NCBI RefSeq assembly: GCF_900890705.1
Contig: NZ_CAAHFH010000002.1
Location: 1,116,001-1,180,000, forward strand
From: Pontiella sulfatireligans
GTDB taxonomy: Bacteria; Verrucomicrobiota; Kiritimatiellia; Kiritimatiellales; Pontiellaceae
Length of the DNA: 64,000 nucleotides
Reading direction: 5' to 3'
Below the pieces are notes generated by a model. It was given only the letters and a program-made list of their open reading frames with translations, was not told the origin of the DNA and ran no database searches. Below, in pieces: positions 1 to 64,000 of this stretch. Numbering within the stretch: position 1 is the stretch's first letter; each line of letters opens with the position of its first letter. Made by a program: the position numbers and the translations under genes.

Positions 1-485
1 AGATAGGTCAGTTGCTCCAGTCCGCCGGTATCAGCACCCTCTTCCAGTTCAAGGTAGTAGAGAAACACCTGCCCGAGCCCGGTCGAGATCGGCCCCAGCG
101 CCGGCGGCTCGCTCAGCTCCGGCAGATCGGCCATGGCCGCGTTGAGCCGCTCCGAAACCAGCTGGCGCGCAAAATAGATGTCGGTGTCGTCGGTGAAATA
201 GACATAGACCACCGCCATGCCAAAGGCCGAGGTCGACTTGATCAGCGTAACGTTCGGCAGCCCGTTCATCGCAGTTTCGATCGGATAGGCCACCAACTGT
301 TCGACCTCCTCCGGCGCCATGCCGCCGGCTTCCGCAAACACCGGCACCATGATGGGCGAAATGTCCGGAAAGGCCTCGACGTCAAGCTGGCGGTATTCGT
401 AAACACCCAGCCCAACAACCCCGAGCAGGGCCAGCAGCACCAGCCCGCGATTCCTTAAAGCCGAATTAATTAATTTTTCAATCAT
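1..485 (-). CDS. RND-family heavy-metal efflux pump, N-terminal part (CzcA/CusA type)
   Basis: Inner-membrane proton-driven pump of a tripartite metal efflux system; only the first 161 codons lie in the window and the gene runs off its left edge. The ATG at 485 opens a protein beginning MIEKLINSALRNRG, followed by one hydrophobic helix (about residues 13-25) and the periplasmic start typical of the family (YRQLDVEAFPDISP, then APEEVEQLVAYPIE). It is last in a minus-strand operon after the membrane fusion and TolC-like genes. An 80-bp gap with a heptameric repeat tract separates it from the fusion protein gene. Metal specificity cannot be read from this fragment; the His-rich partner suggests Cu, Zn, Co or Ag. 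Confidence 0.9.
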   Translation of the reverse strand, partial: MIEKLINSALRNRGLVLLALLGVVGLGVYEYRQLDVEAFPDISPIMVPVFAEAGGMAPEEVEQLVAYPIETAMNGLPNVTLIKSTSAFGMAVVYVYFTDDTDIYFARQLVSERLNAAMADLPELSEPPALGPISTGLGQVFLYYLELEEGADTGGLEQLTY

Positions 486-496
486 CAGATTTCCAA

Positions 497-559
497 TTTC
501 ACATTTCAGATTTCAAGTTTCACATTTCAGATTTCAAGTTTCACATTTCAGGTTTCAAG
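497..559. repeat. Heptameric tract (TTTCANN), three 21-bp units
   Basis: Three adjacent near-identical 21-bp units, each made of three heptamers of the form TTTCANN (TTTCACA, TTTCAGA, TTTCAAG). The tract fills the gap between the membrane fusion gene and the RND pump gene. It is one of at least eight 7-bp periodic tracts in the window, each with its own core sequence. Confidence 0.85.
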
Positions 560-564
560 TTTGA

Positions 565-1794
565 TCAATGTCCATGGCCGGCGTGGGGATCCATGCCGCT
601 GGTGACCATTTCAGCCTTCAGCGCAAACGCGCCGACCGCCACATATTCATCACCGGGCTTCAGGCCGCTCTTGATTTCAACATGGTGCTCATCGGCAAGC
701 CCAAGCCGCACGGGCGCAGTAACGAAACCGTCGCCGCTGCGAGTAAACACCACGGATTCGCCTTCCAGGCTTTGGATGGCTTCGCGCGGCACCGCGACCG
801 GAACGTCAGCCGTTTCCACATTGATGCGCGCCCGCACAAAAGCGCCGGGCGTAAAGTCCTCGTCCGCGCCCTCGAGCACGCAGCGGGCGGTGAAGGTTCG
901 GGTTTCGTGCGATATGATCGGACTGATATACTTAACCGTTCCAGATGCGGTGTGCCCATCATGCGCAATGAACTTGACCGGCATGCCCTTGCGCAGCAGG
1001 TGCTGATATTGGGGAAAGATGCTGATATCGGCCCAGACGCTGGAGAGGTCGCCAACCTCGAACAGCACCTTGTCGTCGTTCGCCGTTTCGCCAACCGCAA
1101 GATCCTTGGAAAGGATGACGCCATCCAGCGGCGCGGAGACGGTATAGACCGCCATCGTTTCGCGGTTTTCGAGCGAAGCCAGAACATCGCCCTTCCTCAC
1201 CGTGTCGCCGATCTCGGCGAAGACCTGGCGAACGATGCTCGCATAGCGCGGGGAAACCGCCGCGGTTTGGTCGCGGTTCAATTTGATCTCGGCCGGGAAG
1301 ACCGTTGCCAGGCTAATCGTTCCACCTTCGGCCTTGTGGATTTGAATACCCACCTTCTGGATCATTTCCTCCGTAAGCTCCAACGCAGCAGCCGCTTCGC
1401 TGCCGTGGTCATGGCCGGCATGAGCGTCGAGCTCTGCTTCTTCAGCAGCATGATCGCAGCCAGCATGATCTGCATGCTCCTCTTCGAGAGCTTCGCTGTC
1501 ATGGCTTTCGTGGTCCGGCTTGCCATCGCCATCGTGGTCGTGCGGGACTGCACCGGACGCATGCTCGTTTCCGGCATCTTCATCATGCTCGAGGCTTTCA
1601 TTACTGCCATGATCGTGATCACCTTCGGCATCCTGGGCTTCCAATCCCTGGAGGCCCGACAACGTGAATTCCTTCCCGGATGCGGCCTTTTCGAGGCACG
1701 ACGGGCAGTCGCACGCCAATTCTGTCTTCTCTGTTTGCTGGCCATAAGAGCCAGCAACTAGGCCAAGCAGTGCAATAAGTAAATATTTTTTCAT
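565..1794 (-). CDS. Efflux RND membrane fusion protein, His-rich (CusB/CzcB family)
   Basis: Periplasmic adaptor linking the RND pump to the outer-membrane channel. It has an N-terminal signal peptide (MKKYLLIALLGLVAGSYG), a CDCPSC cysteine cluster at residues 28-33, then a very acidic His/Asp-rich stretch at about 59-130 and a His-rich C-terminus (DPHAGHGH). The rest (about 145-395) has the barrel-sandwich and beta-barrel pattern of HlyD/CusB adaptors (YASIVRQVFAEIGDTVRKGD; VSAPLDGVIL). The His-rich segment resembles the metal-binding extensions of CzcB/SilB-type proteins. The start at 1794 follows AAGGA and lies two bases after the TolC-like stop, so translation is probably coupled. Confidence 0.9.
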   Translation of the reverse strand: MKKYLLIALLGLVAGSYGQQTEKTELACDCPSCLEKAASGKEFTLSGLQGLEAQDAEGDHDHGSNESLEHDEDAGNEHASGAVPHDHDGDGKPDHESHDSEALEEEHADHAGCDHAAEEAELDAHAGHDHGSEAAAALELTEEMIQKVGIQIHKAEGGTISLATVFPAEIKLNRDQTAAVSPRYASIVRQVFAEIGDTVRKGDVLASLENRETMAVYTVSAPLDGVILSKDLAVGETANDDKVLFEVGDLSSVWADISIFPQYQHLLRKGMPVKFIAHDGHTASGTVKYISPIISHETRTFTARCVLEGADEDFTPGAFVRARINVETADVPVAVPREAIQSLEGESVVFTRSGDGFVTAPVRLGLADEHHVEIKSGLKPGDEYVAVGAFALKAEMVTSGMDPHAGHGH

Positions 1795-1796
1795 TT

Positions 1797-3002
1797 CTAC
1801 ATTCCTTCCTTCATAAAACGATGGATTTCAGCACGAGCGAGATGAGCATCCTTAAGCGCGTCGATCTGGCGGATCCGGATGTCGGCCAAGTTCTGTTGCG
1901 ACGCGATTAGCTCAACCCATGAATAGCGCCCGGCCTCATAGCCGGCCCGGCTGAGCTGATAGGCCTCTTCTGCCTTGGGGATCAGTTTGTCGCGCGTCAT
2001 TTCCGCCTCAAGCTTCGCACCTTTGTAAAGCGCGGCGATGACGGAAAGCCCCTGCTGCAGCCTGCGGCGGACTTCTTCGCGCTCCGCTCCGAGCGCATCG
2101 GCACGCAGCAGCTGCGCCGCCTCTTCAACACGACCAGAACGGACAAAGTTCAACGGAATTTTTGCACCCAGCACAAACGTGTTTACATCCTCCGCCGCCT
2201 CATACTTGTACCCAGCCGCCAGAGTAATATCTGTTGCGTCCTGGGCCTTTGCCCGTTGCGCCTGGGCGCGCGTGACGGCAATGCGCGCATCCATCCGTTG
2301 GAGTGCGGGATGCGATGCAGCAATGGCGCCTGTCTCAACCGTATCGAGCGTGTAATAGCCGCCGGCCAGCTCGCCCAACTCCTTTTCAGAAATCCCGATC
2401 AGGGAAGCGAGACGGGTGCGGGCGGCTTCGAGATCGCCAAAGCAACAGGTCTGGGAAAGGAGGATTTCCTCCAGCTGCAGTTCGGCCTGCACCAGTTCCA
2501 TCTCCGATGCGCCTCCGGCCTCAAATCGGGTCTTGGCCACCTGCACAAAAGCGCGGCCGAGCTCTTCCTGCTCTTCGCGCACGCCGCCGACTTCCTGCTG
2601 TGCCAGAACTTCGATGAAGGCCAACCGCACATCAGCCAGCAGCATCAGTTCCTTTTCGGCCTCGGCCTGGAAGGCTATGCCGATGGATTCCTGCGCCACG
2701 GCACGGGCATGCTTTCGCTTGCCGCCGCGCTCAAAGGTCTGCATGAGCGCGATGGTATATTCCGTGTCGTTGAATCCATCGAGATCGCCACCGACCCCTT
2801 CGGCCTCAAATTCGAGTTTGGGATTGAGCCAACGGCCGGCGGCGCCAACCGCCTTTTCTGCCGACTGCGTATTCAAACGCGCGGCCCGCAGTTCAGGCGA
2901 ATTTTGACGGGCCAACTCCAACGCCCGATCCAAAGTTAATGGCTCGGAATCCGCGATTCCGACCAAGGCCACGCTGCAGAGCAGCACTATATATTTCTTC
3001 AT
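1797..3002 (-). CDS. TolC-family outer membrane efflux protein (CusC/CzcC-like)
   Basis: Outer-membrane exit duct of the metal efflux system. It is 401 residues with a signal peptide (about 1-19), followed by the duplicated alpha-helical outer-membrane-efflux pattern: LTLDRALELARQNSPELRAA near the N-terminus and SRAGYEAGRYSWVELIASQQ near the C-terminus. AGGAG stands seven bases before the ATG. It precedes the fusion protein and pump genes and follows the small Cys/His-rich gene. A short inverted repeat (CTTCGTT/AACGAAG, about 3023-3048) lies in the gap before it. Confidence 0.9.
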   Translation of the reverse strand: MKKYIVLLCSVALVGIADSEPLTLDRALELARQNSPELRAARLNTQSAEKAVGAAGRWLNPKLEFEAEGVGGDLDGFNDTEYTIALMQTFERGGKRKHARAVAQESIGIAFQAEAEKELMLLADVRLAFIEVLAQQEVGGVREEQEELGRAFVQVAKTRFEAGGASEMELVQAELQLEEILLSQTCCFGDLEAARTRLASLIGISEKELGELAGGYYTLDTVETGAIAASHPALQRMDARIAVTRAQAQRAKAQDATDITLAAGYKYEAAEDVNTFVLGAKIPLNFVRSGRVEEAAQLLRADALGAEREEVRRRLQQGLSVIAALYKGAKLEAEMTRDKLIPKAEEAYQLSRAGYEAGRYSWVELIASQQNLADIRIRQIDALKDAHLARAEIHRFMKEGM

Positions 3003-3053
3003 GATGAACTCCTGATTAATGCTTCTTCGTTCGTATTGAGAAACGAAGACGGA

Positions 3054-3392
3054 TCAAATCAGGAGCTGGACGGTCTGGAGGGAGGCAAGAAAGCCGGAGA
3101 CCGAGGGAGGGATCTGCCTAACGACAGGTTTTAGTTCTGTGAAGATGAAAAGCTGAATCGGGGAAGACGGCATGCTGGCCGATGCGGAAGCGACGGTCAG
3201 TTGCAGCGGCATTTCAGGCGCATCGGCGCATGGGGCCGCGTCGCACGAATGGCAGGAGCAGGTATGTGAAGCGCAGAGTTCTGCTCCGGTCGCCGCGTCG
3301 TGGGCATGCTCGGCATGGCCGCGCGCATGAACGCACGGCATGGCCGCAAACAGCAACGCAACCACAACCAGAATGTGTTTCAATAATTTCAT
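3054..3392 (-). CDS. Small exported Cys/His-rich protein in the metal efflux operon
   Basis: A protein of 112 residues from the ATG at 3392 (MKLLKHILVVVALLFA). A signal peptide is followed by a His-rich patch (RGHAEHAHD) and four to five cysteines (CASHTCSCHSC), a plausible periplasmic metal-binding site; no family is recognised. The C-terminal half is ordinary low-complexity sequence. Its start codon overlaps the stop of hicA (ATGA at 3389-3392), and the TolC-like gene begins 51 bases downstream. A metal sensor or buffer role is inferred from composition and position only. Confidence 0.65.
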   Translation of the reverse strand: MKLLKHILVVVALLFAAMPCVHARGHAEHAHDAATGAELCASHTCSCHSCDAAPCADAPEMPLQLTVASASASMPSSPIQLFIFTELKPVVRQIPPSVSGFLASLQTVQLLI

Positions 3393-3580
3393 TTCTTGAT
3401 TTTTGGAATCCTGAGATCCCTGCAAATCTTATTCGCCAAAATATCCTGAACTTCCGAATGACGGGGAACTGCCGATCTCGTGTTTAACTCAACATTGCCC
3501 CACCACGAATGCCGTCCGCCTTCTCGAATCAACGAGCATCCATGTTTTCGAAGATGCTTCAGCAACTCCGAACGTTTCAT
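3389..3580 (-). CDS. hicA: HicA-family mRNA interferase toxin
   Basis: A toxin of 63 residues with the double-stranded RNA-binding-like HicA fold. The N-terminus MKRSELLKHLRKHGCSLIRE is followed by GGRHSWW, where the family's catalytic His lies (about residue 23), and then the characteristic strand and helix VPRHSEVQDILANKICRDL. Known HicA proteins cleave mRNA and are neutralised by HicB. The start overlaps the end of hicB by four bases and the stop overlaps the start of the next gene, so three genes are chained at the head of the metal efflux operon. Confidence 0.85.
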   Translation of the reverse strand: MKRSELLKHLRKHGCSLIREGGRHSWWGNVELNTRSAVPRHSEVQDILANKICRDLRIPKIKK

Positions 3581-3789
3581 ACCACCAAAGCTTCCTCAGA
3601 GTAACCTGTTAGCGCTGCATCGATGGCTTCCTGCTTATTAAAAGCCAGAGCCTCACGCAATGTCACCTTCAAGCTTTCTAGCAAATCGGTGCGGTTTTTT
3701 TCCTGACAGTTCACGCCGGGAACCTCTTCAACCCAACCGATCCACCAACCATCGACTTGCTTTGTTAGCGCTGTGTACTGGTTTTGCAT
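3577..3789 (-). CDS. hicB: HicB-family antitoxin, short form
   Basis: A protein of 70 residues with the partial RNase H-like fold of HicB: MQNQYTALTKQVDGWWIGWVEEVPGV, then the NRTDLLESLKVTLREAL helix. It lacks the C-terminal helix-turn-helix or ribbon-helix-helix extension of longer HicB proteins, so any autoregulation would have to use another surface or the HicA complex. It is the first gene of the minus-strand chain, the antitoxin-first order. Confidence 0.85.
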   Translation of the reverse strand: MQNQYTALTKQVDGWWIGWVEEVPGVNCQEKNRTDLLESLKVTLREALAFNKQEAIDAALTGYSEEALVV

Positions 3790-3796
3790 GGCATGT

Positions 3797-3825
3797 CTAC
3801 TATCTCATTCTGCAACGGTATTCAA
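3797..3825 (-). promoter_or_regulatory. Predicted sigma70-type promoter of hicBA
   Basis: On the minus strand, TTGAAT (3825-3820) and TAGTAG (3802-3797) are separated by exactly 17 bases. The predicted start of transcription lies almost at the hicB ATG, so the transcript would be leaderless or nearly so. This is a visual match only. Confidence 0.4.
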
Positions 3826-3850
3826 GACAAGGATGAATCCGTTGTGTTCA

Positions 3851-3882
3851 AAAAAAACCGCCCTGAGCAAACAGGACGGTTT
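3851..3882 (-). terminator. Rho-independent terminator after rubredoxin
   Basis: On the minus strand AAACCGTCCTG, a six-base loop and CAGGGCGGTTT form a stem (one G-U pair) running into seven T residues. It lies just downstream of the rubredoxin stop and would also separate this unit from hicBA. Confidence 0.85.
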
Positions 3883-3900
3883 CTTCAATCGACGACCAAC

Positions 3901-4065
3901 TTAGTCTTCGATAACGGAGAAGTCGTCTTTGCCGACGCCGCATTCGGGGCATTCCCAATCATCGGGAATATCTTCGAATTTGGTGCCGGGGGCGAGGCCG
4001 CTGTCAGGATCGCCGATTTCCGGATCATAGATCCAGCCGCATACATCGCAGATATATTTCTTCAT
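3901..4065 (-). CDS. Rubredoxin
   Basis: A one-iron electron carrier of 54 residues. The two knuckles CDVCGWIYD (residues 6-14) and [11 protein letters not shown] (39-49) provide the four Fe ligands, with the usual long spacing. The start follows TAAGGAG. It is the last gene of the Rrf2-flavodiiron unit and is the likely electron donor to the flavodiiron protein, the known pairing in anaerobes. It is probably cytoplasmic. Confidence 0.95.
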
Positions 4066-4161
4066 GGTCATTACTCCTTAGGTTGAAAATATGCGCCGAT
4101 AATTCCCATATTTGGCTTTTGCCGCAAGGCCATTTTGCGCCGAATTTCACCCTGTCCGCCA

Positions 4162-4245
4162 CTAAGCGTCCGAACGGGTGTACTTCGAGTCCGGCGGGGC
4201 CTCCCCTGTATGCACGTGCCCGCAAATTGAACATAGCCATTCCAT
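4162..4245 (-). pseudogene. Remnant of a short-spaced rubredoxin domain
   Basis: A reading frame of 27 codons starts 15 bases after the flavodiiron stop and encodes EWLCSICGHVHTGEAPPD, the first half of a short-spaced rubredoxin (CxxCGxVHxGExPP). Instead of the second knuckle it ends in KYTRSDA and a stop. One base over, the frame reads VHPFGRLVADRVKFGAKW, where a CPxCG knuckle would be expected but both cysteines are gone. This looks like a decayed SRb domain, either once a separate gene or once the C-terminal part of the flavodiiron protein. Expression as a 27-residue peptide cannot be excluded. Confidence 0.6.
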
Positions 4246-4259
4246 AGCCTGTTCCTAGG

Positions 4260-5447
4260 TTATTTGTACTGCTCGGCATATTTTCCCAGCATGCGTCCCG
4301 CCTCCCGGCACTCCTCGAGCACTTCAGGGGTCGGCACATACTGGGCACGGATCGGATCGCGCATAAGCTCGATCTTCATCTCCTTCATCGATTCCTCTAC
4401 GGCGGCCGCACCGCCACGACGGCTCCAGCCATAGGAACCGAACGCGAAGCCCTTCTTGTTGGTCGGGCGAAGTCCGGACATGTAGCAAAGCACGCCGGCC
4501 ATGTTAGGCATCAGCGAGTTGTTCAGCGTCGGCGATCCAATGGCAATCGCCGCGCAGTCGAGCACTTCGGTAACGATCTTCGTGGCGTGGGTGCTATCGA
4601 CGTTGAAGAACTGCGCCTCAACAGCGCACTCCTGCGCGCCTTCGAGGATCGCTTCGGCCATTTTTTCGGTCGATTTCCACATCGTCGCATAGAGCACGAT
4701 GATTTTCGGGCGAGGCTTGCAGACGACATAATTCTGGTAGGCCTCGAAAACTTCTTTGATGTGGCTGCGCCAGATAACCCCGTGGCTCGGAGCAATCATT
4801 TCGATGTCCATTTCGGCGGCGCGCTCCATCGTCTGGGAGATCGGACGGCCATAGAGCATTACGATATTGGCGTAATAGGACTTAGCCTCCTGCAGAATGA
4901 CGTCCAGCGACTCTTCGTCGTCGAAACGGAACGCCGAGGCATAGTGCTGGCCAAAAGCATCCATCGAAAACAGCAGCTTTTCTTCCGGCACATAGGTGAA
5001 CATCGACTCGGGCCAATGGACCATCGGCGTGTTGACGAATGAAAGCGTGCGCTTCCCTAGCGAAATCGCATCGCCGTCACCCACCACACGCCACTTCCAG
5101 TTGGAGGTGTCGAAGTGCATTTCGAGTGCCGTTTTGCACTTGGCGTTACAGACGAGCTCAGCCTGCGGGCAGGCCGCCATAAGCCCCGGCAGACCGCCGG
5201 AGTGGTCGGGCTCGGCATGGTTGCAGACCACATAGTCAATGTTTTCGAGGGGTATAAAGGCCTTGATGTGCTCGATGAGCGTTCCAACGTACGGTGCTTT
5301 CACCGCATCGATCACAGCGCACTTTTCGTCCTCGATCAGATAGGAATTATAGGTTGAACCGCTCTCCGTCTTGTAGCCGTGGAAGTCGCGGACCGTCCAG
5401 TCTACATAGCCGACCCAGTTGATTCCTTCTTTAAGTGTCGTATTCAT
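4260..5447 (-). CDS. Flavodiiron protein (A-type flavoprotein, O2/NO reductase)
   Basis: A cytoplasmic enzyme reducing O2 to water and/or NO to N2O with electrons from rubredoxin. The metallo-beta-lactamase-like domain (about 30-240) holds the diiron ligands: HAEPDH at 77-82, His144, Asp163 (FSMDAFGQH) and His222 (APSHGVIW). The flavodoxin domain (about 250-390) has the FMN loop IIVLYATMWKSTEKMAEAI and GSPTLNN. The length of 395 residues fits the minimal class without fused rubredoxin. The start overlaps the Rrf2 stop (ATGA). The O2 versus NO preference cannot be told from sequence. Confidence 0.95.
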   Translation of the reverse strand: MNTTLKEGINWVGYVDWTVRDFHGYKTESGSTYNSYLIEDEKCAVIDAVKAPYVGTLIEHIKAFIPLENIDYVVCNHAEPDHSGGLPGLMAACPQAELVCNAKCKTALEMHFDTSNWKWRVVGDGDAISLGKRTLSFVNTPMVHWPESMFTYVPEEKLLFSMDAFGQHYASAFRFDDEESLDVILQEAKSYYANIVMLYGRPISQTMERAAEMDIEMIAPSHGVIWRSHIKEVFEAYQNYVVCKPRPKIIVLYATMWKSTEKMAEAILEGAQECAVEAQFFNVDSTHATKIVTEVLDCAAIAIGSPTLNNSLMPNMAGVLCYMSGLRPTNKKGFAFGSYGWSRRGGAAAVEESMKEMKIELMRDPIRAQYVPTPEVLEECREAGRMLGKYAEQYK

Positions 5448-5875
5448 TTAGTTGTTTTTCCCCAATTGGATTCATTCGCCAGCTGCGCCAACGTTGTTTG
5501 TTCAAAGTAGTCTCGCACTTGCCGGGCCAACCCCGGCAAAAGCGCCCCCAAGACACAATCGGTGCGAGGGCAGACATCTTTACCAAAAAGACACGGGTTG
5601 CAAAGCATAGACCCTTCCATAACCTCGTAAATTTCAAGCAAAGTGATCTTTCCGGGCGCCTTGGCCAGCCCCACACCGCCCGACGGACCGCGCTGGGAAT
5701 GGATCAGCCCGGCCTTGGTCAACCGCTGGTGCACCTTCGCCAAATGGTGCCGAGACGCATCGAACAGTTCGGCAATTTCGGCGGTGGTTGACTGCCCCTG
5801 CGGATCGGTCGCCAATTGGACCATCGAATGAAGCGCCAGCGCCGTTGCATCTGAAATTTTTATAATATCTGCCAT
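5444..5875 (-). CDS. Rrf2-family transcriptional regulator
   Basis: A winged-helix regulator; the start at 5875 (MADIIKISDATALALHSM) follows GGAGA, giving 143 residues. The helix-turn-helix lies at about 24-60 (STTAEIAELFDASRHHLAKV), and the C-terminal half contains CNPCLFGKDVCPRTDC, a cysteine set like the Fe-S sensing loops of IscR/NsrR-type members. It is translationally coupled to the flavodiiron gene, so it probably senses NO, O2 or Fe-S status and represses its own operon. The 18-bp palindrome in its promoter is the likely operator. Confidence 0.9.
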   Translation of the reverse strand: MADIIKISDATALALHSMVQLATDPQGQSTTAEIAELFDASRHHLAKVHQRLTKAGLIHSQRGPSGGVGLAKAPGKITLLEIYEVMEGSMLCNPCLFGKDVCPRTDCVLGALLPGLARQVRDYFEQTTLAQLANESNWGKTTK

Positions 5876-5907
5876 CGTTCTCCACATGCCAAATAGGCAT
5901 TGGCGTA

Positions 5908-5938
5908 CCTATTTACGTAAATAGGCCTCGGAGATCAA
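5908..5938 (-). promoter_or_regulatory. Promoter with palindromic operator for the Rrf2-flavodiiron-rubredoxin unit
   Basis: On the minus strand TTGATC (5938-5933) and TAAATA (5915-5910) are separated by 17 bases. The perfect 18-bp palindrome CCTATTTACGTAAATAGG (5908-5925) covers the -10 box, as expected for a repressor that blocks polymerase. A direct copy of its half, AAATAGGC, recurs at 5891-5898 inside the leader. Confidence 0.7.
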
Positions 5939-6006
5939 TCCAAAGATGCAAAAAAACACAGTCCAGTCGCGAAGAACAGGCGCTTCATCGCTTCCTCCGC
6001 GCGAGG

Positions 6007-7407
6007 CTATCGCAACGAATCGAGCCACTGCTTGGCGGCGATAATGCAAGGAAAGAACCCTCGCGAATGCGTATAGGAACCCATGTCCACGAGCTGGACG
6101 CTCGCAGCCCCTCGCGCCACAAAGTTGGATTGGGCCACCACGGCATTCTGGAATGGGACGATCTCGTCGCCGGAGCAATGGTACAGCCGAGTAGGGGTTT
6201 CGGGTACCCAGTCGCGATACAGGTCATTGGCTTCAAGTGCACTCCGCAGCGAATTCAGCGAGTTGGTCGTGAAGTCATTGATCCAGGCCGGCTGAAAAAT
6301 TTCACGCGGGATTCTCGGCATGGCCGCGTCAATCTCATTACCGGAGTGCGTCCCGTCGAACAACGAGAGAAGCGTAATGTCATAGGGCGACACGAGCACG
6401 TCCGATACGGACTCATAGAGGTCGTAGATGGCATCATACGCGAAAAGGAGATAGGGCACATACTCCCGGCCACTATATTGAACCGGCTGAATCATGGAGT
6501 CGGCCATCGTATTCGACAAATCGTAGGGCCCTGCCATTGGGGCCGAAGCAGTCAACGGAAATTCCGTGGCGTGGTGCAGCTCGATCTCTCGCTGAAGCGC
6601 CATCGTCGCGTGGCCGCCTTGCGAGTACCCGAAAATAAAACACTGTCCGTTGGGTTGAATCATCTGGTTGTTGAACAGGAATGTTTTTACCGCGCGCAGC
6701 AAATCCACGGAGGCAACGGCCTCTGAGCGGGCGTGCACATAGGGATGAAGCCCCAGAGCCCCCTCCCCAAGTCCTACATAGTCCGGCATGCTGACAATGT
6801 AGCCGTCCCCCGCCATCAGGTAGCCGATGCTGTGATCGCCTGAGTCAGTATTCGAGGGCGACTCAACCTTCTTGAATAAGGTGCCATGCTGATAGGAAAC
6901 GAGCGGCCCAGACAAGAGGAGACCGGGGCCCGTCGGAACGGCCACCGCACCCAATGCCAATGTCGATATCCCACGGTGGTCAAACGTCTCGTAGATCAAC
7001 TGATAAATCGAGACGTCGTAGATTGCCGTAGGCTCGATTTTGAAAATGGATCGTTCCATTTGTCTGATAGCTGCGGCAGACATGGAGCCAATCAGCTTAT
7101 AGCTCGAGATCAGCCGCCCTCTGTTTGCCGCAACCACACGCATAAATCCAGCGTCCGCATCAACGGTCACCGTGCAGCCTGTGCCGGCAATCGGCCACAA
7201 ATCGACGGGAGGAACATACCGCCACGTGTCGTCTAATGACGCCGTTGCTTTCGCCGCATACCCGTAGGTGCCCGCCAGCCCCATCCATTTCAGCGCAACT
7301 TCCCCCGCCGAAATCACCTGCATGTCCAATTGGATTTCGTTCGTGGCCCCCAGACCGGGAGACGTCAGCACAACTAAATTCGTCAGCATAGCCACAAACC
7401 GTTTCAT
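6007..7407 (-). CDS. Secreted lipase/esterase-like alpha/beta hydrolase
   Basis: A protein of 466 residues from the ATG at 7407, nine bases after GGAG. A signal peptide of about 21 residues precedes roughly 120 residues of unclear nature. The hydrolase core contains the nucleophile elbow GYSQGGHA, the later acid region HCSGDEIVPFQNA and a final His in GSYTHSRGF, consistent with a Ser-Asp-His triad. Motifs such as SMPDYVGLGEG resemble secretory lipases (LIP family). The substrate is unknown. It stands alone between the Rrf2 promoter and the aminotransferase gene. Confidence 0.75.
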   Translation of the reverse strand: MKRFVAMLTNLVVLTSPGLGATNEIQLDMQVISAGEVALKWMGLAGTYGYAAKATASLDDTWRYVPPVDLWPIAGTGCTVTVDADAGFMRVVAANRGRLISSYKLIGSMSAAAIRQMERSIFKIEPTAIYDVSIYQLIYETFDHRGISTLALGAVAVPTGPGLLLSGPLVSYQHGTLFKKVESPSNTDSGDHSIGYLMAGDGYIVSMPDYVGLGEGALGLHPYVHARSEAVASVDLLRAVKTFLFNNQMIQPNGQCFIFGYSQGGHATMALQREIELHHATEFPLTASAPMAGPYDLSNTMADSMIQPVQYSGREYVPYLLFAYDAIYDLYESVSDVLVSPYDITLLSLFDGTHSGNEIDAAMPRIPREIFQPAWINDFTTNSLNSLRSALEANDLYRDWVPETPTRLYHCSGDEIVPFQNAVVAQSNFVARGAASVQLVDMGSYTHSRGFFPCIIAAKQWLDSLR

Positions 7408-7613
7408 CAATTATTTCTCCAATTCCGTAATGCCCAAACTCAAGCGGCAATCGTAAAAAACCTGGATCTCCGGGGCGACGCAAAAAGAACACGGACTTTC
7501 TGCGCGTGACGCGCCGGCTAGAGAGCTCCTGACACCTCTGGGAGATCAACCCAGACACGCAAAAAAACGCTTGGCGGAAAGCCGGGCGCTGCCTTTCCTC
7601 TTCTTAGAAAACC

Positions 7614-8810
7614 CTATGCCTTGAGCGCCTCGGCAATGGAGTCGCAGACATAGTCGATGTTGCCGGAAGTCAATCCAGCCACATTGATCCGGCCGCCGCC
7701 CACGATATAGATGCCCTTGTTTTCCTTAAGCCAGGCAACAACCTCATTGGAGAGCCCGCTGAACGAAAACATGCCGCACTGCTCCTTGATAAAAGAAAAG
7801 TCCTGTTCCACACCGCGCGCCGCGAGGCCGTCGACCAAGGCCGACCGCATGGCTTTAATGCGCTCACGCATTTCGGCCACTTCGCCGACCCATTGGTCGT
7901 AGAGCGCCGCATCGTCGAGCACGGCACTGGCCGCTTGGCCGCCGTGCGCCGGCGGGTTGGAATAGTTCACGCGAACCGTCAGCTTTACATGGCTGAGGAC
8001 CACTGCAGTCTCTTCGGCGGACGGCGTTACGATGGTCAGTGCACCGGTGCGCTCGTTATACAGCCCAAAGTTTTTCGAGAAGGAGCTGGCCACCAGAAAG
8101 TCGATGCCGGCGACGGCAAATTTTTCAATGGCCGCGCGATCTTCTTCGATGCTGGCGCCGAAGCCCTGGTAGGCAAAGTCGAGGAACGGCGTCCAACCCT
8201 TGGCCACGGCCACGGCCACGACGGCGTCCCACTGCTCCGCAGAGAGGTCAACGCCGGTGGGGTTGTGGCAGCAGACGTGCAGCAGGACAATGTCGCCGGC
8301 CGGCACGGCTTCGAGTCCGGCCAACATGGCGTCAAAGTTGACGTCCTTGGTTTCGGGGTTGTAGTAGGGATAGTCCGCCAACTCGAACTTGGCTGCCGTA
8401 AAAATCCCTTTATGGTTGGCCCAAGTCGGAGTGCTGACCCAAACCTTGGCGGTCGGGTTAAACTTTTTAAGCAGGTCGGCGCCCACGCGCAGCGCCCCGG
8501 TGCCGCCCGGCGTGTGCATGGTGGCGGCCCGTTTGGAGCTGATGACTTCGTTGTCGGCCCCGAAGAGCAGCTTCTGAACGTTCGCGGCATACGCCGGACT
8601 TCCTGGAATTGGAAGATAGCTCTTGGAGGCTTCGATTTCGACCAGCTGCCGCTCAGCGGTCTTGATGCTCTTGAGAATCGGCGTAACACCTTGGTCATCT
8701 TTATAGACGCCTACGCCCAGATTGACTTTCCGAGGGTTCGAATCCTTCTTAAAGGCTTCCGTCAGCCCCAGAATGGCATCGGCCGGAGCCGCTTCGATTT
8801 TTTTCCACAT
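7614..8810 (-). CDS. Aromatic/aspartate aminotransferase (class I, PLP)
   Basis: A cytosolic transaminase for aspartate and probably aromatic amino acids, 398 residues, the usual length for AspC/TyrB. Visible features are LGVGVYKDDQG near the N-terminus, the HNPTGVD loop, the aspartate of FLDFAYQGFG and the PLP-binding lysine in SSFSKNFGLYNERTG. The C-terminal GGGRINVAGL carries the substrate-carboxylate Arg. It appears monocistronic. AspC and TyrB cannot be separated by eye. Confidence 0.93.
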   Translation of the reverse strand: MWKKIEAAPADAILGLTEAFKKDSNPRKVNLGVGVYKDDQGVTPILKSIKTAERQLVEIEASKSYLPIPGSPAYAANVQKLLFGADNEVISSKRAATMHTPGGTGALRVGADLLKKFNPTAKVWVSTPTWANHKGIFTAAKFELADYPYYNPETKDVNFDAMLAGLEAVPAGDIVLLHVCCHNPTGVDLSAEQWDAVVAVAVAKGWTPFLDFAYQGFGASIEEDRAAIEKFAVAGIDFLVASSFSKNFGLYNERTGALTIVTPSAEETAVVLSHVKLTVRVNYSNPPAHGGQAASAVLDDAALYDQWVGEVAEMRERIKAMRSALVDGLAARGVEQDFSFIKEQCGMFSFSGLSNEVVAWLKENKGIYIVGGGRINVAGLTSGNIDYVCDSIAEALKA

Positions 8811-8823
8811 TGTTTTCTTCTCC

Positions 8824-8875
8824 GTGATGCGTAATGCGTGATGCGTAACCTAAAAATTACGCATTACGGATTATT
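8824..8875. repeat. Heptameric tract (GTRATGC) with inverted continuation
   Basis: Three heptamers GTGATGC, GTAATGC, GTGATGC are followed after about 12 bases by the opposite-strand version ACGCATTACGG. It occupies the whole gap between the aminotransferase and NDK-like genes and could fold as a hairpin in the transcript. Confidence 0.7.
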
Positions 8876-8877
8876 CG

Positions 8878-10038
8878 TTAATTATAATAACATTCGTACC
8901 ACCGCTTAACGGTGTCTTCCTGAACCTTCACAATACCGATTTCCCGCAGCGCGTTTTCCGCCGAATCGGAGGCATGCGCGGCATTGACCATAATGTTCGT
9001 GCCAAACTCCTTGCGCACCGAGCCCGGCGCGGCCTTGCTCGGATCGGTCGGGCCGAGGATGTTGCGGATTTTTTCAACTGCGTTCTCTCCGGCATAAACC
9101 AACGTCATGCAGCGGACCTTCCCTTCGGCGATGGTTTCATCGCCGGTAATGTCCGGCGCCCATTGTCCAGTCATGAAATTTATGATGCTGTAGAACTGGT
9201 GGTCGCCGAAAGCCGGACCGAGAGACTTGGCAAGCGCCTGCTCTACGACGTCGGGCATCGCAAAGTCAAACTCCTCCTGCAGCACCTTGCAGGCGCGCTC
9301 CACGGCCATGCCGCCGAGCTTTTCGCGCAAAACGGCCTGCACTGGACCGTAGAACTCCAGCGCCTCGGCGAGACTCATGCGGAGCAGCTTGGCACCGATC
9401 AGGCGCAGGCCGGAACGCGAAAAGAGGTCCATGATGTTGCCGGGGCGGGAACTCGGAAAGGTAAAGTTGTCGGGCTTGATGATCACCAGCGTCTTCTGCA
9501 CATGTTCTTGGTCGGCCAAGCTGATGGCGTTGTCGAGAATGCCGCCGGCGGCGGCGGAATGTTCTGCCCAAATGCCGAGTACCTCTTTGACCGACTGCGT
9601 GTTCGGGCCCACCAGCACCGCCGGTTCAAAATAGGTCACGGAACCGTCGTGCGCCTTGATGAAGTCGCCGAAGGTGCCGCGGATGGTGTCGGCGCTTTCG
9701 ATGGAGTCTTCAAACCCGCCCACGGCATCGCGCAGCTTGCGCACGGCGTTGTCGCCCTCGAACAGAAGCAGAAGCACGCGGTGAACCTGCCCTTCCTTGG
9801 TGGGCACAAACTCGCGCTCGATGTATTCGGAGAGCAACTCGCGTATTTCCGGCCAGATTTCTTCGTTGCCGCGGATCAGCTCGGCATGGCGTTTAACCAG
9901 CTCTGGGCTGGGCCCAAACATGCGCGCCGCCACCAAATCCAGACCGGTTGTGCTCAACAACCGACCCAGCACTCCGCCCGTGCGCGATTTGCGCAAGGTG
10001 TATGGAGTCACCAATACATAACCAAGTTCCTTTGACAT
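8878..10038 (-). CDS. Tandem nucleoside diphosphate kinase-like protein
   Basis: A protein of 386 residues from the ATG at 10038, six bases after AAGG; an ATG two codons upstream is the alternative. It has two NDK-like halves. The C-terminal half (about 185-375) keeps TLVIIKPDN and the active-site pattern NAAHASDSAENA, with the His that carries the phosphate. The N-terminal half starts similarly (YVLVTPYTL) but has no matching N-x-x-H site, so it is probably catalytically dead. Classical NDK is about 140-150 residues. Conversion of NDP to NTP is likely but the fusion could have shifted the role. Confidence 0.75.
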   Translation of the reverse strand: MSKELGYVLVTPYTLRKSRTGGVLGRLLSTTGLDLVAARMFGPSPELVKRHAELIRGNEEIWPEIRELLSEYIEREFVPTKEGQVHRVLLLLFEGDNAVRKLRDAVGGFEDSIESADTIRGTFGDFIKAHDGSVTYFEPAVLVGPNTQSVKEVLGIWAEHSAAAGGILDNAISLADQEHVQKTLVIIKPDNFTFPSSRPGNIMDLFSRSGLRLIGAKLLRMSLAEALEFYGPVQAVLREKLGGMAVERACKVLQEEFDFAMPDVVEQALAKSLGPAFGDHQFYSIINFMTGQWAPDITGDETIAEGKVRCMTLVYAGENAVEKIRNILGPTDPSKAAPGSVRKEFGTNIMVNAAHASDSAENALREIGIVKVQEDTVKRWYECYYN

Positions 10039-10119
10039 TTTCATCCTTCTCCAGTATTGAACCGTTCTAGTTTTTAATACCTACCCACGATAACCTGCAC
10101 AACATTGAAATGCGACTTT

Positions 10120-11430
10120 ATGGATAAAAATACTAAACCTAACGCCCTTCCTGAAAAAGTTGTGCGCCGCCATGCCGAAATGATTGCCGAGCTGCTGCCC
10201 GCGCTGACCCGCCTTGTAATTGAGGAAGGAAGGCCCGCCGATACGCTGCTCAACCGGCACCTGCGAGACCACCGGGAACTGGGGTCGCGAGACCGCCGCT
10301 TCCTCTCCCAGGCCATCTTTTCTTATTTCCGCTGGTACGGCTGGACCGTCAACAAGCTTGGCCTTGGCCCCTCCGAAGCCTGCCTGCTCGGCAGCGCGCT
10401 CGACTCCGACGAGCTTAGCCAGAGCATTCAATTCCTGGCCACGCGCTGCAAACTGGGCTTCAGAGCTGAACCCATGGGATATATGAGCGTCGCCGAAAAA
10501 CGCAACACCCTCAACGAACGGCTTAAAAACACGCCGGACTTCCAGCCGTTGGAGTTGGCCGATCTGGTGCTCCCCGACTTTGCCGCCGTGCTCAACCCCG
10601 ACGTGATCGACCAATGCATCGTCGAATTCCAACAGCGCCCGCCCACCTGGACTCGGGCGCGCACCGATCCGGCCGAATTCATGAAGACCTTGGCCAAGCA
10701 CAAAATTTCAGGAGCGGAACATAGCCGCGCCGCCGCCGCCGTAGCGATCGAAGGCGGCGTCAGCCTTACCCATGCGCTCGGCTCGAACAACGCGCAATAT
10801 GTGGTGCAGGACATCTCCTCGCAATGCGTCGGCCTCGTCTGCAACCCGCAGAAAGGCGAAGACTGGTGGGACTGCTGCGCCGGCGCCGGCGGAAAATCCA
10901 TCCAGCTCATCGACCTGATGCAGCAGGAGGGCAAGGTTCTCGCCAGCGACATCCGCATCCCCGCGCTCAAGGAACTCAAGAAGCGGACCCGGCGCTATGG
11001 CATCAAAAACATCCGTTCCCAGCCCTTCAACGCCATTAACGACGAACCCTTCCGCAAAACCTTCGACGGCGTGCTCGTCGACGCCCCCTGCTCCGGCTGG
11101 GGCACTTGGTCGCGCAATCCCGACGCCCGGTGGCGCGCCTCGCGCCGCGACGTCATCCAATGCGCCGGACGCCAGCTGAAGATTCTCGACAACGCCAAAT
11201 GGTGCGTGAAGCCGGGTGGCGTTTTAGTTTATGCCGTCTGCACTCTCACCCGCCCCGAAACCGAAGAAGTCGTCATGAACTTCCTCGACCAGCATGCAGA
11301 TTTCAAACTCGATCCCTTCGTCCATCCGCTCACTGGCGAAATGACCGATGGAAAGATGCAGATTTGGCCGTGGGATGCCTCCAACGACGCCATGTTCATC
11401 GCCCGCTTCATCCGCAAAGAAGACTCGTAG
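10120..11430 (+). CDS. RsmB/NOL1-type RNA (cytosine-5) methyltransferase
   Basis: A SAM-dependent m5C RNA methyltransferase, 436 residues from the first in-frame ATG. An N-terminal NusB-like helical region (about 1-130) precedes the Rossmann domain with DWWDCCAGAGGKSIQLID (SAM loop), VLVDAPCSGWGTW (motif IV Cys) and VYAVCTLTRPETEE (motif VI catalytic Cys). The likely substrate is 16S rRNA C967, as for RsmB, but rRNA versus tRNA specificity is not provable here. It is transcribed divergently from the NDK-like gene. Confidence 0.88.
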   Translation: MDKNTKPNALPEKVVRRHAEMIAELLPALTRLVIEEGRPADTLLNRHLRDHRELGSRDRRFLSQAIFSYFRWYGWTVNKLGLGPSEACLLGSALDSDELSQSIQFLATRCKLGFRAEPMGYMSVAEKRNTLNERLKNTPDFQPLELADLVLPDFAAVLNPDVIDQCIVEFQQRPPTWTRARTDPAEFMKTLAKHKISGAEHSRAAAAVAIEGGVSLTHALGSNNAQYVVQDISSQCVGLVCNPQKGEDWWDCCAGAGGKSIQLIDLMQQEGKVLASDIRIPALKELKKRTRRYGIKNIRSQPFNAINDEPFRKTFDGVLVDAPCSGWGTWSRNPDARWRASRRDVIQCAGRQLKILDNAKWCVKPGGVLVYAVCTLTRPETEEVVMNFLDQHADFKLDPFVHPLTGEMTDGKMQIWPWDASNDAMFIARFIRKEDS

Positions 11431-11446
11431 TCCGTAAGGGTATGCA

Positions 11447-11494
11447 GTCCCGCCTTTAGGCGGTTTCTGCGGACTGACCGCCTAAAGGCGGGAC
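11447..11494. repeat. REP-like pair: 18-bp perfect inverted repeat with self-palindromic arms
   Basis: Two perfectly complementary 18-bp arms (11447-11464 and 11477-11494) around a 12-base loop; each arm is itself a hairpin (CCGCC-TTTA-GGCGG). It sits between two convergent genes, so it may also terminate both. The nested architecture matches paired REPs (BIME) seen elsewhere in the window. Confidence 0.8.
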
Positions 11495-11505
11495 AACGAA
11501 CCTAT

Positions 11506-11823
11506 TCACAAGCTTTCGCAATAGTCGATATCGGTGTTTTCGAACGTCATGCGGCCAAGGCGCAGTTGGAGCGATTCGGCTTGGGGCGGCGGAAACAGGA
11601 GCGAATCGAGAACAAGCTTGCCTTCGAACACCTCATCCCATCCGCGCAGGCGCAACCGTACGCGCCGGTTGAGAACAATGCCGAACTTTTCCTCCACCCG
11701 CTGGATCGCCAGCTTTTGCTCAGAAAGGAACTGAAACCAGCCTTCCTCGCCGAGATCGCGCGGGAATTCAAGCAGATCGTCGGCGGCAAAATTAAAATCA
11801 AGCTGGTCTCTAGAATCGTCCAT
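11506..11823 (-). CDS. Conserved-looking hypothetical protein, 105 aa
   Basis: No family is recognised. The protein is acidic with a regular N-terminus (MDDSRDQLDFNFAADDLLEFP) and a basic beta-rich centre (NRRVRLRLRGWDEVFEGKLVLDSLLFPP). It has no signal peptide or membrane segment. It is probably a small cytosolic protein, convergent with the methyltransferase gene and divergent from the lipoprotein gene. Codon use resembles its neighbours. Confidence 0.6.
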   Translation of the reverse strand: MDDSRDQLDFNFAADDLLEFPRDLGEEGWFQFLSEQKLAIQRVEEKFGIVLNRRVRLRLRGWDEVFEGKLVLDSLLFPPPQAESLQLRLGRMTFENTDIDYCESL

Positions 11824-11928
11824 TGCGCGAAAAGATAGACCAAAAACCGGCGTTTGAAAATTGGCTTTCTCTATTTTCTAGCAATCCGCAATATCCTGCC
11901 CGCAGACAAGAATTCCTTTTCATTGTGC

Positions 11929-11957
11929 TTGAGGGCGGTGTGGAAGAAAAGGATACT
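11929..11957 (+). promoter_or_regulatory. Predicted promoter of the small lipoprotein gene
   Basis: TTGAGG (11929-11934) and GATACT (11952-11957) are spaced by exactly 17 bases, and transcription would begin about 20 bases before the lipoprotein start. Confidence 0.55.
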
Positions 11958-11983
11958 GCGAGCCTTTAATAAGGAGCCTAATT

Positions 11984-12136
11984 ATGAAACGAACCATCGC
12001 CCTCTTTTGCTTGGCGGCAACAGCCTCTCTGCTAAGCAGTTGCGTCAGCCGAACCACCACCACCGGTCACGATGACCGGGTCGTGGACAAGAAAACCCTC
12101 TGGATTTGGCAGAAAGAATTCCGCAATCCAAAATAA
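11984..12136 (+). CDS. Small lipoprotein, 50 aa
   Basis: A short gene preceded by AAGGAG. MKRTIALFCLAATASLLSSC is a signal peptide with a lipobox (LLSSC) and lipidation Cys at residue 20, leaving a mature peptide of 31 residues ending WIWQKEFRNPK. It resembles entericidin-size envelope lipoproteins in form only; no homolog is recognised. The gene has its own predicted promoter and lies 60 bases before murA. Confidence 0.75.
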   Translation: MKRTIALFCLAATASLLSSCVSRTTTTGHDDRVVDKKTLWIWQKEFRNPK

Positions 12137-12196
12137 AACTCTCTTTTACAAGATCCGAACGATTCACCGAATCTCACTCTGCAGGGGAAATAAGCA

Positions 12197-13474
12197 GTGG
12201 CAAAATTCATCATTAACGGGGGGCGCCCCATTGGGGGCACCTTCCATCCGCGCGGCAACAAAAACGCCGTGCTTCCGATGCTGGCCAGCTGTGTGCTGAC
12301 CGACCAGCCGGTGATGCTGCGCAATGTGCCGCTGATTCAAGACGTCCGTGTCATGCTCGAACTGCTCGAAAGCATCGGCGTCGAGGTTGCGCTCGACGGC
12401 CACTCGGTGACACTTTGCGCCAAGAGCCTGAAGACCACCGAGCTTGCTCCTGACCTTTGCGCAAGAGTGCGCACGTCCATTCTGCTCGCGGGGCCCCTCA
12501 CCGCGCGGCATGGCGGAGCGACCATCTACCCGCCCGGCGGCGACGTAATCGGCCGACGGCGCCTCGACACCCATTTCTACGGGATGCGCTCCCTGGGTGC
12601 AGAAATTTCGACCGACCAAGCATACCGCTTCAAAGCAGGGCCGCTAAACGCCTGGAAAATGGTTTTCGACGAAGCCAGCGTAACCGCCACGGAAAACATC
12701 ATGATGGCCGCCACCTTGGCCCAAGGCACCTCCACGATCTATAACGCCGCCTGCGAACCGCATGTACAGGACCTTGCCCGCCTGCTGAACGAGATGGGGG
12801 CGGATATCTCCGGAATGGGAACGAATAATCTGACCATCAGGGGAGTCGAAAACCTTCATGGCGCAGAATACACCGTACAGCCAGACTACATCGAAGTGGG
12901 AAGCTATATCGCCGCTTCCGTCGTAACCGGAGGACAGCTGACCATCCCGGATGCCGGCGACCCGCTGACCTTGCAGGTTATGCAGCGCACCTTTTCAAAA
13001 CTAGGAGTGGAGTGGTCCCGCAACGGCCGCACCTTGGTTGTGCCGCAACAAGCCGAGCGCCGCCTTCGTCCAGACGAAGGCAGCGCCACGCCCAAGATCG
13101 AGGACGGCATCTGGCCGGCCTTCCCCTCGGACTTGATGAGCGTCTCGATCGTCCTCGCCACGCAGACCCGGGGCACGGCCCTCTTTTTCGAGAAAATGTT
13201 CGAGAGCCGCATGTACTTCGTCGACCACCTCATGGGCATGGGCGCCAACATTATCCAGTGCGACCCGCACCGCGTCGTCGTGATCGGCCCCACCCAGCTC
13301 CGCGGCGGCATGCTGACGAGCCCCGACATCCGCGCCGGCATGGCCATGCTCATCGCCGCCTGCTGCGCCGAAGGCGAGAGCGTCATCAAGAACGCGCAGG
13401 TGATCGACCGCGGATACGAGGCAATTGAAGATCGACTTGCCGCCCTCGGCGCGGATATTGTTCGAATCGATTAG
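12197..13474 (+). CDS. murA: UDP-N-acetylglucosamine 1-carboxyvinyltransferase (MurA)
   Basis: First committed step of peptidoglycan synthesis: transfer of enolpyruvate from PEP to UDP-GlcNAc in the cytoplasm. The protein is 425 residues with the inside-out alpha/beta barrel pattern (GGRPIGGTFHPRGNKNAVLP at the start). The start is GTG, after GGGGAAATAAGCA. In the flexible loop the usual PGGC is PGGD: Asp116 replaces the Cys alkylated by fosfomycin (E. coli Cys115). Asp at this site is known in mycobacterial and chlamydial MurA and keeps activity while giving intrinsic fosfomycin resistance. Confidence 0.93.
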   Translation: MAKFIINGGRPIGGTFHPRGNKNAVLPMLASCVLTDQPVMLRNVPLIQDVRVMLELLESIGVEVALDGHSVTLCAKSLKTTELAPDLCARVRTSILLAGPLTARHGGATIYPPGGDVIGRRRLDTHFYGMRSLGAEISTDQAYRFKAGPLNAWKMVFDEASVTATENIMMAATLAQGTSTIYNAACEPHVQDLARLLNEMGADISGMGTNNLTIRGVENLHGAEYTVQPDYIEVGSYIAASVVTGGQLTIPDAGDPLTLQVMQRTFSKLGVEWSRNGRTLVVPQQAERRLRPDEGSATPKIEDGIWPAFPSDLMSVSIVLATQTRGTALFFEKMFESRMYFVDHLMGMGANIIQCDPHRVVVIGPTQLRGGMLTSPDIRAGMAMLIAACCAEGESVIKNAQVIDRGYEAIEDRLAALGADIVRID

Positions 13475-13500
13475 TAATCCGATAAAAAAGGGAACAAACC

Positions 13501-14109
13501 ATGGCATTTCCAAAGACATTCTACCGCTGGCGCCCGCACCCCTGGCACGGCCTCGAAGCCGGTGAAGACATTCCAAAAATTGTGAATGCCTACATCGAAA
13601 TGACACCGTTCGACGCCGTCAAATACGAAGTCGACAAAACCACCGGCTACCTGCGGGTCGACCGCCCGCAGCTGACCTCTTCAATGACCCCCACCCTCTA
13701 CGGGTTCATCCCCCAAACCTACTGCTCTGCACGTGTTCAGGCGCTCTCGCCCACCTCGGAGCAAGGCGACAAGGATCCGCTCGATATCTGCGTCATCACC
13801 GAGCGCCCCATCAACCGCGGCGAGGTGATCCTCAAGGCACGCGTCATCGGCGGCATGCAGATGATCGACAACGGCGAAGCCGACGACAAAATCATCGGCG
13901 TCCTCGACAACGATCAGTTCTGGAAAGACGCGCACGACATTGCCGACATTTCCCCCGCCCTGCTGGAACGCCTGCGCCACTATTTCGAGACCTACAAGCT
14001 CGTCCCCGGCCAGCCCTCCGACGTCACCATCGAAAAAATCTACAACCGCGAGCACGCCTTGGCCGTAATTGAAGCGGCGATGGAAGACTACACCGAAGAA
14101 TACGGCTAA
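13501..14109 (+). CDS. ppa: Inorganic pyrophosphatase, family I
   Basis: A soluble enzyme hydrolysing pyrophosphate, 202 residues. The family I pattern is visible: [30 protein letters not shown], the metal-binding segment [14 protein letters not shown] and a [12 protein letters not shown] region. GGGAA precedes the ATG. It follows murA by 26 bases, so the two may be cotranscribed. It is slightly longer than the E. coli enzyme (175 residues), owing to an N-terminal extension common in other bacterial lineages. Confidence 0.92.
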
Positions 14110-14185
14110 TCCGGGGCCATCCGCTCTCGGAATTCTAAGGCTTATTTGATTGCGGCCTCTTGGGGGCAGCGATATATTCGGCTAC

Positions 14186-14214
14186 TTGATTTTTTGGGAA
14201 GCAATAAATATTTA
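14186..14214 (+). promoter_or_regulatory. Predicted promoter of eno
   Basis: TTGATT (14186-14191) and TATTTA (14209-14214) are separated by 17 bases, just upstream of the eno ribosome binding site AAGGAGACAAGTT. The -10 match is imperfect. Confidence 0.45.
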
Positions 14215-14215
14215 A

Positions 14216-15514
<1,299 letters not shown>

Positions 15515-15553
15515 CCAAAGAAAGTAGAACGGTCCTCTGGGCCGTTTCGCGAA

Positions 15554-15578
15554 GGCGGCCCCCGGGCCGCCTTTTTTT
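15554..15578 (+). terminator. Rho-independent terminator after eno
   Basis: GGCGGCCC, a two-base loop and GGGCCGCC are followed by seven T residues, 40 bases after the eno stop. Confidence 0.95.
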
Positions 15579-15640
15579 ATTCCCCAGAGCTTGTTGAACA
15601 ATTTATCGGGAGTATAGCTCCAAGCAATCGGAGACAAGCC

Positions 15641-15841
15641 ATGGCAGCAATGCACCCACAATATATTGTTGATGAAAAAGAGCAGCGCAAGGCGGTCATT
15701 CTGCCTGAATCAGAATGGAAGCAGATCCTTGATGAATTGGAGGAACTGGACGACATTCGCGCCTACGACAAAGCCGTTTCTAAAAAGTAGGATGCCATAC
15801 CACTAGAACAGGCAATTAAGGAATTGGGCGCCGAAGGCTGA
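15641..15841 (+). pseudogene. Antitoxin gene with an in-frame amber stop (Phd/RelB-like)
   Basis: The ATG at 15641 opens 49 codons encoding a typical small antitoxin (QYIVDEKEQRKAVILPESEW, then DELEELDDIRAYDKA), ending at TAG 15788-15790. The same frame continues for 16 more codons, DAIPLEQAIKELGAEG, which is the expected antitoxin tail, before TGA at 15839. A nonsense mutation has therefore probably shortened the protein, although a truncated antitoxin could still fold. No toxin gene follows; a TIR-bounded element begins at the last codon. Confidence 0.65.
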
Positions 15842-16014
15842 TGGCACTGACTTAAGCTTTGCACTGCGTGGAGCAGGCGGGACGCCTGCGGCACAGCTCT
15901 GTATCACTGGCTTCGGTGACTGCTGGAAGCGGTCGTACCGCAGGCGTCCCGCCTGCTTGCACGAACGGCCAGATGAATAGGAAGTCTCACTCTTCATCCT
16001 TAAGTCAGTGCCAT
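15841..16014. mobile_element. 174-bp MITE-like element with 16-bp perfect terminal inverted repeats
   Basis: It begins ATGGCACTGACTTAAG (15841-15856) and ends with the exact reverse complement (15999-16014). Inside is a second inverted pair: 19 bp at 15873-15891 and 15938-15956, each arm itself palindromic around GCAGGCG/CGCCTGC. There is no coding capacity. Size and termini fit a non-autonomous transposon. It abuts the broken antitoxin and may have truncated that locus. No clear target duplication beyond AT was seen. Confidence 0.7.
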
Positions 16015-16016
16015 TA

Positions 16017-16224
16017 GCTCATAGAGCCGACACTACACCAGTTCGTGTTGTAGAGTTGGCTCTATGAGCCAATCCACGAGAAGCGTAGCATGGCATCTCA
16101 TTCGTTGTGTGCTCTAATTCGGAATATCCATGCACCGAAAACTCCGGATTGGAATCCGGAGCTACGCCAATTAAGCCGAACTTCTCGGCATGAATATGCG
16201 TATCTAACCGACTGTGAGTCGGTT
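16017..16224. repeat. Cluster of three different REP-like hairpins
   Basis: Family B is an inverted pair at 16017-16036 and 16050-16070, each GTAG followed after four bases by the hairpin GGCTC-TAT-GAGCC. Family C at 16142-16165, read on the minus strand, is GTAG followed by CTCCGGATT-CC-AATCCGGAG. Family D is the palindrome AACCGACT-GTG-AGTCGGTT at 16206-16224 with GTGC beside it on the minus strand. GTAG plus a hairpin is the hallmark of REP sequences mobilised by RAYT transposases. No gene is visible in this stretch. Confidence 0.75.
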
Positions 16225-16251
16225 GCACAAATACGCTTTTCTTGCTGCTGG

Positions 16252-18000
16252 CTACATTCCTCGCGTTGCTCCAAGCCATTCTAGTATTTTTTGCTGGTAG
16301 GGAGTCGGGGTTGAGGTGGTTTTGAAGTCTCCTTTTTTATGGCCTTCCACTTTGACCCGCGAGCGGGTGATGGCGGATAGGGTGTTGAGAATGTCGCGAA
16401 AGCTCGATATGGGATGCTGCCCGTCCGGGGTGCGGCGGGTTTGGTCTTTTTTCTTGGCGGAGTCGGAGCGTTTGACGGGGTCGACGACGCTATCGCGTTC
16501 GGCCGCGGTTTCTTTTTGTTCGTCGGCGAAAAGCAGGGGCGCTAGCTGGCTGCGCATTTGGTGCTCGATGTGGTAGGCGAGCATGCAGATGAAGATGTGC
16601 GCGCGGACTCGGTTGTCAAGGCGGTGATAGATGGGGCGGACGTTTAGGTCGATGGATTTGAGGGAGCGGAAGGCGCGTTCGACCATTTCGAGGTTTTTAT
16701 AGTTGGCCACGAGTTCCTGGTCGGTCATACGGGTTTTGTCGACGCTGCTGCGGATGACATAGAGGCCGTCGGTGGCGGATTCGGAACGGATCTTTTCTTC
16801 GTTGCGGTCAAAGGCGAAGGTGTCGTCCTCGATGGTGAGGTTGAAGTGTTTCGCCATCTTTTTCTTGTTGATGATTTTGCCGACCTCCACCCCGATCGCA
16901 TCCTTGCCGCGCAGGGGTTTGTTTTTGCGTTCGACCTTTTTGATGATTTCGGCGAGAAGTTTTTCGGTGGCTTGCAAAAGGGCTTCGCGCCTTTTTGAGC
17001 GGCGTTTGGCGAGGTCGGGGTTGCGGCAGACGACGAGGCGTTCGTCCGGGTAGTCGGGGTGGGTTATGCTCGCGAGGTCGCATTCGTCGAAGAACGTGAG
17101 CTGGATGCTCCCGCACCGTTCAAGCTTTGCAATGGAGGCGGCATTGAGCGCCGTGATCCAGTCCGCGCCTTCTTCGTCGCGAAGGTATTCGTCGATGGCT
17201 TTTCCGCTGATCATTCCGCGGTCGCCAATGAAGATGACATTCTTGTGGTTGAAATCCTTTCGCACCCGTTCCACCGCTATGGGAAAGGCAATGCGGTCGC
17301 TTTCGTTCCCGGCCAGGACTTCGACGCCGACGGGCGTACCAGCGGTGTTGCAGTAGATTCCGTAGTTCACTTGCTTGCGATCCCCCCGATGATCGCGGGA
17401 ATACCCGAATTGGGCCAGCTCGCAGCATTGCCCCTCGAAATAGGAGGATGAAAGATCGAACAGTACGGGGGCGCCGTCGGCAAGATGCTTTTTCGCAAGT
17501 TTCTTTTGGATTTTATCCTGTCGTTCCAGCAGCCAATCCATTGCCGCATAGCACTCGTTTTCATGCAAATCCTCAAGGGAGAGTAGCTCGCCCAGAGAGG
17601 TTGAAGCGGTCTGGGGGTCGCAATGGCGAACCGTTGCGAGCTTGGAATCCCCGCTGATAATGCGATCAATAATCATCGCCGCAACCACATCCCTTTCACG
17701 GGAACGTTTTGAGTCGATCATGCCCAGCAGCCCCGACTTTTTCAGCACAGAATGGATGGCTGCAACATGGCCGTGCTGGCGGGCGTCATGAATGGATATG
17801 GCTTTTTCAAGAGATGCAATCCCTTCCGATGCCGGGATCGATTCGCCCTTGAGGGCCGCCCGAAGCGCCTCGACGAGTTCATCGGGCAATCCGCTCAGAT
17901 TAGCCACTGTTTTTTTTCGGACTTTTCCATTTTCCCGCCACGACTCCCGCAAGAGGACGGCGGGCGGAGAGTTTCGATTGGGCACTCGTTCTATATACAT
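16252..18000 (-). CDS. IS1634-type DDE transposase
   Basis: A transposase of 582 residues from the ATG at 18000 (MYIERVPNRNSPPAVLLRES), the usual family N-terminus; longer upstream frames look non-coding. Catalytic-domain landmarks are LFDLSSSYFEG (first Asp), VIFIGDRGMISG (second Asp) and NLEMVERAFRSLKSIDL (Glu region), in an IS4/IS1634-like fold. It appears full-length and uninterrupted, so it may be active. The terminal inverted repeats of the insertion sequence were not resolved by eye. Confidence 0.85.
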   Translation of the reverse strand: MYIERVPNRNSPPAVLLRESWRENGKVRKKTVANLSGLPDELVEALRAALKGESIPASEGIASLEKAISIHDARQHGHVAAIHSVLKKSGLLGMIDSKRSRERDVVAAMIIDRIISGDSKLATVRHCDPQTASTSLGELLSLEDLHENECYAAMDWLLERQDKIQKKLAKKHLADGAPVLFDLSSSYFEGQCCELAQFGYSRDHRGDRKQVNYGIYCNTAGTPVGVEVLAGNESDRIAFPIAVERVRKDFNHKNVIFIGDRGMISGKAIDEYLRDEEGADWITALNAASIAKLERCGSIQLTFFDECDLASITHPDYPDERLVVCRNPDLAKRRSKRREALLQATEKLLAEIIKKVERKNKPLRGKDAIGVEVGKIINKKKMAKHFNLTIEDDTFAFDRNEEKIRSESATDGLYVIRSSVDKTRMTDQELVANYKNLEMVERAFRSLKSIDLNVRPIYHRLDNRVRAHIFICMLAYHIEHQMRSQLAPLLFADEQKETAAERDSVVDPVKRSDSAKKKDQTRRTPDGQHPISSFRDILNTLSAITRSRVKVEGHKKGDFKTTSTPTPYQQKILEWLGATRGM

Positions 18001-18155
18001 GGCCGCACAATATGCGACATAGCGAAACATGCAAGCACTAAGTTTATGTTTACATGGGTACAGATTTTGAAAAACTTGGACATTCTTTTTGTTTAACTCA
18101 TTGAGTGCGAGAGGATTGCATCGCAGAAGGAGCCGTATTTCCTCAGAAGTTCGGA

Positions 18156-18374
18156 TTAAGACGCCCACTTCATGTTGAGCTTGCGGTCGGACGGAACGCA
18201 GTCGCGGAGGTAGAGGTTGATCAAGTTTTGGTATGGTATGCCCGTATCTTCCGCCATCGATTTGAAGTAGTCGATAATATCCTCCCCCATGCGGATGGTT
18301 ACTTGCTTCTTAAGTTGCTTGGCATAGGGATTCTTCCGGCTTTTCATTTTGGAGAGGTCATATTCTTTTTTCAT
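18156..18374 (-). CDS. brnA: BrnA-family antitoxin
   Basis: A protein of 72 residues, basic N-terminus followed by the ribbon-helix-helix-like segment KKQVTIRMGEDIIDYFKSMA and GIPYQNLINLYLRDCV, the BrnA pattern. In known systems BrnA dimers bind BrnT and repress the operon. It lies four bases downstream of the brnT frame. It is intact although its toxin partner is frameshifted. Confidence 0.82.
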   Translation of the reverse strand: MKKEYDLSKMKSRKNPYAKQLKKQVTIRMGEDIIDYFKSMAEDTGIPYQNLINLYLRDCVPSDRKLNMKWAS

Positions 18375-18378
18375 AGCA

Positions 18379-18659
18379 TCACCTGTAGAATTTCTTTTCG
18401 TTGTTTGTCGCCTTCCGAGCGGAAATGATCCGAATAACTGAATCATTTCCGCGATGGCAATAGCAGACCATGAGCATTCGCAGCTTAACGCTGTAACCGA
18501 GCATGAGAAACCGGTCTTCCCATTCCGAGTGCTCGTCATCGCAGAACTCAATGGCACGATCATCAAAGAATACCGTCTGCGCTTCCTCGAACGACACACC
18601 ATGCTTCTTTCGATTGCTCTCGCTCTTGGATTCATCCCAATCGACTTAACCTTATCCAT
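18379..18659 (-). pseudogene. brnT: BrnT-family toxin with a 1-nt frameshift near the start
   Basis: The BrnT core is complete in one frame: SFEEAQTVFFDDRAIEF, DDEHSEWEDRFLMLGYS, IRIISARKATNNEKKFY. Upstream this frame reads DWDESKSESNRKKHGV, the family N-terminus, but meets TAA before any start. The ATG at 18659 (MDKVK) is in another frame. Adding one T between 18645 and 18644 joins them as MDKVKFDWDESKSE, the family consensus. A single-base deletion therefore probably inactivates the toxin. An internal GTG at 18597 could give a truncated product. Confidence 0.75.
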
Positions 18660-18675
18660 AACGACAGCGTATGAC

Positions 18676-18681
18676 ATTATA
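18676..18681 (-). promoter_or_regulatory. Predicted -10 box of the brnTA operon
   Basis: A perfect TATAAT on the minus strand ends 17 bases upstream of the brnT ATG. No good -35 hexamer lies at standard spacing. Confidence 0.4.
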
Positions 18682-18841
18682 ACTACAATTCGAGATCCAA
18701 TCCGCCGATTTTGCATGGGCGGGGAGAAAGGCTTGAAAAACCGCATTCAACATCAGGCAAAACGAACTTGTTGATCGGCGGATTCGCGCTATATTCCAGT
18801 AATACAAAATACGCAGTACGTATTACTGCCTTATTAAACTT

Positions 18842-19150
18842 ATGCAACAAACGGAAAAATATTGGAACATGATCTTGCGCGGCGCGATGTCCATCGTGGC
18901 CGTAATGTTGCTGGTGGGCGTCATTCTGGCCTTCTCGCCGAAGGTCAAGCAGCTGCAGGCCTACCAAAACACCAACGACATGCTGCAGCAGCGCATCGAT
19001 GTAACCGTAACCGCTGAAAGAGAACTCAAGGAAAAGCAGCGGCGCTTCCTCTCCGACCCAGCCTTTGTTGAAAAAGTGGCGCACGAAGTCGGCTACGCGC
19101 GCGCCGGAGAAACCATTTTCCATTTCCCTGAAGAAACGGGTTCCCGCTAA
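18842..19150 (+). CDS. FtsB/DivIC-type septum formation initiator
   Basis: A protein of 102 residues: short cytoplasmic N-terminus, one membrane helix (about 14-31), a coiled coil (about 33-70) and the conserved periplasmic end FVEKVAHEVGYARAGETIFHFPE. This is the FtsB/DivIC layout; the protein joins FtsL and FtsQ in the divisome. The leader carries heptamer-like TACGCAG/TACGTAT/TACTGCC repeats at about 18805-18827. The ribosome binding site is weak. Confidence 0.85.
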   Translation: MQQTEKYWNMILRGAMSIVAVMLLVGVILAFSPKVKQLQAYQNTNDMLQQRIDVTVTAERELKEKQRRFLSDPAFVEKVAHEVGYARAGETIFHFPEETGSR

Positions 19151-19171
19151 TTTCCGAATTTAGACTTTAGA

Positions 19172-20644
19172 TTGCCGATTTTCGGATGGGCTGTGCCCTC
19201 GCCCCCTAAGATAAAAACTGTCGGAGACCCACAAATAAAAAATCAGCATTCAGCAATCAAAAATAGCCCCGCCCCCATTGCCTGGGCCATTGCCGGCTCC
19301 GACTCCGGCGGAGGCGCCGGCATTCAGGCCGACCTCAAAGTGATGAGCGCCTTCGGCGTGCATGGATGCTCCGTCATCACCGCGCTCACTGCACAAAACA
19401 CCCTCGGCGTCCAATCCTCAGAACCCGTCTCCGATGCCATGCTCCGCGCCCAGCTTCAGTCACTGGAAACCGACCTCCCACCCGCCGTCATCAAAACCGG
19501 CATGCTCGGCAGCGCCGACACCTGCAGTATCCTAGCCGATTTTTTAGGCAAGCTTCAGGTTTCCAGTTTCCAGTTTCCAGTTCCACCGGTCCTCGTCTGC
19601 GACCCCGTGCTCAAATCCACCTCCGGCTCCAACCTGCTCGACCCCGAGGCCCTCGGCATCCTCGTCCAGAGCCTGTTTCCAAGGGTGGATATCCTTACCC
19701 CGAACCTTCCCGAGGCGGAAAAACTGATTGGCAGAAAAATCGAATCCATTGAACAAGCGGCGGATCTGATTTTAGCGATGGGCGTAAAGTCGGTGCTAAT
19801 CAAAGGCGGCCATGCCGAAGGCGGCGAGTGCCGCGACTTTTGGAGCGACGGCACCCAAACGCTCTGGCTTTCCAGCCCGCGCATCGAAACCCCGTCTACA
19901 CACGGCACCGGATGCATACTTGCATCAGCCATTGCATCGGTGCTGGCGCGCGGGCAGGAAATGGCCGAAGCCGTCATAACGGCAAAAACATTTCTAAACC
20001 AATGCCTCAAATCCCCCGCCAACCTAGGCGCAGGCCATGGTCCAATGCTGATCGAACCCTTCAGAAACAATTCTGATGATCGCCCGTATGTTGTGGCCGG
20101 AGGCGGCGGCTCCGCTCCCCGCAAAGCTGTAGATGGAGGCGGCGACTCCGCTGCGCAGAATCCGGAGTCACCGCCTCCGGCTACAACAGAACATTCCCAC
20201 CTCCGCCGCCTATCCAAGATTTTCGTCAGCGACCCTGCATATTTCGTCACGACCTGCACAAAGAACCGCCGAAGACTACTCGACAACCCAACGGTCCACC
20301 AGATCCTGCGCGAAGAGTGGGAAGGCGCATTAGACCGTCACGGCTGGGCCTTCGGCTCGTATGTCGTGATGCCGGACCATATCCATTTTTTCTGCAAACC
20401 AACACCTGAGGCCTGCAAGCTTTCAGAGCTGATGCAGCATTGGAAGGAATGGACCAGCAAACGCATCAAGCAGGAGTTGCTGCTGGACGATACGGTTTGG
20501 CAGGAAGAGTTCTTCGACCACCTGCTGCGCTCGCACGAAAGCTATTCGGAAAAATGGAACTACGTCGAGCAAAACCCGGTGCGAGCGGGATTGGCGGCGA
20601 CTGCGGCCGACTGGCCCTACGCCGGATTCATTCACTACAAGTAA
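19172..20644 (+). CDS. ThiD (HMP-P kinase) fused to a REP-associated tyrosine transposase
   Basis: One open frame of 490 codons with two unrelated domains. Residues about 38-300 are hydroxymethylpyrimidine(phosphate) kinase of thiamin synthesis: IAGSDSGGGAGIQADLKVM, VIKTGMLGS, LTPNLPEAEKL and the catalytic STHGTGC. Residues about 308-338 are translated REP repeats. Residues about 345-490 are a RAYT (Y1/HUH family): YVVMPDHIHFF with HUH His403/His405 and WNYVEQNPVRAGL with Tyr464. The start is uncertain: TTG at 19172 or GTG at 19193. There is no ATG before either domain, and the N-terminus and residues 130-138 are encoded by heptameric repeats. Whether a fusion protein is made is unknown. Confidence 0.8.
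   Translation: MPIFGWAVPSPPKIKTVGDPQIKNQHSAIKNSPAPIAWAIAGSDSGGGAGIQADLKVMSAFGVHGCSVITALTAQNTLGVQSSEPVSDAMLRAQLQSLETDLPPAVIKTGMLGSADTCSILADFLGKLQVSSFQFPVPPVLVCDPVLKSTSGSNLLDPEALGILVQSLFPRVDILTPNLPEAEKLIGRKIESIEQAADLILAMGVKSVLIKGGHAEGGECRDFWSDGTQTLWLSSPRIETPSTHGTGCILASAIASVLARGQEMAEAVITAKTFLNQCLKSPANLGAGHGPMLIEPFRNNSDDRPYVVAGGGGSAPRKAVDGGGDSAAQNPESPPPATTEHSHLRRLSKIFVSDPAYFVTTCTKNRRRLLDNPTVHQILREEWEGALDRHGWAFGSYVVMPDHIHFFCKPTPEACKLSELMQHWKEWTSKRIKQELLLDDTVWQEEFFDHLLRSHESYSEKWNYVEQNPVRAGLAATAADWPYAGFIHYK
20093..20184. repeat. REP array (family A) inside the ThiD-RAYT linker
   Basis: Three REP units lie at 20093-20115 (GTGG variant), 20129-20151 and, inverted, 20162-20184. The unit is GTAG, then an imperfect hairpin (GCGGAG or CCGGAG, seven bases, CTCCGC or CTCCGG). 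The reading frame passes through all of them, giving Gly/Ala/Pro-rich residues. Confidence 0.85.
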
Positions 20645-20667
20645 TAGACTCCGCTCCCCGCAAAGCT

Positions 20668-20822
20668 GTAGGCGGAGGCGGCGACTCCGCGCCATGCAAA
20701 GCTGTAGGCGGAGGCGGCAACTCCGCTCCCCGCAATGCTGTAGGCGGAGGCGGCGACTCCGCTGCGCAGAATCCGGAGTCAACGCCTCCGGCTACAGTTC
20801 CGGAGTCAACGCCTCCGGCGGC
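20668..20822. repeat. REP array (family A) downstream of the RAYT domain
   Basis: Three direct units at 20668-20690, 20704-20726 and 20740-20762 are followed by two inverted units at 20773-20795 and 20800-20822 (the last without GTAG). The spacer sequence CTCCGCTCCCCGCAA before GTAG also occurs in the upstream array. The RAYT is thus bracketed by its probable substrates, the layout known for bacterial RAYT loci. Confidence 0.9.
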
Positions 20823-20829
20823 AACAACA

Positions 20830-22119
20830 TTAAAACGTCGTAAGGCCGGCGATGGCGGCGCCAACGACGGGCGCATCTTCAATCTGAATACAACGAATGT
20901 GAAGGCCGCGTTCGCTCAGCATCGTTTTCAAATGCGCCTGCACTTTGTCGGCGAGCTGATAGGTTTTGTAGTAGGTCGATCCGTCAATGTTGATGCAGAC
21001 CGGATGCTCCGGATCCTGCCCGGCGCCGCTCTTAACCACCGAAGCAAGCAAGTTGACGGCCGTGAGCAGCGCCGCACGGTCGACCACCGCAGTGAAAACG
21101 GTTTTCATGATTTCGCGGTCGCCATCCGTAAAGGCCTCGCTTTCAAGTACGCCGGTGTCGCGGCCATTATCTGCCGCCAGATTGTCGATATGGATGGTGG
21201 AGAGGTCTTTCATGATGGAGAGCGCTGCACCGCCGGCGTTGGAAAAAACATTTTCCGAGGCCAGCTCCTGCAGCAGCTCCAGCGTAATCGGCCCCATGTA
21301 GACGCCCGAGATGGTTTTCTCAAAAATATGCCCTCCGGGATTCTCGCTTTGCTCATCGAGCTGCAGGTCTAATGCGCCGCGCTTGAACGAGGCGAACCCG
21401 CCCGATTCAACATTGATCACCTGCGAACCGGCGCCGAGGTAGCCATCGAGCTTGCCGATGTTTTCGTTTTGCTCCACATAGGCGGTATTGGTGCCCGTGC
21501 CGAGAATAAAGCCGACATAGGAGGAGGCGCAAAAGGCCTGTCCCTGCGCAAGTCCGGCCAGCAGGCAGGCCACCGTATCATTCAGAACCACCACCCTCTT
21601 TTCGAAGATGCCGCGTTCTCCCAGGGCATCGATCAGCCCGGCGCCAATGTGCTTGCCGACCAGTTCGGGAATCTTGATCTCTTTGGTCCAGTGCAGCAAC
21701 CGCCCGTCAAAGTCGGGCATAATGGCGGCGGGGTAGGAAAAGCAGAAGCCGATGTTTTCAAACTCGTCTCTCAATGGCTCCAGCGCATCGACCAGTACGC
21801 CATAGAATTCGACGATGGAAATTTCGTGGTCGCGTCCCGGCATCGCCTGCTTGGTGAAATTGGAAAGTTCGATTTTACCTTGTTCGTTAAAGCGAGCAAT
21901 GCAGATGCGCAGGTTCGTGCCGCCGGCATCAATGACCGCCACCGGTTTGCCGGCTGGAACCTGCCCGGCAGTGCCGACATAGGCGGGAATCATGGCCAGT
22001 GAACTGGCCTCGCCGTTGAGCCCTTTTTCCATTTCATCCAAGAAATGGGCCAACAAGGTGTCGGCATCATAGGCCTCCGCCGAAATCTTCTGACCCTTCA
22101 ACCAAGCGCGAATATCCAT
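20830..22119 (-). CDS. Hexokinase-family sugar kinase (eukaryotic type)
   Basis: An ATP-dependent hexose kinase of 429 residues with the actin-like ATPase fold. Visible are VAVIDAGGTNLRICIARF (phosphate-1 loop), FCFSYPAAI (sugar-binding region), LNDTVACLLAG (catalytic Asp) and YVGFILGTGTNTAYVE. These match the hexokinase family rather than the ROK or glucokinase families usual in bacteria. The probable role is glucose phosphorylation in the cytosol. Its 3' end lies eight bases from the REP array. Confidence 0.88.
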   Translation of the reverse strand: MDIRAWLKGQKISAEAYDADTLLAHFLDEMEKGLNGEASSLAMIPAYVGTAGQVPAGKPVAVIDAGGTNLRICIARFNEQGKIELSNFTKQAMPGRDHEISIVEFYGVLVDALEPLRDEFENIGFCFSYPAAIMPDFDGRLLHWTKEIKIPELVGKHIGAGLIDALGERGIFEKRVVVLNDTVACLLAGLAQGQAFCASSYVGFILGTGTNTAYVEQNENIGKLDGYLGAGSQVINVESGGFASFKRGALDLQLDEQSENPGGHIFEKTISGVYMGPITLELLQELASENVFSNAGGAALSIMKDLSTIHIDNLAADNGRDTGVLESEAFTDGDREIMKTVFTAVVDRAALLTAVNLLASVVKSGAGQDPEHPVCINIDGSTYYKTYQLADKVQAHLKTMLSERGLHIRCIQIEDAPVVGAAIAGLTTF

Positions 22120-22168
22120 TTTAAATCCCCCGTAAAAGCGACATTAAAACACACTCCGCAGCAGGGCT

Positions 22169-23167
22169 TCAAGGTGCTTCTGGGTTGAGACGTCCACCAA
22201 AATAATAACGAACCGCAGAAACCATCCATGGCCAAAGGCGGGAGGCCGGTTCGGCTTCGAGCTCCTGCTGCATCCGCTCCGGCAATTCCGGAAAAAAATC
22301 GAGGCCGGTGCGCTGCTCAATCTCGTCGATGCTTACGAGGCGCTTTTTGATGCGAGTATAGGGCGGGCAGCGTTTTTCAACAAGGAAGGCCAGCACGCGC
22401 AGCCGCCCGTCGTGCTCGTCGGCGATGATCTTGTAGTAGTGCGAAGGAACGGGCACGCCGGAGTCGAGTTTTTCAACCGTTTTTTCAAAGACCGGCCCGC
22501 AGATCACCCAGACCTCGCCAAAATAGCGGCCGTAGCGCTTGGCAACGTGCATTTCGAGATCCTTCCACATGCCGCGGTTCACATACGGCGTCTGCGGGAT
22601 AATGTTGGACATCAGAAAGGTTTCCTTCTGGGCCTGTTCGCCGTAGCGCGTGGCGATGGCATAGTTCGGCGCCATGTGCCCGCGGTCGAAGCCGGAGTGG
22701 GTATAGTCGCCCTGCACGACCTTTGCGCGGGTGCGCGCATCCGATGGGAAGCCGGACGGGCGTTTGCCGGACGACAGCCGCGGCACATCAAATACGCGGT
22801 ATGCCGACCACAGCGGATTGCGCATCGACTCGCTGTAGCCCACCGTGTAGCCGCGGTTGTCCAGCCGCTCCGCCTTGCCCCAAAACTGGAACCCCTGCGA
22901 CGGATAACCGCCGTACACATGGTCGCCGCGCCCTTTTCTTTCCAGCTCCGCCTGCGCATCTCGGCCGAACAACGCCAGCCCATCCCAGCCCTGAAAAATT
23001 CTGAATCCGCTGCGCTGCAATGCGCGGTCAATCTTCGGCACGCGTCGGTAGACCGGCTCCCTCACCTTCCACGGCAAGAGATAGTAAGTAATCGATACAG
23101 CTCCATACACAATCAGGATAGAGAAGCCCGTCTTCCAACGTCTGAATCTTAATATCCGTCTCAGCAT
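22169..23167 (-). CDS. Membrane-anchored DNA/RNA non-specific endonuclease (NucA family)
   Basis: A protein of 332 residues with an N-terminal membrane helix (about 14-31) that probably anchors it facing the periplasm. The beta-beta-alpha-metal nuclease domain has the catalytic motif DRGHMAPN and the Mg-binding Asn helix (LMSNIIPQTPYVNRGMW), then VICGPVF and PSHYYKII. Family members degrade DNA and RNA for scavenging or defence. The start lies six bases from the glycosyltransferase stop. Confidence 0.88.
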   Translation of the reverse strand: MLRRILRFRRWKTGFSILIVYGAVSITYYLLPWKVREPVYRRVPKIDRALQRSGFRIFQGWDGLALFGRDAQAELERKGRGDHVYGGYPSQGFQFWGKAERLDNRGYTVGYSESMRNPLWSAYRVFDVPRLSSGKRPSGFPSDARTRAKVVQGDYTHSGFDRGHMAPNYAIATRYGEQAQKETFLMSNIIPQTPYVNRGMWKDLEMHVAKRYGRYFGEVWVICGPVFEKTVEKLDSGVPVPSHYYKIIADEHDGRLRVLAFLVEKRCPPYTRIKKRLVSIDEIEQRTGLDFFPELPERMQQELEAEPASRLWPWMVSAVRYYFGGRLNPEAP

Positions 23168-23173
23168 CTCCGC

Positions 23174-24631
23174 TTATTCCTTCGCTTGAATTCCAAGGCC
23201 CGCCAGAAAGCCGCGCCGGTAATATGCATCCAATTCACGCCCGTTGCGACGAAGCGCCCGCTTTTCATAGCGCTCCATAAAACGCGGTTCGCTGTGCAGC
23301 CCCTGCAGCACCAGCGCATCAAATTCGGCCGAATCGCCGCACAGCAGCACGTCGGGCATCCAACGATAAAAGACAACCTTGCTGAACCCCGTATGATTCT
23401 TAAAGCCCGTGTGCGGCCCTGGTGCGTGCGCCATTTCGGTGGAGTTGAGCCCCATCAAATCCTGTACGGTTCCCGCATAAGCCAGCTTGCTCCCGCCGGC
23501 CGTAATCACGGCGACGGTCGGCCAATCCGCCAAATCGCTGAACATGGCCGTCAGCGCCTCCCCGTTCGCGCGCCCTTCCCTCGCAATCCTGAACTCGTGC
23601 TCCAGGTTGGCCGTGGCAGGAAACAGCAGCCACCCGACCGCCAACAGCACGACCGGCACGGTCTTCATCACCCGTGGACAGAAATTAGAGGACCATTGCA
23701 GCCACTCGCGCGCAACCAGCAAACAGAGCAGCGGCCACAGCGGCTGAAAAAAGCGGTAGGCCCCGAAATGGTCGCCCCCCACCAGCACCGGAATACCAAG
23801 CCCCGGAAGCAGCGCCAGCGCAACCCAGAATCCCGGCCCGCGCCTAGCCAGCACCACGCACAAAAAAAGCAAGGCCAGCAGCGCCGCCGGATTGCTGAAC
23901 GCATAGCCGAACAGATAGCCCAGTCCGCTCCAGATATTGGAAAACAGATCGGGCGACACTTTGGCGTAGTAGGTGTTGGGCACGGGGTAGCCAAAATAGG
24001 AAAGCCGGAAGCCAACCAGCGCGAGCAACGATGCCCCGAATACCGCCGCAGGCCAAAGCGCGGACTTCCACCCTTTGCTAAAAGCAAGGATCAGGCACGC
24101 CCACGCGCCCCACGCTATCGACTCTGGACGGGTGAGCACCAGCAGCGGCAGCAACAGGCAAACCGCCACCGTGCGCCGCTCCGCCACGGCCAACACCAGC
24201 AGCGTGACCAGCAGGCACCACAGTCCGGATTCCATCAGCGTCGTCTGGCACCAGGCAAACCAGGCCGGCGACGCCCCCAGCAGCGCCAAATACAGCACCG
24301 GCCGTTCCGTACGGCGCAGGCAAGCCGCCGCCGCCGCGCCGCAGAACAACACGTTGAGCAGCAAAAGCGGAACCGGCACACTTGCGCAAGTGTGCCAGAA
24401 GACGGAACAGATCAATGTCCAAAGCATCGAGGTGAAACCCTCCACACGCTCTCCGCCCACGTTGTAGACAAAGCCGTGGCCCTCTGCAAAGTTGCGGGCA
24501 TAGACCAAAAAGATGTCGGCGTCGTCGATCCCCGTCGCCGGCCGCCCCAGCAGCCACCACACCAGCGCACCGCCCAGCAGGACGGTCAGCAGGCCAAAAA
24601 AAGCCGCTTGGATGGGTTTCATTTTCGTCAT
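23174..24631 (-). CDS. Polytopic membrane glycosyltransferase (GT-C type)
   Basis: A protein of 485 residues with about ten hydrophobic helices. The first extracytoplasmic loop has [19 protein letters not shown] and [12 protein letters not shown], the acidic motif region of GT-C enzymes using polyprenyl-linked sugars (similar to arabinofuranosyl and mannosyltransferases). The C-terminal part is soluble. The acceptor is unknown; cell-surface glycan or protein glycosylation is likely. Probably cotranscribed with the nuclease gene. Confidence 0.75.
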
Positions 24632-24660
24632 CTCATCAATCTACTTCATCAATCGGCGCT

Positions 24661-24675
24661 TTCCAAGGATTGGAA
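24661..24675. repeat. Palindrome TTCCAA-GGA-TTGGAA between divergent genes
   Basis: A perfect 6+3+6 palindrome in the gap between the glycosyltransferase and the helicase. Related palindromes lie at 36646-36664 and 57335-57353. Confidence 0.5.
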
Positions 24676-24717
24676 CCGCCTTACCGCCTGTGCTAAAACC
24701 TCCGCTTTACGGAAACC

Positions 24718-24790
24718 GTGACGAGTGAAACATGAAGCGTGATGGCTCGTTGCGAAATATTGAATCACGCATCAACTTTCACGAATCACT
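24718..24790. repeat. Heptamer-periodic tract upstream of the helicase gene
   Basis: From GTGACGA GTGAAAC onward the sequence can be read in 7-base steps of the form RTGANNN and then its inverse (AATCACG, GAATCAC). Degeneracy is high, so this is a weaker member of the heptamer class. Confidence 0.45.
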
Positions 24791-24795
24791 ATACT

Positions 24796-27700
24796 ATGCA
24801 CGTACCATTTACACAGAAAACGCTCGAAGACTGGGCCGGCAAACGCACCTTTCGCGATGGAATGACCCTCTTTGAAAAGGGCAAGGTCGACAAAGCAACA
24901 TTCGACCCGCCGTTTGTCACCGGCCAGCTTTCCATCGGCATCCGCGGGATGCGGAGCAAATTCGAGATCCTCAAAGACGGCTTCGTCGAAAACCACTGCC
25001 CCTGCCGCGAAAACCGCGAAGAAGGAAAAATCTGCGCTCACCTAGTCGCGATCGGCCTCGAAGCGGTGCGCCTCTACTCCGACCCGATGCGGGTCGATAA
25101 AATGGCGGAGGAAAAGCGGCGCGCCGACCGCCTTGCCTCGTTCGACGATTCCGCCTACCACGCCCGCGACCCCAACGGCGTTCCGGCCCAGCTGCGCATT
25201 ACGCTTAAGCAGAGCTGGCGCGAGCGCCTGTCCAGCGGCGAAGTGCCGCTGCGCTGCGCCGTCACCGCCGTCGGCACCACGTATCCGCTGAACGAATTCC
25301 CGAAAAAAACGCCGCTCGCCCTGAGCCAGGCCGACGACAACCTCCTTTTCGTGCTCGAAGATATTTCCGAAGGCCCCGCCAAAGGCAAGCTGACCGCCAC
25401 CCTCTCCGACTTCATCAATATTCTGGAGCTGTGCGGCGGCACGGCAATTTATGAAGGCGGGCGCGACGACTATTTGATGGTCGACGAAAGCATCACCCCG
25501 ACCTTCGTCCGCATGCAGCTCGACGAGGAAACCGGCGAGCTGGTGCTCTCCATCCACTCCTGCCCAGCTGAATTAAAACACGAAGGCACAAAGGACACGA
25601 AACTTAGTGATCTTTGTGCCTTGAGCGAAGCGGGTGTTGAAGAACCAGCTTTTGTGGTGAGCGGAGGCAACGGCTGGGCGCTGCAGGGCGGGGTTTTCAC
25701 CAAGCTCGAAAAAGTGCTGCCCGGCCCGTTGCGCGCCATCTACGACGCCCCCGTGCGCATTCCGCACAACGCCGTTCCGTCCTTCATGAAAAAAGAGCTC
25801 CCCATGCTCGAAAAACTCATGGAGGTCAAAAGCAACATTACGCCCGACATGATGCATCTCAGTCTCGCCAAACCGCGCTACAGGCTGGTCATCGACGGCA
25901 CGCAAAGCGTGCTCTCCGCCACGCTCTATGCTGAATACGGCATCGTCCAGCTCGTTGCCGGGCGCGACGAAGCGCTCGGAAGCTTTTCAATTCCCGCCGA
26001 GGACGACCTGCTCGAATTCCAAATCCGGAACATGGACGCCGAAAAGGAAGCGCTCGAAGTGATCACCGAAGTCGGCTTCCGCGGACACCGCGGCGACATG
26101 CTCCGGCAGATCCGCGGCAACCGCGAAGTGCTCAACTTTCTTGGGGGCGGCATTCCGCGCCTGCGCCGCCTCGGCTGGCGCATCGACCTCGACGGCATGG
26201 CCGGCGCCTTCATGGACCAGGCCGAAACCACCGTGCCCGTCGTACACGTCAACTCGTCCGCCAGCTCCGGCTTTTTCGAAGTCGGCTACGACTACGAAAC
26301 CACCGGAGGCCAAAGCCTCGACGACGCCGACATCCAGCGCGCCATCAACATGGGCGAGGCCTTCATCGAAAAGAAAGGCCGCACCATCCTGCTCGACATC
26401 GACGCCATCGAAACCGCGCGCGAAGTCTTCAGCGACTGCGCCACCGGCGCCGGCGAGAAACCCGGCACCTTTAAGATGAACGACATCCACGCGGCCTATG
26501 TCCAGTCGTCGCTCCTGTCGCTCGACGGCGTTGACCTCGAGACCGCGCCGGAATGGACGGCCAAGGCCGAGGCGCAAAACCGCGACTCCAAAGTCGAACC
26601 GGTTCCGTTGGGCCACTTGGAAGACACGCTGCGCGACTACCAGAAAGACGGCGTCTACTGGCTCCGCTTCCTGGAAAAACGAGGTTTCTGCGGCATCCTC
26701 GCCGACGAGATGGGCTTGGGCAAAACCCTGCAGGCCCTCACGTGGCTGCAGCTCCAACGCGCAAACGGCGCCGCGCAGGGCGCCCCGGCGCTGATCATCT
26801 GCCCCACCAGCCTCGTCGAAAACTGGGCCGAAGAGTCCGAAAAGTTTACCCCCGGCCTGCGCGTGCTCAAGATGCACGGCGCCGACCGCCACAGCCTGTG
26901 GGCCGACGTGGCCGACAGCGATCTGGTGATCACCTCCTATGCCCTTATCCGTCGCGACCTTGACGAATATTTGAAGCATACCTTTTCCGTCGCCGCCCTC
27001 GATGAAGCGCAGCACATTAAAAACCGCACCACGCAAAACTCGACCGCCGTTAAAAAGATTCAGGCCCACCACAAGCTGGTGCTCACCGGCACGCCGATCG
27101 AAAACGGCGTGGCCGACCTCTGGTCGATCATGGACTTTTTGATGCCCGGCTACCTCGGCCATTACAAGGCCTTCCGCGAAAACTATGAACTGCCGATCCA
27201 AAACGGCGGGCCCGAGGCTGAGCTGGCGCAAATCAAGCTGCGCCGCAAACTGCACCCGTTCCTCCTGCGCCGCCTCAAGAAAGATGTCGCCAAGGATCTG
27301 CCCGATAAGATCCAGCGCGTCGCCCACTGCACGCTGAGCGGCGACCAAGCCAAGGTCTACAAACAGCTGCTCGAAAGCGCCAAGCGCAAGATCAACGATC
27401 TCGGCGGCGAACAGGGCTTCAACAAAAACCGCATGGAGGTGCTCAAGGTGCTGCTGCGGCTGCGGCAAACCTGCTGCCACCTTGATCTGCTCAAACTGCC
27501 GAACCTCAAGAGCGAATATCCCTCCGCCAAGCTCGAACTGTTTTTCGAGCTCGTAAACGAGGCGCTCGACGCCGGCCACCGCATCCTCGTCTTCAGCCAG
27601 TTTACCTCAATGCTCTCCATCATCCGTGAAGAGCTCGAAGCGCGGGAGCTGAAATACTGCTATCTCGACGGCTCCACCAAAGACCGGCAAACCCGCGTGC

Positions 27701-28032
27701 GCACCTTCAACTCCGACCGCTCCATCCCGCTCTTTCTCATCAGCCTCAAGGCCGGCGGCAGCGGACTCAACCTTACCGGCGCCGACATGGTGATCCACTT
27801 CGATCCATGGTGGAACCCCGCCGTCGAAGACCAGGCCACCGACCGCGCGCACCGCATCGGCCAGAAAAACACCGTCTACAGCGTCAAGCTCATCACCAAA
27901 AACACCGTCGAAGAAAAGGTGCTGCAGATGCAGCAAAAGAAAAAGAGCGTCATCGACGCCACCCTCGAGAAAGACGGCGACATCAGCTCATCCCTCACCT
28001 GGAACGACGTGCAGGAGCTGCTGTCGGTTTAA
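24796..28032 (+). CDS. SNF2/Rad54-family DNA translocase with SWIM zinc finger
   Basis: A protein of 1078 residues from the ATG at 24796. An N-terminal SWIM zinc finger (CPC...CAH, residues 68-82) precedes a long middle region and the two RecA-like lobes: Walker A DEMGLGKT near 640, DEAQ at 736-739, GTPIENGVADLWSIMDF, then ISLKAGGSGLNLTGADMV and DPWWNPAVEDQATDRAHRIGQ. Bacterial members of this RapA/HepA-like class remodel nucleoprotein or RNA polymerase; the exact role is unknown. Residues about 261-285 are encoded by a repeat otherwise found between genes. There is no clear ribosome binding site. Confidence 0.9.
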   Translation: MHVPFTQKTLEDWAGKRTFRDGMTLFEKGKVDKATFDPPFVTGQLSIGIRGMRSKFEILKDGFVENHCPCRENREEGKICAHLVAIGLEAVRLYSDPMRVDKMAEEKRRADRLASFDDSAYHARDPNGVPAQLRITLKQSWRERLSSGEVPLRCAVTAVGTTYPLNEFPKKTPLALSQADDNLLFVLEDISEGPAKGKLTATLSDFINILELCGGTAIYEGGRDDYLMVDESITPTFVRMQLDEETGELVLSIHSCPAELKHEGTKDTKLSDLCALSEAGVEEPAFVVSGGNGWALQGGVFTKLEKVLPGPLRAIYDAPVRIPHNAVPSFMKKELPMLEKLMEVKSNITPDMMHLSLAKPRYRLVIDGTQSVLSATLYAEYGIVQLVAGRDEALGSFSIPAEDDLLEFQIRNMDAEKEALEVITEVGFRGHRGDMLRQIRGNREVLNFLGGGIPRLRRLGWRIDLDGMAGAFMDQAETTVPVVHVNSSASSGFFEVGYDYETTGGQSLDDADIQRAINMGEAFIEKKGRTILLDIDAIETAREVFSDCATGAGEKPGTFKMNDIHAAYVQSSLLSLDGVDLETAPEWTAKAEAQNRDSKVEPVPLGHLEDTLRDYQKDGVYWLRFLEKRGFCGILADEMGLGKTLQALTWLQLQRANGAAQGAPALIICPTSLVENWAEESEKFTPGLRVLKMHGADRHSLWADVADSDLVITSYALIRRDLDEYLKHTFSVAALDEAQHIKNRTTQNSTAVKKIQAHHKLVLTGTPIENGVADLWSIMDFLMPGYLGHYKAFRENYELPIQNGGPEAELAQIKLRRKLHPFLLRRLKKDVAKDLPDKIQRVAHCTLSGDQAKVYKQLLESAKRKINDLGGEQGFNKNRMEVLKVLLRLRQTCCHLDLLKLPNLKSEYPSAKLELFFELVNEALDAGHRILVFSQFTSMLSIIREELEARELKYCYLDGSTKDRQTRVRTFNSDRSIPLFLISLKAGGSGLNLTGADMVIHFDPWWNPAVEDQATDRAHRIGQKNTVYSVKLITKNTVEEKVLQMQQKKKSVIDATLEKDGDISSSLTWNDVQELLSV
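25576..25645. repeat. Intergenic-type inverted repeat inside the SNF2 coding sequence
   Basis: It contains 11-bp perfect arms AAGGCACAAAG (25583-25593) and CTTTGTGCCTT (25612-25622), preceded by AACACG and followed by GCGAAGCGGGTGTT. The same start, arms and end (GCGAACGGGTGTT) occur in the intergenic element at 38205-38292, so this is one repeat family. Here it is translated in frame as roughly KHEGTKDTKLSDLCALSEAG. Confidence 0.8.
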
Positions 28033-28421
28033 CCTTGAAAAGAAAATGGAACCACTATTTTTCACTAATCATCACTAATAGTGAAGGAGTTGCACTACTG
28101 CCGATACTCACCTCCAGGGTGAGTTGACCGCACGTCATTCCAGTGCGTCTAAAGTGCCGTTTTCATTAGGCCCTACGCAGGTTTTTATGGTGCGATGATC
28201 GATTTCGCAGCGCGTGGATCGACAACGAGTGTTTGCAACGAATCCAATGGGCCGAAAACGGGACTTTAACAAGGGAAAAGCACTGACCAGTACACATGGA
28301 ATCCCTCATCTCAACGAGCCCAACCTGCCGGAACATTCGTTGCTTTTCCTTCATTCGTTGCCACTAAATTCTGCGAAGAACCTTTTATTAGGGATTAGTC
28401 TGAATTCTCCCCGGCATGCTC
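28033..28421. other. Non-coding region between the helicase and integron integrase genes
   Basis: 389 bases with no credible gene. It holds two small inverted repeats, TTCACTA/TAGTGAA (28061-28085) and CTCACC/GGTGAG (28107-28123), and several ATTCGTTGC-like words near 28335-28365. Neither hairpin has a T run, so no terminator is called. Confidence 0.6.
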
Positions 28422-29411
28422 CTAAAGCAAATCCAGCGGGCTCTTCACCGCATCGATGTCCTTGTTCATCACATGCGTGTAGATTTCCGTCGTCTTCACA
28501 TCCTTGTGGCCCATCAGTTCCTGCACCAAGCGTATGTTGACGCCGTTTTCCAGCAGGTGCGTTGCAAAGCTGTGCCGCATCGTATGGCATCCCGCCCGCT
28601 TGACGATTCCCGCATTCCGCACCGCCGCCTTGACCGCCTTCTGCAACCCCGATTCCATCACATGGTGCCGCATTTCCTTTCCAGACCGCGGATCGATCGA
28701 ACGGCTCTTCGACGGGAAAACATACTGCCAGCCGGTCTCGCGGCAGGCGTTCGGATATTTCCGCGCCAGCGCATCGGGGATATATACCTCGCCAAACCCT
28801 GCACGCAGATCCGTCTCATGAAGATCCGCCACCTTTTCAACATGTTCCGCCAGCAGCGATCGCACCGACTCCGGCAACACCACCGTCCGGTCTTTCCCGC
28901 CCTTACCGCCACGCACGAAAATGCGACCTTGGCCGAAGTCGATATCCTGAATCCTCAGTCGGATGCACTCCATCAGCCTCAAGCCGCATCCATACAGCAG
29001 CTGCGCCATCAGCCGATGCGTTCCCTCCATGCTGCGCAGTACCTGCTGAACTTCGTTTTGTGTCAGAACCGTTGGCGGCTTGCGTTGCTTCTTGCTCCGC
29101 ATCGGCGAGATTTCCCCCAGTTCGATGTCCAGCACCTCGCGATACAAGAAGATGATCGCATTCAACGCCTGCCGCTGCGTCGAGGCCGCCACTTTGCCCT
29201 CGCTCGCCAGATGGCTCAGCCAGCGCTCCACCTCTGCCGCGCCCATATCCTTTGGATGTTGCTTCATTCCATAGAATTTTAGAAAACGCTTGATCCAGTC
29301 GCAGTAGGTCTGCTCTGTCCGGTAAGCATAATGGTGATATCGCAAAACCTCCCGCACCTGCTCCATGAGCTTAAGATCTGGGTCGGGCTTGAATTTTTTC
29401 TTGTTTTCCAT
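28422..29411 (-). CDS. intI: Integron integrase (IntI-type tyrosine recombinase)
   Basis: A site-specific recombinase inserting and excising gene cassettes at attI x attC. It is 329 residues from the ATG at 29411, preceded by GGAGAG. A SAM-like N-terminal domain (about 12-100) precedes the catalytic domain: Arg145 (GCGLRLMEC), H276-TM-R279, His302 (GHKD) and the nucleophile Tyr311 (EIYTHV). The IntI-specific extra segment at about 198-222 ([20 protein letters not shown], then RKYP), absent from other tyrosine recombinases, identifies it. It is transcribed away from the cassettes, the canonical layout. No LexA-type box was recognised upstream. Confidence 0.95.
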
Positions 29412-29445
29412 GCTTCTCTCCATGAATATGACTCTGTCTAAAAAA

Positions 29446-29460
29446 TACTGATTAAGTATA
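29446..29460. promoter_or_regulatory. Small palindrome in the intI leader
   Basis: ATACTGATTAAGTAT is an inverted repeat (ATACT/AGTAT) 35 bases upstream of the intI start and next to a possible -10 (TATACT on the minus strand). It could be an operator or simply part of the promoter. Confidence 0.35.
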
Positions 29461-29486
29461 ACATGATTGAGAGAAGAAGAAAGTCC

Positions 29487-29642
29487 ATTTTCCATGTTTG
29501 CCCCTTTAATGCGGTCATATGTGGAAAATGTTTTAACCTTGGGTCATATGTGGAAAGCAAAACGGGCTATTTTCCATGTTTACCCCTTTAATACGGTCAT
29601 ATGTGGAAAATGAGTCCATCCCATAAGGGTCATATATGGAAA
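29487..29642. repeat. attI-side repeats: 44-bp duplication and four GGTCATATGTGGAAA motifs
   Basis: A 44-bp unit occurs at 29487-29530 and, with two differences, at 29569-29612 (82-bp period). Within and between these units the motif GGTCATATGTGGAAA occurs at 29513, 29542, 29595 and, with one change, 29628. It lies exactly between intI and the first cassette, where integrase-binding direct repeats are found in other attI sites. Confidence 0.75.
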
Positions 29643-29661
29643 ATTTTCCACTGATGACACT

Positions 29662-29668
29662 GTTAGCG
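29662..29668 (+). promoter_or_regulatory. Candidate attI recombination core
   Basis: GTTAGCG, 20 bases downstream of the last repeat motif and 22 bases before the first cassette gene, is the best GTTRRRY-like core here. Recombination would cut after the G, so cassette 1 would span 29663-30302. It deviates from consensus in two positions. Confidence 0.5.
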
Positions 29669-29689
29669 GATTTAAAATAAGAGAAAACT

Positions 29690-30211
29690 ATGAGTAGAGA
29701 TTGGGAATCTATTTTCACGACATGGTCGCAAGGGCCAAGTACAACAGAGCAACAACGAGCTGAAAATGCTGAACGTCAAATCCGTCAAGCAATACAAGCT
29801 AGTGAGAAGCTAAAAAATAGAAATATAAAGGTCTTCACCCAAGGTTCATATCGAAATCGTGTCAATGTAAGAAAAGACAGTGATGTTGATGTCGGTGTTC
29901 TGTGTTTTGATACGTATTTCCCTGAGTATCCCGACGATAATGTGAAAGCTCAGCTTTCGGAGAGTTTTGTTCCAGCCACCTACGAGTATGCCACGTTTAA
30001 AAATGAACTTGAAGAAGCTCTAGTCGCGCGATTTGGTAGAGTTGCGGTAACTAGAGGGAGCAAGGCTTTTGACATTAAGGCAAATACTTATCGTGTGGAA
30101 CCCCCAACCAATAATCAACTCTATACACTACCCGCACCGTGGTCATGTGAGGCCGACACCGAAGAAGAACTCAATCAAATGCTGAATCAATACTTCGATA
30201 AAATGCGGTAA
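29690..30211 (+). CDS. Cassette 1: truncated or chimeric CD-NTase-like nucleotidyltransferase
   Basis: A protein of 173 residues. Residues 1-135 match the start of CBASS-type cGAS/DncV-like nucleotidyltransferases: TQGSYRNRVNVRKDSDVDVG carries the GS and the first two acidic residues, and AFDIKANTYRVE follows. Where the third catalytic acid and the remaining 150 or more residues should come, the sequence switches to PPTNNQLYTLPAPWSCEADT and a short acidic helix. The enzyme is therefore probably inactive or altered. No effector gene accompanies it. Confidence 0.7.
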   Translation: MSRDWESIFTTWSQGPSTTEQQRAENAERQIRQAIQASEKLKNRNIKVFTQGSYRNRVNVRKDSDVDVGVLCFDTYFPEYPDDNVKAQLSESFVPATYEYATFKNELEEALVARFGRVAVTRGSKAFDIKANTYRVEPPTNNQLYTLPAPWSCEADTEEELNQMLNQYFDKMR

Positions 30212-30220
30212 AAAAAATCG

Positions 30221-30308
30221 GGCGAACCAGAGCCTTGACCTTACCGTGAAAACGCCCGTCGATCCGGTCAACGTTTATGCGCACGGCAGGTCAGGCTTAA
30301 CGTTGGGC
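30221..30308 (+). other. attC site 1
   Basis: 88 bp. GGCGAAC (R'') starts it and GTTGGGC (R') ends it. Inner arms AGCCTTGACCT (30231-30241) and AGGTCAGGCT (30288-30297) pair with one bulged T, the extrahelical base typical of attC. The centre contains GTGAAAACGCCCGTCGAT, shared with attC 4 and, with changes, attC 2 and 5. Confidence 0.9.
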
Positions 30309-30335
30309 TCATAAAATTAAAGAGGAAATATAAAA

Positions 30336-30839
30336 ATGAAGAATATCAATATCCTAATGATTCCAGTGATGGTCTTCGGTCTATTGGGTTGCACAAGTAC
30401 AGATACATCTCAAAGTTGTACCACTCCAGAACAAACCGATCTGATCGGTATGACGAAGTCTGATCTTAGCAAAGAGCTGGGCGAGCCAAGACAGATTGTG
30501 CACTCAACACACGAGTATCCCGATCAGGGCCTCAGTGTGACCGTCCTCGATGAGAAGGTTATTCAATATATAATCAAGCAAGGCTCGAACCGTCAGACCC
30601 CTCTCGGCGTGAAGGTCGGCACGCCGATGGCCGAGGTGACCAAGCTATACGGGAACTACACGGCGGAAGAAGAAGTAGAGAAGTGGTTTACTGGTGATGC
30701 ACCACACGTACTGTACCACCATGATGAATACGACAAGTACAAGATCAACTACCCGGACAAGAACCTCATTTTCATGTTTGATGAGAAGAAATGTGTCGAA
30801 TCTATATGGTTCGGCTTCCCACCACCCAAATCAAAATAA
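30336..30839 (+). CDS. Cassette 2: lipoprotein with BamE/SmpA-like start
   Basis: A protein of 167 residues preceded by AGAGGAAATA. The signal peptide ends in a lipobox (VFGLLGC, Cys19). The following TDLIGMTKSDLSKELGEPRQ resembles the BamE/SmpA-OmlA repeat, as does LGVKVGTPMAEVTKLYG, which suggests two copies of that small fold. The remainder is charged. It is probably envelope-associated; the function is unknown. Codon use is more AT-rich than that of the chromosomal neighbours. Confidence 0.7.
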   Translation: MKNINILMIPVMVFGLLGCTSTDTSQSCTTPEQTDLIGMTKSDLSKELGEPRQIVHSTHEYPDQGLSVTVLDEKVIQYIIKQGSNRQTPLGVKVGTPMAEVTKLYGNYTAEEEVEKWFTGDAPHVLYHHDEYDKYKINYPDKNLIFMFDEKKCVESIWFGFPPPKSK

Positions 30840-30922
30840 CCCCAGAAGCTTCAGCCTACTGTGAAGACGCCCGTTGAGTCAGGCAAAGCACAAGGCACAG
30901 CGGCTGAGCTTTAACGTTGTGC
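30834..30922 (+). other. attC site 2
   Basis: 89 bp, starting with AAATAAC, which includes the stop codon of the lipoprotein gene, and ending GTTGTGC. Inner arms AAGCTTCAGCC and GGCTGAGCTT pair with one bulged T. The centre has GTGAAGACGCCCGTTGAG. Confidence 0.85.
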
Positions 30923-30995
30923 AGATAACGATGGGGCATCCGAGCAGTGTTTCGAGAAACATTAAATTAATGGAGAGCGCAACCAAGGGTGAGTT

Positions 30996-31172
30996 ATGGA
31001 CGCTGAAGCAGATAATGTTAAATTTCAAGGACTGACCCCTGATCTGGCGTATTCCTTATGGTTTAGGTTGTTAATGGATCCGGTGGTGACCGGATCCGCC
31101 CGCGATTCGTTCGCGGGTACGCCATCTTTTTTAACAAGACAACGACCGCGGCGGAATCAACTTCAGCCATAG
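30996..31172 (+). CDS. Cassette 3, first frame: small hypothetical protein, 58 aa
   Basis: An open frame starting MDAEADNVKFQGLTPDLAYS and ending in a basic tail (RQRPRRNQLQP). It contains two DNA hairpins, GGATCCGGT/ACCGGATCC (31074-31095 region) and CCCGCGA/TCGCGGG just after, followed by a T run, so the stretch may be a regulatory or terminator-like structure and not a gene. No family is recognised. Confidence 0.35.
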   Translation: MDAEADNVKFQGLTPDLAYSLWFRLLMDPVVTGSARDSFAGTPSFLTRQRPRRNQLQP

Positions 31173-31192
31173 GGTCTGACTTGGATAATAAT

Positions 31193-31498
31193 ATGAAACC
31201 AAAATCATCAATCCTACCCTTTAAGCTGAACTTATCCCTTACTGCGGAGTTTTTCCTGCGAAGAGGTTTCTATATCCATGAACAGAACGGAAATCAGCTT
31301 CACCTTCTGAAGTCGGGTTCAGCATTGGCAATAACAACTAAAAGAATCCCGCTGGAACTGTCATTCAAGATATCTGAACAGGGAACCGAAGTATCATTGT
31401 CATACGGAACATTTGTCTTATTTGACACCGGAGATCTTGCCAAGGAACTTAAGCGGATCATTTCTCAACTGGAACAATTTAAAGAAAAACTAGTCTAA
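31193..31498 (+). CDS. Cassette 3, second frame: hypothetical protein, 101 aa
   Basis: From the ATG at 31193 (MKPKSSILPFKLNLSLTAEF). It is a beta-rich small protein with FFLRRGFYIHEQNGNQLHLL and a C-terminal amphipathic helix (LAKELKRIISQLEQFKEKL). No signal peptide or known family is seen. Its stop codon lies within the first core of attC 3, the compact organisation usual for cassettes. Confidence 0.6.
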   Translation: MKPKSSILPFKLNLSLTAEFFLRRGFYIHEQNGNQLHLLKSGSALAITTKRIPLELSFKISEQGTEVSLSYGTFVLFDTGDLAKELKRIISQLEQFKEKLV

Positions 31499-31550
31499 CA
31501 AGAAGGTGGAGAGTGACGCCTTCGTCGCCCCTCACCATGAAACGTTGGCA
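31493..31550 (+). other. attC site 3 (short form)
   Basis: 58 bp, from GTCTAAC (perfect RYYYAAC) to GTTGGCA. Inner arms GGTGGAG and CTCACC pair with one bulged G. The loop is short, so this site is close to the minimum attC length, unlike the 87-89 bp of the others. Confidence 0.8.
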
Positions 31551-31561
31551 GCAGAAAGAAC

Positions 31562-31993
31562 ATGATAATAAAACTCAAAATTGAATGCGTATACGGAGCC
31601 TATCTTGAAGAGGAGTGCATACGCATTATTGCGCTGGATGATTCTGAATCTTTGTATGATCTACACTACAGAATACAAGATGCCGTGAAGTTCGATGATG
31701 ATCATCCGTTTACATACTTTACAGCAAACAGCCCTTCGCCGAGGGCAAATCGAATTTGTCTAACGAGTGCCGACGGATGGGCAGCGAAAGAAGATTATTT
31801 CGACAAAACTCTATTGAAGGACATTTGGCCTCTTGGAGAAAAGAAGCTGTATTATAGATTTGATTTTGGCGATGACTGGATATTTGAAATCAGGAAAATG
31901 CGTTCGTTAAAAGCTGATTCAGAAATTGAAGTACCGCAAGTTTTAGAACGAATCGGACCAAATCCCGAACAGTATCCCTATTACGAAGAATAA
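31562..31993 (+). CDS. Cassette 4: plasmid pRiA4b ORF-3-like protein
   Basis: A protein of 143 residues. MIIKLKIECVYGAYLEEECI is followed by YDLHYRIQDAVKFDDDHPFTYFTA and the diagnostic LYYRFDFGDDWIFEI, then LERIGPNPEQYPYYE. This is the pRiA4b ORF-3-like family (IS1096 passenger TnpR-type), common on plasmids and integrons; its biochemical role is unknown. It starts 11 bases after attC 3. Confidence 0.85.
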   Translation: MIIKLKIECVYGAYLEEECIRIIALDDSESLYDLHYRIQDAVKFDDDHPFTYFTANSPSPRANRICLTSADGWAAKEDYFDKTLLKDIWPLGEKKLYYRFDFGDDWIFEIRKMRSLKADSEIEVPQVLERIGPNPEQYPYYEE

Positions 31994-31997
31994 AAAA

Positions 31998-32084
31998 TGC
32001 CAACCAGTCAATTGAGGCTATCGTGACAACGCCCGTCGATTAGGTCGACATCAGTTGCACTCAGCCTCATCTCAAACGTTCATA
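31998..32084 (+). other. attC site 4
   Basis: 87 bp, starting TGCCAAC and ending GTTCATA. Inner arms TTGAGGCT and AGCCTCAT pair. The centre has GTGACAACGCCCGTCGAT, nearly identical to attC 1. Its TGCCAAC is the exact complement of the GTTGGCA core that opens this cassette, as expected for a cassette that was once circular. Confidence 0.88.
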
Positions 32085-32111
32085 GAATATCTATAAGAAA
32101 TTATCTGAGAA

Positions 32112-33020
32112 ATGATTATGAGAAAACATATAAAATTATGCTTGGTCTGGTGGTGTTGCATCACAGTGATCGCGATTGGACAGATGGATCGTGTGACTTC
32201 TAGTTCCGAACACGCGAACCCCGTCTTAAAAGATCTTCTTGATCCCTCTTCCTCGATAGTTTTTATCGCGGCTCACCGCGGAGGCTATGAGAACGACAAA
32301 ACAGACAAGGCACCGGAGAACTCTGTAGTCAACATCACAAACAGCCAGCGGAAGGGCTACGAGCTTTTCGAGACGGATATCCAGAGAACGAAGGACGGTC
32401 ACTTTGTGATGGCTCATGACCCGACAATCAATCGAGAAACTTCTGGTGTGGGGAAAGTATCTGATATGACCCTTATTGAACTAAAGGCTCTTCACAAGCG
32501 ATACCGGGATCGCAGCCTGTCGCCAGAACGAATTGCAACCCTCGAAGAATTTCTAGAGCAAGGCAAAGGGCGCACGGTATTCAAAGCTGATATGAAACCA
32601 GGAGTCAGCAAGCATTTTGTTGACATTATGAAGTTAGTGACTGATCACAACGCCCTTGAGGGAATCATCTTTCGAGTGCCTTACCGAGATGCGGAATTTT
32701 ATGATATTTACAGAAAACAGGGCGGTGTCATTGCCAAACATACACTTATGTTTCAGGTCACTTCGAAAAAACAGGTCGATGACATCAAGACGCGGTTTGA
32801 TTCCTCAACGATCGAAATTAAGCTGAACAAAGCCGTCCCTACAAACGAGCAGTCGCTCGATCTGATTCGATATGCCACCGATACAGGCTTTATTGTGGAA
32901 ACACATGCAGAGGGTGGCGAGGAGGATTGGATAAAACTTATCGATGCCGGCGTGCGCATTTTTCACACGAAAACCCCCTCAAAGCTGAAAGCGCTGCTTC
33001 AAGCCTCCACTAATCATTAA
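32112..33020 (+). CDS. Cassette 5: glycerophosphodiester phosphodiesterase, secreted
   Basis: A protein of 302 residues (the second Met at 32118 is an alternative start). A signal peptide or anchor (about 8-24) precedes a GDPD TIM barrel: AAHRGGYENDKTDKAPENS gives the catalytic His and Glu, ELFETDIQRTKDGHFVMAHD the metal ligands and second His, and IVETHAEGGEEDW the late strand. It hydrolyses glycerophosphodiesters to glycerol-3-phosphate, probably in the periplasm. It is the longest cassette (about 1.06 kb). Confidence 0.88.
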   Translation: MIMRKHIKLCLVWWCCITVIAIGQMDRVTSSSEHANPVLKDLLDPSSSIVFIAAHRGGYENDKTDKAPENSVVNITNSQRKGYELFETDIQRTKDGHFVMAHDPTINRETSGVGKVSDMTLIELKALHKRYRDRSLSPERIATLEEFLEQGKGRTVFKADMKPGVSKHFVDIMKLVTDHNALEGIIFRVPYRDAEFYDIYRKQGGVIAKHTLMFQVTSKKQVDDIKTRFDSSTIEIKLNKAVPTNEQSLDLIRYATDTGFIVETHAEGGEEDWIKLIDAGVRIFHTKTPSKLKALLQASTNH

Positions 33021-33057
33021 CCGGAATATCAGAAACTATGAGGCAAGCTCAACCAAA

Positions 33058-33145
33058 GCCTAACCAGAGAATTCACCGTACTGTGACAACGCTCGATTTT
33101 TAGGGCAAAGTCATTTGCACAGTCCGGTGATTCAGGACGTCGGTC
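33058..33145 (+). other. attC site 5 (degenerate right core)
   Basis: 88 bp, from GCCTAAC (perfect RYYYAAC). Inner arms GAATTCACCG and CCGGTGATTC pair with a bulged T. The centre has GTGACAACGCTCGAT. The right core reads GTCGGTC, with GTC instead of GTT, which should weaken recombination. Confidence 0.8.
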
Positions 33146-33271
33146 TTCGAAGAATAGGTCTGGCTTTATGAGCATAGAGATAACAATCGTTCAAATACAA
33201 GAGGACTCAATGAACAAACAACAGCACCTCGATTACGTCATCAAACGGGTAGCCTCCTTCGTCCTGTTTAT

Positions 33272-33487
33272 TTGCGAGATCAGGGATTACGGGTTGACGG
33301 CATTGGCTGGCAGGCCCACATCCGGATCGCTGAAGGAGAGAATCAATGGGAAACCGGTGCGGTCTCGATGGAAGAGGTATCTAAGTTGATCGACTGGGCT
33401 CACGAGAACGATCTCGAGTTTCATGTCACCGAAAACAATATTCTATGGGATGCAATTCGGACTGGTAATTATTTTATCCATTTTTAG
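33272..33487 (+). pseudogene. Cassette 6: fragment of a GH10 xylanase-like gene
   Basis: The open frame encodes RDQGLRVDGIGWQAHIRIAE and LIDWAHENDLEFHVTENNI, matching the GH10 endoxylanase region that leads to the catalytic nucleophile Glu (HVTE). Only about 65 residues remain; the barrel is missing on both sides and there is no ATG start. It is probably debris captured in a cassette. It overlaps the start of the following membrane peptide gene. Confidence 0.6.
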
Positions 33488-33593
33488 CTCCTTCGTATTC
33501 GCGCTCATCGCCCTCTTTAGAAATGAAAAATTTTACCCTTATACCGCAGTATTAGTGGTAGCTCTCTTGCTATTCTTAGGATACATGAATTGA
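33423..33593 (+). CDS. Cassette 6: two-helix membrane peptide, 56 aa
   Basis: Starts MSPKTIFYGMQFGLVIILSI within the xylanase-like fragment. Two strongly hydrophobic helices (about 11-31 and 40-54) are separated by a short charged loop (FRNEKFYPY). No homolog is recognised. Small membrane proteins of this shape are frequent in integron cassettes. An attC-type left core begins five bases after its stop, which supports it as the true cassette gene. Confidence 0.55.
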   Translation: MSPKTIFYGMQFGLVIILSIFSSFVFALIALFRNEKFYPYTAVLVVALLLFLGYMN

Positions 33594-33597
33594 ATTT

Positions 33598-33604
33598 TGC
33601 CAAC
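33598..33604 (+). other. Left core of a truncated attC (end of array)
   Basis: TGCCAAC, identical to the left core of attC 4 and directly behind the last cassette gene. No matching right arm or GTT core follows before the next chromosomal gene, so the array appears to end in a damaged site. Confidence 0.45.
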
Positions 33605-33718
33605 CAGCGCGTCGAAAGGGTCAGTCCCGTAATCTAGTAATCCATGTTAATCGGTGGCTGCTCTTCCGGCCTTCCCGCGCATTTCGGTTTTCTTCATGAT
33701 GCCCCTTCGGCTTGCGAA

Positions 33719-34369
33719 TTAGAATTCGCCTTCGAGGCGGATAAAGTTCATCTGCTCGGCGGTGTTGGTTTCAGGCGCGGGAACGACTCCCTTTGAAGCT
33801 TCGATGCACTTCATAATCCAAGCCATATTCTCGCCGAGGTTATCCATCGTCTGCAGCCCTTCCACATCGTGCGCCGTTTCGCCCTGAGCGGTTCCATAGC
33901 CCATGTTCCAATAACTGGAACCGGGAATGACCATCTGCGAAATGGTGAAGAAATGGTTCATGGAGTTAATGGCATGCACCGAACCCGCCCGCCGTACGGC
34001 GGCAACCGCGGCGCCGACCTTCCCTTTGAGCAGGTTGCCGTTCGCCAGCGTAACATAGCCGGCGCGGTCAACCAGCGCTTTCATCTCGGTCGACATGTCG
34101 GCAAAGTAGGTCGGCGAGCCCAGCAGAATGCCATCGGCCTCGATCATTTTGGCGATGCACTCGTTGATATGGTCGTTTTTAATGATGCATTGCTGATCCT
34201 GATTCTCGAAACATTTTCCGCAGGCCAGGCATCCCCGCACCGGCTTGCCCCCCAGCTGAACGACCTCGGTTTCGATGCCATGCTTTTCCAACCGCCCGCA
34301 CACGCGTTTGAGCAGCAGCTCCGTATTTCCGCCCTTCCGCGGGCTCCCGTTGAATGCAACAACCTTCAT
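33719..34369 (-). CDS. Iron-sulfur flavoprotein / NADPH-dependent FMN reductase family
   Basis: A flavodoxin-like redox protein of 216 residues. KVVAFNGSPRKGGNTELLL is the FMN phosphate loop. CLACGKC plus a fourth Cys seven residues on gives the compact C-x2-C-x2-C-x7-C motif of Isf proteins, which holds a 4Fe-4S cluster. GSPTYFADMSTEMKALVDRAG is the second FMN region. A general electron-transfer role in an anaerobe is likely. It is the first chromosomal gene after the cassette array. Confidence 0.85.
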   Translation of the reverse strand: MKVVAFNGSPRKGGNTELLLKRVCGRLEKHGIETEVVQLGGKPVRGCLACGKCFENQDQQCIIKNDHINECIAKMIEADGILLGSPTYFADMSTEMKALVDRAGYVTLANGNLLKGKVGAAVAAVRRAGSVHAINSMNHFFTISQMVIPGSSYWNMGYGTAQGETAHDVEGLQTMDNLGENMAWIMKCIEASKGVVPAPETNTAEQMNFIRLEGEF

Positions 34370-34388
34370 GTCTTAGCCTCCGTTTAAA

Positions 34389-35039
34389 CTAACCAATCCG
34401 TTCACTTATATGATTCTGGACATCGAGCAACGAGTCGAAAACCGGCACGCCGCACGCTTCGAGCCGCGGTCGGCTGTTGTGGCCGTTGGCGACGAGAACA
34501 CACTCTACGCCCATGGCCTGCGCCACTTCAAAATCGTGCAGGGTGTCGCCGATGAACAGCACCTCTTCCTGAACAACGCCGAGCTCGGCCATGTAGGCTT
34601 TTCCGTTTTCCACCTTGCCGGCCGCATAGATGTCGTTGAGGCCGACAATGTCGTCAAAAAACGCCGCCAACTCAAAGTAGTCAACCGCCTGCAGGAGCGC
34701 CTCCTGCTGGTAGGCAGACAGCACCGCTTGCGGAACCTGGCGCCCAAACAAAAATTCAATCAGCTCCCGCCCGCCCTCTTGAAGATCGCATTCGAACCGG
34801 CGGCGCTCATACTCGGCAATAAACTCTTCTGCAAGCTGGTTGTACGGATCTGCCTGATAATCAAAGCCGAGCTGGCAGTAATAGTCCGAAACGGGAAAGC
34901 AGAGCTTGGCCTGATAGGTTTCGACCGAAATCTCCGGAAGCCCCCTGCGCCGGAGCATGTGGTTATTGATTTCGGTGCACAGCCACGTGTCGTCCCACAG
35001 CGTCCCGTTCCAGTCCCAGATAATATGTTTACATGGCAT
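34389..35039 (-). CDS. HAD-family hydrolase (phosphoglycolate phosphatase-like)
   Basis: A protein of 216 residues with DWNGTLWDD at the N-terminus, where the usual DxD is DxN (Asp nucleophile 9, Asn at the general acid position). A helical cap follows, then SAYQQE (motif II), KVENGKAYM (motif III Lys) and FIGDTLHDFEVAQAMG (motif IV). The DxN variant is seen in a subgroup of HAD proteins. The substrate is not predictable. It lies 19 bases upstream of the flavoprotein gene. Confidence 0.85.
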   Translation of the reverse strand: MPCKHIIWDWNGTLWDDTWLCTEINNHMLRRRGLPEISVETYQAKLCFPVSDYYCQLGFDYQADPYNQLAEEFIAEYERRRFECDLQEGGRELIEFLFGRQVPQAVLSAYQQEALLQAVDYFELAAFFDDIVGLNDIYAAGKVENGKAYMAELGVVQEEVLFIGDTLHDFEVAQAMGVECVLVANGHNSRPRLEACGVPVFDSLLDVQNHISERIG

Positions 35040-35222
35040 GAAGTTCTCAACCCAAGAATTAGTTTAGACAGAATGATTCCGAACGAAGGAAGTGTAAAAA
35101 TTATTCTGTGCTTAATTATTCTGTCACCTCCCTCCTGCCACTCCGCTCCAACTCGCCGCTTATTTTATTTCGACAACGGTTTTGGAGAAAGGCATCGTCT
35201 ACCTCAACTTTCAGGAGAAACC

Positions 35223-36605
35223 ATGGACCAGAAATCTTTTTTATCGGAAGCCACGGCGCAGCTGACCGCCTTGGTTGAATCGGGGACGCTGCGGGGATGG
35301 AGCTTGAACGCAACAGCTTCGCGGAGCCATCAGCGCCTGTTTGCATCGCCGGAGGGCACAGCCCTCGCCTGCCATCAGAGCCGGCGGGTCGAAGGCGAGG
35401 ACTGCAAGCTTTCGGTCTACAGCCCCGGCGAGGACGCCAACCACGTCGGCACCGCCTTCATCGACCTGATGCCCTTCCGGCCGATTGCCGAACAGCTTGA
35501 AGAAGCGCTCGAACTTTCCCGCGGCAGCCAAAACCAGGCCTGGACGCTGGCCGGTCCACCCGCCATTCCGCCGGCGCCGGTGGAAACGTGCGACCCGCAG
35601 CTCCGCGACAATCCGGAAGCCGTGATGGAGGATATCGAGAACCAGTTCACTCAGGCCTTTGCCCGCGCGAATGGATGCCGGCTGAATTCGGCCGAACTTT
35701 TTGTAAACTACAGCATCAGCGCACTGACCAGTTCCGAAGGGCTCGCCTACGAAGTCGAGCAAAGCGATGTTTATCTGGAAGCCGCGATGGAAAAAGCAGG
35801 CAACGAAAACGACAAGGAAGTGCATGAGCACGACACCTCGGTGGCGGCGGCCGACCTTGATATTGCCGACTTTGTTGAGCGATGCGCTCTGCAGGTCGCA
35901 GTGCTTGGAGACAGCGAGGAGCCCGAAACCTCGGGCAGCGCCTCGATCCTGATTGGCAAAGACGCCCTCTCCCAAATGCTTGAAGCCGTGGTGATGCAGC
36001 TCAACTGCTCCAACGAATATCTCAAACTCCCCTTCCTCCAGCCGGGCGACCGCTTTGGCGGAGGCGAAGGCGACGCGCTGCAGCTGCAGCTCGACCCCAC
36101 GATTCCCTGCATGGCGCTCTCCGCCGCCTATGCCATCGACGGCATGCCGGCCCGCGCCGGCGCGTTGATTGAAAACAACAAGGTCGTCGACCGCATCGTC
36201 GGCAACCGCTTCGGCCAATACCTCGGGCTCGAGCCCAACGGCCTGAGCGGCAACCTCGTGGTCGAGGCCGGCACCCTGACGCCGGATGCGTTGCAAGGAA
36301 CCGAATATGTCGAGGTGATCAAATTTTCATCGCTTCTGATCGACTCCCAAAAGCTGACCTGGAGCTCCGAGATCAAGCTCGGGCGCCACATCGCCGCCGA
36401 CGGAAGCGTAACACTGATTAAAGGCGGCGTTGTATCGGGCAACCTGAAAGAAAACTTTACCGGATGCCGGCTTTCTTCAACGCTCGGCAACGTCAGCTCG
36501 CCCCCAAGCAGCTACTCGCCGGCGCTGGGCTATCGAGGCCCCGACGCCATGCTCATCACCCGAGGCGTCAGCATGGCCGGACAAACCAAAGGAGAGAACG
36601 CATGA
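35223..36605 (+). CDS. tldE: TldE/PmbA-type subunit of the TldD-TldE protease
   Basis: A protein of 460 residues starting MDQKSFLSEATAQL after AGGAGAAACC; a longer upstream open frame is an artefact. It has the TldD/PmbA alpha-beta fold but no HExxxH, as expected of the non-catalytic partner that forms heterodimers with TldD. Known TldD/E complexes cleave unfolded peptides such as RiPP leaders and the CcdA antitoxin. The stop overlaps the tldD start (ATGA), consistent with equal synthesis. Confidence 0.82.
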   Translation: MDQKSFLSEATAQLTALVESGTLRGWSLNATASRSHQRLFASPEGTALACHQSRRVEGEDCKLSVYSPGEDANHVGTAFIDLMPFRPIAEQLEEALELSRGSQNQAWTLAGPPAIPPAPVETCDPQLRDNPEAVMEDIENQFTQAFARANGCRLNSAELFVNYSISALTSSEGLAYEVEQSDVYLEAAMEKAGNENDKEVHEHDTSVAAADLDIADFVERCALQVAVLGDSEEPETSGSASILIGKDALSQMLEAVVMQLNCSNEYLKLPFLQPGDRFGGGEGDALQLQLDPTIPCMALSAAYAIDGMPARAGALIENNKVVDRIVGNRFGQYLGLEPNGLSGNLVVEAGTLTPDALQGTEYVEVIKFSSLLIDSQKLTWSSEIKLGRHIAADGSVTLIKGGVVSGNLKENFTGCRLSSTLGNVSSPPSSYSPALGYRGPDAMLITRGVSMAGQTKGENA

Positions 36606-38185
36606 ACACGATTCCTTACCCCTTGAAAGACGAGCTCGCCGCCTTTTTTCCAATGCTTGGAAAACTGGTCCAAACCCTGGAAGCCGGCGTTAAAAAGCGC
36701 CTCTATGCTTTTGCAACGCTCGAAGACCTCGACCAGTTCCAAAGCAATGTGAGCCGCACGGAAACCAGCAGCATAACCGCCGACCGCGGGCTCGTGCTGC
36801 GCATTCTTGCCGGACACCGCAACTTTGAATATGCAACCAACTGCTTCGACGAAGCCGTCTTGCTAAAGGAAGCGGAAACCCTGCGCAAAGAAGCGCTGGC
36901 CTATCTGGACCAGCAAACCGCCCCCGCAGTCTACACCCCGCTGGGCTGGAGCGAAGAACCGCTCGATGCATTTGCCGAACCGGTTCGCGCACAAATTCTG
37001 AGCGGCGGTTCGCTGCCCACAGCCCAGACGCCCGTACATTTTGGAAGCGCCTACGATCCGTCGATGTCGGAGTCGCTGAGCAAAACCGAAACCACGCAGC
37101 GCTCGCGCGCCCTGAAAGAGGCTATCGAGAAAGCCGGGGGCGACCAGCTCGCCTCCGCCGGCACAATGATCCGCCGAAAAGTGAAGAGCCGCTTGTTTGT
37201 TGACCGCACGCGCATGATGTCGCAGTCGCTGTTTTCCAGCCTGTACTATCTCTACGCCGTCACCCCGTCGGGGAAAACCGTGCGCGACATTGTCGGCGGC
37301 ATGGCCGGCGCCGAAGCCGCCATTTCCATCGACGATGCCGTGGTTGCCAAGCTGGTTGAAACTGCCGTAAAGCTCGAAAACGCGCCGCACATTCAGCCCG
37401 GCCGCTACCGCATCATCAGCGGCCCCGATGTGACCGGCGTGATTGCCCACGAAGCCTTCGGCCATACGCAGGAAGGCGACACCTGCCGCCTCGGCCGCAG
37501 CTGCGCGCCGGGACTCCGTAAAAAAGGAACGCTCGTCGGCAACGAGCAGGCATCGATCATCAACAACGCCGGCGTCTTTTCCATGGGCAAGACTCCGTAC
37601 GGCGTGAACGGCACGCACTTTTTCGACGACGAGGGCTTTATTGCCCGTCCGCAAGTTATTCTGGACAAAGGCGTACTCTCCTCGCCGATGAACGATCTGA
37701 TCTCGTCGCTCGTCGGCGACATCAACGGCCCAGCTGCGCGCCAGTCGAACGGCAAGCGCGAGAGCTGGAAACGCCCGCTGATGCCGCGCCAGACCAACAC
37801 CTACTTCACTGCCGGCGACAAGACGCTCGACGAGCTGGCCGAGCTGTGCGGCGACGGCTTCATTGCCGAACACGCGCACGGCGGCATGGAAGATCCGAAG
37901 GGCATGGGTCTCACCGCCGGCACGGAATATCTTGAAGAGGTCAAGGGCGGCAAGCGCACCGGCAACCTGTTCCTCGGCCCGCAAGGCGGACACGTTGAAC
38001 TGTCCGACCCAGTACCGCGCCTGCTCCAGTCCATCATTGCCAAAAGCACCATCGAAGCCGACGGCACGCCGGACCAAGGCGAGCCCCACAACAAATGGGG
38101 CGGCTGCGGGAAATACCACAAGGAAGGCGTCGAAGCCGGTTGCGGCGGCCCGTGGATTCTGTGGGAAGGCATCACCTGCGGCTGA
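36602..38185 (+). CDS. tldD: TldD-type metalloprotease subunit
   Basis: A protein of 527 residues. The zinc motif HEAFGH lies at residues 283-288 (VTGVIAHEAFGHTQEGD), with a further metal-site region around GDGFIAEHAHGGMEDPKG. It forms a cytosolic heterodimeric peptidase with TldE. A TTTTCCAA-TGC-TTGGAAAA palindrome lies inside codons 15-21. The gene is followed by an intergenic repeat and a bidirectional terminator. Confidence 0.88.
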   Translation: MNTIPYPLKDELAAFFPMLGKLVQTLEAGVKKRLYAFATLEDLDQFQSNVSRTETSSITADRGLVLRILAGHRNFEYATNCFDEAVLLKEAETLRKEALAYLDQQTAPAVYTPLGWSEEPLDAFAEPVRAQILSGGSLPTAQTPVHFGSAYDPSMSESLSKTETTQRSRALKEAIEKAGGDQLASAGTMIRRKVKSRLFVDRTRMMSQSLFSSLYYLYAVTPSGKTVRDIVGGMAGAEAAISIDDAVVAKLVETAVKLENAPHIQPGRYRIISGPDVTGVIAHEAFGHTQEGDTCRLGRSCAPGLRKKGTLVGNEQASIINNAGVFSMGKTPYGVNGTHFFDDEGFIARPQVILDKGVLSSPMNDLISSLVGDINGPAARQSNGKRESWKRPLMPRQTNTYFTAGDKTLDELAELCGDGFIAEHAHGGMEDPKGMGLTAGTEYLEEVKGGKRTGNLFLGPQGGHVELSDPVPRLLQSIIAKSTIEADGTPDQGEPHNKWGGCGKYHKEGVEAGCGGPWILWEGITCG

Positions 38186-38204
38186 GCCAATAGGAGAAAT
38201 ATAA

Positions 38205-38292
38205 CACGAAGGCACCAAGGCCTCTAAGAAAAGCAATAAATCAGCAGCTCTTCGTGTTCTTTGTGCCTTAAGTAAGTTTGCGAACGGGTGTT
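38205..38292. repeat. Intergenic inverted repeat of the family also found in the SNF2 gene
   Basis: Arms AACACGAAG/CTTCGTGTT and AAGGCAC/GTGCCTT nest around an AT-rich centre, and it ends GCGAACGGGTGTT. It matches the element at 25576-25645 in both ends and arms. It lies between the tldD stop and the terminator. Confidence 0.75.
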
Positions 38293-38314
38293 AATTATCC
38301 CGTTGTACTGCACG

Positions 38315-38343
38315 AAAAAGCCCGCTCGGAGAGCGGGCTTTTT
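38315..38343. terminator. Bidirectional terminator between tldD and the RRM gene
   Basis: AAAAAGCCCGCTC-GGA-GAGCGGGCTTTTT, a perfect 13-bp stem with A and T runs on both sides, between convergent genes. Confidence 0.95.
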
Positions 38344-38364
38344 GCATGAATGTGCTGATCGGGC

Positions 38365-38694
38365 TTAGTAGCGTTCGCGATTTCCTCCACCGCCTCCGCG
38401 CCCACGGTTATCTCCACCACCGCCTTCACGGCGCGGGGGGCGCTCTTCGCGGGGCTTGGCAATGTTGACGCGCAAGTTGCGTCCGTCCAAGTCCTGCTCA
38501 TTGAGCATGTCGACCGCCTTGTTGGCCTCATCGGGCGAACCCATTTCAACAAAGGCGAATCCGCGCGAACGGCTGGTGAACTTATCGAGCATCAGCTCGC
38601 ACTTGACGACGGTTCCCGCTTGCTTGAACAGCTCTTCGATGTCGCCTTCCGTGGAATTGTAGGAGAGATTCCCCACATACAGTCTAGTTTCCAT
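38365..38694 (-). CDS. RNA-binding protein with RRM domain and Gly/Arg-rich tail
   Basis: A protein of 109 residues. One RRM (about 3-80) has RNP2 LYVGNLS and RNP1 RGFAFVEM. The tail is rich in Arg and Gly (PPRREGGGGDNRGRGGGGG), like cyanobacterial and PVC Rbp proteins, which bind RNA nonspecifically and often respond to cold. It stands alone with its own terminator. Confidence 0.93.
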   Translation of the reverse strand: METRLYVGNLSYNSTEGDIEELFKQAGTVVKCELMLDKFTSRSRGFAFVEMGSPDEANKAVDMLNEQDLDGRNLRVNIAKPREERPPRREGGGGDNRGRGGGGGNRERY

Positions 38695-38946
38695 TTTCCT
38701 GTCTCTTTTCCCCCATTCATCGCCCCATGCCAGCCCCGACCCATTCGGATTCCGGACATCCCGTGACGTCCGTGACGATCCATGAACACGCTATGAATGA
38801 ATGGCGAAAATTCTATAATCGATTGTGGAGAAAGCAATCACAAATCCGGCCCCTCACTAAAAATCACCCACAACATGAAAATCAGGCGCGCTAAACCGTT
38901 GAACTTCTTCCGCTCGGCATCTATATTTTTTGAATTAAAGGGAATC

Positions 38947-39219
38947 ATGAGTGGGATGAAAAATGCATATGAATTGGCCATGGAGCGGCTGGGCGGCGAA
39001 TCTGCCGAACTGAGCGACGGGCAAAAGAAAGCCCTCGCAGAAATCAACTCCAAGATGAAAGCCAAAGTCGCCGAAACCGAAATCATGTTTGACCAACAGC
39101 TGGCAAACGAAACGGATCCGGCCAAGGCCGCGTTCATCCAGCAAACCCGTCAGGCACAGGCCGCGAAGATCAAGGCCAACGCTGAAGAAGAAAAAGAAGA
39201 CGTGAGACGTAACCCTTGA
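38947..39219 (+). CDS. Small charged helical protein, 90 aa
   Basis: Starts MSGMKNAYELAMERLGGESA; the ATG at 38956 is an alternative with a better spaced GAGTGGG. It is almost entirely helical and charged (GQKKALAEINSKMKAKVAETEI, ending KANAEEEKEDVRRNP). It resembles small conserved proteins I associate with Verrucomicrobia-type genomes (KNAYELAMERL start), without known function. It lies 50 bases before nadB. Confidence 0.6.
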   Translation: MSGMKNAYELAMERLGGESAELSDGQKKALAEINSKMKAKVAETEIMFDQQLANETDPAKAAFIQQTRQAQAAKIKANAEEEKEDVRRNP

Positions 39220-39271
39220 AACAATCACGCCCCACGGATCAATCATCACGCAACCCCAAAAGAAACCACCC

Positions 39272-40891
39272 ATGAACAACACCCAAACCCGCTTCGATTT
39301 CCTCGTCATTGGCTCCGGACTGGCAGGATTAACCTCGGCGCTTGAACTCAGCAAACATGGCCGCGTGCTGGTGGCCAGCAAGGTCGATGCCTCCGAGTGC
39401 AACTCCTTCTACGCCCAAGGCGGCATCGCCTGCGTAGTCGATGCCGACGATACGGTTGAAGCGCACATTCAAGACACCCTCGGCACCGGCAATGGACTAG
39501 GCAACCCTGACGTCGTGCGCCAGATTGTTCAAGGCGGGTTCGAGCGCATCGCTGAGCTCGAAAAGCTGGGGGTTCTATTCGACCAGCGCAAACACAAGGG
39601 CAAGGAAAACGAATACGACCTAGGCCAAGAGGGAGGCCACTCCCTCCGCCGCGTACTGCACGCCGGCGACATTACCGGCCAATCCGTGATGCAGGTGCTC
39701 ATTGTCCGCGCCCGCGCAAACCCCAACATCACCGTCCGCGAAAACCTGATGGCCGTTGACCTCGTCACCACGGAATGGATTGGCCACTCCAGAGGCAACC
39801 GTTGCGTCGGAGCCTACTTTCTGGATAAAAAGTCCAACGAAATTTTCCCGATCCATGCCGCCTGCACCGTGCTGGCCACCGGAGGCCTCGGCAAGGTCTA
39901 CCCCTATACTTCCAACCCCGACGTTGCCACCGGCGACGGCGTGGCCATGGCGTGGCGCGCCGGTCTACCGGTCCGCAATATGGAGTTTGTTCAATTCCAT
40001 CCCACCTGCCTCTACCACTCGCAGGCCAAATCGTTCCTCATCTCCGAAGCCGTACGCGGCGAAGGCGCCGAACTGAAGGACATCCGGGGAAATACCTTCA
40101 TGGCCGACTTCGACGAACGCGGTTCACTCGCCCCGCGCGACGTCACCGCTCGCGCCATTGACTTTGTGATGAAGAAGCACGGCGATCCGTACGTCTATCT
40201 CGACATCACGCACCGCTCTGAATCGTTCCTGCGCGAACGCTTTCCCAACCTGTATGCCACCTGCCTGCGCTACGGCATCAACATGGCCAAGAATCCCATT
40301 CCGGTTGTTCCCGCCGCCCACTATTCCTGCGGAGGCGTCGTGGCCGAAGTCAACGGCACCACCGCCCTGCCCGGCCTCTACGCTTGCGGCGAAGTGGCGA
40401 GCACCGGCCTGCACGGCGCCAACCGCCTCGCCAGCAATTCGTTGCTCGAAGCGCTTGTCTGCGGGCACGAAACCGCACTCGAAATTTCTAGCGTTTGGAA
40501 GCAGTTTAATGAAGCCGTAGCCATCCCCGGTTGGAAATGCGGCGAAGCCGTCTCTTCCGATGAAGCCGTCGTGGTAGAGCATAACTGGAACGAAGTGCGC
40601 ACGGCGATGTGGGACTATGTCGGCATTGTACGCACCGATCGCCGCCTCGCCCGCGCCCGCGCCCGCATCCGCAACCTGCGCCAGGAAATCAAACAATACT
40701 ACGGCGACTACCTCGTCACTTCCGATTTATTGGAATTGCGCAACATTGCCGACGTAGCCGAGTTGGTCATTCGCTCAGCCGAACAACGTGAGGAAAGCCG
40801 GGGCCTTCACTACATGGCCGACCATCCGGAACCAGATTCAAACCCCGTCAACACCCTCATTCACGACCAGCCTGGCGGGCCGCTCACCTGA
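39272..40891 (+). CDS. nadB: L-aspartate oxidase
   Basis: A flavoenzyme oxidising aspartate to iminoaspartate, first step of de novo NAD synthesis with NadA. It is 539 residues: FAD dinucleotide motif VIGSGLAGLTSALELSKHG, SFYAQGGIA, EGGHSLRRVLHAGDITG, QFHPTCLY, the active-site RGEGAELKD region and the late ACGEVASTGLHGANRLASNS. Fumarate is the usual electron acceptor under anaerobiosis. No nadA is adjacent. Confidence 0.95.
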   Translation: MNNTQTRFDFLVIGSGLAGLTSALELSKHGRVLVASKVDASECNSFYAQGGIACVVDADDTVEAHIQDTLGTGNGLGNPDVVRQIVQGGFERIAELEKLGVLFDQRKHKGKENEYDLGQEGGHSLRRVLHAGDITGQSVMQVLIVRARANPNITVRENLMAVDLVTTEWIGHSRGNRCVGAYFLDKKSNEIFPIHAACTVLATGGLGKVYPYTSNPDVATGDGVAMAWRAGLPVRNMEFVQFHPTCLYHSQAKSFLISEAVRGEGAELKDIRGNTFMADFDERGSLAPRDVTARAIDFVMKKHGDPYVYLDITHRSESFLRERFPNLYATCLRYGINMAKNPIPVVPAAHYSCGGVVAEVNGTTALPGLYACGEVASTGLHGANRLASNSLLEALVCGHETALEISSVWKQFNEAVAIPGWKCGEAVSSDEAVVVEHNWNEVRTAMWDYVGIVRTDRRLARARARIRNLRQEIKQYYGDYLVTSDLLELRNIADVAELVIRSAEQREESRGLHYMADHPEPDSNPVNTLIHDQPGGPLT

Positions 40892-40896
40892 GCATT

Positions 40897-40950
40897 AAAC
40901 ACAAAGGCTCCAAAACCACGAAGCTTCGAGCCCTTTGCGACTTTGTGTTT
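40897..40950. repeat. Inverted repeat between nadB and the TonB-system operon
   Basis: 10-bp arms AAACACAAAG and CTTTGTGTTT (40941-40950) with ACCACGAAG inside; composition resembles the AACACGAAGGCAC repeat family. It lies between convergent genes and overlaps the last stop codon, so it probably also acts as terminator. Confidence 0.6.
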
Positions 40951-41182
40951 ATTGGGTACGCACAGCTTCGTTGAGATTGCCGCAACGCGGACAGCGATCC
41001 ATGGGACGGTTCCGAGCGAAGGCATAAACGTGGCCGCAGTTGGCGCATTCGTAGATGCTTTCCTTTTCGCGCGTGGGGTGGTGCAGGTTGCGCAAGCTGT
41101 AGTACAACGCCAGCACAAACGTAACCACCAACGGAAAGCAGACAAAAACAACCAGAATGGCGCAGAGCGAAAGCGAGATCAT
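40949..41182 (-). CDS. Single-pass membrane protein with zinc ribbon
   Basis: A protein of 77 residues: one strongly hydrophobic helix (about 5-28), then YECANCGHVYAFARNRPMDRCPRCGNLNEAV, a two-knuckle zinc ribbon facing the cytoplasm or periplasm. The start overlaps the stop of the TonB-like gene (ATGA), so it belongs to the ExbB-ExbD-TonB operon. The function is unknown; the coupling suggests an accessory role to that system. Confidence 0.7.
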   Translation of the reverse strand: MISLSLCAILVVFVCFPLVVTFVLALYYSLRNLHHPTREKESIYECANCGHVYAFARNRPMDRCPRCGNLNEAVRTQ

Positions 41183-41910
41183 TTCGCCCCCCCGTTTGCA
41201 CTTGATTCCGGCGAATAGATCTCGATGCTGCCTTCGACGGGGCCGCCGGACTTGAAGTGCAGGCCATAGAGCAGCAGCAGCACCCGTTGGTTGAGCGGCG
41301 CCGATTCCAGCGGCTGGTCGAGAAAGACATGCTTCACCGCCCCCTGCTCCGAGACAGTGACTGATGCGCGCACCTCCCATGGAACCTCAACCTCTTGGTT
41401 CAACTCCGGCGGAAGCACAACGCCATCCACAAGGCGCGCCATGAGTTCCGGCGCAAGGTTGACGCGACGGGCGGAAGGCCTTTTTTCCAGTGACTCAACA
41501 CCAGCATCGGGCAGGCTCGGCGCCGAGCCGCCCTTGGCCGTCAACATCAGCTCCTGCGGAACGACCAGCGCGCCATATCCCGGCCCGACCGGCGCAACAT
41601 TCAGAAAATGCTCGGATTGCACCTGCTGCGAAAACGTCAGCCGGGTCCGCACGTCCCGACGCTGCAGCTCGCGACTGAAACCCATCCCCGACGGCAGCGA
41701 AAAAATTACCGGCGACTTTATAGTGCGCACTGCGACTCCAGACATCGAGAGAGTACCGCCGGACTGAGGTAGATAGCTCGTTTTCGGCGGACGTGATGCC
41801 GCGGCAAGACCTTCCGTAGCGGGGTGCACGGCCATGAACAGCAGCAGGTGCATCATCACGGCAAAGCACAGCGCCAGTTCGATGGCGCGGCGACTGGGAT
41901 TCCTGCTCAT
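41179..41910 (-). CDS. TonB-like periplasmic energy transducer
   Basis: A protein of 243 residues with an N-terminal membrane anchor (about 12-30) and a proline-rich periplasmic part. The C-terminal domain (about 165-235) has PWEVRASVTVSEQGAVKHVFL followed by a helix and a final strand (VEGSIEIYSPE), like the TonB C-terminal fold, although the YP motif is missing. The position after ExbB/ExbD supports a TonB/TolA role. The start overlaps the exbD stop. Confidence 0.65.
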   Translation of the reverse strand: MSRNPSRRAIELALCFAVMMHLLLFMAVHPATEGLAAASRPPKTSYLPQSGGTLSMSGVAVRTIKSPVIFSLPSGMGFSRELQRRDVRTRLTFSQQVQSEHFLNVAPVGPGYGALVVPQELMLTAKGGSAPSLPDAGVESLEKRPSARRVNLAPELMARLVDGVVLPPELNQEVEVPWEVRASVTVSEQGAVKHVFLDQPLESAPLNQRVLLLLYGLHFKSGGPVEGSIEIYSPESSANGGAK

Positions 41911-42368
41911 GGAACGCTTCCCTCGACCGCCGAAATGCGCGTGGCGATGGACACTTCAGGAATGCCTGCTTCAAGCGCAGCGTTCCATGCTTCGACTACG
42001 GTTCCGTGGGCCACGCGCTCGTCGGCCTCGATGATCAACGGCGCGTCAGGACTTCCGGATGCGGCGGCCTTAAGCGCGACGCGCAAACGGTCGGCGTCCA
42101 GCCGCTCATCATTGAAGTAGAACCAGCCGCCGCGCGTGATGGAAAGCACCATTGAACCAAAGCGCGCGCCACCGGTGAAGGAGGAGGCGGGCAGGCTGAT
42201 GTTGATGCCCGGTTGCAGGACAAACGGCGATACGGCCAAAAAAAAGGCCAGCGTCATTAAAGCGGCGTCGCAAAAGGCGACGCTGATGGTGAACGCGCCG
42301 GCCGGCTTGCGCGTCGGCTTGAAGCGGCGCAGCTGCTGGCTTTTCCGATGGGGGTCAAACGGTTTCAT
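41907..42368 (-). CDS. ExbD/TolR-family biopolymer transport protein
   Basis: A protein of 153 residues with one membrane helix (about 29-50) preceded by a basic N-terminus. The periplasmic domain includes INISLPASSFTGG and PLIIEADERVAHGTVVEAW, the ExbD/TolR pattern. The membrane helix lacks an obvious central Asp in the usual place (the segment is FCDAALMTLAFFLAVSPFVL, where an Asp lies near its start). It overlaps exbB by 14 bases. Confidence 0.82.
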   Translation of the reverse strand: MKPFDPHRKSQQLRRFKPTRKPAGAFTISVAFCDAALMTLAFFLAVSPFVLQPGINISLPASSFTGGARFGSMVLSITRGGWFYFNDERLDADRLRVALKAAASGSPDAPLIIEADERVAHGTVVEAWNAALEAGIPEVSIATRISAVEGSVP

Positions 42369-42996
42369 TTTTGATGTCCGCTGGCTTGATTCGGTCGTAC
42401 ACCAAGAAGCGGTAGACCTCTTCGGCAGCGAGCTCCATATTCAAAGTGATCGTCTCCACGCGGCTGAGCAGAAAGTTGTAGCCCGCAAAGGCGGGAATGG
42501 AAATGCAGAGCCCAACGGCAGTGCTTACCAGCGCCTGCCAGATGCCGGCGGAGAGGTCGCCGATCTCGGCCAACGGCGCCTGCTGCTCCATCGCCAGGAA
42601 AACGCGCACCAGCCCAATCACGGTGCCGAGCAGCCCCAACAGTGGCGTAACCTGCGCAACCGTCAGCAAGCCGCCCATATTTTTTTCCAGCCGCGGGATT
42701 TCAGAGAGACCGGCCTTGGTGATGGTTTGCTTGAGTTCATCCGCCTCTTCGTCGCCGTGCAATAAGCCAATGCGGACAATATGCGCCACGGGCCCGGGCG
42801 TTTGATCGCAGATCGAAACCGCTTCGGCAGTGTTGCCGCGGTTGACGATGGTGTAGATGCCGCTGAGAAAATCGTCCTGCTTGATCTGCGCGCGGTGCAA
42901 ATGGAATACGCGTTCGAGGAACAGCACCGCCGCCCCAATGCTGCATGCTAGAATCGGCCACATGATCAGGCCGCCTTTAACCATCAGTTCCCACAT
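42355..42996 (-). CDS. ExbB/TolQ/MotA-family proton channel
   Basis: A protein of 213 residues from the ATG at 42996 (MWELMVKGGLIMWPILACSI), ten bases after GGAGAG. It has three membrane helices; the signature region VTPLLGLLGTVIGLVRVF and GIWQALVSTAVGLCISIPAF match ExbB. With ExbD it forms the proton-motive-force-driven motor for TonB- or Tol-dependent outer-membrane work. Upstream lies heptamer-periodic DNA. Confidence 0.92.
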   Translation of the reverse strand: MWELMVKGGLIMWPILACSIGAAVLFLERVFHLHRAQIKQDDFLSGIYTIVNRGNTAEAVSICDQTPGPVAHIVRIGLLHGDEEADELKQTITKAGLSEIPRLEKNMGGLLTVAQVTPLLGLLGTVIGLVRVFLAMEQQAPLAEIGDLSAGIWQALVSTAVGLCISIPAFAGYNFLLSRVETITLNMELAAEEVYRFLVYDRIKPADIKNETV

Positions 42997-43019
42997 AGGT
43001 CTCTCCAATAAATTGCCGT

Positions 43020-43128
43020 TTTTTGGTTTTTGATTTCCGATTTTCGGGTCTGCGGCGCTTCCTTGCAATAAGAGGCCAACGCCGACAGAGCTCCGCCATT
43101 CTGCAACCGAAAATCGACATTCAAAATT
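43020..43128. repeat. Two opposed heptameric tracts upstream of exbB
   Basis: Four heptamers of the form TTTNNGR at 43020-43047 (TTTTTGG, TTTTTGA, TTTCCGA, TTTTCGG), and three of roughly inverse composition at 43108-43128 (CGAAAAT, CGACATT, CAAAATT), separated by about 60 bases. Confidence 0.7.
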
Positions 43129-43144
43129 CCGTTGCGAAGCAACA

Positions 43145-45667
43145 TTACTTTGCCTCCGCTGATTCTTCAAACAGCAGCCAGTTGTCTTTTTTTATTTTTT
43201 CAATGCGCTTGGCCGCCTCTTCCTGCGCGGGCACGTTGGCTTCGAGCACGCGGCCATAGACCTGCGCCGCCTCCAGCCAGGCCTTTTCCTTTTCCTTGAG
43301 CGCCGCCGCGCCGAAGGCGGAGCGGGTGAACCACATCACGCTGTAGGGCGACCGCTCGACGTTTTCATTGATGAAGGTGTAGACCACGTTCATGTAGCGG
43401 CTGAACGCTTTGTCGGGCACGTTGGTTTTTTCGAGGCAGCGGCCGATTTTGTATTCGGCCTGCAGCTTCAGCGCCATGGGCGATGACGGACGGTCCAGAA
43501 TGGCCTGATAGGAGTTCAGCGCCTCGGCGTAGCGCGCGGGTGCGTCGACGGCCAGCGAAAACTGGCAGTCGCCTTTGCGCCCCCAAGCGGCGTTGACGAG
43601 ATAGCTTTCGGAATAGTGTTTGATGATTTCCTCGAAGGCCAGAACAGCACGGGCGAATTCGCCGAGTTCGGTCAAGGCGTCACCTTGGGCAAAACGGGTC
43701 TGCGGAAGGATCTCGCTTTCGGGATAAGTCTTGGCCACTTCGCTGTAGCGCTCAATGGCCTTCACATAGTTGGACTCCGCGGAGGCGGCGCGCCCCGCCC
43801 AGTACAGCGAACGCGAAGCCAGCTTGTGCCCCTTGAAATCGGCCGCGATGCGCAGGAACAGCGGCTCGGCATCGGCGTAGGCGCCTTGGTTGAAATATTG
43901 CTCCGCCAGCCAGAAGATCACTTCCGGCGTCCATTCCGAATCGGGATAGGCTTTGATGAAGGCCTGGCAGGTGTTGACGGCCTCTTCCACCTGCCCTTGC
44001 AGATAGAGGCAGAAGCCGCGCATGTAGGAGGCCTGCGGCACAAATTCGCTGTCCGGATGGCCGGACGCAACAGCCTCGAACGCCAGTTGTGCATCGGCAT
44101 AGCGGCCAAGACGGTAGAGCACAAGTCCGCGTTGATGCTGGCTGAGTACGGCCGCCGTGCTGTTGGTGTAGATTTGGCCGATCGCGGTGTATTTGGCCAG
44201 CGCATCCTCCCATAGCTCGCCGGCCAGCAGGACATCGGCCGCCTGCAGCGCCGCCTTTTCGGAAAACTCGGAGGCGGGCCAATCGGCCTCCAGCCCTTGG
44301 AACGTGGCGAGCGCATCGGCGCGGCGTCCGGCGCGCGCCAGCGCCCGGCCGAGCTGGTAGAGGGCGTTCGGCACGTTTGCATGCGCGGGATAGTCGGTGA
44401 CGAACGAGCGGTAGCGCTTTTCGGCATCATCGAACTTACCGGCTTGATAGAATGAATCGCCCGCTTTAAAGAGCGCATCCGCCCGGTCGCCGGGAGTCTT
44501 GAGCTCCTTGACCGCCTTATCGAGCGCCGACGCCGACTCCGTAAAGCGCTCCAGCTCCCAGAGCGCGAGCCCCTTGCCGAAATAGGCCTGGGCCAGGCCG
44601 GCGGGGTCGGATGCAACGTCGAGATAGACCTGATAGGCTTCGTTGGCCTCGTCATAGAGACGGGCCTGCAGCAACGCGCGCGCCTTTTCGAGCTGGAGCT
44701 CGGCGGCCACGGTTTCGTTCGGTGCCTCGGCGCGGCACTCTTCGAGCAGCTTCAGCGCATCGGCGGTGTTGTTTTCGCGCAGCAACAGGCGGACCAAGGC
44801 CAGCTTGAGGGGCACGCGCTGGCGGGCATCCGGCGAAAGCCTGATGGCCTGGCGCATCACAGCGCCGGCCTCCTTTTGCTTCCCGGCCTTTTCCTCTAGC
44901 GCCGCGAGATCGACGTAGGCATCGATGCGGTAGGCCAGCCGCGTCTGATTGGTGGAGGCCAAGCCCTTGAGCAGGCCCCGGGCGGTTTCAAAGTTTTCGG
45001 CGGCGCCCTGAGTGTAGAGGACATGCGCGAGTTTGAGCTGCGCGCGTTGAGCAACGTTTGCACTCTTTTGCGCCGCCAGCCCTTCATAGACGCCGATCGC
45101 TTCCGGGAGGCGTTTTTGGAGCGTATAGATTTCGGCAAGCTCAAACTGGTTGGCCGTCCATTCAGAGTGGCTGGGAAATGCATCGGCAAACTGAAGGCAG
45201 GCGGCTTCAGCCTCTTTAAGCTTGCCGGAAGACTGCAGCATGCGCGCCTTGAGCCGCAGCGCCGAAGGGACGTAGCGGCTTTCCGCCATCACGTCCCCTG
45301 CTTCGTCGAGCGCCTTGACGGCCGGGCCGTATTGCTTCAGCTCGAACAGCGCACGGGCGCGCCAATAGATATGGCCGGGGCTCCCATCAGAGCCTTTAAG
45401 CAGGTTGAGCATTTCAGAATAACGCTTTTGACCCCACAGCGAATGGGCGAGCAGGAGCGAGGCCTCGTGCTTGTCGGCCTCTTTCGGCTCGGCGCGCAAT
45501 ACGCCGCGCGCCTGCTGCTCGGCCAGCACAAAAAACCCGTCGTCCAACGAGGCCCGGATGTTCGGGAAGCGCGCGCTGGCCGGCTGGGGAACCGGCTGCT
45601 GGGCAATAGCCGCGAGGGCAGACAACAGCGAAATGACTATTAAAATGGTTGAGCGGCAACGCAGCAT
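43145..45667 (-). CDS. Large TPR-repeat envelope protein (YbgF/BamD-like)
   Basis: A protein of 840 residues from the ATG at 45667 (MLRCRSTILIVISLLSALAA), a signal peptide; upstream in-frame codons look non-coding. The rest is about 20 tetratricopeptide-type helical pairs, many with the YPDSE or HPDSEF pattern of CpoB/YbgF and BamD proteins (YFNQGAYADAEPLFLRIAAD). Its place before exbB-exbD-tonB suggests a Tol-Pal/TonB accessory scaffold in the periplasm. Confidence 0.85.
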   Translation of the reverse strand: MLRCRSTILIVISLLSALAAIAQQPVPQPASARFPNIRASLDDGFFVLAEQQARGVLRAEPKEADKHEASLLLAHSLWGQKRYSEMLNLLKGSDGSPGHIYWRARALFELKQYGPAVKALDEAGDVMAESRYVPSALRLKARMLQSSGKLKEAEAACLQFADAFPSHSEWTANQFELAEIYTLQKRLPEAIGVYEGLAAQKSANVAQRAQLKLAHVLYTQGAAENFETARGLLKGLASTNQTRLAYRIDAYVDLAALEEKAGKQKEAGAVMRQAIRLSPDARQRVPLKLALVRLLLRENNTADALKLLEECRAEAPNETVAAELQLEKARALLQARLYDEANEAYQVYLDVASDPAGLAQAYFGKGLALWELERFTESASALDKAVKELKTPGDRADALFKAGDSFYQAGKFDDAEKRYRSFVTDYPAHANVPNALYQLGRALARAGRRADALATFQGLEADWPASEFSEKAALQAADVLLAGELWEDALAKYTAIGQIYTNSTAAVLSQHQRGLVLYRLGRYADAQLAFEAVASGHPDSEFVPQASYMRGFCLYLQGQVEEAVNTCQAFIKAYPDSEWTPEVIFWLAEQYFNQGAYADAEPLFLRIAADFKGHKLASRSLYWAGRAASAESNYVKAIERYSEVAKTYPESEILPQTRFAQGDALTELGEFARAVLAFEEIIKHYSESYLVNAAWGRKGDCQFSLAVDAPARYAEALNSYQAILDRPSSPMALKLQAEYKIGRCLEKTNVPDKAFSRYMNVVYTFINENVERSPYSVMWFTRSAFGAAALKEKEKAWLEAAQVYGRVLEANVPAQEEAAKRIEKIKKDNWLLFEESAEAK

Positions 45668-45803
45668 GTAAAAGTTCCAATGGTTGAGATGCATTATTTC
45701 CAATGACCGGAAAAGATAAAGCCTAATTTCCCCGCCATCCAAAAAGAAAATCATTCCCTCCGTCCTGAACGACCGCTAGAATTCGCGGTCTTATACAATA
45801 ATT

Positions 45804-46010
45804 ATGAAAATGGAACTCAACAGACGAATTTTTCTGGCCCTGCTCGGCACGGCCACCGTTGCCGCCTCAACCAGCGCGCGCCCCAAAGCCGGCGCCGCCG
45901 GAACTACGGCCATCGTGCGCAGGCCGGACGGCCTCCACTTTTTCTCGGACGCCCCCTGCGAACCGACGGCCCGCCCGCGCTCAGCGGCCATCCAATATTA
46001 TAGTATTTGA
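45804..46010 (+). CDS. Short protein with Tat-like signal, possibly truncated gene
   Basis: 68 codons starting MKMELNRRIFLALLGTATVA, which matches a twin-arginine signal (NRRIFL), followed by a short mature part ending AAIQYYSI with no recognised domain. The end runs into a heptameric tract. It may be the 5' remnant of an exported redox protein. Confidence 0.4.
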   Translation: MKMELNRRIFLALLGTATVAASTSARPKAGAAGTTAIVRRPDGLHFFSDAPCEPTARPRSAAIQYYSI

Positions 46011-46064
46011 ACTCCGAACATTGAACTTTGAACGCTGAACATCGAAGATTGGACATTGAAGGAA
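46009..46064. repeat. Heptameric tract GAACNNN (about eight units)
   Basis: Consecutive 7-base units beginning GAAC (GAACTCC, GAACATT, GAACTTT and so on, later ones GAAG/GGAC). It ends directly at the ribosome binding site of the four-helix-bundle pseudogene. It is the opposite-strand counterpart of the tract at 46298-46402. Confidence 0.9.
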
Positions 46065-46066
46065 CT

Positions 46067-46296
46067 ATGAAGTACGACTTTGAAGACCGACTGCTTGAAT
46101 ATTCTGCAGAAATCATCCGATTGGCCGAGCGGTTGCCAAAAAACCGTGCTGGGAATCAGAGCGCTGGCTAAAATTGATTCTGCGCGTACCTCTTCTTTCC
46201 CCCGATGATAAAACCCTCATCTTTCTGCTCAAAGAAACCGACGAACTCATCCGAATTTTTGTTTCCAGCATCAAAACCGCCAAGAGCCGCCTCTAA
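46067..46296 (+). pseudogene. Four-helix-bundle protein gene (23S rRNA IVS type) with internal deletion
   Basis: The start MKYDFEDRLLEYSAEIIRLA and LPKNRAGNQ matches the S23/four-helix-bundle family, but that frame stops after 34 codons. The C-terminal part, ESERWLKLILRVPLL and IRIFVSSIKTAKSRL, follows in another frame. About 45 residues between them (helices 2 and 3) are missing, so an internal deletion with frame change has destroyed the gene. It is bracketed by inverted heptameric tracts. Confidence 0.75.
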
Positions 46297-46297
46297 T

Positions 46298-46402
46298 TTC
46301 AAAGTTCAGTGTTCGTTGCCCGAAGTTCCGCGTTCGATGTTTAATGTTCGAAGTTCGCTGTTTCGTGTTCGAAGTTCAAAGTTAGGAGTTCAATGTTCGA
46401 CG
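46298..46402. repeat. Heptameric tract TTCNNNG (15 units)
   Basis: Fifteen consecutive units of the form TTCNNNG, a few with one change, in exact 7-base register. The last units supply both the AGGAG and the ATG (46393) of the next gene. It is the inverse of the GAACNNN tract at 46009-46064. Confidence 0.92.
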
Positions 46403-47280
46403 TTCATCATTCCCACACGCTCTTCCGTCCGCCCGCCGAGGCCTATAGCCTGATTATCCGCATCATGGACGGCTGTCCGTGGAACCAATGCACCTTTTGC
46501 GGGATGTACAAGGGTGTACCCTGCCGGTTTCTGTCCGTCGAAAAAATGGACGCCGAAATCGCCGGCGCCAGAAAAACCTATCCGCAGGCCCAGCGCATTT
46601 TTCTGGCCGACGGCGACGTAATGGCGCTCTCCTTCGAAAAGCTCAAGGCCGTGCTCCAAAGGCTGAACGAGCGCTTTCCCCGGCTGGCGCGGGTGAATGT
46701 CTATGCCAACGGCCACTCCATCCTGCAAAAGAGCGACGCCGAGCTGCGCGAACTGCGGGCGCTCAAACTCAGTACGCTCTACATGGGGCTTGAAAGCGGG
46801 CACGAAGAAACGCTGCGCGCCGTCAAAAAGCGCGAAACCGCTGAAGAAATGATTGAAGCCGGACAACGCGCGCAGTCCGCCGGGCTCAAAATATCGGTCA
46901 TGATCCTTACAGGACTTGGCGGGCAAAAAAGCTCAACGCTCCACGCGGCCGCCACCGCCGATGCACTCAACCGCATGCAGCCACGCCTGCTTTCCGCGCT
47001 GCGCGTCATCCCCATTCCCGGAACCGAACTTTACGACCAAGAAAAGTCGAGTGCCTTTACGCAGCTCACCGAGCACCAAGCGATGGAAGAGTTAAGGCAA
47101 ACCATCCAAGGGTTGGAACTCGAAAGCACCGTCTTCCGCGCCAATCATTCATCGAATATTCTGCCGATGGAAGGCCGCTTCCCGAAAGACAAAAACCGCC
47201 TGCTCGACGAGCTCGACGCCCTCCTCGCCTCCGGCGTGCTCGACACCGCCTCTCCCGGCGCCCCGCCCCTGAGCCTTTGA
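46393..47280 (+). CDS. Radical SAM protein
   Basis: A protein of 295 residues. The cluster motif is GCPWNQCTFCGMYKG, with four residues between the first two cysteines (C-x4-C-x2-C) instead of the common three, as in a known subfamily annotated only as radical SAM. MGLESGHEETLRAV and MILTGLGG are SAM-binding strands. The substrate is unknown. The first codons (MFDVHH) are made of the heptameric tract, and the ribosome binding site TTAGGAG lies within it. Confidence 0.85.
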   Translation: MFDVHHSHTLFRPPAEAYSLIIRIMDGCPWNQCTFCGMYKGVPCRFLSVEKMDAEIAGARKTYPQAQRIFLADGDVMALSFEKLKAVLQRLNERFPRLARVNVYANGHSILQKSDAELRELRALKLSTLYMGLESGHEETLRAVKKRETAEEMIEAGQRAQSAGLKISVMILTGLGGQKSSTLHAAATADALNRMQPRLLSALRVIPIPGTELYDQEKSSAFTQLTEHQAMEELRQTIQGLELESTVFRANHSSNILPMEGRFPKDKNRLLDELDALLASGVLDTASPGAPPLSL

Positions 47281-47373
47281 GCGATCAGCCCTGAGCGGGA
47301 TTCTGCCCACGCAGGCGACGACAAAGCGTCGCCCTCCAACACAATACCCTTGAGTGGCGGATCGGCCGCCCGA

Positions 47374-48189
47374 TCAACCTAGCGCGACATCGAGAATCAT
47401 CATCACGGAAAAACCAACCATGGTGGCCATCGTGACGAGGTCGATGTTTTTTTCGTTGCGCTGAGACTCGGGAATGAGTTCTTCCACCACCACGAAAATC
47501 ATGGCGCCGGCGGCAAAGCAGAGCGCATAAGGCAGAATATTCTGCATCTTCATCACAAAGGCCGCACCGATCACTCCAGCGATGGGTTCGACGATGCCGG
47601 ACGCCTGGCCATACAAAAAACATTTCCATTTCGGCATGCCTTCGCGCCGCAACGGCATGGAGACCGCCGTGCCTTCCGGAAAGTTTTGAATGCCGATGCC
47701 GATGGCCAGAGCGATAGCGCTGCCAATCGTTGCGGAAGGAAGCCCGGCCGCCACCGCACCGAAAGCTACGCCGACCGCGAGCCCTTCGGGAATATTGTGC
47801 AGGGTGATGGCAAGCACCAGCAGAGTGCTTCGCTGCCAAGAGGTTTTCACCCCTTCAGACTGTTCTATGGCCAGCCCGAGATGAAGGTGTGGAAGAAAGC
47901 GGTCGGTGATCCGCATGAAGATACCGCCACCCATGAAACCGATCACCGCCGTCAGCCACGGGGTATGGCCCAGCTGCTCGGCCATCTCGATGCCCGGTGC
48001 CAACAGCGACCAGAAGCTCGCGGCAATCATCACTCCGGCGGCAAAACCAAGCATGGAATCCATGATCTTTGGTTTGACCGCCCCCGCAACAAAAACCAGC
48101 GCCGCGCCGGCAGCGGTTACACCCCAGGTGAACAGCGTTGCAATCAAAGCCTGTATCACAGGGTTGTATTGAAGAAAAAGATCACTCAT
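47374..48189 (-). CDS. ZIP-family divalent metal transporter
   Basis: An inner-membrane importer of Zn or related metals, 271 residues and about eight helices. Helix IV has [14 protein letters not shown] and helix [15 protein letters not shown], the binuclear metal site of the GufA/ZupT group; [15 protein letters not shown] follows. The loop HLHLG may bind metal. It is monocistronic, with SAM-independent neighbours, and shows no obvious Zur or Fur box by eye. Confidence 0.93.
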
Positions 48190-48288
48190 GCCGTACTCTC
48201 CAAACTGTTTGTAGCTTATCGTCTTCGGAAAGATGGCACGAAACGACCTCCACTCAAAAGATTATTTAACACCTTTAGCCACTCTCAT

Positions 48289-49302
48289 CTAATGCTTGGA
48301 AGCCTCTTTGGCGACGGACAGAAGATCTTCTGGAGCCAGACGGGTTTTGTAGTCCGGATTGGAATAGGCAAAATCAATGAGGCCATCGGTTCCCACCAAA
48401 TAAACCGCGGGAACCGGCAGCATGTGATGCGCTTGGCCTGAAGCGTCTTCGAGGTCGATGCCATAGCCGGCATACTTTTCCAGCGTTGCACCATCTACCG
48501 TAAAAGCGAGGCCGAACGCCTTAGCCGCCGCCATGGAGACGTCGGAGAGCAAGGTGTAGGAGAGCTCGTTTTTATCCGCGGTCGCCTTCAGCTTTTCCGG
48601 GCGGTCGGGGCTGACCGCCAAGATGCGGAAACCGAGTTCGCGCAATTCACCCTCGATTTGCTGCAGCTGGCCCAAATGTTTGCTGCAGTACGGGCACCAT
48701 CCGCCTCGGTAGAAAATGAGGACAAGCGGCTGCTTCGCCGCAGCGGCCCGCAGATCGAAGGGCAGCCCTTCCACCGTGGCCAGCGCAACCTCCGGAACCG
48801 GCTGACCCACCTTCAACGGGCCTGGCTCATCCATTTTACGGAAATCGATGGAGGCCGAGTTGATGCAGTAGCGCAGGCCGGTGGGCGGCGGGCCATCCGG
48901 GAACACGTGGCCCAAGTGCGCATCGCACTTGGTGCAGACGACCTCAGTGCGGACCATGCCTGCTGAAACGTCGCGGTTTTCCGTAATCACCTGATCGTCC
49001 ACCGGTGTGAAATAGCTCGGCCAGCCGCAACCGGAATCAAACTTGGTATCCGAGAGGAACAGATCGGTGCCGCAGCAGACGCAGGAGTAGATCCCCAGTT
49101 CCTTGCTGTTCCAGTATTTTCCGGTGTACGGGCGTTCCGTGCCCTTCTCGCGGGTCACGTGGTACTGCTCCGGCGTCAACTGCTCTTTCCACTCCGTCTT
49201 GGTCTTGGCCACCTTGTTTGCATCCATTGCCTTTTGCTCCTCTTTCGCGCACGCCGATAAAACCGCGGCTAACATGATTATGACTGGAATTGCTGTTTTC
49301 AT
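48289..49302 (-). CDS. Lipoprotein fusion of MsrB and peroxiredoxin-like domains
   Basis: 337 residues from the ATG at 49302, eight bases after GGAGG. A lipoprotein signal (LAAVLSAC) anchors it to the envelope. Residues about 37-150 are MsrB (methionine-R-sulfoxide reductase): zinc cysteines CVCC and [12 protein letters not shown] and the catalytic [11 protein letters not shown]. Residues about 160-335 are an AhpC/TSA-type thioredoxin fold with [16 protein letters not shown]. It probably repairs oxidised surface proteins and removes peroxide or recycles MsrB. Confidence 0.88.
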
Positions 49303-49447
49303 TTGTCCATCCTCCGCCTTCACAAGACAGCCCTAATTTAGACTGCGTTCAAAGAAGGTGCAAATTATCTTTCCACCCGATGAACCTTTTCATTGATTCG
49401 CGGTTGGTGCGCGTCTAACTTCCAGTCCTTCAAACCGGAGAGAGTCA

Positions 49448-49765
49448 GTGGCTGACGATTGGATCGACATTAAGAAAGACCCGAAACACGTGGCGCGCGA
49501 GCGCGCCAAAGCAAAGGAGCTTCGCAAAAGCAGCTGGTGGAAGCAGGAGCTGGCCAAAGGCCTCTGCCATTATTGCGGAGGAACCTTTCCTGCTTCGGAG
49601 CTGACGATGGACCATATCCTTCCCGTTGTGCGCGGGGGCAAGAGCGTTAAGAGCAACTGCGTGCCGTGCTGCAAAGAATGCAACAACGACAAGAAATACC
49701 TGACGCCCGCAGAGCTGATTATGCGGGAACTGGAAGAGGATTCCCCCGCCGAACCCGAAGACTAG
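49448..49765 (+). CDS. HNH endonuclease-like protein
   Basis: A protein of 105 residues from a GTG start after GGAGAGAG. CHYCGG and CKECNN are zinc knuckles around the HNH core LTMDHILPVVRGGKSVKSNCVPCC, with the family DHILP motif. Stand-alone HNH proteins of this size occur in many genomes; the role (repair, phage or housekeeping) is unclear. A REP-like inverted repeat follows. Confidence 0.85.
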   Translation: MADDWIDIKKDPKHVARERAKAKELRKSSWWKQELAKGLCHYCGGTFPASELTMDHILPVVRGGKSVKSNCVPCCKECNNDKKYLTPAELIMRELEEDSPAEPED

Positions 49766-49808
49766 AGCAATTCCCGGGAAACCGCAGGCTTTCGATCTGG
49801 ACTGGCGT

Positions 49809-49868
49809 GGGGCCGGATTCCGATCCGGCGCCCTTGGCTCGGAAGACGCCGGATCGGAATCCGGCCCC
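49809..49868. repeat. REP-like pair: 22-bp perfect inverted repeat
   Basis: Arms 49809-49830 and 49847-49868 are perfectly complementary around 16 bases, and each contains its own hairpin CCGGAT-TCCG-ATCCGG. It fills the gap between the convergent HNH and ldhA genes. Same nested design as 11447-11494. Confidence 0.8.
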
Positions 49869-49900
49869 TCAATCAAATCCACGCCTCTTGCCAATATGCT

Positions 49901-50896
49901 CTAATCAACCTTAACGGCATTCACCAGTTCGTCGCCGTTTTCGTAGGCGCTGATGTTTTCAAGCGTCGTCTTCGCAATGGCCGCCACCGCTTCCTGCGTG
50001 AAGTAGGCCTGGTGACCGGTAATCACCACATTCGGGAACGTCGTTAAGCGGGCGAATACATCGTCGGTCAGGATCTCGAAGGTTTTGTCTTCGAAAAAGA
50101 TTCGCCCCTCCTCCTCGTAGACGTCAATTCCGAGGTAGCCGATCTTCTCGGATTTCAGCCCTTCGATCGCAGCCTTGGAGTCGATCAATGCACCGCGACT
50201 GGTATTAATGATCATGACGCCTTTTTTCATCTTCGCAATCGAGTCGTTGTTGATCAAATGATGGGTCTCTTTAAAAAGCGGGCAATGCAACGAGACGATG
50301 TCCGACTGCGCAAACAACTCATCCAGCTCAACATATTCGACCCCAAGCTCCTCACAGGCCGGATTTTTAAATTTATCGTAGGCGATAACCTTGCAGCCGA
50401 AACCATTCAGGATGCGGATGACGCACTCGCCGATCTTTCCCGTTCCAATGATGCCGGCTGTGCGGCCGCGCATGTCGAAGCCGAGCAATCCATCCAGCGA
50501 GAAATTCCCTTCGCGCACGCGGGAATGCGCCCAGTAGACCTTGCGGTTTAACGCCAGCATCAGGCCGACTGTGTGTTCGGCCACCGCATAGGGTGAATAA
50601 GCCGGAACCCGCACCACATTAATACCGAGCTCCTTCGCACTGACGATATCCACGTTGTTGAACCCGGCGCAGCGAAGAGCCACCAGCCGAGTGCCCTGTG
50701 CCGCCAATGCAATAAGCACCGAAGCATCGACTTGGTCATTAACAAAAACGCAGGCACAATCATAGCCCTCGGCAAGCTTGAGCGTTTCGCGCCGCAACTT
50801 ACCTTCGTAATAGGTGATTTCATGTCCGTATTCTTTATTGGCTAGGTCAAAAAACTTGCGGTCATAGGGCTTAGTGCTGAAAAAAGCGATTTTCAT
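49901..50896 (-). CDS. ldhA: D-lactate dehydrogenase (2-hydroxyacid dehydrogenase family)
   Basis: NADH-dependent reduction of pyruvate to D-lactate, a fermentative end step in the cytosol. 331 residues from the ATG at 50896 (MKIAFFSTKPYDRKF), the E. coli LdhA-type start and length. NAD motif GIIGTGKIGECVIRIL, HCPLFKETHHLI, NTSRGALID, DVYEEEG and the catalytic His in NVVITGHQAY. Supports a fermentative lifestyle. Confidence 0.92.
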   Translation of the reverse strand: MKIAFFSTKPYDRKFFDLANKEYGHEITYYEGKLRRETLKLAEGYDCACVFVNDQVDASVLIALAAQGTRLVALRCAGFNNVDIVSAKELGINVVRVPAYSPYAVAEHTVGLMLALNRKVYWAHSRVREGNFSLDGLLGFDMRGRTAGIIGTGKIGECVIRILNGFGCKVIAYDKFKNPACEELGVEYVELDELFAQSDIVSLHCPLFKETHHLINNDSIAKMKKGVMIINTSRGALIDSKAAIEGLKSEKIGYLGIDVYEEEGRIFFEDKTFEILTDDVFARLTTFPNVVITGHQAYFTQEAVAAIAKTTLENISAYENGDELVNAVKVD

Positions 50897-50921
50897 GGAG
50901 ATCCTGTTTAGGTTGAAAAAG

Positions 50922-51530
50922 CTAGAAGAGATCGAGTTGGTCGGGTTGCGCGGCAAACTGCGGGAAGCGCATCTCTTCCTTGCCGCACATTTTGGCCAGA
51001 TCGGACTCCGAACACGGCTCCCCGCGCATCTCTAAAGTCCGGAATATCTTGTCGAACAGCAGCCCGCAGTAGGAGCTGTCCTCCTCTGCTCGGTGGAATG
51101 TACCGCTCGGAAAATTAAAATGCCGTACCAGCGTCCACAGCTTGTAATTGGGCAGCCCCGGAAAAACCTTGCGCGCCAAGGGGAGCGTATCAAGCACGAT
51201 GCCCTTTGGGGCCGCTGAACGGTGCAGCTTCACATCTTCCATCAAAAATTTGAAATCAAACGGGGCATTATGGGCCACCAAAGGCAGGTCGCCGCAAAAA
51301 TCGGCAAAGTCGCCGAGAACTTCAGCCACGGATGGTTTCCCTCGGAGCATATCATCCGTAATCCCGTTTACAGCCGAAGCGTCGGGGGGAATCGGGATGC
51401 CCGGATCAACCAATGCGCCAAAGCCCTTAAGCGCTGTCGCGCCGTCAAAAAGCACCGCACCGATTTCCACGATCATGTCTGATTGCGGTTTAGTTCCTGT
51501 CGTTTCGAGATCAAAAGCAACAAATTTCAT
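50922..51530 (-). CDS. DnaQ-like 3'-5' exonuclease (DEDDh)
   Basis: 202 residues from the ATG at 51530. ExoI motif FDLETTGTKPQ, ExoII HNAPFDFKFL and ExoIII HRAEEDSSYCG are the DEDDh acidic and His residues of DNA polymerase III epsilon-type nucleases. It may be the proofreading subunit or a repair exonuclease; the lack of a long C-terminal tail favours the latter. 25 bases upstream of ldhA. Confidence 0.88.
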   Translation of the reverse strand: MKFVAFDLETTGTKPQSDMIVEIGAVLFDGATALKGFGALVDPGIPIPPDASAVNGITDDMLRGKPSVAEVLGDFADFCGDLPLVAHNAPFDFKFLMEDVKLHRSAAPKGIVLDTLPLARKVFPGLPNYKLWTLVRHFNFPSGTFHRAEEDSSYCGLLFDKIFRTLEMRGEPCSESDLAKMCGKEEMRFPQFAAQPDQLDLF

Positions 51531-51583
51531 AATATGGTACCAATATAGGATGAGTTCCGGTCTGGCCAACCAAAACAGCGGCT

Positions 51584-51615
51584 AAAAAAAAACCCGCCCC
51601 GAAAAGGGCGGGTTT
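51584..51615 (-). terminator. Rho-independent terminator after the secretin gene
   Basis: On the minus strand AAACCCGCCC, a six-base loop and GGGCGGGTTT run into a string of T residues, 20 bases after the secretin stop. It ends the pilus-like operon. Confidence 0.95.
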
Positions 51616-51635
51616 CGAAGTGCGTCAAACTCTTC

Positions 51636-53813
51636 TTAGTTAGCTGTCGCCTGGCGAGCAAGCTCGCGCTGGGAACGGGTCATTCCGTGGTCGTCAACCA
51701 TGGTGGCTTTGACGTAGATCACGAGGTTCTTTTTGGAAGAACGGGATCCTTCGGTGCGGAAGAAACGGCCGAGGTACGGCAAGTCTCCCAGGAAAGGAAC
51801 CTGATCGCGGAAGGTCTCGCTGCGCTCATCTACCAAACCGCCCATCACAACAGTGCTGCCATCGGCAACCGTAACTTCGGTTTCAATGGAGCGTGTTTCA
51901 AAGAAGGGCATCTTAGCAATCAGGGCGCTTCCGTCGCCGAAGAGCTCGGACTGGTTGTTGCCGCCTGATTCGTAAGCGTTGGAACCTACTTTGTATTGAT
52001 CCCAGCCTTTGAACTTCATGATGGTCGGGCTGAGTTGCAGGTCGATGGTGTTGCTTTCCGGATCAACCATGGGCTGTACCTTAAGAACCACACCCAAGTC
52101 GTAGCTTTCCCAGTCCTGAGGCTTGACTACCGGAGCGGTGCGCTGTCCGGTTTCCACGTCGTAGTCCTGCGGGTAGCGGTGGACTTCCACCACGCGGATG
52201 ATGGCTTCGGTGCCGCTTTTGGTGGTTACCTTCGGAGCCGAGAGAACATCCGCGGTGCCTTCCTGCTCCAACGCGCTGATCTCGAGATCAACATTATCGG
52301 AAGAGAAGAACATGCTGGACGGGTCTCCGCCCATGGTAGACAGGATCCCAGACTGCAGGGTTTCAAATGCCGTCGAAGCGGTGCGCTGAGCGCCAGCAAA
52401 CACGCTCTGTCCCGGACGTGTTGAACCATCGTTTTGGTACTTCGGCGTAATGACCTGCTGGCCACTAACCGGGTCGGTATAGATTGTGCCGCCTTGTACA
52501 TCCGTTCCCGGAGTGGACCAGCCGTTCGCCGGCTGGAAGTAGGTTTGGTCGTCACTGAAGTTCCAATCGCCAACACTGCCGCTGCCGTAGACCGTCCAGT
52601 CAAAACCAAGTTCCTGTTGGGCACCTTCGTTGAACTCAACAAACTTGGCTTCAATCTCAACCTGCTGAGAGCGTTTTTTGATCGCTTCGTCTTCGAGATC
52701 GGCAAGAATGTCGCTGATTGACGTGATGTTCTTCGGAGTGTTCTTAACGAAGAGCTTGCTGAAGTTCGGCTGGTATACAGCGGAAGAGCCTGTCGGCCAA
52801 TCAACAATGGAGAAGAATCCTTGCACGTTCGCAGGGCCCGCGCTGGCGCTGGAAGAAGCGTCGCCGAACAGATCGTCAGCACCGCCGCCACTGTCGCCGC
52901 CGGACATGGATTCCATTTCCGATCCGACTTCTGGAATGACATCGAACGATTTCAGCACCATGTCGACTTCAGCCACATAGTTGACCGGAGAAACGGCAAC
53001 AGCCTTCGACTTTACTTCAAACTTGAGCGAGGCCATTTCAACAATGTACTGCAACGCTTCATAAAGATTCATGTCGCGGATCGAGATCGTGATATTGTTC
53101 TGATCAGCCGCCATTGAATCGTCCATTCCAAGAAGGAGGATGTTGACGCCCTCGCCATTCTCATCAAGACGGCGGCAGGTTTCTGTAAGGAAGAGTACAA
53201 CGTCCTTGATGTTGGCATCGCGGAAATCGAGACTCGGGATGACGATGCCCTTCAAACGGGCCTCCATGGCTTCTTCAGCCAGCTGCTTCTCGGACTTGGG
53301 CTTTTCGCTGGAAGCAGTAACCGACGCTGCGGTGCTCGTTGGTTCAGGATTCCAAGCGGCATTGACTTCCGACATGGCCTGGGAGCGCGTGGCGCTCTGC
53401 TTGCGAACCTCATTGGCGGAGATGCGCTGCGCCGTACGCTGCAGATAAGTCATCGCGCGACGGTCATATGTGTCTTCAGACAACATCGCCTCGAAAACAG
53501 CTTCAGCCTGGTCATATTCGCCGGCGTGATATAGCGCGACCCCTTTTGAGAACAGATCGTCGCTCACAGTGACTTCAGCTTCCTGAGCCACGGCAACTGG
53601 CGCAGCGGACTCAGCCGCAACCCCCGATTCCACAACGACTGCATCCCCTTCGTCAATCACTCCGACCGACTCAACGACAGCAACCGAAGCCGGCTGTGTT
53701 CCTTGGGCGCTGTCCAACTGTGCAAAAACGTCATCCAAGCTTTCCTGGGCATGAACCATCTGAGTTCCAGCCACAAAGACGGCCAAAAGAGACGAGATAT
53801 AGGTTTTACTCAT
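51636..53813 (-). CDS. Secretin of the pilus-like system (Amuc_1098 / PilQ-GspD type)
   Basis: Outer-membrane secretin, 725 residues. Signal peptide (about 1-22), a Ser/Ala/Glu-rich region with a TPR-like motif (about 85-115), an STN-like N0 domain (ITISIRDMNLYEALQYIVE), and the C-terminal secretin domain with VEIEAKFVEF, VEVHRYPQDY, VTVADGSTVVMGGLVDE and VPFLGDLPYLGRFFR. It forms the pore for type IV pilus-like or type II secretion. Good ribosome binding site (AAGGAAA). Last gene of the operon, followed by the terminator. Confidence 0.93.
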   Translation of the reverse strand: MSKTYISSLLAVFVAGTQMVHAQESLDDVFAQLDSAQGTQPASVAVVESVGVIDEGDAVVVESGVAAESAAPVAVAQEAEVTVSDDLFSKGVALYHAGEYDQAEAVFEAMLSEDTYDRRAMTYLQRTAQRISANEVRKQSATRSQAMSEVNAAWNPEPTSTAASVTASSEKPKSEKQLAEEAMEARLKGIVIPSLDFRDANIKDVVLFLTETCRRLDENGEGVNILLLGMDDSMAADQNNITISIRDMNLYEALQYIVEMASLKFEVKSKAVAVSPVNYVAEVDMVLKSFDVIPEVGSEMESMSGGDSGGGADDLFGDASSSASAGPANVQGFFSIVDWPTGSSAVYQPNFSKLFVKNTPKNITSISDILADLEDEAIKKRSQQVEIEAKFVEFNEGAQQELGFDWTVYGSGSVGDWNFSDDQTYFQPANGWSTPGTDVQGGTIYTDPVSGQQVITPKYQNDGSTRPGQSVFAGAQRTASTAFETLQSGILSTMGGDPSSMFFSSDNVDLEISALEQEGTADVLSAPKVTTKSGTEAIIRVVEVHRYPQDYDVETGQRTAPVVKPQDWESYDLGVVLKVQPMVDPESNTIDLQLSPTIMKFKGWDQYKVGSNAYESGGNNQSELFGDGSALIAKMPFFETRSIETEVTVADGSTVVMGGLVDERSETFRDQVPFLGDLPYLGRFFRTEGSRSSKKNLVIYVKATMVDDHGMTRSQRELARQATAN

Positions 53814-53904
53814 TTTCCTTCCCCTCTACTTCTAATGTAATGCCTGATCTATCCCGTGAGTTCACTAGGGTCCACGGACAGCATTTACAAACAATAATCA
53901 CCCT

Positions 53905-54891
53905 TCACAAATCCTCCGAAGCGCTTTCCAACACCTCTTCGGCCGAACCAACAATGTCGTACATTTTTCCTGTTTCCAGATGCTTCACCGTAACCTTGTC
54001 CGGATACACACCTAGAACCATGTACTCGTCATCACGCAAAGATAATAACGCGTCCATAGTAACTATTTCCTTCGAGCGATCAAGTATATTAATTAGCTCA
54101 GCTTGACTTTCTGGATCGGCGGCAATCCGCCCCCTTTCGAGGACCACCTCCACGTCGCCCCGCACCACCACCAGGCGGCCGGCAACCTCGCCTTCGGCTG
54201 GAATAAACCGTTGCAAAACAAATCCTTCCGCACTTTCTCCCAAGGCCCTGAAATGGGTCTTCCCATCCGCTGGAGTATTGAGCTGAAAGACCCGCCGGTT
54301 GCCCGGAAGCTCGCTGAAACCTTGATAAACCATCGGAAACGGAATTTCTTTTCTTTCCACAAAACGCAGTTTCAGCGCATAGGGCGGATGCGACAGAGGC
54401 GCATTGGGGCCGGTGCCGCCAACGAATTCCTCAAGGTTCGTAAAGCCGTCCCCGTCAAGGTCGCCTGCCGCGTCAGCCGCGCTGTACTTGTCGAGCCCAT
54501 ACAGCAGCTCCCAGTCGTCGGTAATGCCGTCGGCGTCGCGGTCGAGCTGATTCATCGACGGCTGCGGAATCTTGGAATACGGGCACACCTCGGCTTCGTA
54601 GGGAATGGGATAGGCGCTTCCGACCGCCGCCACGCGCACCTCGCTGGCCAGCAGGCCGCGCCCGTCGGGCGCAGTCTGGAACGGATGCTCCGCCGCCTGC
54701 ACCGAAGCCGCCAAGGCCTCGAAATCCAAAACCGGCGGCGGGCGCTCTTGAGCCGGAAGCGCCCATGCGCGGGCGGACAGACGGTTGCGGGAAGCGGACA
54801 CCTGCCGGACCGCCAGCACCACCGAAACCGCCAAACCGGCAAGCAGCAGCGAAAGAAGGATTCCTTCCTTTCCAAACGGCAGTTTTTTCAC
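53905..54891 (-). CDS. Amuc_1099-like pilus-system protein with calcium-binding repeat
   Basis: 328 residues: short cytoplasmic tip, one membrane helix (about 9-28), then a periplasmic part. DRDADGITDDWELLYGLDKY and AGDLDGDGFTNLEEFVGG form a thrombospondin-type-3/EF-hand-like calcium site, frequent in PVC bacteria. The C-terminal half (MVYQGFSELPGNRRVFQLNT; VTVKHLETGKMYDIVGS) resembles the PilP/GspC-like part that contacts secretins. Position between an Amuc_1100-like gene and a secretin gene matches Akkermansia. Start overlaps the previous stop (ATGA). Confidence 0.78.
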   Translation of the reverse strand: MKKLPFGKEGILLSLLLAGLAVSVVLAVRQVSASRNRLSARAWALPAQERPPPVLDFEALAASVQAAEHPFQTAPDGRGLLASEVRVAAVGSAYPIPYEAEVCPYSKIPQPSMNQLDRDADGITDDWELLYGLDKYSAADAAGDLDGDGFTNLEEFVGGTGPNAPLSHPPYALKLRFVERKEIPFPMVYQGFSELPGNRRVFQLNTPADGKTHFRALGESAEGFVLQRFIPAEGEVAGRLVVVRGDVEVVLERGRIAADPESQAELINILDRSKEIVTMDALLSLRDDEYMVLGVYPDKVTVKHLETGKMYDIVGSAEEVLESASEDL

Positions 54892-55871
54892 CGCGTCCCC
54901 TCCCTGTCTTCTTCCCGTATGAAATTATAAACATCCACCAAAAGCTCCACCCGGATCGGTTCGTTGCCCGCAATGATGCGCTCGGAACGCGACAGCGCCT
55001 TTTTCCCGACCAAAATCCCTTCGGAAAGATAGCGCAGGGTTTCGTCATCCACCGCCCCGCCCTGCATCAACTCCTCGGGATTATAGGAAAGGATGCCAGC
55101 CTGCGTCTGGTGTGAAAATCCGGCGACCGCCATGAAGCGCGAAGCCGAGGCAAAAAGATCGAGCACGCGCCACACCTCGTCTTCCCCCGCCGTAAAAGCA
55201 ACTCCAATGCGTTCGATCATATACAAGCCGTCAGGATGTGTGGCCGACGCCGCCATCCCCTTCTTCATCGGCGTCGGTGGCGGCGCCTCGCCCCGGCGTG
55301 GCCGGCGCCCTGACATTTCCTCTGGACCGGCCTGCACTTCAAACACATCTCGCGAGAGCGATTCAATCGACGTCACGCCGCCGCGCACGAGCACATCGGC
55401 CACCCGGTCAGTCGAGTAAAGTTGCCGGGAGAGTCGGGGTAAATGCTTAACGTCGGGAACCGCCCCGCCACTGGCATACTGTGAAAAGCCAACCTCCAGG
55501 CTCGCCGGAAGCGTTACGCCCGCCCGTTGCGCCCGCGCTTGAAAGCGCTCGATCACTCCCTGCGCCCGTGCGGAGAAATCGGCCGCCTCAACAGCCTCTT
55601 GCGGGAACGGATCGCGCATGGCCGCCGCCGCCAGCTCGCCGACCTGGTACTCTAGGCGCTCGAGGGATTTTTCCATGCGCGCAACATTGTCCGGCGAAGG
55701 AAAAGGCGCCCGGGCATGCAGCGCCGAAAGTCGGTGGCTATTGCGCTTAAGCACCGCACTTTGGCGTCCCAGCTCCACGCGGGCCACAACAAGAAGCGTC
55801 GCTTCGGCCAGCAGCATAGCCGCACACACGCCGATGCCGGTTCTTCGCAGCAGGTTGTTCTTCAGGTTCAT
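54888..55871 (-). CDS. Amuc_1100-like pilus-associated protein
   Basis: 327 residues. N-terminal membrane helix (about 12-30), coiled coil (about 32-110), then a folded domain with IERIGVAFTAGEDEVWRVLD, ILSYNPEELMQGG and the last strand IRVELLVDVYNFI. This order and several motif positions agree with Akkermansia muciniphila Amuc_1100 (about 317 residues), the outer-surface protein of the same operon; identity is low by eye. In pilus terms it resembles fused PilN/PilO. Overlaps both neighbours by four bases. Confidence 0.75.
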   Translation of the reverse strand: MNLKNNLLRRTGIGVCAAMLLAEATLLVVARVELGRQSAVLKRNSHRLSALHARAPFPSPDNVARMEKSLERLEYQVGELAAAAMRDPFPQEAVEAADFSARAQGVIERFQARAQRAGVTLPASLEVGFSQYASGGAVPDVKHLPRLSRQLYSTDRVADVLVRGGVTSIESLSRDVFEVQAGPEEMSGRRPRRGEAPPPTPMKKGMAASATHPDGLYMIERIGVAFTAGEDEVWRVLDLFASASRFMAVAGFSHQTQAGILSYNPEELMQGGAVDDETLRYLSEGILVGKKALSRSERIIAGNEPIRVELLVDVYNFIREEDREGTR

Positions 55872-57319
55872 TGAGACAACGGCTCCCTAAAGAATAGATC
55901 CAAAACAAAGCTGCGGAAAAAAAGCCGCTTGGTCGGACGCTTGAACACCCGCGATTCATCGTTGAACAGCGTGCTTTCGCGCAGGCTGTCGCGCAACACG
56001 ACAACAGCGTCCCCTCCTTCCGGTTCCTTGTCCAAATAACTCGCCACTGTAATGCGCATCCCAGAAACCGACCGGCCGTTGCGCAAGGCTTCGCTTTCGA
56101 CCACAAACATGCCGTCCGGCAACCGCTCGCGAAGCTCCGCCAGCGCTTTAAGCCAAAATATTCTCCGGGCAACCGCCTCCTGATACACCGCAGCGCGGCT
56201 CTCCAGCTCAGCCATGCGGGCTTCCAGCGGCACGAGCCGGCGCTCCGCTTTTTCCAGCGTTTTAATGCATGCACTGAGCTCGCCGGCTTCCTGTCCGGCC
56301 AGCGCCGCGGTTTGGCGCCACCCCGCCAGCCATACCAAGCCAGTCAGCGCCGCGATGGCTACGCAAGCAACCTGCAGCGGACGGCGCCGCCGCATGATGC
56401 GCTCTCGCCTCAGCGATTCAGGGGCAAGGTCAAGCTGCACCGCCGTCGGCGCAGCGTCCTGCATAGCCAGGCCGGCCAGCACTCCAAAGCATGCGCTGTC
56501 GGCCACCGTTCCGTCGTGCTCAATCTTCCGAAGCGGGTCGAAAATCTCCACCGGCAGGCCGAGCCGGCTGCCGATTTCGTCCGGGTCGCCCTCGCCTCCG
56601 GACAGCAAAACCCGCTGCGGGGCGCTTCCGTTCTGCTGCGTGCGGAAAAAAGCAATCGAACGCTCCACCTCCTGCAGCAACCGGGGCATCGCGCTTCCAG
56701 CGACAGACAGCGTGCGGAAAAACATCCGGGGGCCGTCGATGAAAACCAAATTCGTTGACTCCGCGCCAAAGTCGGCCAGCAGCAGCGGCTCCGTCAACTC
56801 CGGATAGCCGCAGCGCACCGCGTTGGCCAGCGCCGCCGGCGCCGCGCCGACCGCCTCAACCGCCAGTCCGTTGGCGGCCGTTGCAAGCACCAAACCCTCC
56901 GCCAGCCCGGATTTGGCCGCCACCAGCAACACCTCCAACTCAGCCGCCGCCGGATCAAAAACATGGAAATCCCATACCACTTCATCAATAGGGAACGGAA
57001 TATTCTGCACCGCTTCGTGCCGTATGGTTTGCGCCTGTTTTTCCGGTGCAACAGGGGGAAGTTTGACCACCCTCGAAAAAACCGACTTTCCATCGACTGC
57101 AATGCGCGCCTTTCGAGCGCGGACACCGGTTTCGTCGAGCAGGCGCTTGAGCGTAGTGGCCACCACCGCCTCGTGAGTCATTCCTGAACCGGAGCCGGAA
57201 GCGAACGCCGCATAGCCATGAACGGACAGCTCCAGCCGCCCGGGACCATGGCGAACAAACGAAGCAAGGCGTATGCCCTCTTCGTTGATATCCAATGTAA
57301 TGAACCTATCCGCTTTCAA
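55868..57319 (-). CDS. PilM-like ATPase of the pilus-like system (Amuc_1101 type), fused PilM-PilN
   Basis: 483 residues from a TTG start with AAGGA eight bases upstream. Residues about 5-300 are actin-like PilM (ITLDINEEGIRLASFVRHG; LLADFGAESTNLVFIDG; LLSGGEGDP). A membrane helix at about 315-335 and a following PilN-like periplasmic part (LEARMAELESRAAVYQEAVA) suggest a PilM-PilN fusion. The first gene of the operon; the palindrome ATTTCCA-GAGGA-TGGAAAT lies just upstream. No pilus ATPase (PilB/PilT) is in the window. Confidence 0.85.
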   Translation of the reverse strand: MKADRFITLDINEEGIRLASFVRHGPGRLELSVHGYAAFASGSGSGMTHEAVVATTLKRLLDETGVRARKARIAVDGKSVFSRVVKLPPVAPEKQAQTIRHEAVQNIPFPIDEVVWDFHVFDPAAAELEVLLVAAKSGLAEGLVLATAANGLAVEAVGAAPAALANAVRCGYPELTEPLLLADFGAESTNLVFIDGPRMFFRTLSVAGSAMPRLLQEVERSIAFFRTQQNGSAPQRVLLSGGEGDPDEIGSRLGLPVEIFDPLRKIEHDGTVADSACFGVLAGLAMQDAAPTAVQLDLAPESLRRERIMRRRRPLQVACVAIAALTGLVWLAGWRQTAALAGQEAGELSACIKTLEKAERRLVPLEARMAELESRAAVYQEAVARRIFWLKALAELRERLPDGMFVVESEALRNGRSVSGMRITVASYLDKEPEGGDAVVVLRDSLRESTLFNDESRVFKRPTKRLFFRSFVLDLFFREPLSQ

Positions 57320-57334
57320 CTCAATGATCCTTGC

Positions 57335-57353
57335 ATTTCCAGAGGATGGAAAT
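57335..57353. repeat. Palindrome in the leader of the pilus-like operon
   Basis: ATTTCCA-GAGGA-TGGAAAT with perfect 7-bp arms, 16-34 bases upstream of the pilM-like TTG start. Related to TTCCAA-NNN-TTGGAA palindromes at 24661 and 36646. Confidence 0.5.
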
Positions 57354-57392
57354 CTTGCATTATTGCCAATGCTATATAAAGAAAAAAGAAGG

Positions 57393-58172
57393 CTAAATCA
57401 AACTAAGCAAATGTGCGGCCGCCTCGCCGGGTGCCGGCTCACGCAGCAGGCTTTCGCCCACTAAAATGGCATGCGCACCCGCCAGCTTGAGTTCGACCAC
57501 GTCTTCCGGCGTCTTAATGCCGCTCTCGCTGACGAGCGTGCATCCTGCCGGCGCCATAACGGCCAGCTCAAACGTGGTGTCCAATGTGGTCACGAAGGTT
57601 TTCAGGTTGCGGTTGTTGATCCCGATGCAGTCCGTTCCCGCATCGATGGCGCGCAGCATTTCCTCGCGATCGTGCACTTCCACCAGAGGCTGGAGCTCCA
57701 AAGCCTTGATTTCCGCAATGAACGAAACCAGCTCCTTGTCGGTCAGTGCACCGACAATCAGCAACACCGCCGAAGCGCCCATCGTCTTGGCGTGGGCAAT
57801 CTGCCAGGAATCGACTACGAATTCTTTATAGAGCATCGGAATGCCGACGGCCCCGCGAACAGCACAGAAATCGTCGTCGCCGCCGCCGAAATATTTATGG
57901 TCCATCAGGCACGAAACCGCGCTTGCCCCATTGGCCTCGTAGCCTTGGGCAATCGCCGCCGGATCAAACGGATCGCGGATCAGCCCGGCCGACGGCGACC
58001 GGCGCTTCACTTCGGCAATCAACCCCATCGGCGTGGCGCGCAGCGCCTTCACAAAATCCGGACGCTTCTCGATGGCCGGCAGCCGCGCCTGCAAATCCCC
58101 CAAGGTCTGGATTTCTTTGCGCGCCGCAACTTCTACGCGCTTATCCGCACAAATCTGTTCGAGAATGCTCAT
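57393..58172 (-). CDS. trpC: Indole-3-glycerol phosphate synthase
   Basis: Tryptophan pathway enzyme closing the indole ring of CdRP, TIM barrel, 259 residues (monofunctional length). GLIAEVKRRSPSAGLI carries the catalytic Lys, PMLYKEFVVD the second Lys, IGINNRNLKTF and LVSESGIKTPEDV the phosphate site. Its ATG overlaps the prfB stop (TAATG), so the two are translationally coupled. No other trp genes are near. Confidence 0.95.
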   Translation of the reverse strand: MSILEQICADKRVEVAARKEIQTLGDLQARLPAIEKRPDFVKALRATPMGLIAEVKRRSPSAGLIRDPFDPAAIAQGYEANGASAVSCLMDHKYFGGGDDDFCAVRGAVGIPMLYKEFVVDSWQIAHAKTMGASAVLLIVGALTDKELVSFIAEIKALELQPLVEVHDREEMLRAIDAGTDCIGINNRNLKTFVTTLDTTFELAVMAPAGCTLVSESGIKTPEDVVELKLAGAHAILVGESLLREPAPGEAAAHLLSLI

Positions 58173-59266
58173 TATCTGTTCTTCTTCAAATAGGCTTCGA
58201 TGAAGGGATCAATGTTGCCGTCCAGCACGCCGGCGGCGTTGCCGACGACCTCGTCGGTGCGGTGGTCTTTGACCTGGGTGTAGGGCTGCAGAACGTAGGA
58301 GCGGATCTGCGAACCCCAGGCGATTTCGCCCTTGTCGCCGTAAAGCTGCTCGACGGCCTTGCGCTTTTTGTCTTGCTCGTGTTCATAGAGTCGCGCCTTA
58401 AGCATCTTCATGGCGGCGGCTTTATTCTTATGCTGCGAGCGCTCGGCCTGGCACTGCACCACCGTGCCGGTCGGCAAGTGGACGATGCGCACGGCGGAGT
58501 CGGTCGTGTTGACGTGCTGCCCGCCTGCCCCCTGCGCGCGATAGGTGTCGATGCGCAGATCCGACTCGACAATATCAATTTGAATGTCGTCGTCGATCTC
58601 CGGCGTAACATCCACCGCCGCAAAAGAGGTGTGCCGGCGCGACTGCGAGTCGAACGGGCTGATGCGCACGAGGCGGTGCACCCCTCGCTCGGATTTGAGC
58701 AGGCCATAGGCATAAGCGCCGCTGATCAGCAGCGTCACGCTCTTGATGCCCGCCTCTTCCCCAGCCTGATAGTCCATAATCTGGGCTTTGAATTCCTTGC
58801 GCTCAGCATAGCGGTTAAACATGCGGTAGAGCATATCCGCCCAATCGCAGCTTTCCGTGCCGCCCGCACCGGCGTGCAGCGTGAGATAGGCGCCGTTGGC
58901 ATCGAACTCGCCACCGAGCAGCGACTGCATTTCCAGCGATCGGAAGCCGCTCTCGACCTTTTTGATTTCGGAGGCGGCTTCGGCCAGCGCCTCGTCTTCT
59001 CCAGCCTCGGCCAGCTCCAACATCACTTCGGCGTCGTCGAGGCTTGACCCAATCGCCTCGAAAGGACCGAGCACCAGCTTGAGCGCCTTGGAGGCGGCAA
59101 TATTTGCCTGCGCCTTGTTTTGGTCGTTCCAAAAATCCGGTTCGGCCGCCACCGCTTCGAGCTTAGCCTGCTCGACGCGCTTGGCGACAATATCAAGGTA
59201 GCCCTCCATCTCGGAGAGCTGCTCCCGGAAACTCGCAATCTTTGCTTTCAGTTCTTCGTTGGTCAT
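58172..59266 (-). CDS. prfB: Peptide chain release factor 2
   Basis: Recognises UGA and UAA in the ribosome, 364 residues from the ATG at 59266 after AGGGA. The GGQ catalytic motif is at 248-250, and SPF (203-205) is the stop-codon-reading tripeptide of RF2. The N-terminus reads straight through the region where many bacteria have the programmed +1 frameshift (around codon 24); no CTTTGA-like site is present, so that autoregulation is absent here. Confidence 0.96.
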
Positions 59267-59281
59267 CAAATCGTCCCTAAC

Positions 59282-59304
59282 GCCCGGTCGGGGACCGGGC
59301 CTAC
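59282..59304 (-). repeat. REP-like hairpin (GTAG type, family F)
   Basis: On the minus strand GTAG is followed directly by GCCCGGTC-CCC-GACCGGGC. It lies between prfB and the ORF6N gene. Same layout as the other GTAG hairpins in the window. Confidence 0.7.
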
Positions 59305-59430
59305 ATGCACCCGCCTGCCCTCAGGCGAAGTTTTCAGCAGTGGAATTAGGGAATATAGACCAAGGCGCCCCGATGCCAAACCCCGCAGTGCAAAAAAAGC
59401 GCCCCGTTGCAGACGAAGCATCCTGCTCCG

Positions 59431-59937
59431 TTAGCCATCAAAACCAATCTTACGCTTCAGCGGAACGGAAGGCGGTTCGAGCAAGGGCTGGAGATGCCGC
59501 CAGATCGCGCCGAGCGCCTCGTCATGCTCCAGCAGGGTCTTGTCGATTTCCGCCAGCCGCTTGAGAATCTCCGCATTGGCCGCCAGCCGTTCGCGCATCT
59601 GGACAAACGCCCGAACCACAAACACGCTCATCGCCACCGCCTCCGGACTGTTCAGCACCATAGCGGCCATCATCGCTCCATGTTCTGTAAAAGCAGCTGG
59701 CAATTGTGGCGAAAACTTGAGCTTTTGGAGGTGGTCACAAATTGTGACCACCTCAGTTTTCTCGGCATCGTTAAGACGGAACATGAAATCCTCGGGAAAG
59801 CGGCCAGAATTTCTTTTAACAGCTTGGTTCAGTACCTTGGTTTGCACCCCGTAAACCTGAGCCAAGTCAGCATCGAGGATCACGCGCTGGCCACGCACGA
59901 CAAGGATCAACGGGTCAATCGGTTTCAATTCATTCAT
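59431..59937 (-). CDS. ORF6N-domain protein (phage antirepressor-like)
   Basis: 168 residues. The ORF6N domain occupies about 8-95 (LILVVRGQRVILDADLAQVY, VKRNSGRFPEDFMFRLN, AFTEHGAMMAAMVLNS), followed by a helical tail. ORF6N domains are DNA-binding modules of phage antirepressors but stand-alone copies are common in bacterial chromosomes. No other phage genes are nearby. Role unknown. Confidence 0.88.
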   Translation of the reverse strand: MNELKPIDPLILVVRGQRVILDADLAQVYGVQTKVLNQAVKRNSGRFPEDFMFRLNDAEKTEVVTICDHLQKLKFSPQLPAAFTEHGAMMAAMVLNSPEAVAMSVFVVRAFVQMRERLAANAEILKRLAEIDKTLLEHDEALGAIWRHLQPLLEPPSVPLKRKIGFDG

Positions 59938-60031
59938 GGGCGGCCTCCTATAGCTCCAACTTAAAATAAGTTTTTATCAGATCAACCCATCGCGCCAAAA
60001 CGCGAGTCGTTTCTTTTTTCGGGAGGCGCGG

Positions 60032-61738
60032 CTACTTGCTGACGTCTACTCGGAAGAAGCCGGCAGAGGAAACCGCGGAGGTGGCGGAACTACGGGGGAA
60101 GGCAATGTTGGTTTCCAAGGGCTTAAAATTTATATAGACCAGATCCGGCGTCGAATAGACGTTGTAAGTGCGGTTGGAGGCGCCGGGCCAGTGAACCACA
60201 AAGCCCTCTCCTCCGGGTTCGCCGTATAGCTCGAACAGCGAAGCGGAATTGGTGGGAATGGTGCCGGCAATGTATTCGGAAAGGTTGTCCTGCCCGTCAA
60301 AGTCATAGTCGTTGGTGGCGGACTGGCCGAGATCGCCGAAGAAATCGGTTTCCCAATCGTCGTCCATGCCGTCGAGGTCGGTGTCGTCCGAGGCCCAGTT
60401 CCAAACGATGGAGGAAGCCAGCTCACTCAGGACAACCATTGCGGCATTGGAGCTGCCGGTTGCCGGAACGCTGCCGGCTCCCGTCCAACCAATGCAGGTG
60501 TAGTTCGTGCCTCCTTCATTGACGGCCGACTCGACGGAGCAGGTGACTGCGGCCCTCCAGGCCAAGACGGTTGCTCCAGCCACAGGCACCGGCGCGCCGA
60601 AGGCGGAAACAACGCTCAGGGTATAATTGCGAGCATCGAAGACCATGTTTGTCGTCGCAGACGCCCCTGCCTCGGCATTACGTACTGTGCGGAAACCAAC
60701 ATAGTAATTATCGGTATACGGCGATTCTACGTTCGTGAGATCATCCTTATACCCAGCCTGCAGGTAAAAAGCCACGCTGGCCCAGCTTCCCCCCCGTCGG
60801 CTTTTTCCCGCGCCAATACTATTCCAGCACCATTCCCACACATTGCCTGCCATATCGTAAAGACCATAGTTGTCAGGATCGAAAGAGCCTGCCGGACTGG
60901 TGAAGGGATAACTCGATCGCTCATAATCAGGATGATAGCCTTCTGTGTCGCTCACATCATAGTAGTCTACTTGCTCGCTCAAATAGTTAGCATCATAATG
61001 CGCAATACTGCTCCCCCAAGGAAACCGCTGGCCCTGCATGCCGCCACGCGCGGCATATTCCCATTCATCATCCGTTGGAAGCCGATATCCGTCTGCGCTG
61101 AAATTACAGCTCGAATTGTTTATATTGTAGCACGCATCCAGTCCATCCTGAAGACTGCGCGCATTGCACCACTTTATCGCCTCGACCCATGTGATATCCT
61201 GAACGGGATGACTTGACCCAACACCTGCACCGCTACCGGAACTGACCGTGGTGGTGGTCTCGGCAACCACATTCCACTCGGCTTTGGTGACTTCGGTGGC
61301 ATCCATGTAGAAGGCATCAACAGTGAGGTTATACCAGCCAAAGTCGGGATCGGTGCCGCTGTTGCTGCCGGCGGGAACGAGCACCATGCCTTCGCCTCCC
61401 GATGCAGAAACCTGCAGCGTAATGGACAGGTCGGGGAAGAGTTCGTCGCCGAGATCGGCGCCGCCGTTCCAGACAATGTGCAGGCCGGCGCCTTCGGGCA
61501 CTTCGTTGCCGATATCGCCCTCGAAGGATGCATCCGTTATTTCCGATGTGCTGTTGGAAACAATTACGGAAACAAAAACGGCATCGTCGTTTGAGTTATC
61601 GGCATCATAAAAAATATCGACGAGCTTGGTTCCCTCGCGCTGGGAGACAGCAACATTCGACAGCGAAACGGAGGCCCCAGCATTCGCGACGGCCAGAAAT
61701 GCGACGAGCAGAAGTTTTGCGGCTAATCTATTCGGCAT
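60032..61738 (-). CDS. SUMF1/formylglycine-generating-enzyme-like exported protein
   Basis: 568 residues from the ATG at 61738, overlapping the lnt end by 11 bases. Signal peptide (about 1-20), a beta-sandwich-like region (about 25-110), then the FGE-sulfatase domain (about 115-355): MVLVPAGSNSGTDPDFGWYN, ATEVTKAEW, PVQDITWVEAIKWCNARSLQ, YRLPTDDEWEYAARGG, NVWEWCWN and SRRGGSWAS. The C-terminal part has a thrombospondin-type Ca site (DTDLDGMDDDWETDFFGD). The active-site cysteines of true FGE are not evident, so a binding or modifying role is more likely than sulfatase activation. Confidence 0.85.
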   Translation of the reverse strand: MPNRLAAKLLLVAFLAVANAGASVSLSNVAVSQREGTKLVDIFYDADNSNDDAVFVSVIVSNSTSEITDASFEGDIGNEVPEGAGLHIVWNGGADLGDELFPDLSITLQVSASGGEGMVLVPAGSNSGTDPDFGWYNLTVDAFYMDATEVTKAEWNVVAETTTTVSSGSGAGVGSSHPVQDITWVEAIKWCNARSLQDGLDACYNINNSSCNFSADGYRLPTDDEWEYAARGGMQGQRFPWGSSIAHYDANYLSEQVDYYDVSDTEGYHPDYERSSYPFTSPAGSFDPDNYGLYDMAGNVWEWCWNSIGAGKSRRGGSWASVAFYLQAGYKDDLTNVESPYTDNYYVGFRTVRNAEAGASATTNMVFDARNYTLSVVSAFGAPVPVAGATVLAWRAAVTCSVESAVNEGGTNYTCIGWTGAGSVPATGSSNAAMVVLSELASSIVWNWASDDTDLDGMDDDWETDFFGDLGQSATNDYDFDGQDNLSEYIAGTIPTNSASLFELYGEPGGEGFVVHWPGASNRTYNVYSTPDLVYINFKPLETNIAFPRSSATSAVSSAGFFRVDVSK

Positions 61739-63401
61739 CCTGCACATTTTTCTTCCGTTTTTTGCGGTTCAGGGAGCGAAGCACAAACAAAACGGTGGCG
61801 CCGGCCAGGAGAGCCACTTTCGCAAAGGCGTTGCCGCTGCGGGTGTAGAAGGTTTGCTCAAGGCCGACGGGGCGCGGTTGCAATGCGCCGACGGTAAAGC
61901 CCTTGGTCCGCACTGCCAGATTGCGCTGCATGCTTCCGTAGGCATCGATGGTGCAGCTCACGCCGGTGTTGCAGCAGCGGGCCATGGGAATGCGGTTTTC
62001 CACGCAGCGGAAAACCGCATGAGCGAGGTGCTGTTCGGATTGTGCGGAAGGATCGAACCAAGCGTCGTTGGATTGACTCACGAGCCAGCGCGCACCGGCG
62101 CGCACCGCCTTGACGGCCAGTGGCGCCACGGTGTCTTCGAAACAGATCAACACGGAAAAAGAGGCCTCGCCCCGAAGCGGCATAACAGTGCTTTCATCGC
62201 CCATGCCAAAGTCCATTTCGATGGGCGTGAACTTGCGCATGAAACTCGGAAACGGAACGTATTCGCCGAAGGGCACCAAATGCTGCTTGTTGTATGTGGC
62301 CAAGAAGGTCCCGTTGGTGCCGAAAAGAATGGAGCTGTTGTACCAAACGGGCGCGGCGCCGGAAGTATCGAAATCCATGCTGCCCGCCAGCAGCGGAATG
62401 CCATGGCTGCTCATGCGTTCAACCAGCGCCGAGCACGAGCGGCTCAGCCGCACGGGATCGGGCAAGGCGGTTTCCGGCCAGATGACCAGGTCGGTGGTGC
62501 CGAGCCGCACGGCCGCGCTGGTGAGCTCTTCGAGCGTATCGAGGATCTCCCGGTCTTTGGCGGCGTCCCATTTTTCCGTCTGCTCAATGTTCGGCTGGAT
62601 CAAGGCGACATTAACGGAGTCGTAGTACTCGGGAACATTGAACAGCACGTTCATGCCGTAGGCGATGGAGAGCGCGAGCGGCGCAATCCCGAGCATTAGT
62701 TCGAAGTGCGGCCGGTACCGCTTCATCCGCGAGCCGTGGGTGTATTGGCGCAGCGTGATGAACACCGCCGCATTCATCCAGACGATGAATGCGGAGATCA
62801 GGTGGACCCCGCCCCACTCCGCCAGCTGGATAATGGTCGTATTCGCATACTGGGTGACGCCGAGCGGATTCCACGGGAAGCCGGTGAAGAGGAGGCCCCG
62901 CAAATATTCCGCGCCCGTCCACACCATCGAAACGGCAAACATGAAGCGGAGGTTTTTCCATAAATTACTGCCGGCCCACTGCTTCACCCCGAACGCAACA
63001 GCAAGAGTAAAAGGAACAACGTAGAGCGCGCAGTAGAGCGCCAGCACGACATAACCGAGCAGCGCGCTGGCCTTGAGGCCCGCCCCTTCAACCATGCCGG
63101 TGAGATTGCGGAGCCACCCGAGCGACATTATGAAAAAGACAAACCCGCACAGCAGCCCCAGTCCCGCCGCCTTCTTTGCCGAAGCCGACTGCACGGCAAA
63201 CATCAACGGCACCAGCGCCGCAAAAACCAGCGTAGTTTTTCCAAATCCCGGAAAGGCGAGCGCCAGAAACACCCCGCTCATGATGCTTCCAAAAAGCGGT
63301 AGCAGCGACGACTTGAAAACCGGGTGCGTGAACGTCGGCGCAGGCCGCTCCGCATCGAAGGCCTGCCGCTTTTTATCCATCTCCTTGAACGAACCAATCA
63401 T
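61728..63401 (-). CDS. lnt: Apolipoprotein N-acyltransferase
   Basis: Adds the third acyl chain to lipoproteins in the inner membrane. 557 residues from the ATG at 63401; six to eight N-terminal helices, then a nitrilase domain with the catalytic Glu (VIWPETALP), Lys (TYNKQHLVPFGEYVP) and Cys (VLICFEDT). Fits the several lipoproteins seen in the window. Downstream SUMF1 gene overlaps it. Confidence 0.95.
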   Translation of the reverse strand: MIGSFKEMDKKRQAFDAERPAPTFTHPVFKSSLLPLFGSIMSGVFLALAFPGFGKTTLVFAALVPLMFAVQSASAKKAAGLGLLCGFVFFIMSLGWLRNLTGMVEGAGLKASALLGYVVLALYCALYVVPFTLAVAFGVKQWAGSNLWKNLRFMFAVSMVWTGAEYLRGLLFTGFPWNPLGVTQYANTTIIQLAEWGGVHLISAFIVWMNAAVFITLRQYTHGSRMKRYRPHFELMLGIAPLALSIAYGMNVLFNVPEYYDSVNVALIQPNIEQTEKWDAAKDREILDTLEELTSAAVRLGTTDLVIWPETALPDPVRLSRSCSALVERMSSHGIPLLAGSMDFDTSGAAPVWYNSSILFGTNGTFLATYNKQHLVPFGEYVPFPSFMRKFTPIEMDFGMGDESTVMPLRGEASFSVLICFEDTVAPLAVKAVRAGARWLVSQSNDAWFDPSAQSEQHLAHAVFRCVENRIPMARCCNTGVSCTIDAYGSMQRNLAVRTKGFTVGALQPRPVGLEQTFYTRSGNAFAKVALLAGATVLFVLRSLNRKKRKKNVQDAE

Positions 63402-63425
63402 CTTTAAATCCAATTCCGCTAAATT

Positions 63426-64000
63426 CTATAAATCCAAACTCAAAAGCGAAGGCGCCGCGCGCCAGCCACGCTTCTCTTTTGCCTGTTCAAGCAGATCAGC
63501 CACGTAGCCGAGCAGATCGTCGGAGGCCGTGAGGGTGGCGCTTGCACGCGACCCCTGCTCAACATTAAGCGAGGCCAAGCCTTTGAGCCCCAGCACGCCT
63601 TCCCCGCCGGTGGCGTCCCAAAAGCAGCACATGTTGTCGATGATGGTGCGAATGGACCGGTAAAGCATCATCTCATGCCGCTCGGCATCGGAAAGCACAA
63701 GGCGGCCGAAGTCGAGCGTCCACATGCGGTCGAGCTGTGCGCCCGCCCAGTCCGCCGGGCGGATGACGCCGGCCGAGAAATAGGGCAGCAGTCCGGGAAA
63801 GTGGTGAAGCTCGGAAAGAATCTCCAGCCAGCGGACCACGTGCAGGCGGTGGGGGCGCATGGAGCTGAGCACCCGCTCCGCCGCCGCCCGGTCGTTCACG
63901 GCGCAGAATGCGCGGGCAATCAGCAGCATCAGATCGGAGCGTTGCACCCCCTGCGGATGAAATTCGCGACAGTACATGGCCACACTCGCCGCAATGTTGT
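63426..64000 (-). CDS. Unidentified protein, C-terminal part (runs off the window)
   Basis: At least 191 residues, open to the right edge, ending SLLSLDL 25 bases before lnt. Helical pattern with ALMLLIARAFCAVN-like and RAAAERVLSSMRPHRLHVVR segments that could be TPR-type repeats, but no family is recognised. GC content and codon use match the neighbours, and the strand is shared with lnt, so it is probably the upstream gene of the same operon. Confidence 0.7.
   Translation of the reverse strand, partial: NIAASVAMYCREFHPQGVQRSDLMLLIARAFCAVNDRAAAERVLSSMRPHRLHVVRWLEILSELHHFPGLLPYFSAGVIRPADWAGAQLDRMWTLDFGRLVLSDAERHEMMLYRSIRTIIDNMCCFWDATGGEGVLGLKGLASLNVEQGSRASATLTASDDLLGYVADLLEQAKEKRGWRAAPSLLSLDL

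Follow-up and report, generated by a model that had tools for sequence, protein, structure and literature searches.

A thiD gene of Pontiella sulfatireligans runs in frame through an inverted pair of REP hairpins (a REPIN) into a REP-associated tyrosine transposase (RAYT), and the same arrangement recurs in other host proteins of this and related genomes. The reading favored here, at a probability of roughly 0.6, is that the window (the whole stretch of 64,000 nucleotides analysed, contig NZ_CAAHFH010000002.1, positions 1,116,001 to 1,180,000) contains one copy of a homing-like RAYT/REPIN element that resides within protein-coding genes and is translated with them, without splicing. RAYTs are known as separate, usually single-copy genes, and their benefit and mobility are open questions. 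The features of the locus, in window coordinates, are:

19172..20644, + strand: ThiD-REPIN-RAYT open frame, 490 aa (TTG start taken from a mechanical listing; true start codon unsure)
19301..20047, + strand: ThiD (hydroxymethylpyrimidine / phosphomethylpyrimidine kinase) domain (PF08543, TIGR00097)
20092..20185, + strand: translated REPIN forming the linker, with inverted hairpins in a 94-nt span (arms 20089-20114 and 20163-20188)
20189..20641, + strand: RAYT (TnpAREP) domain (NF047646; 4er8; HUH and Tyr kept; no ATG in codons -35 to +12)
20647..20754, + strand: three tandem 36-nt REP copies after the stop (repeat comparison)
20703..20796, + strand: second REPIN copy, 91% identical to the translated REPIN
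20799..20826, + strand: last REP arm of the array (repeat comparison)
20830..22119, - strand: hexokinase gene, convergent (PF03727, E 6e-45)

The first-pass annotation of this DNA had described an in-frame ThiD-REP-RAYT fusion that keeps the HUH and Tyr residues and has no ATG ahead of the RAYT, and all three points were borne out. The ORF reading of the window gives a single open frame from the TTG at 19172 to 20644 with no internal stop (490 aa, or 497 aa from stop to stop), and both domains score above their profile cut-offs. The ThiD part matches PF08543 over residues 44-292 (E 6e-80) and belongs to TIGR00097 (269 bits; cut-off 205); residues 349-483 belong to NF047646 (111.7 bits; cut-off 80). 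The frame scored 39.7 bits with the IS200/IS605 TnpA profile NF033573, below its cut-off of 55. The solved TnpAREP chain 4er8 aligns with residues 9-146 of the 150-aa RAYT piece (E 1.8e-10), and the HUH motif (HIH in the query, HMH in 4er8) and the Tyr before NPV are in register. The linker between ThiD and the RAYT is approximately 37 residues long and is mostly encoded by the REP pair. No ATG occurs in codons -35 to +12 of the RAYT start, and the one GTG, 32 codons upstream, has no Shine-Dalgarno (SD)-like motif. The gene upstream of the frame is DivIC-like, and an IS1634-type transposase lies upstream of thiD (16252-18168, - strand). When the fusion protein was used as query against plasmids, none of 420 records covered 80% of it.

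The 94-nt stretch at 20092-20185, inside the frame, is repeated at 91% identity at 20703-20796, past the stop and amid the 36-nt REP copies. The first hairpin of the linker is tagged GTGG, with one GTAG inside the linker, and the downstream REP copies are tagged GTAG. The proposal that REP arrays of one family bracket the RAYT as its likely substrates is supported by these GTAG hairpins on both sides. A search of the 7.4-Mb genome with the 16-base REP core, allowing one mismatch, returned nine matches (two for the reversed-pattern control), six of which sit at the ThiD-RAYT locus; this one core, with one mismatch, did not reveal a dispersed, high-copy REPIN population of the RAYT's own REP family. 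By this 16-base pattern the array is local rather than part of a widely dispersed family and, with the family almost confined to its locus, there is no sign of recent spread. At another place in this genome, a Y1-type protein (L019, G000:C2:1774819-1778040) is interrupted in frame by tandem translated repeats with the units REEGATCVS and PREGRATCV.

The ThiD gene was matched (E<=1e-20) in 56 of the 58 genomes searched, and the ThiD-RAYT frame was found in four: the genome of the window (G000), G006, G018 and G025. Each of these has only one ThiD match at that threshold; i.e., the fused gene is the sole ThiD found. A sequencing frameshift or assembly artefact as the source of the fusion was ruled out by its presence in four separate assemblies. 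Stops between the domains in all relatives, an outcome that the first-pass annotation had considered, were not found, the frame being open in G006, G018 and G025. The ThiD parts of the four fusions are 67-78% identical at the protein level and the RAYT parts 71-81%, with pS values (0.67-0.93) near saturation for the latter. Across the six pairs of fusions, pN/pS was 0.16-0.22 for the RAYT (median 0.19) and 0.24-0.32 for ThiD (median 0.28), so conservation of the RAYT part equals or exceeds that of ThiD. With synonymous sites near saturation at this level of identity, the suggestion of a recently captured copy is not supported. The initial description of the locus thus stood as regards the frame, the REP substrate and the lack of an own ATG, but not as regards recent capture, and its scope, limited to ThiD, was too narrow.

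All four thiD linkers have a hairpin near the start and an inverted hairpin at the end, and all finish with CTAC and a short tail; the first hairpin carries the GTAG tag in G006, G018 and G025. The stems vary (e.g., GGGATC/GATCCC, GGGGTC/GACCCC and GAGATC/GATCTC) and the encoded peptides differ, with pairing kept in all four. Other states of the gene were also found. In G021 only a few RAYT-like residues follow ThiD and the REP before the frame ends, with the next gene directly adjoining, which looks like loss of the RAYT body; in G007 and G003 thiD has a translated REP-like tail and no RAYT. By eye, the same hexokinase gene end follows thiD in G003, G006, G007, G018 and G021, and not in G002, G013 and G025. 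The four ThiD-RAYTs group together weakly (79/33). The fused state requires four changes on the host tree, which is unresolved and may be compatible with a single origin of the fused ThiD.

Several of these ThiD genes lack an evident start codon. Ten of the 18 ThiD genes of the group have no ATG, GTG or TTG within the 20 codons before the conserved IAGSD motif, and seven of the 18 checked, including the fusions of G018 and G025, have none anywhere in the open frame upstream. An ATT, ATC or ATA codon often lies four codons ahead of the IAGSD motif (window 19150-19280; L060-L079).

ThiD is one of approximately 19 kinds of host protein with an in-frame RAYT across the phylum, which makes a thiamin-tied function unlikely. 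A RAYT search of the 58 genomes gave matches in 52, many of them in long frames, and the regions were fetched by place, so that the sample is enriched for long frames; of the 102 distinct RAYT frames in the loci examined, 61 are in one frame with a host gene and come from 32 of the 58 genomes (a lower bound). Fifty-seven of these lie beyond the four thiD cases, in the same genome and in relatives. The hosts are priA (17), cca (10), a B12/radical-SAM DUF4080 protein (rSAM, 9), xseA (9), thiD (4), cobQ, tatD, mvaD and an Eco57I-type methylase (2 each), and hypF, fic, 5-formyltetrahydrofolate cyclo-ligase and a Methyltransf_9 protein (1 each). Pfam was run on 24 of the 61 embedded frames and found host domains in every one; the other 37 were sorted by their blastp matches to exemplars, the RAYT being masked. 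In L093, L094, L101 and L107 the Y1_Tnp model was missing at 1e-5, and the RAYT was called from NF047646. Chance run-on of an open frame was ruled out for the counted cases, in which host domain and RAYT share one frame; one candidate, L090 (963 aa), was judged by eye to be a chance run-on and dropped. The remaining 41 RAYT frames, including L092 with its unclear architecture, had no assigned host; those among them with a RAYT match over 100 aa, L090 being left out, served as free copies (n=33). A control search of the same 58 genomes with HTH_Tnp_1 gave six frames over 300 aa among the matches listed.

Host domains were found on both sides of the RAYT in PriA, XseA, HypF, the CCA enzyme, the methylase (L102) and the radical-SAM protein at one site (L099, L103 and L110). 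In PriA, for instance, the 3' DNA-binding domain precedes the RAYT, and the DEAD, zinc-ribbon, Helicase_C and PriA_C domains follow it. At a second radical-SAM site (L095, L100, L105 and L109) Pfam host domains occur only before the RAYT, and the host continuation behind it was recognised by eye from comparison with L099. At L099 (G021:C137:1-7000), adjoining Fic and radical-SAM DUF4080 genes each have an in-frame RAYT, and the two RAYTs fall in the same tree group.

The arrangement extends to distant genomes. A phylum-wide search found a RAYT at E<=1e-12 in 167 of 288 genomes, and all seven of the long frames put to Pfam (of 15 fetched) contain a host protein: leucyl-tRNA synthetase, alanyl-tRNA synthetase (twice), methionine synthase, HsdR, a type I specificity subunit and a Ham1 protein. 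Among the remaining eight of the 15, several look by eye like chance run-ons. The RAYTs of L242, L249, L244, L243 and L245 lie inside LeuRS, AlaRS (twice), MetH and HsdR frames, that of L244 being called from the phylum-wide profile match.

The usual order of parts is host, REPIN, RAYT, REPIN, host. Inverted repeats on the flanks scored above the 99% null for 54 of 58 embedded RAYTs and for 18 of 33 free ones (three of the 61 embedded copies had flanks too short to be included). The 5' flank also repeats the 3' flank in direct orientation, exceeding the null in 46 of 54 embedded copies (seven of the 61 were left out for a short RAYT match or short flanks); examples are 60/62 nt in L107 (xseA), 55/55 in L112 (rSAM) and 96/98 in L222 (priA), each of which is by eye itself an inverted hairpin pair. 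A strict regular expression for HUH and Tyr matched 54 of the 61 embedded and 30 of the 33 free RAYTs. Among the seven embedded copies that it missed, five have HVH after a variant residue and L211 has no Tyr; for L098 the wrong stretch had been examined. The PriA-resident RAYT of L215 and L216 (G014 and G037) is itself interrupted by translated REP-like text, with the frame still open.

If the RAYT were made as a separate protein through internal initiation or reinitiation, the fusion frame would be incidental. Some ATG does occur in codons -35 to +12 in 19 of the 61 embedded copies (31 of 33 free RAYTs), and the L091 RAYT, fused to 5-formyltetrahydrofolate cyclo-ligase, probably has one of its own. 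However, an ATG with an SD-like motif in that interval was found in none of the 61 embedded copies, as against nine of the 33 free RAYTs, although SD-like motifs are scarce before free RAYTs too, which makes this test weak alone. Moreover, any ATG is lacking there in all four thiD fusions, so that these RAYTs do not have the start expected of a separate gene, and likewise in all nine radical-SAM and both tatD cases; in G006 and G025 there is not even a GTG or TTG. Where a copy is internal, the frame also continues from its 3' side into the host. Separate synthesis of the RAYT is accordingly regarded as very unlikely.

The xseA and priA sites were used to compare alleles. XseA was found in 57 of the 58 genomes, and at one insertion point, in the 31 genomes with enough of the C-terminal part, 18 alleles are empty, four hold only REP sequence and nine hold a RAYT. 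Seventeen of the empty alleles have 3-5 residues at the site; the eighteenth (G049, of another family) has 19 residues that are not REP-like and was counted as empty. The REP-only inserts (G001, G015, G018 and G025) are 17-31 residues long, and the RAYT inserts 219-239 residues in the seven of nine with both sides on the contig. In priA, among 22 genomes picked from the search matches, two alleles are empty, four are REP-only (18-39 residues) and 16 are filled (226-315 residues in 15 of them). No broken-frame insert was found in either gene where both host sides lie on one contig (G003 and G021 for xseA and G014 for priA are cut by a contig end), as expected if selection on the host gene removes such inserts. 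The REP-only alleles may be landing pads or leftovers after loss of a RAYT; the similar REPINs on the two sides of the RAYT agree with its insertion into a REPIN as well as with its loss by recombination of one REPIN with the other. Presence of the RAYT changes six times for xseA and five times for priA on the best host trees, parts of which are unresolved.

The resident RAYTs have been under purifying selection. In the seven host groups with pairs to compare (one of two tatD rows being dropped), median pN/pS was 0.19-0.35 for the RAYT and 0.19-0.38 for the host. It is conceivable that cassettes land everywhere, that those in frame at tolerant places survive, and that the RAYT then decays slowly without function. 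Such passive tolerance would agree with the in-frame REPs known within genes of other bacteria (PMC3733652), and with the position of many inserts at an end of the protein or in the space between two Pfam domains, although a single Pfam domain is split in XseA and AlaRS. It sits badly with medians well under 1 in all seven groups, with the retention of HUH and Tyr described above, including HVH in five of the seven misses, and with the pairing kept in all four thiD linkers, and is considered highly improbable.

Selection on the RAYT similar to that on the host is what would be seen if the domain had been domesticated; i.e., kept for a benefit to the host protein or cell, such as the tethering of PriA, XseA or ThiD to single-stranded DNA or to REPs. 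Two of the host genes, priA and xseA, do act on DNA and hold 17 and nine residents. But the hosts as a whole have no function in common (enzymes of thiamin, cobalamin and mevalonate metabolism, tRNA synthetases, restriction enzymes), the RAYT is patchily present among close species, as the changes counted on the xseA and priA trees indicate, and diverged RAYTs replace one another at one site. Domestication is therefore thought unlikely, if less so than the two alternatives above.

The history of the residents bears on the preferred reading, a homing-like element. RAYTs sort by host gene, with 11 label changes where the minimum is 10 and the shuffled mean 33 (52 rows of the larger subtype), a count in which close copies favor clustering by host. 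Some lineages seem to have switched host: between mvaD and the Methyltransf_9 protein and between the radical-SAM protein and HypF (starred branches), and, weakly, between the radical-SAM protein and Fic. The priA host tree splits two families with full support (100/100), while the priA-resident RAYTs form two lineages that each contain both families, and an AU test rejects the PriA-resident RAYTs of family f2 as a single clade (p-AU 4e-40). In the case of xseA, a single clade of family f1 is compatible with the AU test (p 0.30), and the argument for non-vertical history thus leans on priA. Where different RAYT lineages occupy the same site within one family, median RAYT identity is 0.57 (xseA) and 0.50 (priA), with 0.76 and 0.84 for the hosts. 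Within the same RAYT lineage across families, RAYT identity in xseA is 0.67 against 0.55 for the host; in priA both medians are 0.64, i.e., the RAYTs are no closer than their hosts, and the exchange may be old. The residents are thus under purifying selection, and appear to stay long with their gene and to be exchanged occasionally at the same place. The movement could also have come about by ordinary recombination of the host DNA on the flanks, or by diverged RAYTs inserting from other places in their own genome.

The scheme proposed for a homing-like RAYT/REPIN element would run as follows. A small REPIN would land in frame where the protein tolerates an insert, and a RAYT cassette would then settle in the REPIN, leaving similar, often near-identical REPIN copies on both sides. 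The anatomy commonly seen is an N-terminal host part, a REPIN of two inverted GTAG hairpins open in the host frame, a RAYT mostly without its own start, a second REPIN and the C-terminal host part; at a gene end, as in thiD, the frame stops after the RAYT and leaves the second REPIN untranslated. The RAYT would be made from the promoter and start of the host, as a domain of an unspliced fusion protein, and is predicted to nick and join GTAG hairpins as single strands. Through this activity it could move into or out of the same site in related genomes, or replace its occupant, in the manner of intein homing without splicing. Out-of-frame copies would be lost because they break the host, so that translation may be the element's way of being harmless, with host selection keeping the frame open. 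That the system as a whole amounts to translated, unspliced homing is a more tentative proposal, put at slightly less than even odds: an in-frame HUH nuclease would use translated palindromes as landing and excision sites and move between species into the same codon site, and the empty, REPIN-only and REPIN-RAYT-REPIN alleles would be states of one cycle.

The element resembles known RAYT/TnpAREP systems with flanking REPs (REPtron, REPIN) in its HUH-Tyr nuclease, its homology to 4er8 and its GTAG hairpins in inverted pairs, but known RAYTs are described as separate genes, whereas here the RAYT is in frame with a host protein. Translated palindromes in protein genes are likewise seen in the in-frame intragenic REPs of Opitutus terrae and others and in the Rickettsia palindromic elements, small elements without a transposase gene; here, in contrast, the REPINs bracket a RAYT. 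Inteins, too, are in-frame residents of housekeeping genes, with host-gene-specific lineages, recurrent sites and a patchy distribution, all of which the embedded RAYTs share; unlike inteins, the RAYT domain is expected to stay in the protein without splicing, and no intein or Hint family was among the Pfam matches of the scanned frames.

In-frame REPs inside genes, many of them for repair or replication, are described for Opitutus terrae, Rickettsia conorii and others in the available part of PMC3733652, and the REP-only xseA and priA alleles are of the same kind. The insertions reported there are REP units and clusters encoding up to 82 aa, and that part of the paper does not mention a whole RAYT within a host gene. 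IStrons (an IS200/IS605-type IS with a group I intron) are, in the accessible text of PMC4227781, another transposase element made harmless within a gene; here the harmlessness would come from translation instead of RNA splicing. RNA splicing by a group I intron was rejected for the present elements, since 10 loci gave no Rfam match at the gathering score. Proteins of unexpected length were excluded as fusions or annotation errors in a survey of the RAYT superfamily (PMC6006769), and in two further RAYT papers (PMC8266576, PMC2817692) a search by term turned up nothing on in-frame embedding. No report of whole RAYTs embedded in frame in host proteins was found in the open-licence literature by title and abstract start.

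In all, 61 RAYT frames are joined to proteins of the host, many with a known function and some of them essential, and a single codon site can hold alternative alleles. These alleles allow direct tests of whether a RAYT moves and whether translation hides its cost. The observations suggest that genes can keep palindromic DNA substrates within their coding sequence even as the peptide encoded there drifts. They also suggest that an additional nuclease-like domain can be part of the open frame of PriA, XseA, LeuRS or AlaRS.
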